From positions 1-30,187 of IMG/VR virus record IMGVR_UViG_3300037485_000114: DNA of 30,187 bases. One strand, given 5' to 3'. Shown here one piece after another: positions 1-30,187 of this stretch. Every line of letters starts with the position of its first letter. The stretch's first letter is position 1. Under the pieces are notes generated by a model, which saw only the letters and a list, made by a program, of their open reading frames with translations, had not been told where the DNA came from and did not search any database. Source of the DNA: a virus. A program made the translations under genes and the position numbers.

Positions 1-513
1 TAATTTTAATTTAGGTTTCTCCTGTTCAAATGCCGGTATTAAAAACGGTTGAGGTCTTAACCCCTTTCTTAATATACTTAGAGCAATAATATAAGCAGCC
101 GACTTGGTTTGTTTGCCACTTGCTATTCCTTTCTTTTCTACCCACATCATTAAAGCCTTAACCATTTCTTTAAACGTTCCGCCTGTTTTAGTCTTGAACT
201 GTGATGCGTAAGTTTCATAACCCTTAGGAATAGAAACCTTGCCACCTGTTCCAAACTCTATATAAGGCGCATATCTTGCACTTGCTCCAATAGTAAACAT
301 AAACTTATTAGCCGCCGGAGAAACCGACTCAATAAATATAGTATTCCTTAAAGTACCTAAATTAACCGGAGCTAATCTCTTGGCATCGGAATATATCTTT
401 AAGGCTGAGGCACCTACTTCATCTTTGATTTCAGCTTGAACCTTTTTACTGTACCTATCAAACTTACCCAAAGTTTCGCTCATTCCTTTTATGTCTATTG
501 TTATCGTAGCCAT
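1..513 (-). CDS. HK97 gp10-like head-tail/tail completion protein, partial (3' end beyond the window)
   Basis: The start codon is at 513-511 and the frame runs off the left edge; by comparison with the full copy at 28724-29272 about 12 C-terminal codons are missing. The visible protein has the HK97 gp10 family pattern: a helical N-terminus (SETLGKFDRYSKKV), the tract ARYAPYIEFGTGGKVSIP in the middle, and a C-terminal LRPQPFLIPAFEQEKPKL tract, the usual R-P-x-P-F-L-x-PAF family signature. Members sit at the head-tail interface of siphoviruses and help complete the tail. The start directly abuts the stop of the head-closure gene. The segment of roughly residues 50-75 differs strongly from the other copy, so this is a distinct allele rather than an exact repeat. 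Confidence 0.85.
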   Translation of the reverse strand, partial: MATITIDIKGMSETLGKFDRYSKKVQAEIKDEVGASALKIYSDAKRLAPVNLGTLRNTIFIESVSPAANKFMFTIGASARYAPYIEFGTGGKVSIPKGYETYASQFKTKTGGTFKEMVKALMMWVEKKGIASGKQTKSAAYIIALSILRKGLRPQPFLIPAFEQEKPKLKL

Positions 514-855
514 TTAAGCGTACATTTCTATTTCCCAAAATCTATGCGCATTGTCCACGTCCTTAATTGAATGGATTGTAAAAGTTTGTCCCTCTACAAC
601 TAATTGATAAGTATCTCCTATTGTTAGGTCATATCTAAGAAATAGCTTCGCATATCTAGTAAAAGATAGCTGCATCTCTAATAACGCTCTATTTTGCGGC
701 TGAGGCCTATAATCGCCCCATACAGTCGCTTGAAGCGCAAAAGTAGTAGTAAAGCCGCCCTCGCCATCGCTTGTCCGTGTTGGAGCGTAAACGCCCACTA
801 AACGGGTCATCGAATTAGCGTCAACGTAATTGTCTTTATGTAGTCCTATTCTCAT
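514..855 (-). CDS. Head-closure / head-tail adaptor protein (SPP1 gp16 / HK97 adaptor type), left copy
   Basis: The open frame extends to 981, but I choose the internal ATG at 855. This gives 113 residues beginning MRIGLHKDNY and places the start one base after the stop of the gp6-like gene (TAATATG), a junction used elsewhere in this genome; the upstream extension would overlap the gp6-like gene by 125 bases. Phage head-closure proteins are usually about 100-115 residues. The protein is beta-rich (VGVYAPTRTSDGEGGFTTTF, TYQLVVEGQTFTIHSIKDVD) as expected for the small barrel that caps the connector. It would stack below the gp6-like ring and seal DNA in the filled head. It differs from the right copy at only one residue within this span (FALQ against FTLQ). 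Confidence 0.8.
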   Translation of the reverse strand: MRIGLHKDNYVDANSMTRLVGVYAPTRTSDGEGGFTTTFALQATVWGDYRPQPQNRALLEMQLSFTRYAKLFLRYDLTIGDTYQLVVEGQTFTIHSIKDVDNAHRFWEIEMYA

Positions 856-856
856 A

Positions 857-1387
857 TTATAAAATTGGGCTTGTTCTTGTCCATCTTTGACATACTCGCC
901 AAGTTTTCTCACATACTCCCATATCGTCAACGTCCATACCTCTATTCTCGTAACCGTAGTTAATTTGATCCAATATAGCAATCTTTATCTCTTTTGGAAC
1001 AGTTGACATTCCAGTTGTATAAATAGCTTTCATATTCGCCCATTGTGGACGTTGTAAGTTTGGGTTTGGTCCACCTACTAAAATATAAACAGTATTAGCG
1101 ATTGCGTTACCGTTAGCATCCGTTAAGCTAGTAAAGGCAGTCATCGGACCATAAGGAAGCTGAAAATCACCGGCTGAGTTAGTAAACCACAAAGTCACCG
1201 TTTTAGGCGTAATACTTATGTTAGCGGCTTTCTCGACTGCTAATCTTGATTGGGTGATTAATTCATTAAACAAAGCATCTTCAACGTTGTTATCAACTCT
1301 GCAATATGCCTTTGCCTCTGCGAGTGTTACTGGCTCCGTTATAGTGCCTAAATCTACTTGCGTGTAATCTATAATAAAATTATACAT
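857..1387 (-). CDS. Head-tail connector protein, HK97 gp6-like, left copy
   Basis: The product has 176 residues. The N-terminal part (EPVTLAEAKAYCRVDNNVEDALFNELITQSRLAVEKAANISI) is the classic gp6-like helical connector segment: L-x-E-A-K-x-Y-x-R-V-D followed by D-x-L-x-x-x-L-I-x-x-A/S-R. The C-terminal half carries the typical VPKEIKIAILDQINYGYENRG helix. Members form the ring under the portal in siphovirus heads. The gene starts just downstream of the capsid terminator and a TAAATTTG element and ends in TAATATG coupled to the head-closure gene. The DANGNAIANTVYILVG segment reads GNAVSSDV in the right copy, a cluster of changes that suggests selection or recombination. Confidence 0.88.
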   Translation of the reverse strand: MYNFIIDYTQVDLGTITEPVTLAEAKAYCRVDNNVEDALFNELITQSRLAVEKAANISITPKTVTLWFTNSAGDFQLPYGPMTAFTSLTDANGNAIANTVYILVGGPNPNLQRPQWANMKAIYTTGMSTVPKEIKIAILDQINYGYENRGMDVDDMGVCEKTWRVCQRWTRTSPIL

Positions 1388-1400
1388 ATTCCCTTTTTTA

Positions 1401-1408
1401 CAAATTTA
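1401..1408 (-). promoter_or_regulatory. Possible -7 element (TAAATTTG) upstream of the connector gene
   Basis: The minus strand reads TAAATTTG, an exact fit to the Bacteroidota -7 consensus TAnnTTTG, between the capsid terminator and the connector start at 1387. No TTTG or TTG is found at the expected 19-21 base spacing; the nearest TTG is 26 bases away. A promoter directly after a terminator would make sense, but the call is weak. Confidence 0.3.
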
Positions 1409-1419
1409 CAATAATATAA

Positions 1420-1450
1420 ATAAAAAACCCCCACCAATTAAGGTGAGGGC
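1420..1450 (-). terminator. Intrinsic terminator after the major capsid gene
   Basis: On the minus strand CCCTCACC (1449-1442), a six-base loop (TTAATT) and GGTGGGGG (1435-1428) form an 8-bp stem with one T-G wobble, followed by six T (1427-1422). It lies 22 bases past the capsid stop and should end the packaging/head transcript, separating capsid from the connector and tail genes. The right end of the window stops at the matching first stem base, so the right copy of the repeat lacks the hairpin. Confidence 0.85.
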
Positions 1451-1471
1451 AATTTTATAAGTAGAACTTAA

Positions 1472-2560
1472 TTAAACGTTACCTAAGTCAGCGAAAATAG
1501 CTGAAGTTGGTTGCATTAAGTTAATGTCCTCATAACACTCGATACGAGCAGTAACCATATTTTGTTGGAAGTTACTAGCATTCTCATAAGAGAACTCAAT
1601 AGCTAATCCTTCAACTTCAACACGCTCACAGAAATTGTTATCTAAGATTAACACTTTGTCGTCAGCTACCCAAGAAGCAGAGATAACAGGTGTACCCCAA
1701 ATAGTGATCCCACCGTTAGGGTTAACAATAACTGATCCACTACCTGCGTAGTAACCTAAAGTGATTGTCTCTTTTAATAAACGTCCCATTTGAGTTGGAG
1801 AAACTAATGCAACCGAAGCTACAAAGTTTGCACTCTTTTGGTTACCGATATAGTCAACTAATTGCTTTAAATCAACAGTCTCAGCAGTTGTTGTAGAACC
1901 TGTTGCAGCACCGCTTACAGTTGTATAGAAAGCACTGTTCTCAGCTTTGTAGAAATCTCTTGTTAACATTCTTGGTAAAGTTGTACTCAAGAAAGGAAGA
2001 GAACGAGCCATTTGCTTAGAGAAAGTTGAGAAACCTGCGATATAGTCATTAACTACTTTTACTTCGCTTAATGCGTAGCTATTCTCGCCTTTGTTAGAAC
2101 CTTCAGTTTGTGCGCCAATGTTGTTGGTAGTTGCAGTTTCTTTGTAGAATACATAAAGACCGCTTTCGCTACGAACAGTTGGAACTAAGTCACGGAAATT
2201 TACCGCTTGACCTGGTAAAACTGAAGCGTTAGGAGCATAAGATGCTTGAGCGTCTCCTGTTAAAGAAGCTGATAAAGTCATAGACTTTACATCGCTTAAA
2301 TCTAAACGGAACTTACCGCTAGACTTCATTGTTTTTTCCATTTCGTCCATACGACCTTCTAATTTCTCAATGATAGCCTCGTCCATAAACTTAACTTGCT
2401 TAGAAGCTGCTTTCTTTTGAGCTACATTTTGTGCGTCGATTTGCTTTTGTGTTTCGTCCGCTAACACTTTGATTGAAGCTTTTACTTCATCGATTTGAGC
2501 AGCAACGTCGGATTTAATTCCTTTTACGTTTTCAGCCATTTCGTTAATTACGTTTTCCAT
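1472..2560 (-). CDS. Major capsid protein, HK97 fold
   Basis: The product has 362 residues. Residues 1 to about 85 form a charged coiled coil (MENVINEMAENVKGIKSDV... KQIDAQNVAQKKAASKQVKF), the delta/scaffold domain that HK97-type capsids carry and the neighbouring protease removes. From about residue 105 the mature capsid pattern follows: RDLVPTVRSESGLYVFYKE (N-arm and E-loop region), AQTEGSNKGENSYALSEV, SLPFLSTTLPRMLTRDF in the spine helix region, LVSPTQMGRLL and GGITIWGTPVISASWVADDKVLILD in the P and A domains. Its order after portal, MuF protein and protease is the HK97 arrangement. The gene is followed by a strong terminator, which fits a highly expressed protein. The cleavage site is not determined here. 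Confidence 0.95.
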   Translation of the reverse strand: MENVINEMAENVKGIKSDVAAQIDEVKASIKVLADETQKQIDAQNVAQKKAASKQVKFMDEAIIEKLEGRMDEMEKTMKSSGKFRLDLSDVKSMTLSASLTGDAQASYAPNASVLPGQAVNFRDLVPTVRSESGLYVFYKETATTNNIGAQTEGSNKGENSYALSEVKVVNDYIAGFSTFSKQMARSLPFLSTTLPRMLTRDFYKAENSAFYTTVSGAATGSTTTAETVDLKQLVDYIGNQKSANFVASVALVSPTQMGRLLKETITLGYYAGSGSVIVNPNGGITIWGTPVISASWVADDKVLILDNNFCERVEVEGLAIEFSYENASNFQQNMVTARIECYEDINLMQPTSAIFADLGNV

Positions 2561-2562
2561 TT

Positions 2563-3330
2563 TTACTTTTTAAATAGATTGTTAAATTGTTTAATTGCCT
2601 TGAGAACTTGCTCCTCATCTTCTTTCTTTTCGTCTTGCACCGGCTCAACTGATTGCTCGGGTTGAGTGATTTCTTTGATTACTTCGATTTCTAATATGTC
2701 GCTTTGTATCCTCTTTATTTCAATCTCTATTAAGCTAAACATTTCATCGGTGAACTTGCCACCTTTAAATGCTTTGATTAGCCTTTCGAGTCTGTTGCTT
2801 AATTCTTGTTTTTTGTCCTTCATATCCATTTCCCCTTTAAATCCTAAAGTTGGGGTTTCAGGGTTTGCACCCCATAATACCGCCGAACCTTCGTACATCT
2901 TTAGCTCGGTGATTGTTCTTACTCCCTCTTTGTCAACGTTAGATTGCATTGTGCTAAATCCTATTGAGTGTTGGTTGATAAGACCGGCTTCGTATAACTT
3001 GATAATGTCTTCGCCTTTCTCAGTTTCTATAATTGGAGTAATTGCGATTAGCATATCATTCTCAATATATATTTGCTCAGGCTTACCGATAACGTTATTC
3101 ATATCGGCGCAATGGTCAACTAAAGACCATATAAGATTTTTACCGGCCGGTCCACGTTCTGCTAAGGTTTTAGTAAACGCTTCAGGTACGATAATATCGT
3201 TATCTAAATCAATGTTACCGCATCTTGCCCATACGGCTTTTACTCGGCGTTGCTCGGTGTCAACGTCCATAATGTTATAGCCGTAATCGTCTTTTTGAAC
3301 AAGTGTATTTTTTAATTGCATTGTACTCAT
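2563..3330 (-). CDS. Prohead protease, HK97 (S78) family
   Basis: The product has 255 residues. The family core is visible in order: VWARCGNIDLDNDIIVPEAFTKTL (about residues 33-56, the typical D-x-x-x-D/E-x-I-x-P-x-A-F start), a histidine in WSLVDHCADM (His73) and a serine in NQHSIGFS (Ser122), the expected His and Ser of this fold. The segment EGSAVLWGANPETPTLGF closes the domain. The C-terminal about 90 residues are charged and probably coiled coil, and may act as a scaffold or self-processing tail. It matures the capsid by removing the delta domain of the next gene product, two bases downstream. Confidence 0.93.
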   Translation of the reverse strand: MSTMQLKNTLVQKDDYGYNIMDVDTEQRRVKAVWARCGNIDLDNDIIVPEAFTKTLAERGPAGKNLIWSLVDHCADMNNVIGKPEQIYIENDMLIAITPIIETEKGEDIIKLYEAGLINQHSIGFSTMQSNVDKEGVRTITELKMYEGSAVLWGANPETPTLGFKGEMDMKDKKQELSNRLERLIKAFKGGKFTDEMFSLIEIEIKRIQSDILEIEVIKEITQPEQSVEPVQDEKKEDEEQVLKAIKQFNNLFKK

Positions 3331-3335
3331 TTGAA

Positions 3336-3343
3336 CAAAGTTA
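3336..3343 (-). promoter_or_regulatory. Possible -7 element (TAACTTTG) before the protease gene
   Basis: The 25-base gap between the MuF-type gene and the protease gene contains TAACTTTG on the minus strand, an exact fit to TAnnTTTG. The same octamer precedes the portal gene. No convincing -33 TTTG is present at the usual distance, so this is only a candidate internal promoter. Confidence 0.25.
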
Positions 3344-3355
3344 TTATTTTTTTAA

Positions 3356-4231
3356 TTATGTTAATGCGTCCGCTAATAATTGCCCTATTTCATAAGCGGC
3401 TAAGTTTGTTAATAGTTCCCAAAGTAACCCTGCGTCACCCATTGGCGGGTTGTCTGCTAATCTCTTTAATTTGCCATCCGGTCCTCGCACGGCTTCATAT
3501 CCTAAAGTACATCGACAGTTGCAAACGTTACCTGCGTGAGCTAACGGATCGCCTGGGTGTAGCATATTATCGATATATGTTTTTGCCGGTACTACAAACT
3601 TTTGGTCCATTGCAACTTGTATTCCGTCCATGTGATAATGGTCGTTTGCATCTCTTGGTATTCGTCTTGTCCTATTATCTTTTGCTGCGATCCATTCTTT
3701 GTTTGTTACTAAACCTGTGGACATTGCGCCAACCATTGAACCAATATTAGCAGCTCTTGCCGTTTCCGTTCTAGCAATTAACTCGGCTCTATAATTTGTT
3801 AGTCCCGAAGTTTTAAGCAATGCAATAATCTCGTTCATTGATAAGCCTTGTTCTTGTCCTTGTATTAAGAACTTTCTTATTTGCTCCTTTGTTGTATCGG
3901 TTATATCTCCGGCTAATTGTGCCAATCCTTTTGTCTCTAGGTACTTGATTATAACGTAAGCAAATAGGCTAGTTTTAGCACTCTTTGTTTCCATTGGAAC
4001 GTATGCGCCCTTTGCGCCCTTTTTTACGTCTTTCTCGGCTATCAATCCCATTTTAGTACCTAAGGCAACGTGCAACTGTTTAATCGTCTTCTCAAGGCTT
4101 TTATCGCTAATTGCGTCAAAGTCTTGAGTACGGCAATAAGTGTCCACCTGTTTTTGTAATTCCTTTTTGAATTTAGGAGAATACTGAACTAAGGCATTCA
4201 TATAAAGTTTCCTATAATCTTGCCAAATCAT
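3356..4231 (-). CDS. Minor head protein, MuF / SPP1 gp7-like
   Basis: The product has 291 residues. The N-terminal half is helical. The MuF domain spans about residues 145-245 and shows the usual landmarks: RAELIARTETARAANIGSM (148-165), a W-I-A-A-K-D-N-R-T-R segment (180-189), the D-A-N-D-H-Y-H segment (194-200), LHPGDPLAHAGNVCNCRC (224-241) with Cys237, Cys239 and Cys241. These proteins bind the portal or travel inside the head in few copies and assist assembly or DNA delivery. The gene follows the portal gene by three bases. The C-terminal tail after residue 250 is short and has no recognisable toxin domain, unlike some MuF fusions. Confidence 0.92.
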   Translation of the reverse strand: MIWQDYRKLYMNALVQYSPKFKKELQKQVDTYCRTQDFDAISDKSLEKTIKQLHVALGTKMGLIAEKDVKKGAKGAYVPMETKSAKTSLFAYVIIKYLETKGLAQLAGDITDTTKEQIRKFLIQGQEQGLSMNEIIALLKTSGLTNYRAELIARTETARAANIGSMVGAMSTGLVTNKEWIAAKDNRTRRIPRDANDHYHMDGIQVAMDQKFVVPAKTYIDNMLHPGDPLAHAGNVCNCRCTLGYEAVRGPDGKLKRLADNPPMGDAGLLWELLTNLAAYEIGQLLADALT

Positions 4232-4234
4232 TTT

Positions 4235-5626
4235 TTATGGCTTTTGAGGTGTTGGCTCCGTGATAGTTAAAGGTTGGAATTGGTCAATAGGTTGTAGGCC
4301 ACTAGGAACGTAAAGTTTTTCTAGCTCTTCGGTTGGAATATAATCAGGGTTTTTAAGTCCCATTATCTCCATCTTTTGCGCCGGTGAAATCCACCACGCA
4401 GTATTTAACCAGGCAACCTGCTCAGCTTTGTTTGCTTCTAATTCTTGATATACTTGAATGTCATATCCTATATAAACGTTCGTGCCTTTATAACCCCAAT
4501 CACTATGCAATTTTCTATTCAACTGTTCTGCAATAGCATCTAGTAAAGGAATAGCGCAACGCAATGTTAAAGCCTTTTCGCCCTCTCTTTGGTTGTTATA
4601 TGTTTTGTTGTCTGCATCATTTAATAATTGACTAGGCACTCCGTAAATATTACAAAGTGACTTCATATCCCACTTCTCACTCTCAATGATATTTAATTCA
4701 ACAGGACTTAAACCGATTTGTTTCCAGTCCACTTTGTATCCTGATACTGCAATAGAATTAAAGTTACTTGCTCCGCCTTTCTCGCTAATTGATTTCTTTA
4801 ACGCTTGAGCTTGTTGAGTTCCACTTGTAGGGTCGAACCTGTCATCGTTCATAAACAATACACCGGCCGGTCCACCATTTTGAAACGATGCAACCGCAGC
4901 CGTCTTAGCTTCGTTAGATCGTGTTAAAGTTCTAGCCGCTGCCATTAACGGCGATTGACCGTAAAGTTCGTTTCCGGTTACAGTCCAATAAGGGTTAAAG
5001 TATTTATCGTGTAATATTTCTTTTGTGCTGAATGACCATAACTTACCATAGTATAATTGATAGCCTACTCTTGTAGGTGGAAACACTTCTATATCCGCAA
5101 TGATTGCCATAAACTGAGCCGGTAAAGCAAACAGTTCAAAAGGTTTGCCATCGTTAGCTCCGCCTTCAATCATTTTAGCATAGATAAAAGTATTGCCTGT
5201 TAATAGTTTAAATCCGCACCATTGCTCTACTAAGTCTGCCCAGGTGTCCTCTTCGTTAGGATATTTAAGCAACTGATTTAAACGTGCGTCTCCATCGTAT
5301 AGTTCAAATGCTTTCTTATGTAATTGTGTTACTTCATTCCAATTCTCAATCTTATCCGGCTGCTTCATTAATGACTTGTAACGCTTTGCTGCGGTTTGGT
5401 CAATAATTTTATAAACGTGGAAAGGAGCAAGTTTTGCTTTATCAGTAATTAACTTTACGATTGAATAAACTATATCATTTGATTGATAACCGTCTCTAAC
5501 GTAAGCCTGTGCGTTTTGCCCTTGCCAAGTAACTATCCCTTGTTGAATTGCTACTTGAGTATTGAACGGCATTTGAGGTAAAACAGTATTTACTTTCTTT
5601 TTACTAAAGAAATCTAATAAGCCCAT
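4235..5626 (-). CDS. Portal protein, HK97 family
   Basis: The product has 463 residues. It begins MGLLDFFSKKK and carries typical HK97 portal features: NDIVYSIVKLITDKAKLAPFHVY (about 49-71), a WADLVEQWCGFKLLTGNTFIYAKM wing segment, then NELYGQSPLMAAARTLTRSNEAKTAAVASFQNGGPAGVL and DMKSLCNIYGVPSQLLND in the stem and crown, close to family motifs. It forms the dodecameric ring at the packaging vertex, docks the terminase and later joins the connector proteins. It lies between the large terminase and the MuF protein, as usual. The C-terminus is proline-rich. The gap before it holds a TAACTTTG element. Confidence 0.95.
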   Translation of the reverse strand: MGLLDFFSKKKVNTVLPQMPFNTQVAIQQGIVTWQGQNAQAYVRDGYQSNDIVYSIVKLITDKAKLAPFHVYKIIDQTAAKRYKSLMKQPDKIENWNEVTQLHKKAFELYDGDARLNQLLKYPNEEDTWADLVEQWCGFKLLTGNTFIYAKMIEGGANDGKPFELFALPAQFMAIIADIEVFPPTRVGYQLYYGKLWSFSTKEILHDKYFNPYWTVTGNELYGQSPLMAAARTLTRSNEAKTAAVASFQNGGPAGVLFMNDDRFDPTSGTQQAQALKKSISEKGGASNFNSIAVSGYKVDWKQIGLSPVELNIIESEKWDMKSLCNIYGVPSQLLNDADNKTYNNQREGEKALTLRCAIPLLDAIAEQLNRKLHSDWGYKGTNVYIGYDIQVYQELEANKAEQVAWLNTAWWISPAQKMEIMGLKNPDYIPTEELEKLYVPSGLQPIDQFQPLTITEPTPQKP

Positions 5627-5642
5627 AAATGTACAATTTAGT

Positions 5643-5650
5643 CAAAGTTA
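5643..5650 (-). promoter_or_regulatory. Possible -7 element (TAACTTTG) before the portal gene
   Basis: The 35-base gap between large terminase and portal contains TAACTTTG on the minus strand, matching TAnnTTTG. The closest TTTG upstream is 28 bases away, longer than the usual 19-21, so the call is tentative. It could lift expression of the head genes above the terminase. Confidence 0.3.
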
Positions 5651-5661
5651 GTTATTTTATC

Positions 5662-6972
5662 CTAAAATACACTTACTACAAATTTTGGAGTATATTCAAA
5701 TATCATTCTCATAGCTAAACAGTCGGAGAAATCCGGGGACCGGCCAATCAAAGCCTTTACTTTATCCTTTGGTATTATACCCATACTACTGTCTTTGTCA
5801 ACGTGCTTTTGTTTTACTTGCTCTAACTCTTCTATGATTAGTTGCTTTTGTTTGCCGTCGGCATTGATATATAATTTACTATCATTTATTAACTCGGCTA
5901 ACTTATAATAGCATTGTGATTTAAGGTTATCGTAATTCTCTTTTGCCTTAGTGATTGGGTTTACTAACGCCCTTGAATTATTGACAAAGCCTTTGCATCT
6001 TAGTATATCGCATACGCCGCCACCTACTCCGTCCTCGTCCACTACGATATTAGAAGTAGCAACCTGGTATTCCTTTTGTAGTTTCTTTATTATCTCAGCG
6101 ACTTCGACAACGCTTTTACCATTGTATTGAAACAGTTTAACACGGTAGCCACTCCATAAGCCAATGACAGTACTATCGCCGCCGAAACGAGCAACGTCGC
6201 AAGAAATGTAAGATGAACCGTTAGGTAAATAATCGCTAGTAAAGCAGTCAAGTATTTTTTCATAGTCTATTAATTGAGCAGGATCGGATAAGTATTCCCA
6301 ATTACCATAAAGTAAACGCTCTTGGCTTACCTTATCTAAAGTCAATAAGTTCTCTTTATAGTGCTTTGATATGAAGGGATTGTCATCTATTAACGAGGAA
6401 ATAAATCTTTTATTGTGCTTAATTGTTCCGTCTTGCTGAGGCTTGTAGAACTCCGAGTAAGTCCAATTCTTTGCAGGGTTGCAAGTGTAAAGTATCTTAG
6501 GCACTAAATCGTTTTGGTCTAACTGAAATCTTATCCTTGATTTAATAATGTTACGAGCTTTATCGTCAACCTGGTTGGCCTCGTCAATAAATGCGTCCGT
6601 AATCTCAAGGGAGCCTAATTCATCAAAGTTTGGGTCGCTTGGATAGGAATATAAATCTTTAAGTAGAATAGTTGAGCCGTTAAAGAACTCTATTTGGCTC
6701 ATTTGCCCGTTATACTTATAATGTTTATTAGCCTCAAGTCCTTGCATCTTTGCCACCTGAAAGAATGATACTAAGGTAGTTTCTTTAAGCGTCTTTAATA
6801 CAGCACGGCCTATCAATCCTCTTGTATTAGGGTACTTTAATCGTTGCTTTAATTGCCAATAACAACCTAGCGCAGTCTTACCGCCACCGGCTCCACCACC
6901 AAATAGTATTTCGTTTGTTGTTTTATCCTCGAGCAAATCGAGTGCAATAGTTTGTTTTATGGATAATTCCAT
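5662..6972 (-). CDS. terL: Terminase large subunit (ATPase and nuclease)
   Basis: The product has 436 residues. The ATPase domain shows Walker A GGGAGGGKT (25-33), Walker B AFIDE (127-131, Asp130/Glu131) and a coupling motif LYTCNP (161-166). The RNase H-like nuclease domain has SCDVARFGGDST (Asp259), VVDEDGVGGG (311-319) and SPDFSDC (Asp414/Asp417), the acidic residues expected to bind two metals. It pumps DNA into the prohead through the portal and cuts the concatemer. The start codon overlaps the stop of the small-subunit gene (TAATG), so the two are translationally coupled. Length and order are normal for the family. Confidence 0.97.
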   Translation of the reverse strand: MELSIKQTIALDLLEDKTTNEILFGGGAGGGKTALGCYWQLKQRLKYPNTRGLIGRAVLKTLKETTLVSFFQVAKMQGLEANKHYKYNGQMSQIEFFNGSTILLKDLYSYPSDPNFDELGSLEITDAFIDEANQVDDKARNIIKSRIRFQLDQNDLVPKILYTCNPAKNWTYSEFYKPQQDGTIKHNKRFISSLIDDNPFISKHYKENLLTLDKVSQERLLYGNWEYLSDPAQLIDYEKILDCFTSDYLPNGSSYISCDVARFGGDSTVIGLWSGYRVKLFQYNGKSVVEVAEIIKKLQKEYQVATSNIVVDEDGVGGGVCDILRCKGFVNNSRALVNPITKAKENYDNLKSQCYYKLAELINDSKLYINADGKQKQLIIEELEQVKQKHVDKDSSMGIIPKDKVKALIGRSPDFSDCLAMRMIFEYTPKFVVSVF

Positions 6973-7316
6973 TATAGGCTGCCCTTATTTTCAACGTATG
7001 TTTTTTTCTCGTCCCAGTTAATTGTCATTGAGCCGGTTACTTCTAATTCGGTCGATTGCTTTGCTCTACCCTCTAACCTATCAAGGATTTCCTGATAAGC
7101 TCTTAAGTCGCCCTTAAATGCCTTTTGTAATACCATTAAGTCTAATTGCTCGGCCACCGTAAACTCTTCCTTTTGGCCTGTAATTGGGTTTGTCTTTATT
7201 TGTACTAATTCCAATAATCTAAGTAAACGGGTTTTACTATTAGGTACTCCTTTTGGTCTGCCTGGTCCTCCAGGTTTCCCTTTCTCAAATGGTACTAAAT
7301 TTTGTTCGTTTGCCAT
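6972..7316 (-). CDS. terS: Terminase small subunit-like DNA-binding protein
   Basis: The product has 114 residues. The N-terminus FEKGKPGGPGRPKGVPNSKT is the glycine/proline/lysine-rich tract (GxPxGxGRPKGxxN) common to small phage proteins placed before large terminases, followed by two helical segments (LLRLLELVQ, EQLDLMVLQKAFKGDLRAYQEILDRLEGR). The C-terminus is acidic to mixed. By position and pattern it should recognise the packaging site and hand DNA to the large subunit. I find no clear packaging-site repeat in the short gap in front of it. The functional call rests mostly on context. Confidence 0.82.
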   Translation of the reverse strand: MANEQNLVPFEKGKPGGPGRPKGVPNSKTRLLRLLELVQIKTNPITGQKEEFTVAEQLDLMVLQKAFKGDLRAYQEILDRLEGRAKQSTELEVTGSMTINWDEKKTYVENKGSL

Positions 7317-7338
7317 AATCTCACTTTATTTTCACTTT

Positions 7339-8508
7339 TTACAAAGGTAGTCCGTTCTTTTTGATTATTAAGGTTGGGTCTAGTTTTTTCATTCGGTCAA
7401 CTATAACTTGGCAATACTTCGGGTCTAATTCCATACCATAGCATTTGCGTTTAAGTTGATGCGACGCAACCATTGTGGTTCCAGTACCGCAAAACATATC
7501 AATAATTGAAGTTTCTGTAAAGTTTTCAATGAAAAAACTTGGTAACTGAATAGGAAAAGTAGCTTTATGAATTTTTGCATATTCTTTACCTTGCTTCGAG
7601 TTTAAACTAAAAATATTATCAATAGTGCCTCTAAAATCTTTTTTACCAATGCTTCTTTTTGCATCATTTGAAAATATATGAATATACTCAAATCTTGAAT
7701 TTAAAACTTTTCTTGCCATTGCTGGTTCCGCATTTTGTTTATCCCATATCATTACATCAGCATAAACATTTTTTAGATTATATAAATGTTCAATTAATGC
7801 CATTTTGTTACCTGATAAACTTTGAATATTTGAAAAAACATAATCACTAAATAATAAAGAATTTTTAGTAAAACTATCTAATAAATCTACATATTCATCA
7901 TTGCTTTTTTTGTCATTATCATTTAAGTATTTTTGCTCATTTCCGTTAGGTGTTTTACCTACATTATATGGTGGCGAAGTAAAAGTAATATCCGCTTTAT
8001 TACCATTCATTAACTTTGCAACTGTATCTGAACAAGTACTATCACCGCAAAGCAATCTATGTTCCCCTATCTCAAATAAATCCCCTAAAACAATATCCGT
8101 TTCAATTCCACCATCAGGTACCGAAAAGTCATCTTCCTCAGCCTCTAATACAGTTGCATCAAAGTTTGGTATATCTAAACCCCAATCAGTTAATTCCTGA
8201 ACGTCCCAATTATTCGCCAGGTCGTCCCAATCCCACTCGCCAAAGCCTACATTATCCTTAATAATAAACTCATTCTTTTGTTGCTCCGTTAATGTAGCTA
8301 CTTTAACCGGAACTTCAGTTAGTCCGGCTTCAATACACGCCTTTAATCTCATATTGCCACCCAATACAATATTGTTTTCGTCAATTACTATCGGCCTAAG
8401 TTCTAGCATCTGCGGAAAGTCCTGTATAGACTTTACTAACTGTTTAAACTTATTATCCTTTATTAGCCTAGGATTGTTTGGGTTCGGTTTGATTTGTGTT
8501 ATTAGCAT
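7339..8508 (-). CDS. ParB-like domain fused to a beta-class DNA methyltransferase (orphan)
   Basis: The product has 389 residues in two parts. Residues 1-115 are ParB/Srx-like (IKPNPNNPRLI, PIVIDENNIVLGGNMRLKACIEAGLTEVPVKV), a domain often fused to phage methyltransferases. Residues about 138-385 are the methylase: catalytic motif TSPPY (177-181) comes before the AdoMet motif DMFCGTGTT (337-345), the order of beta-class N4-cytosine or N6-adenine enzymes, and the TSPPY form is common in N4-cytosine enzymes. No restriction enzyme is nearby, so it probably protects phage DNA against host restriction or marks DNA for replication or packaging. It overlaps the 40-residue basic protein upstream and lies next to the terminase genes. 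Confidence 0.92.
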   Translation of the reverse strand: MLITQIKPNPNNPRLIKDNKFKQLVKSIQDFPQMLELRPIVIDENNIVLGGNMRLKACIEAGLTEVPVKVATLTEQQKNEFIIKDNVGFGEWDWDDLANNWDVQELTDWGLDIPNFDATVLEAEEDDFSVPDGGIETDIVLGDLFEIGEHRLLCGDSTCSDTVAKLMNGNKADITFTSPPYNVGKTPNGNEQKYLNDNDKKSNDEYVDLLDSFTKNSLLFSDYVFSNIQSLSGNKMALIEHLYNLKNVYADVMIWDKQNAEPAMARKVLNSRFEYIHIFSNDAKRSIGKKDFRGTIDNIFSLNSKQGKEYAKIHKATFPIQLPSFFIENFTETSIIDMFCGTGTTMVASHQLKRKCYGMELDPKYCQVIVDRMKKLDPTLIIKKNGLPL

Positions 8509-8624
8509 CTGCCTTGGCCTTTGTACGCTTTTGGGCGTGGTGAATGTTTGTTATAAGATTTCTTAGCTTTGCCTTCTTTCTTTTTGCCGAAGGATATTTT
8601 ACCGTTACTAGTTAGCTTTGCCAT
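8502..8624 (-). CDS. Small basic protein of 40 residues, function unknown
   Basis: This short gene begins at ATG 8624 inside the end of ninG (17-base overlap) and stops at 8502, overlapping the methyltransferase start by seven bases. The product begins MAKLTSNGKISFGKKKEGKA and continues with KKSYNKHSPRPKAY. It is very lysine- and glycine-rich with almost no hydrophobic residues, so it is probably disordered and may bind nucleic acid or the phage DNA. Tight overlap on both sides supports it as a real gene. I recall similar small basic proteins in Bacteroidota phages but assign no function. Confidence 0.75.
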   Translation of the reverse strand: MAKLTSNGKISFGKKKEGKAKKSYNKHSPRPKAYKGQGRC

Positions 8625-8988
8625 ACGTTTCGATTATTTCGTTTAATTCGGATCTATTCCATTTTTTAATTAGTCTATGTTGCTGCTCTAATTCTATGAC
8701 CTTGCGTTCACCTACTTTGTCAATTAGGTTTCTGCGATAGCCTATTAAGTGAAATTGGTCGAAGCCATTGCAGCTTTTACACTCACCGTTTACATTATAC
8801 TCGTCAAACCTTAAAGCCGAGCTTCCTTTAACGGGAACGTAGTGTCCGGCATCCATTAACTCAGTTGCTTTAACCTGGCCGCAACTAATACAAGTAAAAT
8901 ACCCGTCTTCGCTATCTCTTTGCCTTATATATCTATTAAATATAGTTTGAGCCTTTGTAGTTAGTTTAGGGATTGTTATTAATGCCAT
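8608..8988 (-). CDS. ninG: NinG/Rap-like recombination protein
   Basis: The product has 126 residues. The pattern follows lambda NinG: an N-terminal helix with AQTIFNRYIRQRDSEDGYFTCISCG, a zinc-knuckle-type arrangement Cys33-x2-Cys36 then Cys70-x2-Cys73, the central AGHYVPVKGSSALRFDEYNVNGECKSCN block and a following FHLIGYRRNLIDKVGE segment. The A-G-H-Y and N-x-x-x-E-C-x-x-C-N features also resemble HNH folds. In lambda this protein (Rap) promotes RecA-dependent recombination and resolves branched DNA. Here it would act with the ERF annealing protein further upstream in the same transcription unit. Confidence 0.92.
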   Translation of the reverse strand: MALITIPKLTTKAQTIFNRYIRQRDSEDGYFTCISCGQVKATELMDAGHYVPVKGSSALRFDEYNVNGECKSCNGFDQFHLIGYRRNLIDKVGERKVIELEQQHRLIKKWNRSELNEIIETYGKAN

Positions 8989-9001
8989 AATACAAAACTA
9001 G

Positions 9002-9211
9002 CTATTTAATTACTCTAAAACAAACAGTCCTTCCGTTTACTTCAAATCTTTTCTTTTGCAATGGGTTTAAACCTGCACGAAGCGCATATTCCGTTAATCC
9101 TGTAACTCTCTTTGCGTAAGCTATTGACTTAAATACTGTCGCTTCTTTTGTCTCAATATCAATCATTTTAATCGGTCTACTGTTCTCCAATCCTTTCACC
9201 TCGTTACTCAT
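9002..9211 (-). CDS. Small protein with NUMOD1-like DNA-binding pattern
   Basis: The product has 69 residues. The segment IDIETKEATVFKSIAYAKRVTGLTEYALRAGL (about 18-49) has the NUMOD1 shape: a beta strand, then F-x-S-I-x-x-A-x-x-x-T-G-x-x-x-x-x-L, a helix-turn-helix element usually attached to homing endonucleases. Here it stands alone without a nuclease domain. It could be a small regulator or the remnant of a homing nuclease. Its start overlaps the stop of the next upstream micro-gene as ATGA. Confidence 0.65.
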   Translation of the reverse strand: MSNEVKGLENSRPIKMIDIETKEATVFKSIAYAKRVTGLTEYALRAGLNPLQKKRFEVNGRTVCFRVIK

Positions 9212-9300
9212 AATCTTTTAATTAATCTAATCAATGTAGCCATACTGTAAAGCATACAAGCTAAAGGAATGCTAATAAAAAAAAACTTTATATATTTCAT
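9208..9300 (-). CDS. 30-residue membrane micro-protein
   Basis: The product begins MKYIKFFFISIPLACMLYS and ends RLIKRL: one hydrophobic segment with a basic C-terminus. The start overlaps the stop of the preceding micro-gene (ATGA) and its stop overlaps the start of the following gene (ATGA), so it sits exactly in a chain of coupled genes. That packing is the main evidence that it is translated. Function unknown; early phage micro-proteins of this type often act on the host membrane. Confidence 0.6.
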   Translation of the reverse strand: MKYIKFFFISIPLACMLYSMATLIRLIKRL

Positions 9301-9389
9301 TTCTTTTCGTTTGAGTCGTTATAAACGTAAATTGTCGTACACAATGCAGTAAATATAATTACGCATAAAAAGCCTAGTATAAAATTCAT
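9297..9389 (-). CDS. 30-residue membrane micro-protein
   Basis: The product begins MNFILGFLCVIIFTALCT and ends YVYNDSNEKK: a single N-terminal transmembrane helix and a short polar tail. The start lies in the repeated context AAATAACCTATGAA that also precedes the genes at 9524 and 9701. The stop overlaps the next start as ATGA. It is a real gene by context; function unknown. Confidence 0.6.
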   Translation of the reverse strand: MNFILGFLCVIIFTALCTTIYVYNDSNEKK

Positions 9390-9392
9390 AGG

Positions 9393-9524
9393 TTATTTAA
9401 TTTTATATTGTTTACACCAAATAGGTATTGAATAGAAAAAATATATTTTTCTTCTAACTGTGTAGTCATTTTCATCTTCCCCACAATAAATGTCAAAACT
9501 GTTAAATCCTTTTTTATACTTCAT
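9393..9524 (-). CDS. Hypothetical protein, 43 residues
   Basis: The product begins MKYKKGFNSFDIYCGEDEN and ends KQYKIK. It is rich in aromatic and charged residues with two cysteines and no membrane segment. The start is preceded by the repeated leader CAAAACAAATAACCTATG, which here is formed by the end of the upstream gene. Three bases separate its stop from the next start. I do not recognise it. Confidence 0.6.
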   Translation of the reverse strand: MKYKKGFNSFDIYCGEDENDYTVRRKIYFFYSIPIWCKQYKIK

Positions 9525-9527
9525 AGG

Positions 9528-9701
9528 TTATTTGTTTTGGTTTTCTTGTATTTTTTTTAACTGAAATAAAATTGTATTCAATTCTACAAATTGACCATAA
9601 GATTGCCTGTCAGCAGTATTATAATCTCTATATCCTCTTTTTATGTATTCTTCTTTTAATAATTCTAATTCTTTAATAAATTCATTAAATGTCTTGTTCA
9701 T
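9528..9701 (-). CDS. Hypothetical helical protein, 57 residues
   Basis: The product begins MNKTFNEFIKELELLKEEYI and continues through a second helix (FVELNTILFQLKKIQEN). It is probably a two-helix, mostly charged protein. Its start carries the repeated leader CAAAACAAATAACCTATG, preceded by an inverted repeat at 9719-9740. Its last codons (N-Q-N-K-stop) themselves form the copy of that leader used by the next gene. Function unknown. Confidence 0.65.
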   Translation of the reverse strand: MNKTFNEFIKELELLKEEYIKRGYRDYNTADRQSYGQFVELNTILFQLKKIQENQNK

Positions 9702-9718
9702 AGGTTATTTGTTTTGGT

Positions 9719-9740
9719 TATTGGAATTATATTTCCAATA
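9719..9740. promoter_or_regulatory. Perfect 8-bp inverted repeat, possible operator or leader hairpin
   Basis: TATTGGAA, a six-base spacer and TTCCAATA form a perfect inverted repeat in the 93-base gap before the micro-gene cluster. No T-run follows it on the minus strand, so it is not a standard terminator. It could be an operator, or an RNA hairpin in the leader of the 9701 gene. Confidence 0.5.
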
Positions 9741-9794
9741 TGGTTAAATAATTGTTTTTTTATTGTTTATTTTTAGATAATTAGAATTGTATTT

Positions 9795-10031
9795 CTATTT
9801 TTTACGGTATTGCCATCTTGAGCCTAGATTATTTTGTTTTGCCAGTCTATAAACTGTGCGTTCGCTTATTCTTAACTCAATTACAATATCCGTAACTGTT
9901 GGATATTGTATTGTGTTTTGCCATCTCTTTTTTAGCTCCTGAGTGTAAAGGTTTTCTAGGCTTAAATCTTCGCCTTTATATTCTACTTTAGGATACTTAT
10001 TACAAATGTGTTCGTATAATTTATTGCTCAT
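9795..10031 (-). CDS. Small helix-turn-helix protein
   Basis: The product has 78 residues. The C-terminal part PTVTDIVIELRISERTVYRLAKQNNLG (about 44-70) is a clear helix-turn-helix: a first helix, a short turn with I-S-E-R-T, and a recognition helix V-Y-R-L-A-K. The C-terminus is basic (RWQYRKK). It probably binds DNA as a small phage regulator or accessory replication factor. It is preceded by a structured, terminator-like hairpin at 10042-10098, so its expression may depend on readthrough. Confidence 0.7.
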   Translation of the reverse strand: MSNKLYEHICNKYPKVEYKGEDLSLENLYTQELKKRWQNTIQYPTVTDIVIELRISERTVYRLAKQNNLGSRWQYRKK

Positions 10032-10041
10032 AGTTTAAAAA

Positions 10042-10098
10042 TGTCCCTACCGATTTATAACCAACATCCCGGTTAATTAATAATTTAAGGCAGGGACA
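10042..10098 (-). terminator. Nested hairpin with T-run: intrinsic terminator or attenuator
   Basis: On the minus strand TGTCCCTGCC (10098-10089) pairs with GGTAGGGACA (10051-10042), 10 bp with one G-T pair, and is followed by TTTTT. Inside the long loop TAACC (10075-10071) pairs with GGTTA (10062-10058). This two-level hairpin ends about 10 bases before the start of the helix-turn-helix gene. It can work as a terminator after the 10105 gene or as a leader structure controlling readthrough. Confidence 0.6.
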
Positions 10099-10104
10099 AT
10101 AGGT

Positions 10105-10629
10105 TTATTTAGTTCTTAAATATTGTTGCATTGCATTCCTGTTGGCTTCTTTGTCTATGTCCTGGCTTGTACGGTTACTATCACCCATTGCCTTGAATTG
10201 TGCGTGTGCTTCGTCCTTACCATTCATAAAAGCTAGATGCCGCTCTTCACGGTATTTCTCAAGCATCTCAAAGAATGTAGGCATATCCATACGGTCATAT
10301 ACTTTGCCATATTTATATTTAACCATACCGTCAAGGAATAATAAAACGTCCTGGATAGCTAGTTGGTCCTGTTCAGCTTCATCTAATATCGCATAGCATA
10401 GATCGGTTATTTGCTCCGGTGTCATTGCTACCCTAAGATTGAAGTTGTTTAACGCTCTTGTAACTGATTTACTAAGTACGGCTGCTATCTTATCGTTTCC
10501 ATACATTTTTACTAAAGCCGGAAGCCTTTCACTTACTGGCACTAATTCAATTATCTTCAATGGCATTGCTTCGCCCTTATCTTTGAACCGGCATAGCTCA
10601 TTGTGTACGCCGCCATTATTTCCAATCAT
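10105..10629 (-). CDS. Conserved phage protein of the replication region, function unknown
   Basis: I choose the ATG at 10629 (174 residues, MIGNNGGVHNELCRFKDKGE), which overlaps the upstream replication gene by 14 bases; the longest frame from 10722 would overlap it by 107. The protein is alpha-helical: ERLPALVKMYGNDKIAAVLSKSVTRALNNFNL, then MTPEQITDLCYAILDEAEQDQLAIQDVLLFLDGMVKYKYGKVYDRMDMPTFFEMLEKYREER, and a polar tail. The segment with a Y-G-K-V-Y-x-R-x-D motif and a following M-L-E-K-Y helix resembles small helicase-loader or replication accessory proteins, but I cannot name a family. The position directly after a replisome-organiser-like gene supports a replication role. Confidence 0.7.
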   Translation of the reverse strand: MIGNNGGVHNELCRFKDKGEAMPLKIIELVPVSERLPALVKMYGNDKIAAVLSKSVTRALNNFNLRVAMTPEQITDLCYAILDEAEQDQLAIQDVLLFLDGMVKYKYGKVYDRMDMPTFFEMLEKYREERHLAFMNGKDEAHAQFKAMGDSNRTSQDIDKEANRNAMQQYLRTK

Positions 10630-11299
10630 TATGTCGTTTAATAAAGGCTTCGTGTAACTGTTGTTCGGTAACTTTTGGAGCGATTTTGTTTGTGTTTGTT
10701 GTATTTCGATTGATGATTTCATCGTTAAATGATTTTTGGTTTAAGTACGTTGTAGGGTGTTTTCTATATAATTTATCAGGGGTTGAATTAACATAATCTT
10801 TAACGGATTGTAAAGCTAAATCTTTTTCTTGCTCATTTAACTTTTGCCAAGACTTTTTAGCTTTTTCTTTTGATATTTTATAATCGTACCAAATCCACCA
10901 GTCCTCAAACTTCCAATCCCGTATTTCAGTTTTAGTTCTATTTATAGTTTCATTTACAGTTTCAGTTTCAGTTTCCATATGCTTAGCATATGCTTTGCTA
11001 GTGCTATCGTTTTTAGGTGATTTAGCATTATTTCGCCTGCTTTCACTAAACTTTTGCCTACGAATTGTTTCGTTATACATTCTTTCGTTGTAAAATGCAC
11101 CATTATCTATTTTAAACTTACACCAAATCTCATCGTCATATGCTTTGCATATGCTTAGCATATCCTTTTCAGTTAATTTGCCTTTTTGGTGTTGTAGGCA
11201 TAATAGCCTAATGTATTTTCCAACTTGTTCGTTTGACATTGTAAACGTCCCACTTAAAAAGTCGCTAGTATAAAATAATACTGCTGGGTCTTTGCTCAT
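10616..11299 (-). CDS. Replisome-organiser / DUF1376-like replication initiation protein
   Basis: The product has 227 residues. The N-terminal about 75 residues (DPAVLFYTSDFLSGTFTMSNEQVGKYIRLLCLQHQKGKLTEKDML) match the winged-helix pattern of phage replisome organisers and YdaU/DUF1376 proteins. A variable linker follows (about 85-125: SESRRNNAKSPKND, METETETVNETINRT), then a helical C-terminal part (WKFEDWWIWYDYKISKEKAKKSWQKLNEQEKDLALQSVKDYV, residues about 130-170, with TYLNQKSFNDE). Such proteins bind the origin and recruit host helicase. The linker codons carry hexamer and GCATATGC repeats that may be the origin itself. A promoter and attenuator-like leader lie upstream. Confidence 0.8.
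   Translation of the reverse strand: MSKDPAVLFYTSDFLSGTFTMSNEQVGKYIRLLCLQHQKGKLTEKDMLSICKAYDDEIWCKFKIDNGAFYNERMYNETIRRQKFSESRRNNAKSPKNDSTSKAYAKHMETETETVNETINRTKTEIRDWKFEDWWIWYDYKISKEKAKKSWQKLNEQEKDLALQSVKDYVNSTPDKLYRKHPTTYLNQKSFNDEIINRNTTNTNKIAPKVTEQQLHEAFIKRHNDWK
10957..10998. repeat. Iteron-like cluster A inside the replication gene
   Basis: Three tandem CAGTTT hexamers (10957-10974) are followed by CATATGC-TTA-GCATATG (10976-10992), a perfect 7-bp inverted repeat, and a further TTTGC. AGCATATGCT is a perfect palindrome (10985-10994). A related cluster lies at 11137-11163. Their location in the variable linker of a replication initiation gene recalls lambda O and lactococcal phage origins. 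Confidence 0.65.
11137..11163. repeat. Iteron-like cluster B inside the replication gene
   Basis: CATATGC-TTT-GCATATG-C-TTA-GCATAT repeats the cluster A elements in a different order. On the minus strand the shared block CTAAGCATATG is read as GCT-AAG-CAT-ATG in cluster A but as CTA-AGC-ATA-TGC in cluster B. The DNA is conserved while the encoded residues differ, which argues for a DNA-level function. Confidence 0.65.
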
Positions 11300-11302
11300 A
11301 AT

Positions 11303-11356
11303 AAAAAAAGGCTCTCGGCATTCCCCCCAGTAGGATTGAGGGTTCAGCTTTGAGCC
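11303..11356 (-). terminator. Terminator-like hairpin in the leader of the replication gene (possible attenuator)
   Basis: On the minus strand GGCTC (11356-11352) pairs with GAGCC (11314-11310) and is followed by seven T (11309-11303). The long loop has CCC and GGGGGG tracts that can pair inside it. The T-run ends only four bases before the start codon at 11299. A terminator so close to a start codon suggests attenuation of the replication gene rather than the end of an operon. Confidence 0.55.
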
Positions 11357-11370
11357 AATAAGTTTAGTAA

Positions 11371-11380
11371 AGGATATCCT
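11371..11380. promoter_or_regulatory. Palindrome AGGATATCCT, possible operator
   Basis: A perfect 10-bp palindrome sits about 10 bases downstream of the TATATTTG element at 11391-11398, near the predicted transcript start. A repressor bound there would block this promoter. It could equally be a chance palindrome. Confidence 0.35.
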
Positions 11381-11390
11381 ACATCCGTTG

Positions 11391-11424
11391 CAAATATAAA
11401 CTATTTAAACGAATAACTTGCAAA
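11391..11424 (-). promoter_or_regulatory. Candidate Bacteroidota promoter for the replication gene
   Basis: The minus strand reads TTTG (11424-11421), 22 bases, TATATTTG (11398-11391), close to the consensus TTTG-N19-21-TAnnTTTG. The -7 box is exact and the spacing is one base long. The predicted transcript would begin near 11384 and carry an 85-base leader with the hairpin at 11303-11356. Confidence 0.5.
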
Positions 11425-11595
11425 AGTCTTATTGCCAATAGTTACATTTTTAGTTGCAATCTTCAATCCTTCATTCCTTAAATCGCTTATCCTGGCGGCT
11501 AATCTAAAGCAGCCAAATTTATTTAAAGCATCTAACGGAGTTAATGATTTGCCTTTAGTTAAATAGGCTTTGATTTGTTGGTTTTGTGTTGTCAC
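11401..11595 (-). CDS. Small winged-helix protein (GTG start)
   Basis: The product has 64 residues, starting at GTG 11595. The sequence QIKAYLTKGKSLTPLDALNKFGCFRLAARISDLRNEGLKIATKNVTIGNKTFASYSF follows the short helix-turn-helix family found in many phages: K-x-L-T-x-x-x-A-x-x-x-x-G-x-x-R-L-x-A-R-I-x-x-L-R-x-x-G, then a beta wing. It probably binds DNA as a regulator. The start lies in a context (AAACCACTGTGACA) similar to the 13665 gene (AACCACTATGACA). The promoter of the next gene lies at the end of this gene. Confidence 0.8.
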   Translation of the reverse strand: MTTQNQQIKAYLTKGKSLTPLDALNKFGCFRLAARISDLRNEGLKIATKNVTIGNKTFASYSFK

Positions 11596-11616
11596 AGTGG
11601 TTTAGTTAAAGTTTTG

Positions 11617-11892
11617 TTAAAATGGTAAATCGTCCTCAGCCTCTTGTTTGTTTACCGGCTTAGAATATTCTTTCTTTTCAAAGTTGTACTCTTTGCCGTT
11701 ACCGCAATATTGCTTTTTAGCTTTCTCAGCTCTTTCCTCTTTTGACTGATTGTTAGCAACTGTATGCGTGTTTTCGTAATTGTCTTTCTCTTTACGTTTG
11801 TCAATTACTAGACTAGCATAATGCTTTACGCCTGATTTTGTTTGCACGGGTTTCCAATTAATGTCTTCCTGTGCGATTGAAATTACTATCAT
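11617..11892 (-). CDS. Small SSB-like protein with acidic DDLPF tail
   Basis: The product has 91 residues. The N-terminal part (MIVISIAQEDINWKPVQTKSGVKHYASLVIDKR) is beta-strand rich, the middle is polar and lysine-rich, and the protein ends EAEDDLPF. The acidic tip with a final D-x-P-F is the hallmark of single-stranded DNA-binding proteins, which use it to dock partners. The protein is much shorter than bacterial SSB and lacks a clear full OB fold, so it is an SSB-tail protein by motif only. It sits between the ERF region and the winged-helix gene, where a phage SSB is expected. Confidence 0.55.
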   Translation of the reverse strand: MIVISIAQEDINWKPVQTKSGVKHYASLVIDKRKEKDNYENTHTVANNQSKEERAEKAKKQYCGNGKEYNFEKKEYSKPVNKQEAEDDLPF

Positions 11893-11894
11893 TT

Positions 11895-12314
11895 TTATTT
11901 ATTTAATGTGATTACGAAAGATTGCTTATAAGACTTCAAAGGTATTTGTCCACGCTCGAACTTTTTACCGTTTTCCTCTATGTCTTTTTGCTCGGCCTTT
12001 AATACTTCAATTTGTGCCTGTAATTCTGCCCATCTAGGCGAGTAGGCTGCATAGTCATAGGTTTGTGTATCCTTAAGGCTTAACGAGGCTCCTAAGTGGT
12101 CATACTTGCCCTTTGGGCATTTATCCAGGAAGTCAATAATATACTCCTCGCTTTTTGCCCTTAATGTTTTAGTAAAGTTCTCCATTACTGAAATCTTTAC
12201 GGCCACGTCCTCGGCTTTGATTGTGCCTTCGCTTAATTCATTGGCTACGTTTTGCGCTAAGGTTTCGATTTCGCTTTTAGAGGGTGCGATTTCCCAAATT
12301 GCTAGAGTATTCAT
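11895..12314 (-). CDS. Coiled-coil protein of the recombination module, function unknown
   Basis: The product has 139 residues. It is helical and charged, with likely coiled coils at about residues 12-60 (SEIETLAQNVANELSE... VMENFTKTLRAKSEEYI) and 93-120 (WAELQAQIEVLKAEQKDIEENGKKFE). A middle block KGKYDHLGASLSLKDTQTYDYAAYSPRW is more polar. It starts two bases before the end of the ERF gene region and is followed directly by the SSB-like gene. By location and helical make-up it could be a partner of the annealing protein or a nuclease inhibitor of the Gam or Gp157 kind, but I see no decisive motif. Confidence 0.7.
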   Translation of the reverse strand: MNTLAIWEIAPSKSEIETLAQNVANELSEGTIKAEDVAVKISVMENFTKTLRAKSEEYIIDFLDKCPKGKYDHLGASLSLKDTQTYDYAAYSPRWAELQAQIEVLKAEQKDIEENGKKFERGQIPLKSYKQSFVITLNK

Positions 12315-12315
12315 T

Positions 12316-12882
12316 TTATAGATGGTTTTTCTTTGAGGTAAATAATGCTTGAATAGCTGAGTTTATTAACTCCTTATTTAAGGTATGTAATTTAGCCAAC
12401 TCTTGAACGTTTTCGCAAAAGTCTATTGCCAATGTTAAATCGGTAATATTTTTATGCTTTTTTAAATAGGCCGGTAAATCGTATTCCTTTTCTCCGGCTG
12501 CGTCCGTGTCCTTGTCAGTTACTAAGCCAAAGAATGAAGCTAAAGCATATCTGCGATAGTAAGTAATTCCCGATCCTAGCGACTGATATTCATTCATTCC
12601 CCTAAGAACTATTTGAGGTATTGTCACCTCGCTAGTAATTGTTTCGCTTGTCTCAATGTGGAAAACAATCGTTTGCAATTTGTCGTCCTGTAAAGGCTGA
12701 ATAAACCCTAGTTTATGCTTCTTTAATAAAGGCATAATTACTTTAAAAATTGCCGGTAAATCGGCATAGGTGTAATTGTGTCCGGTAGTCCCCTTATGGA
12801 TTACAGGGCATTCTTGTTGAAAGTCTGCAATGGCCTTATATAGTTTTAAGCCTTTGCGAAATTCATTTGTTGTCTCATTCAT
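12316..12882 (-). CDS. erf: ERF-family single-strand annealing protein
   Basis: The product has 188 residues. The family signature is clear: YTYADLPAIFKVIMPLLKKHKLGFIQP (37-63), LQTIVFHIETSETITSEVTIP (69-89) and EYQSLGSGITYYRRYALASFFGLVTDKDTDAAG (98-130), the last matching the conserved Q-x-x-G-S-x-x-T-Y-x-R-R-Y-x-L-x-x-x-x-x-L-x-x-x-x-D-x-D block. ERF proteins form rings on single-stranded DNA and anneal complementary strands, circularising or repairing phage DNA. The C-terminal 50 residues are short and helical. No matching 5'-3' exonuclease is obvious. It would act with the SSB-like protein and NinG. Confidence 0.93.
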   Translation of the reverse strand: MNETTNEFRKGLKLYKAIADFQQECPVIHKGTTGHNYTYADLPAIFKVIMPLLKKHKLGFIQPLQDDKLQTIVFHIETSETITSEVTIPQIVLRGMNEYQSLGSGITYYRRYALASFFGLVTDKDTDAAGEKEYDLPAYLKKHKNITDLTLAIDFCENVQELAKLHTLNKELINSAIQALFTSKKNHL

Positions 12883-12936
12883 AGCGTTGAATTTTGGTTA
12901 AATAATAATTAAAAATAAACAATAAATGTGAATAAA

Positions 12937-13245
12937 TCAAATAATCTCCATTAATTTTTTAATCTCGTCCTGGTAGTCATTGTCAAACCTTAAACTTAGT
13001 ACCTCTTCAATAGTTCGTAGGGCGTGTATTATGCTAGTGTGGTCTCTATAAAATAACCTGCCAATCTCTTTAAGAGTTAAGCCTGTTCTCTTCCTAACTA
13101 TATAAATAGCAATAAATCTAGCTTTTACATACCCTCTAAGTCGGAATTTGCCTTTAACCTGGGCAATAGTAAGACCGTAAAAGTCGCAAACGTCCTCAAT
13201 TATTTGTCGAGCGTGTTTTTGGTCGTTTTTTAATATCTTGCTCAT
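12937..13245 (-). CDS. Stand-alone DnaA domain IV-like DNA-binding protein
   Basis: I choose the ATG at 13245 (102 residues, MSKILKNDQKHARQ); an earlier ATG at 13275 is possible but increases the overlap with the upstream gene from 50 to 80 bases. The sequence matches the C-terminal DNA-binding domain of DnaA: IIEDVCDFYGLTIAQVKGK, then RGYVKARFIAIYIVRKRTGLTLKEIGRLFYRDHTSIIHALRTIEEVL. The RDHTSIIHA block corresponds to the DnaA signature G-R-D-H-T-T-V-I-H-A that contacts DnaA boxes. No AAA+ domain is present. It may mark or block DnaA boxes at the phage or host origin. Confidence 0.9.
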   Translation of the reverse strand: MSKILKNDQKHARQIIEDVCDFYGLTIAQVKGKFRLRGYVKARFIAIYIVRKRTGLTLKEIGRLFYRDHTSIIHALRTIEEVLSLRFDNDYQDEIKKLMEII

Positions 13246-13372
13246 CTTTCTGCTTGGTGCGGTCCAGTAGGTCATTTTGTAGTTTTTTAATTTGTGTTCT
13301 AAGTAATTCGTTTTCTAATTCTAGTATTTGTATCTCTCTTATTAATCCGTATTTGTTATCTATATAGCTCAT
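13196..13372 (-). CDS. Coiled-coil protein, 58 residues
   Basis: The frame is open up to 13435, but the ATG at 13372 overlaps the upstream stop as ATGA and gives MSYIDNKYGLIREIQILELE at the N-terminus. Residues about 12-40 (IREIQILELENELLRTQIKKLQNDLL) form a strong coiled coil; the tail is highly basic (DIKKRPKTRSTNN). The end of the gene overlaps the DnaA-like gene. It could be a dimeric accessory factor; no function can be assigned. Confidence 0.65.
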   Translation of the reverse strand: MSYIDNKYGLIREIQILELENELLRTQIKKLQNDLLDRTKQKDEQDIKKRPKTRSTNN

Positions 13373-13665
13373 AAAAAGGTATTTACAGGTAACATAAATT
13401 GATCCGTTATTTCGTATAAGTCCAGGATAAGCCAATGATAAGACTTAAGTATCCTTTTTTGTACGTCATTCATTCTAGCAACTTTAATAAGAATATCTTC
13501 TTCTTTAGACATAAGCCTTACCGGCTCGTCATAAGTTCCTTTGCGCCATAAGGATAAATCCTTTTCAAATAGGTCTTGGCGTCTTTGTGCTTCCTTTAAT
13601 AGTTCTAGTAAGCAAGTTGCTCTTTTGTGCAACTTTAATTGTTTCCCTTGATAAATTAGTGTCAT
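13369..13665 (-). CDS. Hypothetical helical protein, 98 residues
   Basis: The product begins MTLIYQGKQLKLHKRATCLL and is largely helical (ELLKEAQRRQDLFEKDLSLWRKG, DILIKVARMNDVQKRILKSYHWLILDLYEI). It has no membrane segment or recognisable motif. The start context is AACCACTATGACA. It is coupled to the next gene by ATGA. Early position suggests a host-takeover or replication accessory role, which is inference only. Confidence 0.65.
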   Translation of the reverse strand: MTLIYQGKQLKLHKRATCLLELLKEAQRRQDLFEKDLSLWRKGTYDEPVRLMSKEEDILIKVARMNDVQKRILKSYHWLILDLYEITDQFMLPVNTFL

Positions 13666-13676
13666 AGTGGTTAGTT

Positions 13677-13889
13677 TTATTCGGTTTCGTTAAATATGAT
13701 ATTATAATAAGAATTACAATCCCTGCGGCCATTATCGCCGTCTCCGCAGTTATAAGCGTTTTTTATTTCACGCTCAAAGTATATGTCAACGTCCTTTAAG
13801 AACTCTATTAAGTCATCTCCAATAAAGTATTTGTTATTTTCCATATACTGCTTAATTAATTGACTGGGTGTTTTTTTATACTGTGCCAT
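13677..13889 (-). CDS. Hypothetical protein, 70 residues
   Basis: The product begins MAQYKKTPSQLIKQYMENNK. It is helical and acidic in the middle (GDDLIEFLKDVDIYFEREIKNAY) and ends in a polar stretch with two cysteines. It overlaps the upstream small gene by 14 bases and is 11 bases from the next start. I do not recognise it. Confidence 0.6.
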   Translation of the reverse strand: MAQYKKTPSQLIKQYMENNKYFIGDDLIEFLKDVDIYFEREIKNAYNCGDGDNGRRDCNSYYNIIFNETE

Positions 13890-14070
13890 TTATTGTTAGT
13901 TTAATAATTAATAATTCGTAAATCTTATTTTTTGAAGTCAGGTAATCTATAAACGATTGCATATTTTCTAATCTAGAATACAATTCAATACTTTTTAAGT
14001 TTCTATCTATTTCATTAGATAAAACAATTTTTAAATGTATCTTATCAATATTAGTTAATTCATTATTCAT
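13876..14070 (-). CDS. Hypothetical protein, 64 residues
   Basis: The product begins MNNELTNIDKIHLKIVLSNE and is predicted mostly helical, ending in a hydrophobic stretch (IYELLIIKLTINGTV). Its start context AAACGCTATGAAT matches that of the ERF gene (CAACGCTATGAAT). It is the second gene after the putative early promoter. Function unknown. Confidence 0.6.
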   Translation of the reverse strand: MNNELTNIDKIHLKIVLSNEIDRNLKSIELYSRLENMQSFIDYLTSKNKIYELLIIKLTINGTV

Positions 14071-14081
14071 AGCGTTTAGTT

Positions 14082-14195
14082 TTAAAGGTTATCGGCTAAG
14101 CAGCCAATTAAAATACAAATGATAAAAATTACGATGCCACTTGTAAGGCTTACGCTATCTTTAACGTAGTCCTTGTTTTGTTCTTTCCAGTTCAT
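14082..14195 (-). CDS. 37-residue single-span membrane protein, first early gene
   Basis: The product begins MNWKEQNKDYVKDSVSLTSG and continues with one hydrophobic helix (IVIFIICILIGCLADNL). Its start has the repeated leader CAAAACAAATAACTATG, shared with genes at 9701 and 9524. It lies about 18 bases from the predicted start of the early transcript, so it should be the first translated gene of the replication operon. A small early membrane protein could act on the host envelope, for example against superinfection; this is inference. Confidence 0.65.
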   Translation of the reverse strand: MNWKEQNKDYVKDSVSLTSGIVIFIICILIGCLADNL

Positions 14196-14219
14196 AGTTA
14201 TTTGTTTTGGTTAATAAAT

Positions 14220-14250
14220 CGAAGATATATCAACATAAGTTATAAACAAT
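14220..14250 (-). promoter_or_regulatory. Candidate early promoter, Bacteroidota type
   Basis: On the minus strand ATTG (14250-14247), 19 bases, then TATCTTCG (14227-14220). The -7 box matches TAnnTTTG in all but one of its defined positions and the spacing is ideal. It is followed after about 25 bases by the first gene of the replication operon. It lies at the exit of the non-coding region, downstream of two terminators. Confidence 0.55.
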
Positions 14251-14301
14251 ACTTTTGCACATATATTTATATTATTTTAGCATAATTTTAACATTTAGGC
14301 C

Positions 14302-14346
14302 TTTATCAGTCAATTATGAGCCGTTTATCAATCATTTCCGGCTCAT
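14302..14346. repeat. Two TTTATCARTCA repeats and an 8-bp inverted repeat
   Basis: TTTATCAGTCA (14302-14312) and TTTATCAATCA (14324-14334) are 22 bp apart, two helical turns. The second copy sits in the 15-base loop of a perfect inverted repeat ATGAGCCG (14316-14323) / CGGCTCAT (14339-14346). This may be an operator or a replication protein binding site. Confidence 0.5.
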
Positions 14347-14404
14347 TCCGAATAGTCTGGAATTAGAATTGCTTGTTGTACCTAAATTATAATAAGTGGT
14401 CATT

Positions 14405-14436
14405 AAAGTAACATTAAAATAGCTTTATGTTACTTT
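14405..14436. repeat. Perfect 10-bp inverted repeat AAAGTAACAT / ATGTTACTTT
   Basis: The arms lie at 14405-14414 and 14427-14436 with a 12-base spacer. The arm contains the core AAAGTAA, which recurs at 14456 and 14489, so the same protein may bind all sites. No T-run follows on the minus strand. Confidence 0.55.
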
Positions 14437-14455
14437 TAAGGGACATTATGAGCAT

Positions 14456-14510
14456 AAAGTAAAGGTAAAACTTGACTAAACTTTACATAAAGTAAGGCTA
14501 AAACTTTACT
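14456..14510. repeat. Iteron-like direct repeat, 33-bp period
   Basis: AAAGTAAAGGTAAAACTT (14456-14473) and AAAGTAAGGCTAAAACTT (14489-14506) agree at 16 of 18 positions and are 33 bp apart, three helical turns. Between them lies ACTTTA-CA-TAAAGT (14480-14493). With the inverted repeat at 14405 the AAAGTAA core occurs four times in about 90 bp. Confidence 0.55.
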
Positions 14511-14587
14511 AATTAGGTAGTAATACTACTGAAATTGTCCACTTTTTTATGCCGTTTACGGAAACGTGAACTATTAAATATGGTGAA

Positions 14588-14616
14588 CAAAAAGCCCCTC
14601 GTAGAAACGAAGGGCT
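14588..14616 (-). terminator. Intrinsic terminator
   Basis: On the minus strand AGCCCTTCG (14616-14608), loop TTTCTA and CGAGGGGCT (14601-14593) form a 9-bp stem with one T-G pair, followed by TTTT. It is the second terminator after the lysis/exonuclease operon and protects the early region from readthrough. Confidence 0.85.
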
Positions 14617-14642
14617 TAACCATTTGTCTATGCTATGAAGTC

Positions 14643-14659
14643 AGGACTAAATTAGTCCT
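14643..14659. other. Palindrome AGGACTAA-A-TTAGTCCT
   Basis: The arms match perfectly over 8 bp around one central base. On the plus strand it is followed by TTATTTTAT, on the minus strand by no T-run. It may be a weak plus-strand terminator or a binding site between the two strong terminators. Confidence 0.45.
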
Positions 14660-14674
14660 TTATTTTATAACTAC

Positions 14675-14709
14675 AAAATAAAAACTGCCTAGCTTTTTAC
14701 ACTAGGCAG
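14675..14709 (-). terminator. Intrinsic terminator, perfect 8-bp stem
   Basis: On the minus strand CTGCCTAG (14709-14702), a nine-base loop and CTAGGCAG (14692-14685) pair perfectly, followed by TTTTTATTTT. It lies 37 bases past the stop of the HExxH gene and ends the lysis-side operon. Confidence 0.9.
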
Positions 14710-14732
14710 AAACCACTATGAAAACAACATTA

Positions 14733-14740
14733 CAAAGATA
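14733..14740 (-). promoter_or_regulatory. Possible -7 element (TATCTTTG) just before the double terminator
   Basis: The minus strand reads TATCTTTG, an exact fit to TAnnTTTG, but no -33 box is found at the usual distance. If active, it would make a very short RNA ending at 14675 or 14588. Low confidence. Confidence 0.2.
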
Positions 14741-14745
14741 ACTTT

Positions 14746-15015
14746 TTATTTAGAGCCATCTTGTAGGGGTAAATGCTTTGAATTATCGACTTTGCGATAA
14801 CCCAGTTTCCATAATAACTTTGTCAAAATAATGCTTTTCTCTACGACTTCATCTTCACTTGCTTCGCCGTATAATATATGCCAACACTCGTGTATTAGTA
14901 TTTCCATTTCCTTACGACCACGCAATCGTGGGTCAATATAGATCACCCCATCGCTTTCAGCTAAGCCGTGCGCCTGTTCTCTCCCTAGTTTCTTGTATAT
15001 TACTTTAATATTCAC
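14746..15015 (-). CDS. Small HExxH metallopeptidase-like protein
   Basis: The product has 89 residues. The segment MEILIHECWHILYGEASEDEVV (about 36-57) contains HECWH, the HExxH zinc-binding helix of gluzincin-type metallopeptidases, with acidic residues after it that could supply the third ligand. The preceding SDGVIYIDPRLRGR strand segment fits the ImmA/IrrE or SprT-like small peptidase layout. ImmA-type proteins cleave phage repressors, but no repressor is visible here, so a host protein may be the target. It overlaps the upstream gene by ATGA and is followed by two terminators. Confidence 0.75.
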   Translation of the reverse strand: MNIKVIYKKLGREQAHGLAESDGVIYIDPRLRGRKEMEILIHECWHILYGEASEDEVVEKSIILTKLLWKLGYRKVDNSKHLPLQDGSK

Positions 15016-15197
15016 GATTTCAATAACGCTTCGTCCGGACGCTCAATATCCTTTACCATATATTTAGTACCGCCTCTAACTTTTGCTAAGGCTTTTTTAA
15101 TACTGTTCTCTTCGTTGTATAATTCAGTTAGCTTTTTAACTAGCCAAATTTCTTGCTCATTGATGCTCATTTTATTAAAGTTTTTAGGATACCTCAT
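15012..15197 (-). CDS. Hypothetical protein, 61 residues
   Basis: The product begins MRYPKNFNKMSINEQEIWLV and is helical (EIWLVKKLTELYNEENSIKKALAKVRGG), with a polar tail. It starts one base after the exonuclease stop (TAATATG) and is coupled to the HExxH gene by ATGA. It may be a partner of one of these neighbours; no family is recognised. Confidence 0.65.
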   Translation of the reverse strand: MRYPKNFNKMSINEQEIWLVKKLTELYNEENSIKKALAKVRGGTKYMVKDIERPDEALLKS

Positions 15198-15198
15198 A

Positions 15199-15933
15199 TT
15201 ATTTATCGGTTTTACTGTGCATTTTATTGCAGGTTTTACACTTGTATTGTATTTTAACTAAGCCGGAAGCCGTAACTCTTTTATTATTTTTTACTAACTC
15301 GTCCGATCCACATTCAGGGCAAGAGCCTCTACCCTCGCCAAAGATAACCCCATAATGTGTTTTTGACGGTATATGATTGTTTAATTCTTTATGAACTTTC
15401 TCCAATAATACTACGTCCTGGATACAATAGTCAATCATTTTATCCAATGCTAATTTGTCGTTATTTAGCATAATGTCTTTCCATAAATTAAAGTCGGTGT
15501 GTATCTTTTGTCCTAAGCCTAAGAACTTGCCTATATAATCTAGTCTATTAGAATTAAATCTAAACTTTGACCTGGCTATTTTTAATGTGTCAATAGTATT
15601 GTATTGAGGAAACATTTCTATTCTATGTAAAAGGCATCTTGTCCTTATCCAAGCTAAATCGAATTTGTCGCCATTGTGGCCTACTAATTCGTCAGCTTCA
15701 TTTGCTACCTGAATAAACTCTTGTAGTAACTTTTTATCGTCTTGTTTCCTATCCCAATGTAAATAATAAACGTCTTTATCCTCTTCCCACTTATAGCAAA
15801 TGCAAATAATTGCACGCTCTTTTATTATGTTTTCCGTGCCAATTTGTAGTTTGTAGCCGGATTGCCAAAACAAGCCTACGTTCGCTGATACTTCAATATC
15901 GAAGTATAGCCGTTTGCGTTTTGTTGTTGTCAT
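15199..15933 (-). CDS. DEDDy 3'-5' exonuclease with C-terminal zinc ribbon
   Basis: The product has 244 residues. The nuclease motifs are complete: Exo I FDIE (11-14), Exo II HNGDKFDLAW (86-95, Asp92) and Exo III YCIQD (169-173) with the Y-x-x-x-D of the DEDDy group, as in proofreading domains of family B polymerases. A zinc ribbon follows, Cys205-x2-Cys208 and Cys232-x2-Cys235. No polymerase domain is attached and none is found elsewhere in the window. It may proofread for the host polymerase, trim DNA ends for annealing, or degrade host nucleic acid. It follows the lysozyme gene, an unusual place for a replication enzyme. The start context AAACCAACATAATGAC is A-rich. Confidence 0.9.
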   Translation of the reverse strand: MTTTKRKRLYFDIEVSANVGLFWQSGYKLQIGTENIIKERAIICICYKWEEDKDVYYLHWDRKQDDKKLLQEFIQVANEADELVGHNGDKFDLAWIRTRCLLHRIEMFPQYNTIDTLKIARSKFRFNSNRLDYIGKFLGLGQKIHTDFNLWKDIMLNNDKLALDKMIDYCIQDVVLLEKVHKELNNHIPSKTHYGVIFGEGRGSCPECGSDELVKNNKRVTASGLVKIQYKCKTCNKMHSKTDK

Positions 15934-15951
15934 TATGTTGGTTTTAGTTTT

Positions 15952-16557
15952 TTATGCGATTGAGTCCCGAATTAAGTCCGCTTCAGCTTCCCTTCGAATA
16001 ACTAGGCCATCGAGTCCTTTCCCTTCCCAAAGTCTTTTACTCTTTTCTATTTCCTCAGCTATTCCGTGATAATTTTTTTTAGCTACTAATTCAACTATTG
16101 CTTTCATTTCTCTTCTACTGTCACCGTTTAAACTTGAACCTCTATTAAACACTAAAGAAACCAATGCACCCTGGGTGTCTTCGTTTAACTCCTCTAATTG
16201 AGGATAGATAGATTTAGTTAACGCAAAATATCTAGGAATAGAATTTTTAGCAAATACTTCATAAGCTGCTAAATAAGGAACTCTAACGTTTAATATTTCG
16301 CCTTTAATCATTGCCTTTGCTTTATCTCCTTTAATGCCTAATACCGGCCTTAAAGCGTTAACAAAGTTTAAATTTAACACAGGGGACCAGTCAATCATAA
16401 ACTGTTTCTCGGTATTATAACCTAGATCATAACCTAAGCCAATAGTAACCCCACTTTGACCACCTGGCCAAGTTGGCTTTTGTAGAAACTTCTCGTAATA
16501 AGCCTTTCCGCCGGCTTCGTGCTGAATAATAAAATCAATCGCTTTCTTAGAAATCAT
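15952..16557 (-). CDS. Lysozyme (GH24 / pesticin-type endolysin)
   Basis: The product has 201 residues. The N-terminus IDFIIQHEAGGKAYYEK places the catalytic Glu14 in the H-E-x-G-G-K form, and GQSGVTIGLGYDLGYN (33-48) supplies Thr38 and the glycine-rich turn typical of this fold. The central and C-terminal parts (ALVSLVFNRGSSL, RREAEADLI) match the NRG and R-x-x-E-A-x-L helices. It cuts the glycan strands of peptidoglycan. There is no signal peptide, so it relies on a holin. A 28-residue membrane peptide is coupled directly upstream by ATGA and a holin candidate lies before that. Confidence 0.88.
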   Translation of the reverse strand: MISKKAIDFIIQHEAGGKAYYEKFLQKPTWPGGQSGVTIGLGYDLGYNTEKQFMIDWSPVLNLNFVNALRPVLGIKGDKAKAMIKGEILNVRVPYLAAYEVFAKNSIPRYFALTKSIYPQLEELNEDTQGALVSLVFNRGSSLNGDSRREMKAIVELVAKKNYHGIAEEIEKSKRLWEGKGLDGLVIRREAEADLIRDSIA

Positions 16558-16640
16558 AAAAACTTATTTAAAATATATACTAGTATTAAATCAAAAACTA
16601 TTATTAGTGTTGTTATTATAATGTTTTTTTTATCCTTCAT
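16554..16640 (-). CDS. 28-residue membrane peptide coupled to the lysozyme gene
   Basis: The product begins MKDKKNIIITTLIIVFDL and ends YILNKFL: a basic start and one transmembrane helix. The ATG lies within the end of the holin-candidate gene (11-base overlap) and the stop overlaps the lysozyme start as ATGA. This exact fit supports translation. It may be a holin partner, an antiholin or a pinholin-like peptide. Confidence 0.65.
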   Translation of the reverse strand: MKDKKNIIITTLIIVFDLILVYILNKFL

Positions 16641-16881
16641 TTTGTATATTTTTATTGCCTTTGACATTTTCATACAAAGACTTAAAGAATGCAGCAAATA
16701 CAATCGCTACAAAAGAATGATAAATTGTGTCGCTTACTACTAAATCCCTACCTAAAAAGCCGGTACCAATATCCGATAATGCAAAAATACACATCATTAT
16801 AAAAGCTCCTAAACCTATCGCCAAAGCACTATTTAAAGGTGACTTGTCGCTTAATAAATGCCAAATAAAGTTTTTAATCAT
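16630..16881 (-). CDS. Holin candidate, two membrane spans
   Basis: The product has 83 residues: a short N-terminal segment, a hydrophobic span (SALAIGLGAFIMMCIFALSDI, about 18-38), a loop, and a second span (TIYHSFVAIVFAAFFKSLY, about 52-70), then a charged tail (ENVKGNKNIQNEG). Size, two spans and the place just before the lysozyme gene are those of a class II holin, which would open the inner membrane to release the lysozyme. The family is not named; context carries much of the call. Confidence 0.75.
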   Translation of the reverse strand: MIKNFIWHLLSDKSPLNSALAIGLGAFIMMCIFALSDIGTGFLGRDLVVSDTIYHSFVAIVFAAFFKSLYENVKGNKNIQNEG

Positions 16882-16883
16882 TG

Positions 16884-17300
16884 TTAATCTAATTTAGAGA
16901 ATTGAAATATTATTATAAATAGTAAAACGTATTTTACATATTGGTCATATTTTTTAGTTGTTTCATAATCGTTTTCACGCTTGTAATAGACTTCTTTATT
17001 AGCTTTATATTTCCATTTCCAGTTATAGACGCTATCTTTTTCAGTAAGTATTGTATTGAATAAAGAGTCATATTTTGTTTTATTAGTATTTAAAGAGTCT
17101 TTTGTTTTGTTTAACGATAATTTAAGTTTGCCTATTGTGTCGCTATAATTTATAAATAGTTTATTTATTTGTTCGCTTTGGTTTAATGTTAAAATTACAA
17201 CTGTGTCATCTTTAATCTTTTTTACTATTGGATATTGGCAGAAAGATAAATTTGCTCCCAGTATCACTATCAATAGAGTCAAGTTTGCCTTTAACCTCAT
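16884..17300 (-). CDS. Secreted coiled-coil protein with C-terminal membrane span
   Basis: The product has 138 residues: an N-terminal signal peptide or anchor (MRLKANLTLLIVILGANLSF, then CQ), a long coiled coil (about 40-100), and a C-terminal hydrophobic segment (YVKYVLLFIIIFQF). The ATG at 17300 is inside the preceding gene, an 89-base overlap in another frame; the intact signal peptide supports this start. Two membrane-targeting ends separated by a coiled coil suit a spanin that bridges inner and outer membranes. LSFC could be a poor lipobox. Confidence 0.65.
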   Translation of the reverse strand: MRLKANLTLLIVILGANLSFCQYPIVKKIKDDTVVILTLNQSEQINKLFINYSDTIGKLKLSLNKTKDSLNTNKTKYDSLFNTILTEKDSVYNWKWKYKANKEVYYKRENDYETTKKYDQYVKYVLLFIIIFQFSKLD

Positions 17301-17517
17301 TTAATTCGTTTTTTAAACTAACTATCTTATTTATCGTTTCGTTAATTATTGTTTTTTGCTGCATATCGGCCTCTTCTTGGACTTTAACCCCTTCAATAGT
17401 CGTCTGCTTAACTTTATTCAATAACTGCTCAAATTCAGCGTCTTTATTTAATTCTTTACTAGGTTCCTGTGCCGTAACCGAACAACCAAATAAAAATATA
17501 AATACTAGATACCTCAT
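17212..17517 (-). CDS. Lipoprotein with coiled coil, outer-membrane spanin candidate
   Basis: The product has 101 residues. The N-terminus MRYLVFIFLFGCSVTAQ is a lipoprotein signal with the cysteine at position 12 (L-F-G-C lipobox). A coiled coil follows (about 30-90: EFEQLLNKVKQTTIEGVKVQEEADM, KIVSLKNELNEVKGKLDSID). The gene overlaps the upstream membrane protein by four bases and the next gene by 89 bases in a different frame. A lipoprotein next to an inner-membrane coiled-coil protein is the two-component spanin arrangement, which disrupts the outer membrane at the end of lysis. Confidence 0.7.
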   Translation of the reverse strand: MRYLVFIFLFGCSVTAQEPSKELNKDAEFEQLLNKVKQTTIEGVKVQEEADMQQKTIINETINKIVSLKNELNEVKGKLDSIDSDTGSKFIFLPISNSKKD

Positions 17518-17783
17518 TTTATACCTTTTATCGCTCCTAATTCCTTTAAAGTGTTTAGTTTGGTATTTGATACCGCACTAATTGAGTCGGACTTTCGTAA
17601 GGCTTCCCCCACTAAATCAACTCTATTTTCTAACTTTTCAATCCTATAATCTTGCGCTTTAGCTTGATTTTGGAATGTAGAACGCACATCAATATATAAC
17701 GCACCAATTCCGGCTAATACTATAAAAAGAGTAGCGACAATAGGGTTTTTAGCAAACTCCTTAAATGTCATTGGTAAAGCCAT
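17514..17783 (-). CDS. Inner-membrane coiled-coil protein, inner spanin candidate
   Basis: The open frame extends to 17852 but the ATG at 17783 follows the upstream stop by one base (TAATATG), giving 89 residues that begin MALPMTFKEFAKNPIVATLF. One transmembrane helix (about 14-30) is followed by a periplasmic helical region (RSTFQNQAKAQDYRIEKLENRVDLVGEALRKSD). With the lipoprotein encoded next it resembles an inner/outer spanin pair. It could instead be a tail or holin accessory protein. Confidence 0.65.
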   Translation of the reverse strand: MALPMTFKEFAKNPIVATLFIVLAGIGALYIDVRSTFQNQAKAQDYRIEKLENRVDLVGEALRKSDSISAVSNTKLNTLKELGAIKGIK

Positions 17784-17784
17784 A

Positions 17785-18342
17785 TTAGAACAATTTTTTA
17801 TAGTAACCAACCGAATATTGATTAGTTGAAGCACCAAAGATAAATAAACCATTTTTAGGGGTTTTGTACCCTAAGCCTACTCCTAACCCTAATTTGTTGT
17901 CAAAGCGTCTTAAATCGCCTAAAACACCAAAATAAAAGGCATTCTTATCCTTGTGGTATATATCGTTGGTAATTCTTATTGTCCTTTCCTTAATATCAGC
18001 CAAAAAACGCCTTCCTTGAATTGTGTTTTGGGAAATGGTGTCAATAATGGTGAATTTTGAACTATCTATTGTAAATGTGTCAGTAAAGACCTTAGTCGTC
18101 AAGTAATCTTTAACGATTGTAATTGTATCGTGTATTGTGTCGGTAAATTCGACTGTATGTATGTCGTTGTCAATAATAAAATACGGAATGTCTTTCCCCT
18201 TGGTAAACTTAGTAAAAGTTTTCTCCTGGTAAACTGTGTCAATCTTTGTAAGGATTAACGGCTCGTCTTTTATGTAACGGCTATTCCTAAATATAAAGAA
18301 TATCAAAATAGCCACCAATAAAGTAATGACTACTTCTTTCAT
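17785..18342 (-). CDS. Membrane-anchored periplasmic protein with beta-rich C-terminus
   Basis: The product has 185 residues: an N-terminal transmembrane helix (MKEVVITLLVAILIFFIF), then a long strand-rich region with many T-I-D-T repeats (HTVEFTDTIHDTITIVKDYL, VFTDTFTIDSSKFTIIDTI), and a C-terminus that alternates polar and hydrophobic residues (KLGLGVGLGYKTPKNGLF, then STNQYSVGYYKKLF) ending in phenylalanine. The end looks like outer-membrane beta hairpins with the terminal aromatic signal. It may link both membranes. The start overlaps the upstream stop as TAATG. Confidence 0.65.
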   Translation of the reverse strand: MKEVVITLLVAILIFFIFRNSRYIKDEPLILTKIDTVYQEKTFTKFTKGKDIPYFIIDNDIHTVEFTDTIHDTITIVKDYLTTKVFTDTFTIDSSKFTIIDTISQNTIQGRRFLADIKERTIRITNDIYHKDKNAFYFGVLGDLRRFDNKLGLGVGLGYKTPKNGLFIFGASTNQYSVGYYKKLF

Positions 18343-18560
18343 TATTCCCTATCTTGTTTGTTCTCTAATGCTACAAATAACTTATTTAAGCTATTTTGAA
18401 TATTGTCAAGTTTCTTGGCAATCACATCCTCTTGCTTTTCAACCATATTAACTCGCACCTCAAGTTCTTTCAGTTTTAGACTTACTTTAACATAGATACT
18501 TATTAAGCCTATGATTATGGCTAAGGCCTGTCCTGCCAAGAAAATTGCAATACTTTCCAT
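18342..18560 (-). CDS. Small membrane protein with coiled coil, possible holin
   Basis: The product has 72 residues: an N-terminal transmembrane helix (SIAIFLAGQALAIIIGLISIYV) and a cytoplasmic or periplasmic coiled coil (LKLKELEVRVNMVEKQEDVIAKKLDNIQNSLNKLFVALEN). Phage lysis cassettes often include such a protein. The order (membrane helix first) is opposite to XhlA, so I do not use that name. It starts immediately at the stop of the 49-residue gene. Confidence 0.6.
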   Translation of the reverse strand: MESIAIFLAGQALAIIIGLISIYVKVSLKLKELEVRVNMVEKQEDVIAKKLDNIQNSLNKLFVALENKQDRE

Positions 18561-18710
18561 TTAGTCCTCTTTTGTAGGTTGCTCAGTTTGAACTCCTTGC
18601 TCTTTCGCTAAATTTCCCAAGAACTGGAAAATAGGGTTTGCGTACTTTGCAGGTAACTCCAAAAGATAAGCCTCTAATTCTTTGATTTGCGTTTCGTTGA
18701 GTTGTATCAT
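18561..18710 (-). CDS. Hypothetical protein, 49 residues
   Basis: The product begins MIQLNETQIKELEAYLLELP and continues AKYANPIFQFLGNLAKEQGV; it is helical, acidic and without a membrane segment. It is the first gene after a strong promoter candidate (18727-18758), with the start context AAATAACTATGA. Its stop abuts the next start. A short first gene before a lysis cassette might serve a regulatory role; unknown. Confidence 0.7.
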   Translation of the reverse strand: MIQLNETQIKELEAYLLELPAKYANPIFQFLGNLAKEQGVQTEQPTKED

Positions 18711-18726
18711 AGTTATTTATTTTATA

Positions 18727-18758
18727 CAAATATAAATTAATTTACTTGAGATTGCCAA
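18727..18758 (-). promoter_or_regulatory. Candidate Bacteroidota promoter of the lysis operon
   Basis: On the minus strand TTG (18758-18756), 21 bases, TATATTTG (18734-18727). Both boxes fit the consensus TTG-N19-21-TAnnTTTG exactly. It overlaps the end of the fibre-associated gene and lies 16 bases before the 49-residue gene. It would let the lysis genes be transcribed apart from the tail genes. Confidence 0.6.
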
Positions 18759-19063
18759 GGAAGCGGCAATACGATAATTGGCGGGTTAATAATGTTCTCT
18801 ATTTGCTTGTCTAAGTTAGCGTCAATAGTTGGCACGTCTAATCCGGCATCCAACCAACCCTCTACTTGCGCCTGTGTTAAATCAGGGTAAGCAGTAAAAT
18901 CAGTTTCGCTAGGTGTCGTACAGTTCATAGTTCCGTAACTTGATACTACTATTTCATCTTGCGTTGCTATCCTGTTCCAATGAATTACTACGACTACATC
19001 TATTAATCCGTCTTCAGTTGGCTTTGTGTCCATTTGGTTTATTACCCAATTATAAGTTGTCAT
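18737..19063 (-). CDS. Conserved fibre-associated phage protein, function unknown
   Basis: The product has 108 residues. The first half is strand-rich (YNWVINQMDTKPTEDGLIDVVVVIHWNRIATQDE) and the middle has SYGTMNCTTPSETDFTAYPDLTQAQVEGWLDAGLDV, a pattern I associate with small proteins beside tail-fibre genes in several phage groups. The C-terminus is proline-rich. It starts one base after the fibre stop (TAATATG). It may assist fibre folding or decorate the tail tip; no activity is known to me. Confidence 0.7.
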   Translation of the reverse strand: MTTYNWVINQMDTKPTEDGLIDVVVVIHWNRIATQDEIVVSSYGTMNCTTPSETDFTAYPDLTQAQVEGWLDAGLDVPTIDANLDKQIENIINPPIIVLPLPWQSQVN

Positions 19064-19064
19064 A

Positions 19065-22000
19065 TTATTTATTTTCTATTGTTTTTAATCTTGCTTCTAA
19101 TTCCTGTATGCTTTTTACTAACATTGCTATTATAGCCCTATCATAAATACCCCATTTGTCTTTTTCTGTTTTTGGACTATTGGCTGCTTCTTCTCCTAAT
19201 GCTTCATTTACCTCTTGAGCATAAAATCCTAATTGTCTTAAATTAGTAGGTAATCCTGTTTCTTCTTTCCAATAAAAATATCTTGGAGTTAATTTTAATA
19301 TTTTATCTAAAGCAGTATCTATATAACCATCTTCTATCTTTAAATTCATATCCGATACGGCAGATAAAACACCACTTGTTGATGTTACTGTTCCCGTTCC
19401 TAAACCTTGAAACTTAAAAGATGATGCGACAAATTGTAACGCTACGTTAGCAGATACTGCGTCATTTGTTGTTTCAATAGATGCAATAGAATCGTTTAAA
19501 TTAAATCCAATATGCTTATCAGTTGCTAATTTGCAGTTAAATTTTAAATAACTTGTATTTGAAGGTATAGCACCAATAAAGACGTTACCCCCACTTGTAA
19601 TTCTCATTCTTTCCGAAGAGCCACCACTAAAGAATTTTAAATTATTTATTGAATAAACTGCAATATCAGTTATAGTTGTTCCGTCTACCCAAGCACCTGT
19701 ACCAATTCCACCAATAAAAGAAGCGGCACTATTATATAATCTAAATGCTCCTTGGTCTTGATTTATACTTACATTTCCACCTGTTGTAATTGTTGAACTA
19801 AATGTAGCTGCACCTGTTGAAGTGATTAATAAATGGTCCCCGCCTCCCCCATTTGATAAAGCAAAATATCCGCCATTACTTGTTAAATAAATTGGGTTCG
19901 TTCCTGTGCTTGATTTTAATATTAATGAACCACCAACATATGTAGCAGCAGAAGCACTAAATATCCCTTGTACTGCCGTTACACTACTAGAGAAACTAGC
20001 TGCACCTGTTGAGGCTATTGATAATCTTACAACACCCCCTGTATAAATATCAAAAGGAATTGCAGAAGTACCATTTGCTATAATTGCACTATCAGTATTT
20101 GATACATTAAGCGATAAATAACTTGCGTTTGCATTTGTATCATTAATTCTAAATGCTACTGCTGCATTACCATTATTTTTAATTGTTAACTTATTAGCAG
20201 GATTACTTTCATTGATACCAAAATTTCCGTTACTAGCTAATATTCTTGCTCTTTCAGTATCAGCCGTTCCTAGTATTAAATCACCTCCGTTTCTAGTTCC
20301 TATTGCAAAGTTAGTAGCATAGTTACTAAAGAATAAAGCTAAACCTGCTCTTGATATACCAAAGTCACTACCTGTTGCAGCCGTTGAATATTGCCTAAAA
20401 TAAGAAGTAGCCGTTGAACTATTGTTTCTAACTGCTATCTCCGAATAATCAGTAGTGCTATTTGTTTGTAGTAAGAATGAAGCGGCAGCACTTGCATTGT
20501 AAATATGTAATTGTGCCAATGCTGAACTTGGGTTCCCTATTGTTAAATTAGTTCCGTCAAACTTAAAGCTACTAGAACTTGTTACGCTTGAAGTACCGTT
20601 AAAATAAGTTACTTGTCCACTTGTCCCTGTGCCTGTTACCGGATTTGTTATTGTGTTTTGCTTACCGTTAAAAGTATTCCAATCAGTAGAACTTAAATAA
20701 CCATTTTGAGAAGTGTTAGCAACTTGAATGCTAAATGCCCCTGTTGTATTATTATAACTTAATGGTGTTGTAGCACTCAAAGAAGTTAAAGATATACCAC
20801 CTAAACCTGCTAAAGTATAAGTAGGTACGTTTAATGTATTTGAAACTAAAGTAGATGAACCACTATTCCCTGTTGTAGTTAAACTTAAAGTGCTTTGCTT
20901 ATTATTAAAAGTTGTCCAATCCGCTGAACTTAATGCTCCTCTATTTGCAGCCGAAGCCGTAGGCAAATTAAAAGTATGCGTTGCAGTTGCGCTTGATATA
21001 TTGAAATCAGTTCCACTTGTTCCTACTTGAAAGTATTGCACTTGAGTAGTTAAACCATTCAAGGCAGTTATTCCCGTTGAGAATGTTGTAATTATCTGGC
21101 ATAAATGCCCGTTTTGTGTGTGTACTGTTGTAGTCTTTCCGCCACTATTTGTAGCGTATAATTTAACCGCCAACCTATCAGTAACCGTTAAAGTTGTAGT
21201 CGGAACCGCCATTGCAAAAGTGTACAAATTTAAAGTTGTTCCATCGTACAAAATTTCGTTTGTACTTGTTGAAATTAAAGTAAATGTAGTACCGTCGTAT
21301 TTATATAACTCTGCATAAAGTTGAGGAGTGCCACCGTTAGCACTCATTGAAACATATATCTCATAATTCCAATTACCGCCAGGAATAGTTAATTGCGCCG
21401 GATCGTTAGCGTCCGTTAAGAATGACACGATTAAGCCGTCTCCCGTTTTAGGGAAATCAACTCCGGTTCCTGTGTCAGCCGTTTTGCTCATTTCATAATA
21501 AGTAGTTCCACCTATAACGCCTTGACTTGTGCCTCCGTTAAGATAATAAGAAACCGAAGAGCCACCGCCACCACTTGAAGGGAAATCCGCTAAAGTTCCG
21601 TCCCCTCTTATATATTGAGAAGCAACACCTGCTGCGGTTACTGCTAAAGTTCCACTTGTTGTAATTGGAGAAGATGCCACATTAAACGCAACCGGCATAG
21701 TTAAACCAACCGAAGTAACTGTCCCGCCTGTTAAGTCGCTAGTTAAAGCTACTGTCCCTGAAGCGTTAGGAAATGTATAAGTGTTATTAGTTGTAGCATT
21801 AGCAAAAGCAAATGTCTTTTTGCCGTCGTCAGCTAATCTTAAAGCTAAGCCATTTACTGCGCCTACTATATTTGTATATCCTAAACTAGCTCCGAAGTTA
21901 GCCGTTTCAAGTATTCCTATTCCTTGGTTAAATCTTTGAGACCAAGTAGTAAATAAATTGGCACCCGAAAATACATTAGAATTAGTAAATGTTTTTACTC

Positions 22001-22559
22001 CTGAAATCGTTTGATTTGTTGTTAAAGTTACATATCCCGTTAAATCAGGGAAAGTAACTAAAGCACCGTTACCGGCTACATATTGCGCCGAAGTACCGGC
22101 AAAGCCTACGTTTATTGTTCCACTTGTTGTTATCGGTGAGCCTGTAATTGTTAAAGCGTCTCCACTTTCAGTAATCGCAACACTCGTAACCGTTCCTGAA
22201 GCACCACTTGCCCTCTGCCAAATGCTACCTGAATAAATAACCTGGTCACCTACTACAAAAGCAATCGGACCGGCTCCGAAGTCAGTTGTTCCGGCTACGT
22301 TACATAAATAAACATCGCCTTGATTAAATGCTCCGCCATTTGTTAAAGTTGGAGTGTTAGTATTAGCGTTCCAAGTACCTTGATACTCCATAACGGAATT
22401 AGGTAATTGAGAAACTAATATTTTACCGTTAACGTCTAATTGTGGAATACCATTTGCAGCGTTAATAGGCAATGAGTCCAATACACCGGTCGTGCCTGTG
22501 ATTACTCCGTTTAAACTTCTAACTTTTGCGCCCGAACTTATGACTATTTGATTGCTCAT
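19065..22559 (-). CDS. Large tail fibre with C-terminal S74 self-cleaving chaperone
   Basis: The product has 1164 residues. The N-terminal about 350 residues contain repeat-like blocks (ITTSGTINVGFAGTSAQYVAG against ITTSGTLAVTAAGVASQYIRG), then a jelly-roll-like part (about 350-500) and repeats such as GALSSADWTTFNNKQS and GYLSSTDWNTFNGKQN. A triple-beta region with GAATFSSTITT motifs follows. Residues 1068-1164 are an intramolecular chaperone (peptidase S74): SDMNLK with Ser1069 and Lys1074 as the likely cleavage dyad, LTPRYFYWKEE, RQLGFYAQEVNEAL and AMLVKSIQELEARL. It trimerises the fibre and cuts itself off. The fibre should bind the host surface. Confidence 0.92.
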   Translation of the reverse strand: MSNQIVISSGAKVRSLNGVITGTTGVLDSLPINAANGIPQLDVNGKILVSQLPNSVMEYQGTWNANTNTPTLTNGGAFNQGDVYLCNVAGTTDFGAGPIAFVVGDQVIYSGSIWQRASGASGTVTSVAITESGDALTITGSPITTSGTINVGFAGTSAQYVAGNGALVTFPDLTGYVTLTTNQTISGVKTFTNSNVFSGANLFTTWSQRFNQGIGILETANFGASLGYTNIVGAVNGLALRLADDGKKTFAFANATTNNTYTFPNASGTVALTSDLTGGTVTSVGLTMPVAFNVASSPITTSGTLAVTAAGVASQYIRGDGTLADFPSSGGGGSSVSYYLNGGTSQGVIGGTTYYEMSKTADTGTGVDFPKTGDGLIVSFLTDANDPAQLTIPGGNWNYEIYVSMSANGGTPQLYAELYKYDGTTFTLISTSTNEILYDGTTLNLYTFAMAVPTTTLTVTDRLAVKLYATNSGGKTTTVHTQNGHLCQIITTFSTGITALNGLTTQVQYFQVGTSGTDFNISSATATHTFNLPTASAANRGALSSADWTTFNNKQSTLSLTTTGNSGSSTLVSNTLNVPTYTLAGLGGISLTSLSATTPLSYNNTTGAFSIQVANTSQNGYLSSTDWNTFNGKQNTITNPVTGTGTSGQVTYFNGTSSVTSSSSFKFDGTNLTIGNPSSALAQLHIYNASAAASFLLQTNSTTDYSEIAVRNNSSTATSYFRQYSTAATGSDFGISRAGLALFFSNYATNFAIGTRNGGDLILGTADTERARILASNGNFGINESNPANKLTIKNNGNAAVAFRINDTNANASYLSLNVSNTDSAIIANGTSAIPFDIYTGGVVRLSIASTGAASFSSSVTAVQGIFSASAATYVGGSLILKSSTGTNPIYLTSNGGYFALSNGGGGDHLLITSTGAATFSSTITTGGNVSINQDQGAFRLYNSAASFIGGIGTGAWVDGTTITDIAVYSINNLKFFSGGSSERMRITSGGNVFIGAIPSNTSYLKFNCKLATDKHIGFNLNDSIASIETTNDAVSANVALQFVASSFKFQGLGTGTVTSTSGVLSAVSDMNLKIEDGYIDTALDKILKLTPRYFYWKEETGLPTNLRQLGFYAQEVNEALGEEAANSPKTEKDKWGIYDRAIIAMLVKSIQELEARLKTIENK

Positions 22560-22573
22560 TTATCTAATTTTTT

Positions 22574-23278
22574 CTATTGAAATAATGCCCTTACATACTC
22601 GCCACTTCCTAACGCTCTACTGAATGTTAAAATACCAGTTCCGGAAACCCACTTAACCTCTTCATTTACTGGAGTGCCTGAACTAATTATATTTTGAACG
22701 TCAACCCCACCACGAGAAACGTATAAACAAGTCTTGCCTATCATATCCGCTAAAGTAATTGAAGTCTCAGCTCCGGCCGCCGTGTATCCTCTTGTATAAA
22801 CTGCGCCACCTGCTATGATAACCGTACCACTAGGGTCAACCGAGGTTCCTGTTGTAGTATAAGCACCTGTTCCCTGTAAGCTAACTGAATAGGTTGCTAT
22901 GTCCTTAAATGGTCCATTCATTTGAAAACTAGCTAAGTTGCAAGTCCCACTAATTACCACTAAGCCATCCGCTCCGTTATCAATTACAAACTTTATACTA
23001 ATTGGAGTCCTATCTTGTTGAATAGTTAAGAAGTTTAAATAGCCGTAACCATTTAAAGTAACTATGCCATCGCAACTAATTGTCCAGGTTGCTATGTCTA
23101 TTTTATATTCTCTATAATACGCCGAGCTTTGACTTGTTACCTCTTTTTGGTCTGCTTGTACGCTAAACGTACAGTTAGTAGAACACGCAAAAGCTATATC
23201 ACGGCCATCGGGATATTCCTCCGAAGGTGCTTCGTGATAGTAAAGCATTATATTTTTTCCTTTTATTAAGTCTGCCAT
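22574..23278 (-). CDS. Second tail-tube-like protein at the tail tip
   Basis: The product has 234 residues. The N-terminal about 150 residues follow the tube pattern: GKNIMLYYHEAP, CSTNCTFSVQADQKEVTSQSS, YKIDIATWTISCDGIVTL, TIQQDRTPISIKFVIDNG and FKDIATYSVSLQGTG. The C-terminal about 80 residues (ITLADMIGKTCLYVSRGGVDVQN ... GTGILTFSRALGSGEYVRALFQ) look like a separate beta domain. It lies after the hub protein, away from the presumed main tube gene at 27885-28325. It could be a minor tube or adaptor ring that joins tube and fibre, or the actual major tube protein. Confidence 0.7.
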   Translation of the reverse strand: MADLIKGKNIMLYYHEAPSEEYPDGRDIAFACSTNCTFSVQADQKEVTSQSSAYYREYKIDIATWTISCDGIVTLNGYGYLNFLTIQQDRTPISIKFVIDNGADGLVVISGTCNLASFQMNGPFKDIATYSVSLQGTGAYTTTGTSVDPSGTVIIAGGAVYTRGYTAAGAETSITLADMIGKTCLYVSRGGVDVQNIISSGTPVNEEVKWVSGTGILTFSRALGSGEYVRALFQ

Positions 23279-23288
23279 AATTACAAAT

Positions 23289-25457
23289 TTAACTATAAAT
23301 TTCTAGTATCTGCCCTTCCGAACTAATCTTATAAACGTGCGTCTCCGTGTCCATATCAAACTTATACCATAAGAACGAACCATTAAACGGAGTTGTAAGT
23401 GTTGCATTATCAAAGAATAAATAACCCACCGGTGGATTTGTTTCGTCCGTACCTGCATAAACAAAGTCACCACCAACGCTTGAAGCCGCAGCCTCTGCAC
23501 CTGTCTCAAAGCCTTCGCCTCTATATCTCACAAATGACTCCTCGCTAGGGTTAACAACTGTAATATCATAATTAGTTGTTACTACTGCGTCCGGATTGTC
23601 TAAATCAGTTATCTCTAGTAAAGTAGTTTGAATAACATCGTTAAATAAATCCATTGTCGTACTACCTACGATATATTTTTTATCTTGAACTGTTATTTGT
23701 ATTGGGTCGGTATCGTCAGCCGTTATTCTCATTGCACCACTAAATCGTCCACTTGTAGGCTCCATACTCATAAACGTACTATCTATATTAATAATGTTCT
23801 TAGATAATACATTTGCGTATTGCTTTACTACTAACTCACTTAAAGAAGTATATAAGAAATCAGGATAGTTCAATGAATACCAGTTATTCAAAGCTACTCC
23901 GTCAATGTCGCTTAAATACCCTTGATAGTAATTAAAATTAGAATTAGAACTGTTAAAGCCTGAGCCTATTTTAGCTTCGTAAACGTAATCATTATTAGAG
24001 TTTATTGTGCTTGTAGTCGTTACACTTACAAAGGTTGACTCTTGCGTTAACACTACATTTTGCACCTCAACAACTTGATCTAAATAATTAACCGTTGAGT
24101 TTTCTACTGAAATCTCTATGCTCATCTCACCCGGTATGTTACTCGGCGGTAAATCAATACTTATGTCGTAAACTGAAGTCCCCTCTTCGTAAGGCTCAGT
24201 ATAATAATTACTACCAAAATTGCTCCATTTTTTATCCGGAGTTAAATACCAAGTTCCAAAGCCGCCACCTTCAACTATTATCTTAACCATAACTACATTG
24301 GGCGGAGTTACACTAAAACTCTTTAACACACAATTAAAAGAAAGGTTTCCTGTATCTCCAAAATTCATTCCTGGCAAATAAGTTGTCGTAATTCTAGCAT
24401 AACCAGGATTTGTGCTATTCTTTTGTAAGTCTAATCTCATAGCGTTAAAGTCCGAATTAGGATTTTGCTTTAATTGTACAAATCCGTATGAAGTTGTATT
24501 AGTCCAAAAGGTAGCGTCATTTCCATCGGCTGACTTAAATGTCCCGTTTGAAACATAGTTATCGACAAACTCCGCATCGTTCTTGCTTATAATCTTATTA
24601 TAACCTTTTCTTAATAGCTTAAATTGTGAGTTATCAGTAAAGAATAAATTACTTGTATTGCCGGTAAATCCTTCTATATTTCCTAAGTCGGATATTGAGC
24701 CGCTACTAATTGCAATCGCATTCTCATAAAGAGTATAATAATAACTATCGGCTGCTATTTGTGTTATTGGAACAATATACCAAACTCCCTTAGCCTGGAA
24801 TAACCTAGAACCAAAGCCACTTATAATCATTGTCAATATCTCTAAATAAGTCTTACCTATAAAGGATAAGTTTTGATAGTATGATTGGTTTAATGGCTCG
24901 GCAACGGCTGAGTCAACTCTATTGTCCATTATAGATGAATAGAAACTTATGCCGCTAATTATATTTAGATCCGTAGGGAATAATATTTTACTTAAAGCAC
25001 TATTCACAAAGAATAAAGCCTTTTGTCTTGTTAATACTGTTTCGTTATTAGGATGCGAGAATGCGATTTTACCTAATAAACCTAAGCCATCTATTGCGTT
25101 AAATGCTAATGTCTTTCTACCTGTTGAGAAACTAAACTGAACAATATCGCTAATCGTCCAACCCTCGAAGTCGTAATCAGTATCATTGTTTAATAGTTCT
25201 ACGAAATATTTCCTATCGTCTAATTCCGTGAAATCCGGCATTTGTTCTAGGTTATCCGTTACGTCTATTGCTACTGCTAATTGACTAACATAAATAGGCT
25301 CAAATACATCGTCACTCATTGGTATATACTCAAGTGAAATACTTTCAGCCGGATACTCAATTAAGCTGCCCTCGTAGCCATCTTCGGATAAATATAAATA
25401 AGATATGCTACCACTTTTAGTAGCCATTGTTATTTTGTACTTTCTATTATATGCCAT
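23289..25457 (-). CDS. Tail hub / tip protein
   Basis: The product has 722 residues. The N-terminus (YKITMATKSGSISYLYLSEDG ... PAESISLEYIPMSDDVFEPIYVSQLAVAIDV) is beta-rich and resembles baseplate hub domains seen in Bacteroidota siphoviruses; the next part (FSTGRKTLAFNAIDGLGLLGKIAF, KTYLEILTMIISGFGSRLFQAKGVWYIVPI) continues the hub pattern. A carbohydrate-binding-like beta sandwich seems to lie at about 300-480. It overlaps the tape measure gene by 11 bases and precedes the tube-like gene and the fibre, matching a distal tail / tail-associated protein. The exact family is inferred from order. Confidence 0.78.
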   Translation of the reverse strand: MAYNRKYKITMATKSGSISYLYLSEDGYEGSLIEYPAESISLEYIPMSDDVFEPIYVSQLAVAIDVTDNLEQMPDFTELDDRKYFVELLNNDTDYDFEGWTISDIVQFSFSTGRKTLAFNAIDGLGLLGKIAFSHPNNETVLTRQKALFFVNSALSKILFPTDLNIISGISFYSSIMDNRVDSAVAEPLNQSYYQNLSFIGKTYLEILTMIISGFGSRLFQAKGVWYIVPITQIAADSYYYTLYENAIAISSGSISDLGNIEGFTGNTSNLFFTDNSQFKLLRKGYNKIISKNDAEFVDNYVSNGTFKSADGNDATFWTNTTSYGFVQLKQNPNSDFNAMRLDLQKNSTNPGYARITTTYLPGMNFGDTGNLSFNCVLKSFSVTPPNVVMVKIIVEGGGFGTWYLTPDKKWSNFGSNYYTEPYEEGTSVYDISIDLPPSNIPGEMSIEISVENSTVNYLDQVVEVQNVVLTQESTFVSVTTTSTINSNNDYVYEAKIGSGFNSSNSNFNYYQGYLSDIDGVALNNWYSLNYPDFLYTSLSELVVKQYANVLSKNIINIDSTFMSMEPTSGRFSGAMRITADDTDPIQITVQDKKYIVGSTTMDLFNDVIQTTLLEITDLDNPDAVVTTNYDITVVNPSEESFVRYRGEGFETGAEAAASSVGGDFVYAGTDETNPPVGYLFFDNATLTTPFNGSFLWYKFDMDTETHVYKISSEGQILEIYS

Positions 25458-27192
25458 TGCCTCGTCTTAGGTTAAGTGAATAATTACTTCTTTGCAAAGC
25501 TAAAACTAAATCGTTTCCTTTTAATACAAATTGTCCATTTCCACCACCCGTTCCACTCATTGCTCCTGCTGCAAATGTGCTATTCATCATATTGCCTAAT
25601 TTATTCAATGGCATAATTGCCTCGCTTTGTCCACCTTCTCCAACCATTGCGATAGTAGGACGAGAAACAATTCCACCCTCGGCCATTCCTAGTATCTTTT
25701 TAAATCCACTAAAGAAACCTGCTCCAAAGCTTTGACCTGGAACACCTCCACCAAATGCCATTAATATACCTTGAAATATTGCAGCCTGGATAGCTGCCTC
25801 AGCTAGTTTCTTAACTAAATCACCAACGTAATTCCCTATTGCTGCTAAAGGATTTTCGCCTTGTGCTATTGCATCCCACATAACCATTATTCCCTCAGTT
25901 AAAGTGGTTGCCATAAATTCAGCATACTTTTGCATACTTTCTTGAGACTTTTCTAGTTCTTTGTCGAACTTCTTTATACCCTGTTCCATCATTTTAATAT
26001 TCGGGGGTATCTCAATCTTTCTTTCGCTAATAGGAATTTTCTCAGTTTTTTCTCTTCTCTTATCTTGGTCCTCAATCATTTCCCTAGTTGAAGATACATT
26101 TGTTACAGCCTTTACAGCATCACCGTATTTCTTATAGAAATTATACATTTTATCGTATATTTTCATCTGCTCGTCAGCCCATTTATTAGTAGCCTTTATA
26201 TCATTTTCAAAACCTGCAATAGTATCTTGTAAAGTATAATCTCTTTCCTTTTTAGGTAATTTAACTTTTTCCGGAGCTAAATCTATTTTTGTTGCTTTGC
26301 TTATTTTACTAGCCGCTTCACTTGCATCTTGAGCAATCTTTTTAAAGTTAGCAATAATATCTTCGCTTTCTTTTACATTTTTTTCAAGTGACTTTTTATT
26401 TATTAAATCAACTGCCTGTTTACTACCAAAATAAAATTCTTTTAATTGATCTCCTAAAGTTGAGCCTTTTCCACCTGTTGACTCTAGCATTTTTATTTTA
26501 AGTAACTCTTCGGCTGCTTTTTTACTAGCCGCATCTGCTAAAGCACGTTGCAAAGAAGCCTCTACATAATCTGCACTTTTATCCTTAAATACTTTTTCAG
26601 CATCGTTTATATTTGATTTAACACCTAAATTCTTACCTAATTGGTCATTGTAAAATTTTAATGCTTGTTCTCCTGTTAATAAACCTTTATGATATTCAGC
26701 AAATGCAATCTCAACATCATTTACTTTTTTAACTGCTCCGGTAAATTCGCTACCAATTCCTTTAAATGCGTCTTTAAATTGTATTGAAGCCGTGCTTCCT
26801 TCTGCTAATTTAGTAACAAAATTTAAAATGTCATCTCCAAATGCAACTAATAAAGAAGATACCGCACCCAAAGCAAGACCAATACCAGCCGGTCCCATTA
26901 ACCCACCTACCATAGCTTTCAATGCGCCACCCGCACTTCCTGTCTCTTTACTTAATCGTTGAAAACTTTCTAATAATGGGTTCAAGTTATTCGCAATACC
27001 CATAAACCCGTAAGGAGCATCTTGTGCAACCCTTGATAAGTTTGTTAATGCGTTTGTGGCATCTCCAGTAGGCTTTGCTGCTTTAGCAACTTGGGTACCA
27101 AAGTTAGTAACTGATTGAGCCGCTTGATTAAGTCCGGTTTGTAAGTCTTGCGTATTCGCACCAATATTAATCTCTAAATTTTCAGTTGCCAT
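25447..27192 (-). CDS. Tape measure protein
   Basis: The product has 581 residues. The N-terminus LEINIGANTQDLQTGLNQAAQSVTNFG is typical of tape measures, followed by a hydrophobic segment (AMVGGLMGPAGIGLALGAVSSLLVAFG, about 90-116), long coiled coils (about 140-400) and another hydrophobic region (AIQAAIFQGILMAFGGGVPG). The end includes MAEGGIVSRPTIAMVGEGGQSEAIMPL, a common C-terminal tape-measure motif. At about 0.15 nm per residue it predicts a tail near 85-90 nm. Its position after the chaperone frames is canonical. Confidence 0.93.
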   Translation of the reverse strand: MATENLEINIGANTQDLQTGLNQAAQSVTNFGTQVAKAAKPTGDATNALTNLSRVAQDAPYGFMGIANNLNPLLESFQRLSKETGSAGGALKAMVGGLMGPAGIGLALGAVSSLLVAFGDDILNFVTKLAEGSTASIQFKDAFKGIGSEFTGAVKKVNDVEIAFAEYHKGLLTGEQALKFYNDQLGKNLGVKSNINDAEKVFKDKSADYVEASLQRALADAASKKAAEELLKIKMLESTGGKGSTLGDQLKEFYFGSKQAVDLINKKSLEKNVKESEDIIANFKKIAQDASEAASKISKATKIDLAPEKVKLPKKERDYTLQDTIAGFENDIKATNKWADEQMKIYDKMYNFYKKYGDAVKAVTNVSSTREMIEDQDKRREKTEKIPISERKIEIPPNIKMMEQGIKKFDKELEKSQESMQKYAEFMATTLTEGIMVMWDAIAQGENPLAAIGNYVGDLVKKLAEAAIQAAIFQGILMAFGGGVPGQSFGAGFFSGFKKILGMAEGGIVSRPTIAMVGEGGQSEAIMPLNKLGNMMNSTFAAGAMSGTGGGNGQFVLKGNDLVLALQRSNYSLNLRRGNGI

Positions 27193-27198
27193 CTTATA

Positions 27199-27540
27199 TT
27201 AATTTACTCCATATAATTTTAAAGTCCTTGCCAGTTGTTCGTCCGTTAACATAGTTTTTTCCTCTTCCTCTTCAATGTCATCTATCGCCGCAATGTGCCA
27301 AAATGATTTAAGTGATTTAGGAGATTTTTCGGAAGTGTTACTTAGGTATATAATATAGGCGAGGTTTCTAGTCCTCGCCCATTCATTTAACTCTTTCTTT
27401 TCTTTCCCCATTACAATAATGGAGAAATCCTTCCAAGTCATTTCCCAAAACTCATTGGGTCTTATATCGCATTCAGCGGCTTTAACTAAAATATCATCCC
27501 AACTTAGTTTTGTTAGGCTTTTTTTTTTCCTCTTTAGCAA
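27199..27540 (-). CDS. Tail assembly chaperone, downstream (T-type) frame made by frameshift
   Basis: The frame opens at 27540 with TTG and has no credible start of its own; in the region of overlap it reads the A10 run in the +1 frame. Its residues (LTKLSWDDILVKAAECDIRPNEFWEMTWKDFSIIVMGKEKK, then WARTRNLAYIIYLSN) match the second part of siphovirus G/T chaperones with a W-E-M-T-W-x-D-F block, a helix, and an acidic tail. It is expected to be translated as a fusion to the upstream frame of about 222 residues in total, in small amounts, to load the tape measure. Gene order fits. Confidence 0.8.
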   Translation of the reverse strand: MLKRKKKSLTKLSWDDILVKAAECDIRPNEFWEMTWKDFSIIVMGKEKKELNEWARTRNLAYIIYLSNTSEKSPKSLKSFWHIAAIDDIEEEEEKTMLTDEQLARTLKLYGVN

Positions 27541-27865
27541 CCCCTTGAACAGTTGTTACAGTAGTCGAAATGATATACTTAACAAATTCAATGAATTGAC
27601 CTTCTGCATTAAAAAGTCCACCTATTTCATCTAACCAATCGCAAACATCGTTTTCAGTATATTCTACCGCTTCCTTGTTGCTTACACAAGCTGATTTATA
27701 ACCAATGTAAATCATTTTTACAACTAGGTCTAAATCATATTGCGTTTTCCCTAATATTTCAAAGTACTTATCTATTCCTATGTTATTTGCAACGCAAAAT
27801 TCACGCATTGACCAAGTACCCCACTTTAATAGGATTGTTTTGTTGTTTAGTTTAAGTTCGAACAT
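27494..27865 (-). CDS. Tail assembly chaperone, upstream (G-type) frame
   Basis: The product has 123 residues. It starts FELKLNNKTILLKWGTWSMREFCVANNIGIDKY, a pattern common in phage tail chaperones; helices follow (DLVVKMIYIGYKSACVSN, DVCDWLDEIGG). The C-terminus GVAKEEKKKPNKTKLG is basic and passes over the slippery run at 27519-27528. It lies between tube and tape measure genes. It should be made in excess of the frameshifted form and bind tape measure and tube. Confidence 0.88.
   Translation of the reverse strand: MFELKLNNKTILLKWGTWSMREFCVANNIGIDKYFEILGKTQYDLDLVVKMIYIGYKSACVSNKEAVEYTENDVCDWLDEIGGLFNAEGQFIEFVKYIISTTVTTVQGVAKEEKKKPNKTKLG
27519..27528 (-). promoter_or_regulatory. A10 slippery run for programmed frameshift or transcript slippage
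   Basis: On the minus strand GAGG is followed by ten A and GCC. The upstream frame reads GAA-AAA-AAA-AAG. A -1 shift would hit TAA at once (AAA-AAA-GCC-TAA), so the downstream frame needs +1 or -2, or an RNA with one A fewer or two more. Homopolymer slippage on A10 can provide this. Confidence 0.7.
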
Positions 27866-27884
27866 AGTGTTTTGTTGTTTTTTA

Positions 27885-28325
27885 TTAAGCGGTTACTGTT
27901 TGCGTTAAAGGTGGAACTGCAACTGTAAAAGTCGCACTAAATTTCACGTCTTCTTTATCGGCTGCGGTTACATCAAAAGCAGAAATAAAGACTGCGCCTG
28001 AATAAACTACGTTACCTGTAACTGGAGTAGCTTCGCCCATTTTAATATCGAAAACTGTTCCTGCTATAAATGCAGCATACAACTGATTGTAGCTATCTTT
28101 AGAAGGCGTTCCGGTTTGGTCGATTGCAAACCCGTCAGCTTTGATTGTTTGGTTGTAAGCGGGTCCAGGTTGGAATTGGTCACCACATTTTGAAGTTGCG
28201 TCAATTACGTTCAAAGAAGAGGTAATTGCGTTTGAAGTAAGACAAGCGACTGGCTTAAATGTTGCGTCGTCGTCAATGTCTGCGAATAATAGGTAGTCTC
28301 TACCTGATACTTTAGTTTCTGCCAT
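27885..28325 (-). CDS. Major tail tube protein
   Basis: The product has 146 residues. The sequence begins MAETKVSGRDYLLFADI and has the tube features CLTSNAITSSLNVIDATSKCGDQ, a segment near GTPSKDSYNQLYAAF, VFDIKMGEATP and GAVFISAFDVTAADKEDVKFSATFTVA, i.e. the strand order of lambda gpV/HK97-type tubes. It lies after the tail completion gene and before the chaperone, the standard position. It polymerises around the tape measure. The presence of another tube-like protein at 22574-23278 leaves a small doubt about which one is the main tube. Confidence 0.85.
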   Translation of the reverse strand: MAETKVSGRDYLLFADIDDDATFKPVACLTSNAITSSLNVIDATSKCGDQFQPGPAYNQTIKADGFAIDQTGTPSKDSYNQLYAAFIAGTVFDIKMGEATPVTGNVVYSGAVFISAFDVTAADKEDVKFSATFTVAVPPLTQTVTA

Positions 28326-28329
28326 TTTA

Positions 28330-28737
28330 TTAAATTTGAGTTATTGTTAAATTATATGTTATAAGCGTTCTAAATACATTATCCAAAGGGTTTAAACCGT
28401 CTAAATTTGATATACTATTTACATATAAACTTGACGAAGTCCAACCGCCAGGAAGTGTAATAATAGTATCCGAATTTATGTCAGCCAATACCAAATCGGA
28501 AATAGTTTCCGAACGTTTATAGCCAAAGTTAGCATTTTTTGTAACAATGTCCACAATGATAGTATTAGTATTTGTGTAACCTGATTTGCCTTGCTCTTGG
28601 CTTGAAGTTCTGCCATCTAGGATAATATACTCCGATAAATTATTTTCGGGAGCAATACCATCGTAAACAGGCAATCCAGTTGCCGTTCCCAAATTGGTAA
28701 CAAACCATTTCTTTATTTCGATATTAGGATTTAGCAT
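28330..28737 (-). CDS. Tail completion / tail terminator protein (DUF3168-like)
   Basis: The product has 135 residues. It opens LNPNIEIKKWFVTNLGTATGLPVYDGIAPENNLSEYIILDGRT, typical of the tail-terminator family (a helix, then P-V-Y-D-x-x-P and a Y-I-x-L strand), followed by strands TNTIIVDIVTKNAN, a helix KRSETISDLVLADIN and the C-terminal strand FRTLITYNLTITQ. These proteins form a ring that stops tube growth and joins tail to head. It overlaps the gp10-like gene by 14 bases and precedes the tube gene. Confidence 0.85.
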   Translation of the reverse strand: MLNPNIEIKKWFVTNLGTATGLPVYDGIAPENNLSEYIILDGRTSSQEQGKSGYTNTNTIIVDIVTKNANFGYKRSETISDLVLADINSDTIITLPGGWTSSSLYVNSISNLDGLNPLDNVFRTLITYNLTITQI

Positions 28738-29272
28738 TTTTTATACTTTTTTCTATTCTTAATTTTAATTTAGGTTTCTCCTGTTCAAATGCCGGTATTA
28801 AAAACGGTTGAGGTCTTAACCCCTTTCTTAATATACTTAGAGCAATAATATAAGCAGCCGACTTGGTTTGTTTGCCACTTGCTATGCCTTTCTTTTCTAC
28901 CCAAGCCATTAAAGCCTTAACCATTTCTTTAAACGTTCCCCCTGTCTTAGTCTTGAACTGTGATGCGTAACTTTCATATCCCGCAGGAATAGAAACCTTG
29001 CCACCTGTTCCAAACTCTATATAAGGCGCATATCTTGCCTTTGCTCCAACAGTAAACATAAATTGACTTGGCGATATAGAAACACTATCAAAAAATATAC
29101 TACCTCTTAAAGTGTTTAAATTAACCGGAGCTAATTTCTTAGCATCGGAATATATCTTTAAGGCTGAGGCACCTACTTCATCTTTGATTTCAGTTTGAAC
29201 CTTTTTACCATATTTGTCAAACTTACTTAAAGCCTCGCTCATTCCTTTTATGTCTATTGTTATTGTAGCCAT
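28724..29272 (-). CDS. HK97 gp10-like head-tail/tail completion protein, full right copy
   Basis: The product has 182 residues: a helical start (GMSEALSKFDKYGKKVQTEIKDEVGASALKIYSDAKKLAP), the strand segment VNLNTLRGSIFFDSVSISPSQFMFTVGAKARYAPYIEFGTGGKVSIP and the C-terminal LRPQPFLIPAFEQEKPKL. The family acts at the head-tail joint or tail end. Compared with the left copy, residues about 50-75 differ in many positions while flanks are nearly the same. It sits between head closure and tail completion genes. Confidence 0.88.
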   Translation of the reverse strand: MATITIDIKGMSEALSKFDKYGKKVQTEIKDEVGASALKIYSDAKKLAPVNLNTLRGSIFFDSVSISPSQFMFTVGAKARYAPYIEFGTGGKVSIPAGYESYASQFKTKTGGTFKEMVKALMAWVEKKGIASGKQTKSAAYIIALSILRKGLRPQPFLIPAFEQEKPKLKLRIEKSIKNAKS

Positions 29273-29614
29273 TTAAGCGTACATTTCTATTTCCCAAAAT
29301 CTATGCGCATTGTCCACGTCCTTAATTGAATGAATTGTAAACGTTTGTCCCTCTACAACTAATTGGTAAGTATCGCCTATTGTAAGGTCGTACCTAAGAA
29401 ATAGCTTTGCATATCTAGTAAAAGATAGCTGCATCTCCAATAACGCTCTATTTTGCGGCTGAGGCCTATAATCGCCCCATACAGTCGCTTGAAGAGTAAA
29501 AGTAGTAGTAAAACCACCTTCGCCATCGCTTGTCCGTGTTGGAGCGTAAACGCCTACTAAACGGGTCATCGAATTAGCGTCAACGTAATTGTCTTTATGT
29601 AGTCCTATTCTCAT
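29273..29614 (-). CDS. Head-closure / head-tail adaptor protein, right copy
   Basis: The product has 113 residues from the ATG at 29614, one base after the upstream stop (TAATATG). The frame is open further upstream to 29740 but that part overlaps the gp6-like gene. The protein is the same as at 514-855 apart from one residue (threonine at FTLQ). It caps the connector below the gp6-like ring. Confidence 0.8.
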   Translation of the reverse strand: MRIGLHKDNYVDANSMTRLVGVYAPTRTSDGEGGFTTTFTLQATVWGDYRPQPQNRALLEMQLSFTRYAKLFLRYDLTIGDTYQLVVEGQTFTIHSIKDVDNAHRFWEIEMYA

Positions 29615-29615
29615 A

Positions 29616-30146
29616 TTATAAAATTGGGCTTGTTCTTGTCCATCTTTGACATACTCGCCAAGTCTTTTCACATACTCCCATATCGTCAACGTCCATACCT
29701 CTATTCTCATAACCGTAGTTAATTTGATCCAATATAGCAATCTTTATCTCTTTTGGAACGGTTGACATTCCAGTAGTATAAATAGCTTTCATATTCGCCC
29801 ATTGTGGACGTTGTAAGTTTGGGTTTGGTCCACCTACTAAAATATAAACGTCGCTTGAAACTGCGTTACCGTTAGCGTCCGTTAAGCTAGTAAAGGCAGT
29901 CATCGGACCATAAGGAAGCTGAAAATCACCGGCTGAATTAGTAAACCATAAAGTCACCGTTTTAGGGGTAATACTTATGTTAGCGGCTTTCTCGACTGCT
30001 AATCTTGATTGGGTGATTAATTCATTAAACAAAGCATCTTCAACGTTGTTGTCAACTCTACAATATGCCTTTGCCTCTGCGAGTGTTACTGGCTCCGTTA
30101 TAGTGCCTAAATCTACTTGCGTGTAATCTATAATAAAATTATACAT
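29616..30146 (-). CDS. Head-tail connector protein, HK97 gp6-like, right copy
   Basis: The product has 176 residues and agrees with the left copy except for a cluster in the GNGNAVSSDVYIL-type loop (ANGNAVSSDV against ANGNAIANTV). The N-terminal EAKAYCRVDNNVEDALFNEL motif and C-terminal helix are identical. In the circular genome its upstream neighbour would be the capsid terminator at 1420-1450. Confidence 0.88.
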   Translation of the reverse strand: MYNFIIDYTQVDLGTITEPVTLAEAKAYCRVDNNVEDALFNELITQSRLAVEKAANISITPKTVTLWFTNSAGDFQLPYGPMTAFTSLTDANGNAVSSDVYILVGGPNPNLQRPQWANMKAIYTTGMSTVPKEIKIAILDQINYGYENRGMDVDDMGVCEKTWRVCQRWTRTSPIL

Positions 30147-30187
30147 ATTCCCTTTTTTACAAATTTACAATAATATAAATAAAAAAC

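Follow-up and report, generated by a model that had tools for sequence, protein, structure and literature searches.

CATATG repeats at helical pitch within a DUF1376-like initiator gene: a probable lambda-like in-gene origin of phage replication

The viral DNA analyzed here (30,187 nt, positions 1 to 30,187 of IMG/VR record IMGVR_UViG_3300037485_000114; hereafter the window) encodes on its minus strand a replication initiator of 227 amino acids (ORF 10616–11299), and the coding sequence of this protein contains two clusters of CATATG repeats. The clusters are very probably the iterons of an in-gene origin of the lambda kind, served by an initiator that is not lambda O but a DUF1376-like winged-helix protein. 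An iteron origin inside the gene had been put forward in a preliminary description of this DNA; relatives, in which the repeats are kept at the same place or the repeated word is replaced, support that reading as far as sequence comparison goes.

Cluster II (10976–10993, unstranded; CATATGCTTAGCATATGC; cluster A of the preliminary description) consists of two 11-bp units in the part of the gene that encodes the linker and codes for AYAKHM (residues 103–108). Cluster I (11137–11164, unstranded; CATATGCTTTGCATATGCTTAGCATATC; the former cluster B) lies 161 bp away and consists of three 11-bp units, of which, on the coding strand, two have CATATG and the third the degenerate form GATATG; it codes for residues 46–55 (DMLSICKAYD), i.e., for the helix-turn-helix itself. 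The units are 11-bp direct repeats built around a palindromic core, CATATG. Because 11 is not divisible by three, successive copies take different reading frames, and the core is read as H-M (CAT ATG), I-C (xxC ATA TGC), and A-Y (GCA TAT G). When the whole window was searched on both strands, all six copies of GCATATG were found inside the two clusters, as were 4 of the 5 copies of CATATG. The 17-mer CATATGCTTWGCATATG, with up to three mismatches allowed, gave 7 matches against 0.36 expected, a number reached in none of 100 shuffles. The two repeat clusters originally noticed at 10957–11163 are thus confirmed from the letters, and their description was right but understated: the shared DNA is indeed read in different frames, three of them rather than the two first proposed.

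Between cluster II and the C-terminal part of the gene runs a tract that is AT-rich and, on the coding strand, A-rich (10922–10975, unstranded; encoding ETETETVNETINRTKTEI); we propose it as a putative DNA unwinding element. In 47 relatives, the AT content at +15 to +45 past the last CATATG is 0.82–0.83 (gene mean 0.66), and A makes up about 0.54–0.57 of the coding strand there. The tract of the window ranks within the lowest 5.4% of 45-bp stretches for stability, a moderate instability that is suggestive only as evidence for an origin. It includes three tandem CAGTTT hexamers (10957–10974), the codons of Glu-Thr repeats. They do flank cluster II, as first described, but the hexamer itself is not conserved: relatives have other A-rich codons there (NENENE), such as GAA, AAT, ACT, and ATA, so the conserved feature is the A-rich tract, and CAGTTT was rejected as a separate binding site.

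The initiator consists of an N-terminal winged helix, a disordered linker, and a C-terminal helical domain. PHROG primosomal and replication initiation families match it with E values of 2e-10 and 4e-10. The match to DUF1376 (PF07120) scores 18.1 bits, below the curated cut-off of 30.1, and 28 of the 37 aligned relatives match DUF1376 at E up to 0.01. In an AF2 model built with these 37 relatives, pLDDT is about 90 for residues 11–90 and 130–190 and falls below 50 for residues 111–124, the disordered linker; helices 23–39, 44–51, 56–59, and 72–93 and strands 63–65 and 68–70 give the N-domain a winged-helix layout, and the C-domain is helical. The best structural matches found by Foldseek are predicted viral models named DUF1376. 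A search of PDB sequences with the initiator returned no relative, a Foldseek search against the PDB returned nothing under E 1, and the lambda O family was absent from the Pfam and PHROG matches at the limits used. Comparison with solved structures, informative at the level of fold only, placed the ORC2 winged helix first (Z 5.8), followed by ArsR- and MarR-type repressors. The sequence of cluster II and the A-rich tract corresponds in the protein to the N-domain tail and the disordered linker. The tail includes SRRNN (codons 87–91; 11027–11041, minus strand), and the C-terminal domain comprises residues 129–187 (10739–10915, minus strand).

The winged helix is the commonest repressor fold, the structural neighbors are mostly repressors, and self-controlled synthesis is common among initiators; the clusters could accordingly be an autoregulatory operator through which the protein blocks its own transcription, with the origin elsewhere. 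We consider this improbable. The sites lie 150–330 nt within the coding region rather than at a promoter; in 94 of 110 listed genes the array runs right up to the A-rich tract (offset from the last CATATG, 0 or −3 nt), which an operator would not need; moreover, the protein family is one of replication, with DnaB_2-type C-domains in relatives. Operator and origin roles could also coexist, and the initiator of an in-gene origin may additionally act as a repressor.

Two probe peptides of the first search for relatives touched cluster II (KAYAKHME comes from it, and the other ends beside it), so independent search routes were used, among them N-domain profile searches with probe peptides from outside both clusters. 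All routes pooled gave 188 listed initiators after near-duplicates had been taken out; counts refer to the matches listed in the collections and not to frequencies in nature. Every relative from the first search that covers both regions keeps CATATG. In close relatives, the doublets lie mostly at gene nt 147–163 (cluster I) and 308–324 (cluster II), and the array keeps its place in the gene even where N-domain identity has fallen to about 30%–45%. At least two copies of CATATG occur in 119 of the 188 listed non-redundant initiators, and the copy number in the linker runs from none or one up to seven. The 259 spacings below 50 bp between neighboring copies in these genes are dominated by two values, 11 bp (121) and 12 bp (109), which together account for 230 pairs, in all three frames; a further 26 are 22–24 bp. 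A search by DNA alone gave the same picture: in 2.9 million viral contigs, the 17-mer was found at at least 80 loci, 56 of those listed belonging to the initiator family. Of 17 relatives' records, 14 contain CATATG-N5-CATATG, and in each of these it is confined to the initiator locus; outside the initiator gene, CATATG occurs at 0.12 per kb. The comparison of related phages suggested with the preliminary description thus came out with the array kept at the same gene positions or, usually, with another repeated word substituted.

The array has limits within the wider group. It was not recognizable in some DUF1376-type genes (L180, L183, and L192) or in several bacterial DUF1376-type loci. The window protein shares with DUF1376 and with phage replisome organizer and primosomal proteins (PF07120, PHROG 9327 and 270) the fold of the N-domain and a position in the replication region; unlike members of that group it scores under the Pfam cut-off, and the alphaproteobacterial phage members that we checked (Pelagibacter, Sulfitobacter, Rhizobium, and Paracoccus) have no in-gene array. 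Among 786 Bacteroidota and Clostridia genomes, the N-domain profile matched three, two of which were search centers, which provided no useful held-out set; Pfam DUF1376 was dropped as a genome search probe, being too insensitive. The same palindrome was also seen outside the initiator family (L073, L078, L082, L094, L114, L122, and others, on contigs of up to 105 kb), in a few recurrent, short contexts such as KAYAKHMLL... and LNAYALHM....

Selection on the DNA rather than the protein, as first suggested, is borne out by the three-frame copies, by codon permutation, and by relatives that switched the word. Codon permutation of 47 genes with protein and codon usage kept constant gave 101 ± 4.9 copies of CATATG, compared with 187 in the real genes. 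In 31 closer, non-redundant relatives, codons AGC, ATA, and TAT, plus GAT (cluster I) and CAT, are 100% fixed at conserved cluster residues, and the share of the top codon is 0.94 at the clusters versus 0.67 elsewhere (permutation P 0.012, with only five informative codons). The small number of informative codons, together with the recurrence of KHMENEN-like peptides, is what could be said for the words being a by-product of protein conservation, the KHMENEN and LSIC motifs being what is needed. This is extremely unlikely: the 11-bp pitch puts copies into three frames that encode different peptides, almost half of the CATATG copies vanish under codon permutation, and whole-word switches alter the peptides. 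In L315, GCGTATG stands at all four places, which changes KHM to KRM and SIC to SVC.

Such switches affect both clusters together. Other words occupying both were found in L197 (GCCGTGGCA), L203 (GCCACGGCA), L185 (GATAACCC), and L200 (ACCTAAT). Nearly all listed non-CATATG genes that have the tract (43 of 44) contain a repeated 7-mer in the linker, and 20 of these 43 also have it in their own first cluster, against 2.0–3.5 expected from other genes. A word occurs at least three times in 21 of 48 non-CATATG linkers versus 1 of 48 C-terminal control stretches from the same genes (P 8e-7), and the pitch is likewise 11, 12, or 22–24 bp.

The word correlates with residues about 83–97 of the initiator, just past the winged helix. 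CATATG pairs are present in 69 of 75 genes with SRRxN tails and in 3 of 62 with other tails (Fisher 8.5e-28, for tail classes set after the data had been seen and for genes that share descent). Among GGRP tails, 12 of 20 go with AACCTAA/ATTAGG, and KQR..W tails go mostly with CCrCGGC, but also with ATACCA or GCAATGC/CCATGGC words. Within a single body type, RGQYIT (40 genes), tails still sort the words: 13 of 21 KQR..W genes have CCrCGGC and none CATATG, 9 of 17 GGRP genes have CCTAA, and both SRxxN genes have CATATG. In a held-out set, with the rule fixed beforehand, 41 of 43 SRRxN genes were as predicted. Taken over all classes, the held-out tail/word table does not reach significance (P 0.11), since only two genes belong to the other named classes and six near-variants of SRRxN (SRYNN etc.) had been put in the class "none." CATATG pairs are missing in six first-set and two held-out SRRxN genes. 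The linkers of L182 (gene at 206) and L597 (gene at 1201) carry an insert (CIYLIKDMLTGLTKIGSS...) that by eye resembles a GIY-YIG nuclease; it directly follows the tail and lies at or close to the iteron array.

On balance, we lean toward reading these correlations as a self-contained code, in which each initiator gene carries its own iterons twice, one set within the codons of the helix-turn-helix, and a short tail of the DNA-binding domain sets the word. On the same slightly favored reading, the code would extend through a large family in phages of Bacteroidota, Bacillota, and others, with origin specificity shifting by coupled changes in one gene.

The correlation with the initiator's own tail also bears on which protein binds the sites. 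A small protein of 112 aa encoded 1.6 kb away (12937–13275, minus strand) is a DnaA domain IV (Bac_DnaA_C, E 1.2e-19), and similar gene pairs exist in Rhizobium and Sinorhizobium phages, so this protein or host DnaA, rather than the initiator, might be the binder. We judge this very unlikely: the word and the initiator's own tail vary together; a domain IV gene is present in only 63 of 198 relatives' loci (many of them partial), and many long loci without one still hold CATATG; and CATATG is unlike a DnaA box, the window's sole consensus box lying at 12927, outside the initiator gene. The domain IV protein is possibly an accessory that the family does not need. In the Rhizobium and Sinorhizobium phages, it is a DUF1376 or primosomal protein that is paired with the DnaA-like gene. 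An oriC-type origin was rejected as well, the single consensus box in 30 kb (TTATNCACA) forming no cluster; this box adjoins the end of the domain IV coding sequence, near recombination genes. The same replication/recombination region contains a gene for an ERF-type single-strand annealing protein (12316–12882, minus strand; PF04404, E 1.7e-22). The GC-skew minimum that had been expected near 11 kb was not found: the curve does not turn at 11 kb and, once detrended, has its extremes at 14.8 and 27.8 kb. With the main genes almost all on one strand, GC skew is uninformative for the origin.

C-terminal domains are swapped for unrelated ones in relatives. The exchange takes place just after the A-rich tract, with N-domain and clusters retained (L042–L044 and L047 versus L018–L026); between L042–L044 and L018–L026, N-domain, iterons, and tract are almost the same, and the C-terminal domains are unrelated. 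In single relatives, the C-domain is Phg_2220_C or DnaB_2. The position of the exchange would suit a recombination site for C-domain exchange, and the phage encodes a ParB-like/N6-N4 methylase, which would suit CATATG as a modification or restriction site. Either explanation is exceedingly improbable, as a recombination site would not require a pair of clusters changing in concert, and phased spacing, varying copy number, and wholesale word switches are unexpected of a modification site. In the methylase gene (7339–8508), a ParB-like N-terminal part is fused to the N6/N4 DNA methylase.

From the arrangement of the clusters and its conservation, we infer protein binding, unwinding, helicase loading, and origin activity. 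The initiator would bind iterons one helical turn apart that are encoded in its own gene; the core of the phage's origin would consist of cluster II with the adjoining A-rich tract, and cluster I, about 160 bp off, would be a second binding array. The winged-helix N-domain, aided by the basic tail behind it, would contact the iterons, and bound copies of the initiator would distort or unwind the A-rich tract. The C-terminal domain, presumed to make the helicase-loading or replisome contact, would then recruit the replicative helicase on a tether that is the disordered linker encoded by the origin DNA itself.

The window resembles iteron plasmids such as F and R6K in its direct repeats, their roughly helical pitch, and the adjoining AT-rich element, which in the plasmids serves for unwinding; the plasmid iterons, however, sit outside the rep coding sequence, and the plasmid initiators are of the Rep_3 type. 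The layout as a whole is that of ori-lambda and of Stx lambdoid phages: iterons lie in the initiator gene between the DNA-binding and replisome-contact parts, an AT-rich, strand-asymmetric tract adjoins them (across relatives; moderate in the window alone), and their number varies. In ori-lambda, four 19-bp repeats in gene O are bound by the N-terminal half of O and lie next to a strand-asymmetric AT-rich tract of 40–49 bp; iterons number 4 in lambda and 6 in Stx phages (PMC4488673, PMC7466680). The window's family differs from ori-lambda in its pitch (11–12 bp versus repeats of about 19 bp), in having no lambda O match for the window protein, in the second cluster within the region coding for the DNA-binding domain, and in relatives that switch the word together with the N-domain tail. 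Given the different pitch and the lack of a lambda O match, we do not class it as a member of ori-lambda, though the layout is the same. A similar arrangement is found in the replication initiation gene of Staphylococcus phage PHB40a (L327, 1000–1821), where the linker-encoding part contains repeated GTCACGTGAC words and, after them, A-rich coding sequence; an 8-mer occurs four times there (P 0.005 versus codon permutations). The C-terminal domain encoded there is detectably similar to that of the window initiator, but N-domain and word are different; judging by this one locus, the PHB40a gene may be another in-gene origin. We found no earlier description of DUF1376 origins in the open-licence literature.

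If the proposed code is true, the binding specificity of an initiator could be read from its own coding sequence, origins could be predicted from sequence alone for very many uncultured phages, and dozens of natural initiator/site pairs would be available for probing the specificity code. The family would also be a clear case of a protein and DNA sites using the same bases in all three frames. A possible use lies in vectors that replicate in Bacteroidota, for which little is known about phage origins.

The record begins and ends with the same region (1–1428 and 28760–30187), in versions that are 94% identical (1346/1428). It therefore probably joins two variants of a genome that is circular or terminally redundant; a diverged duplication is the other possibility.
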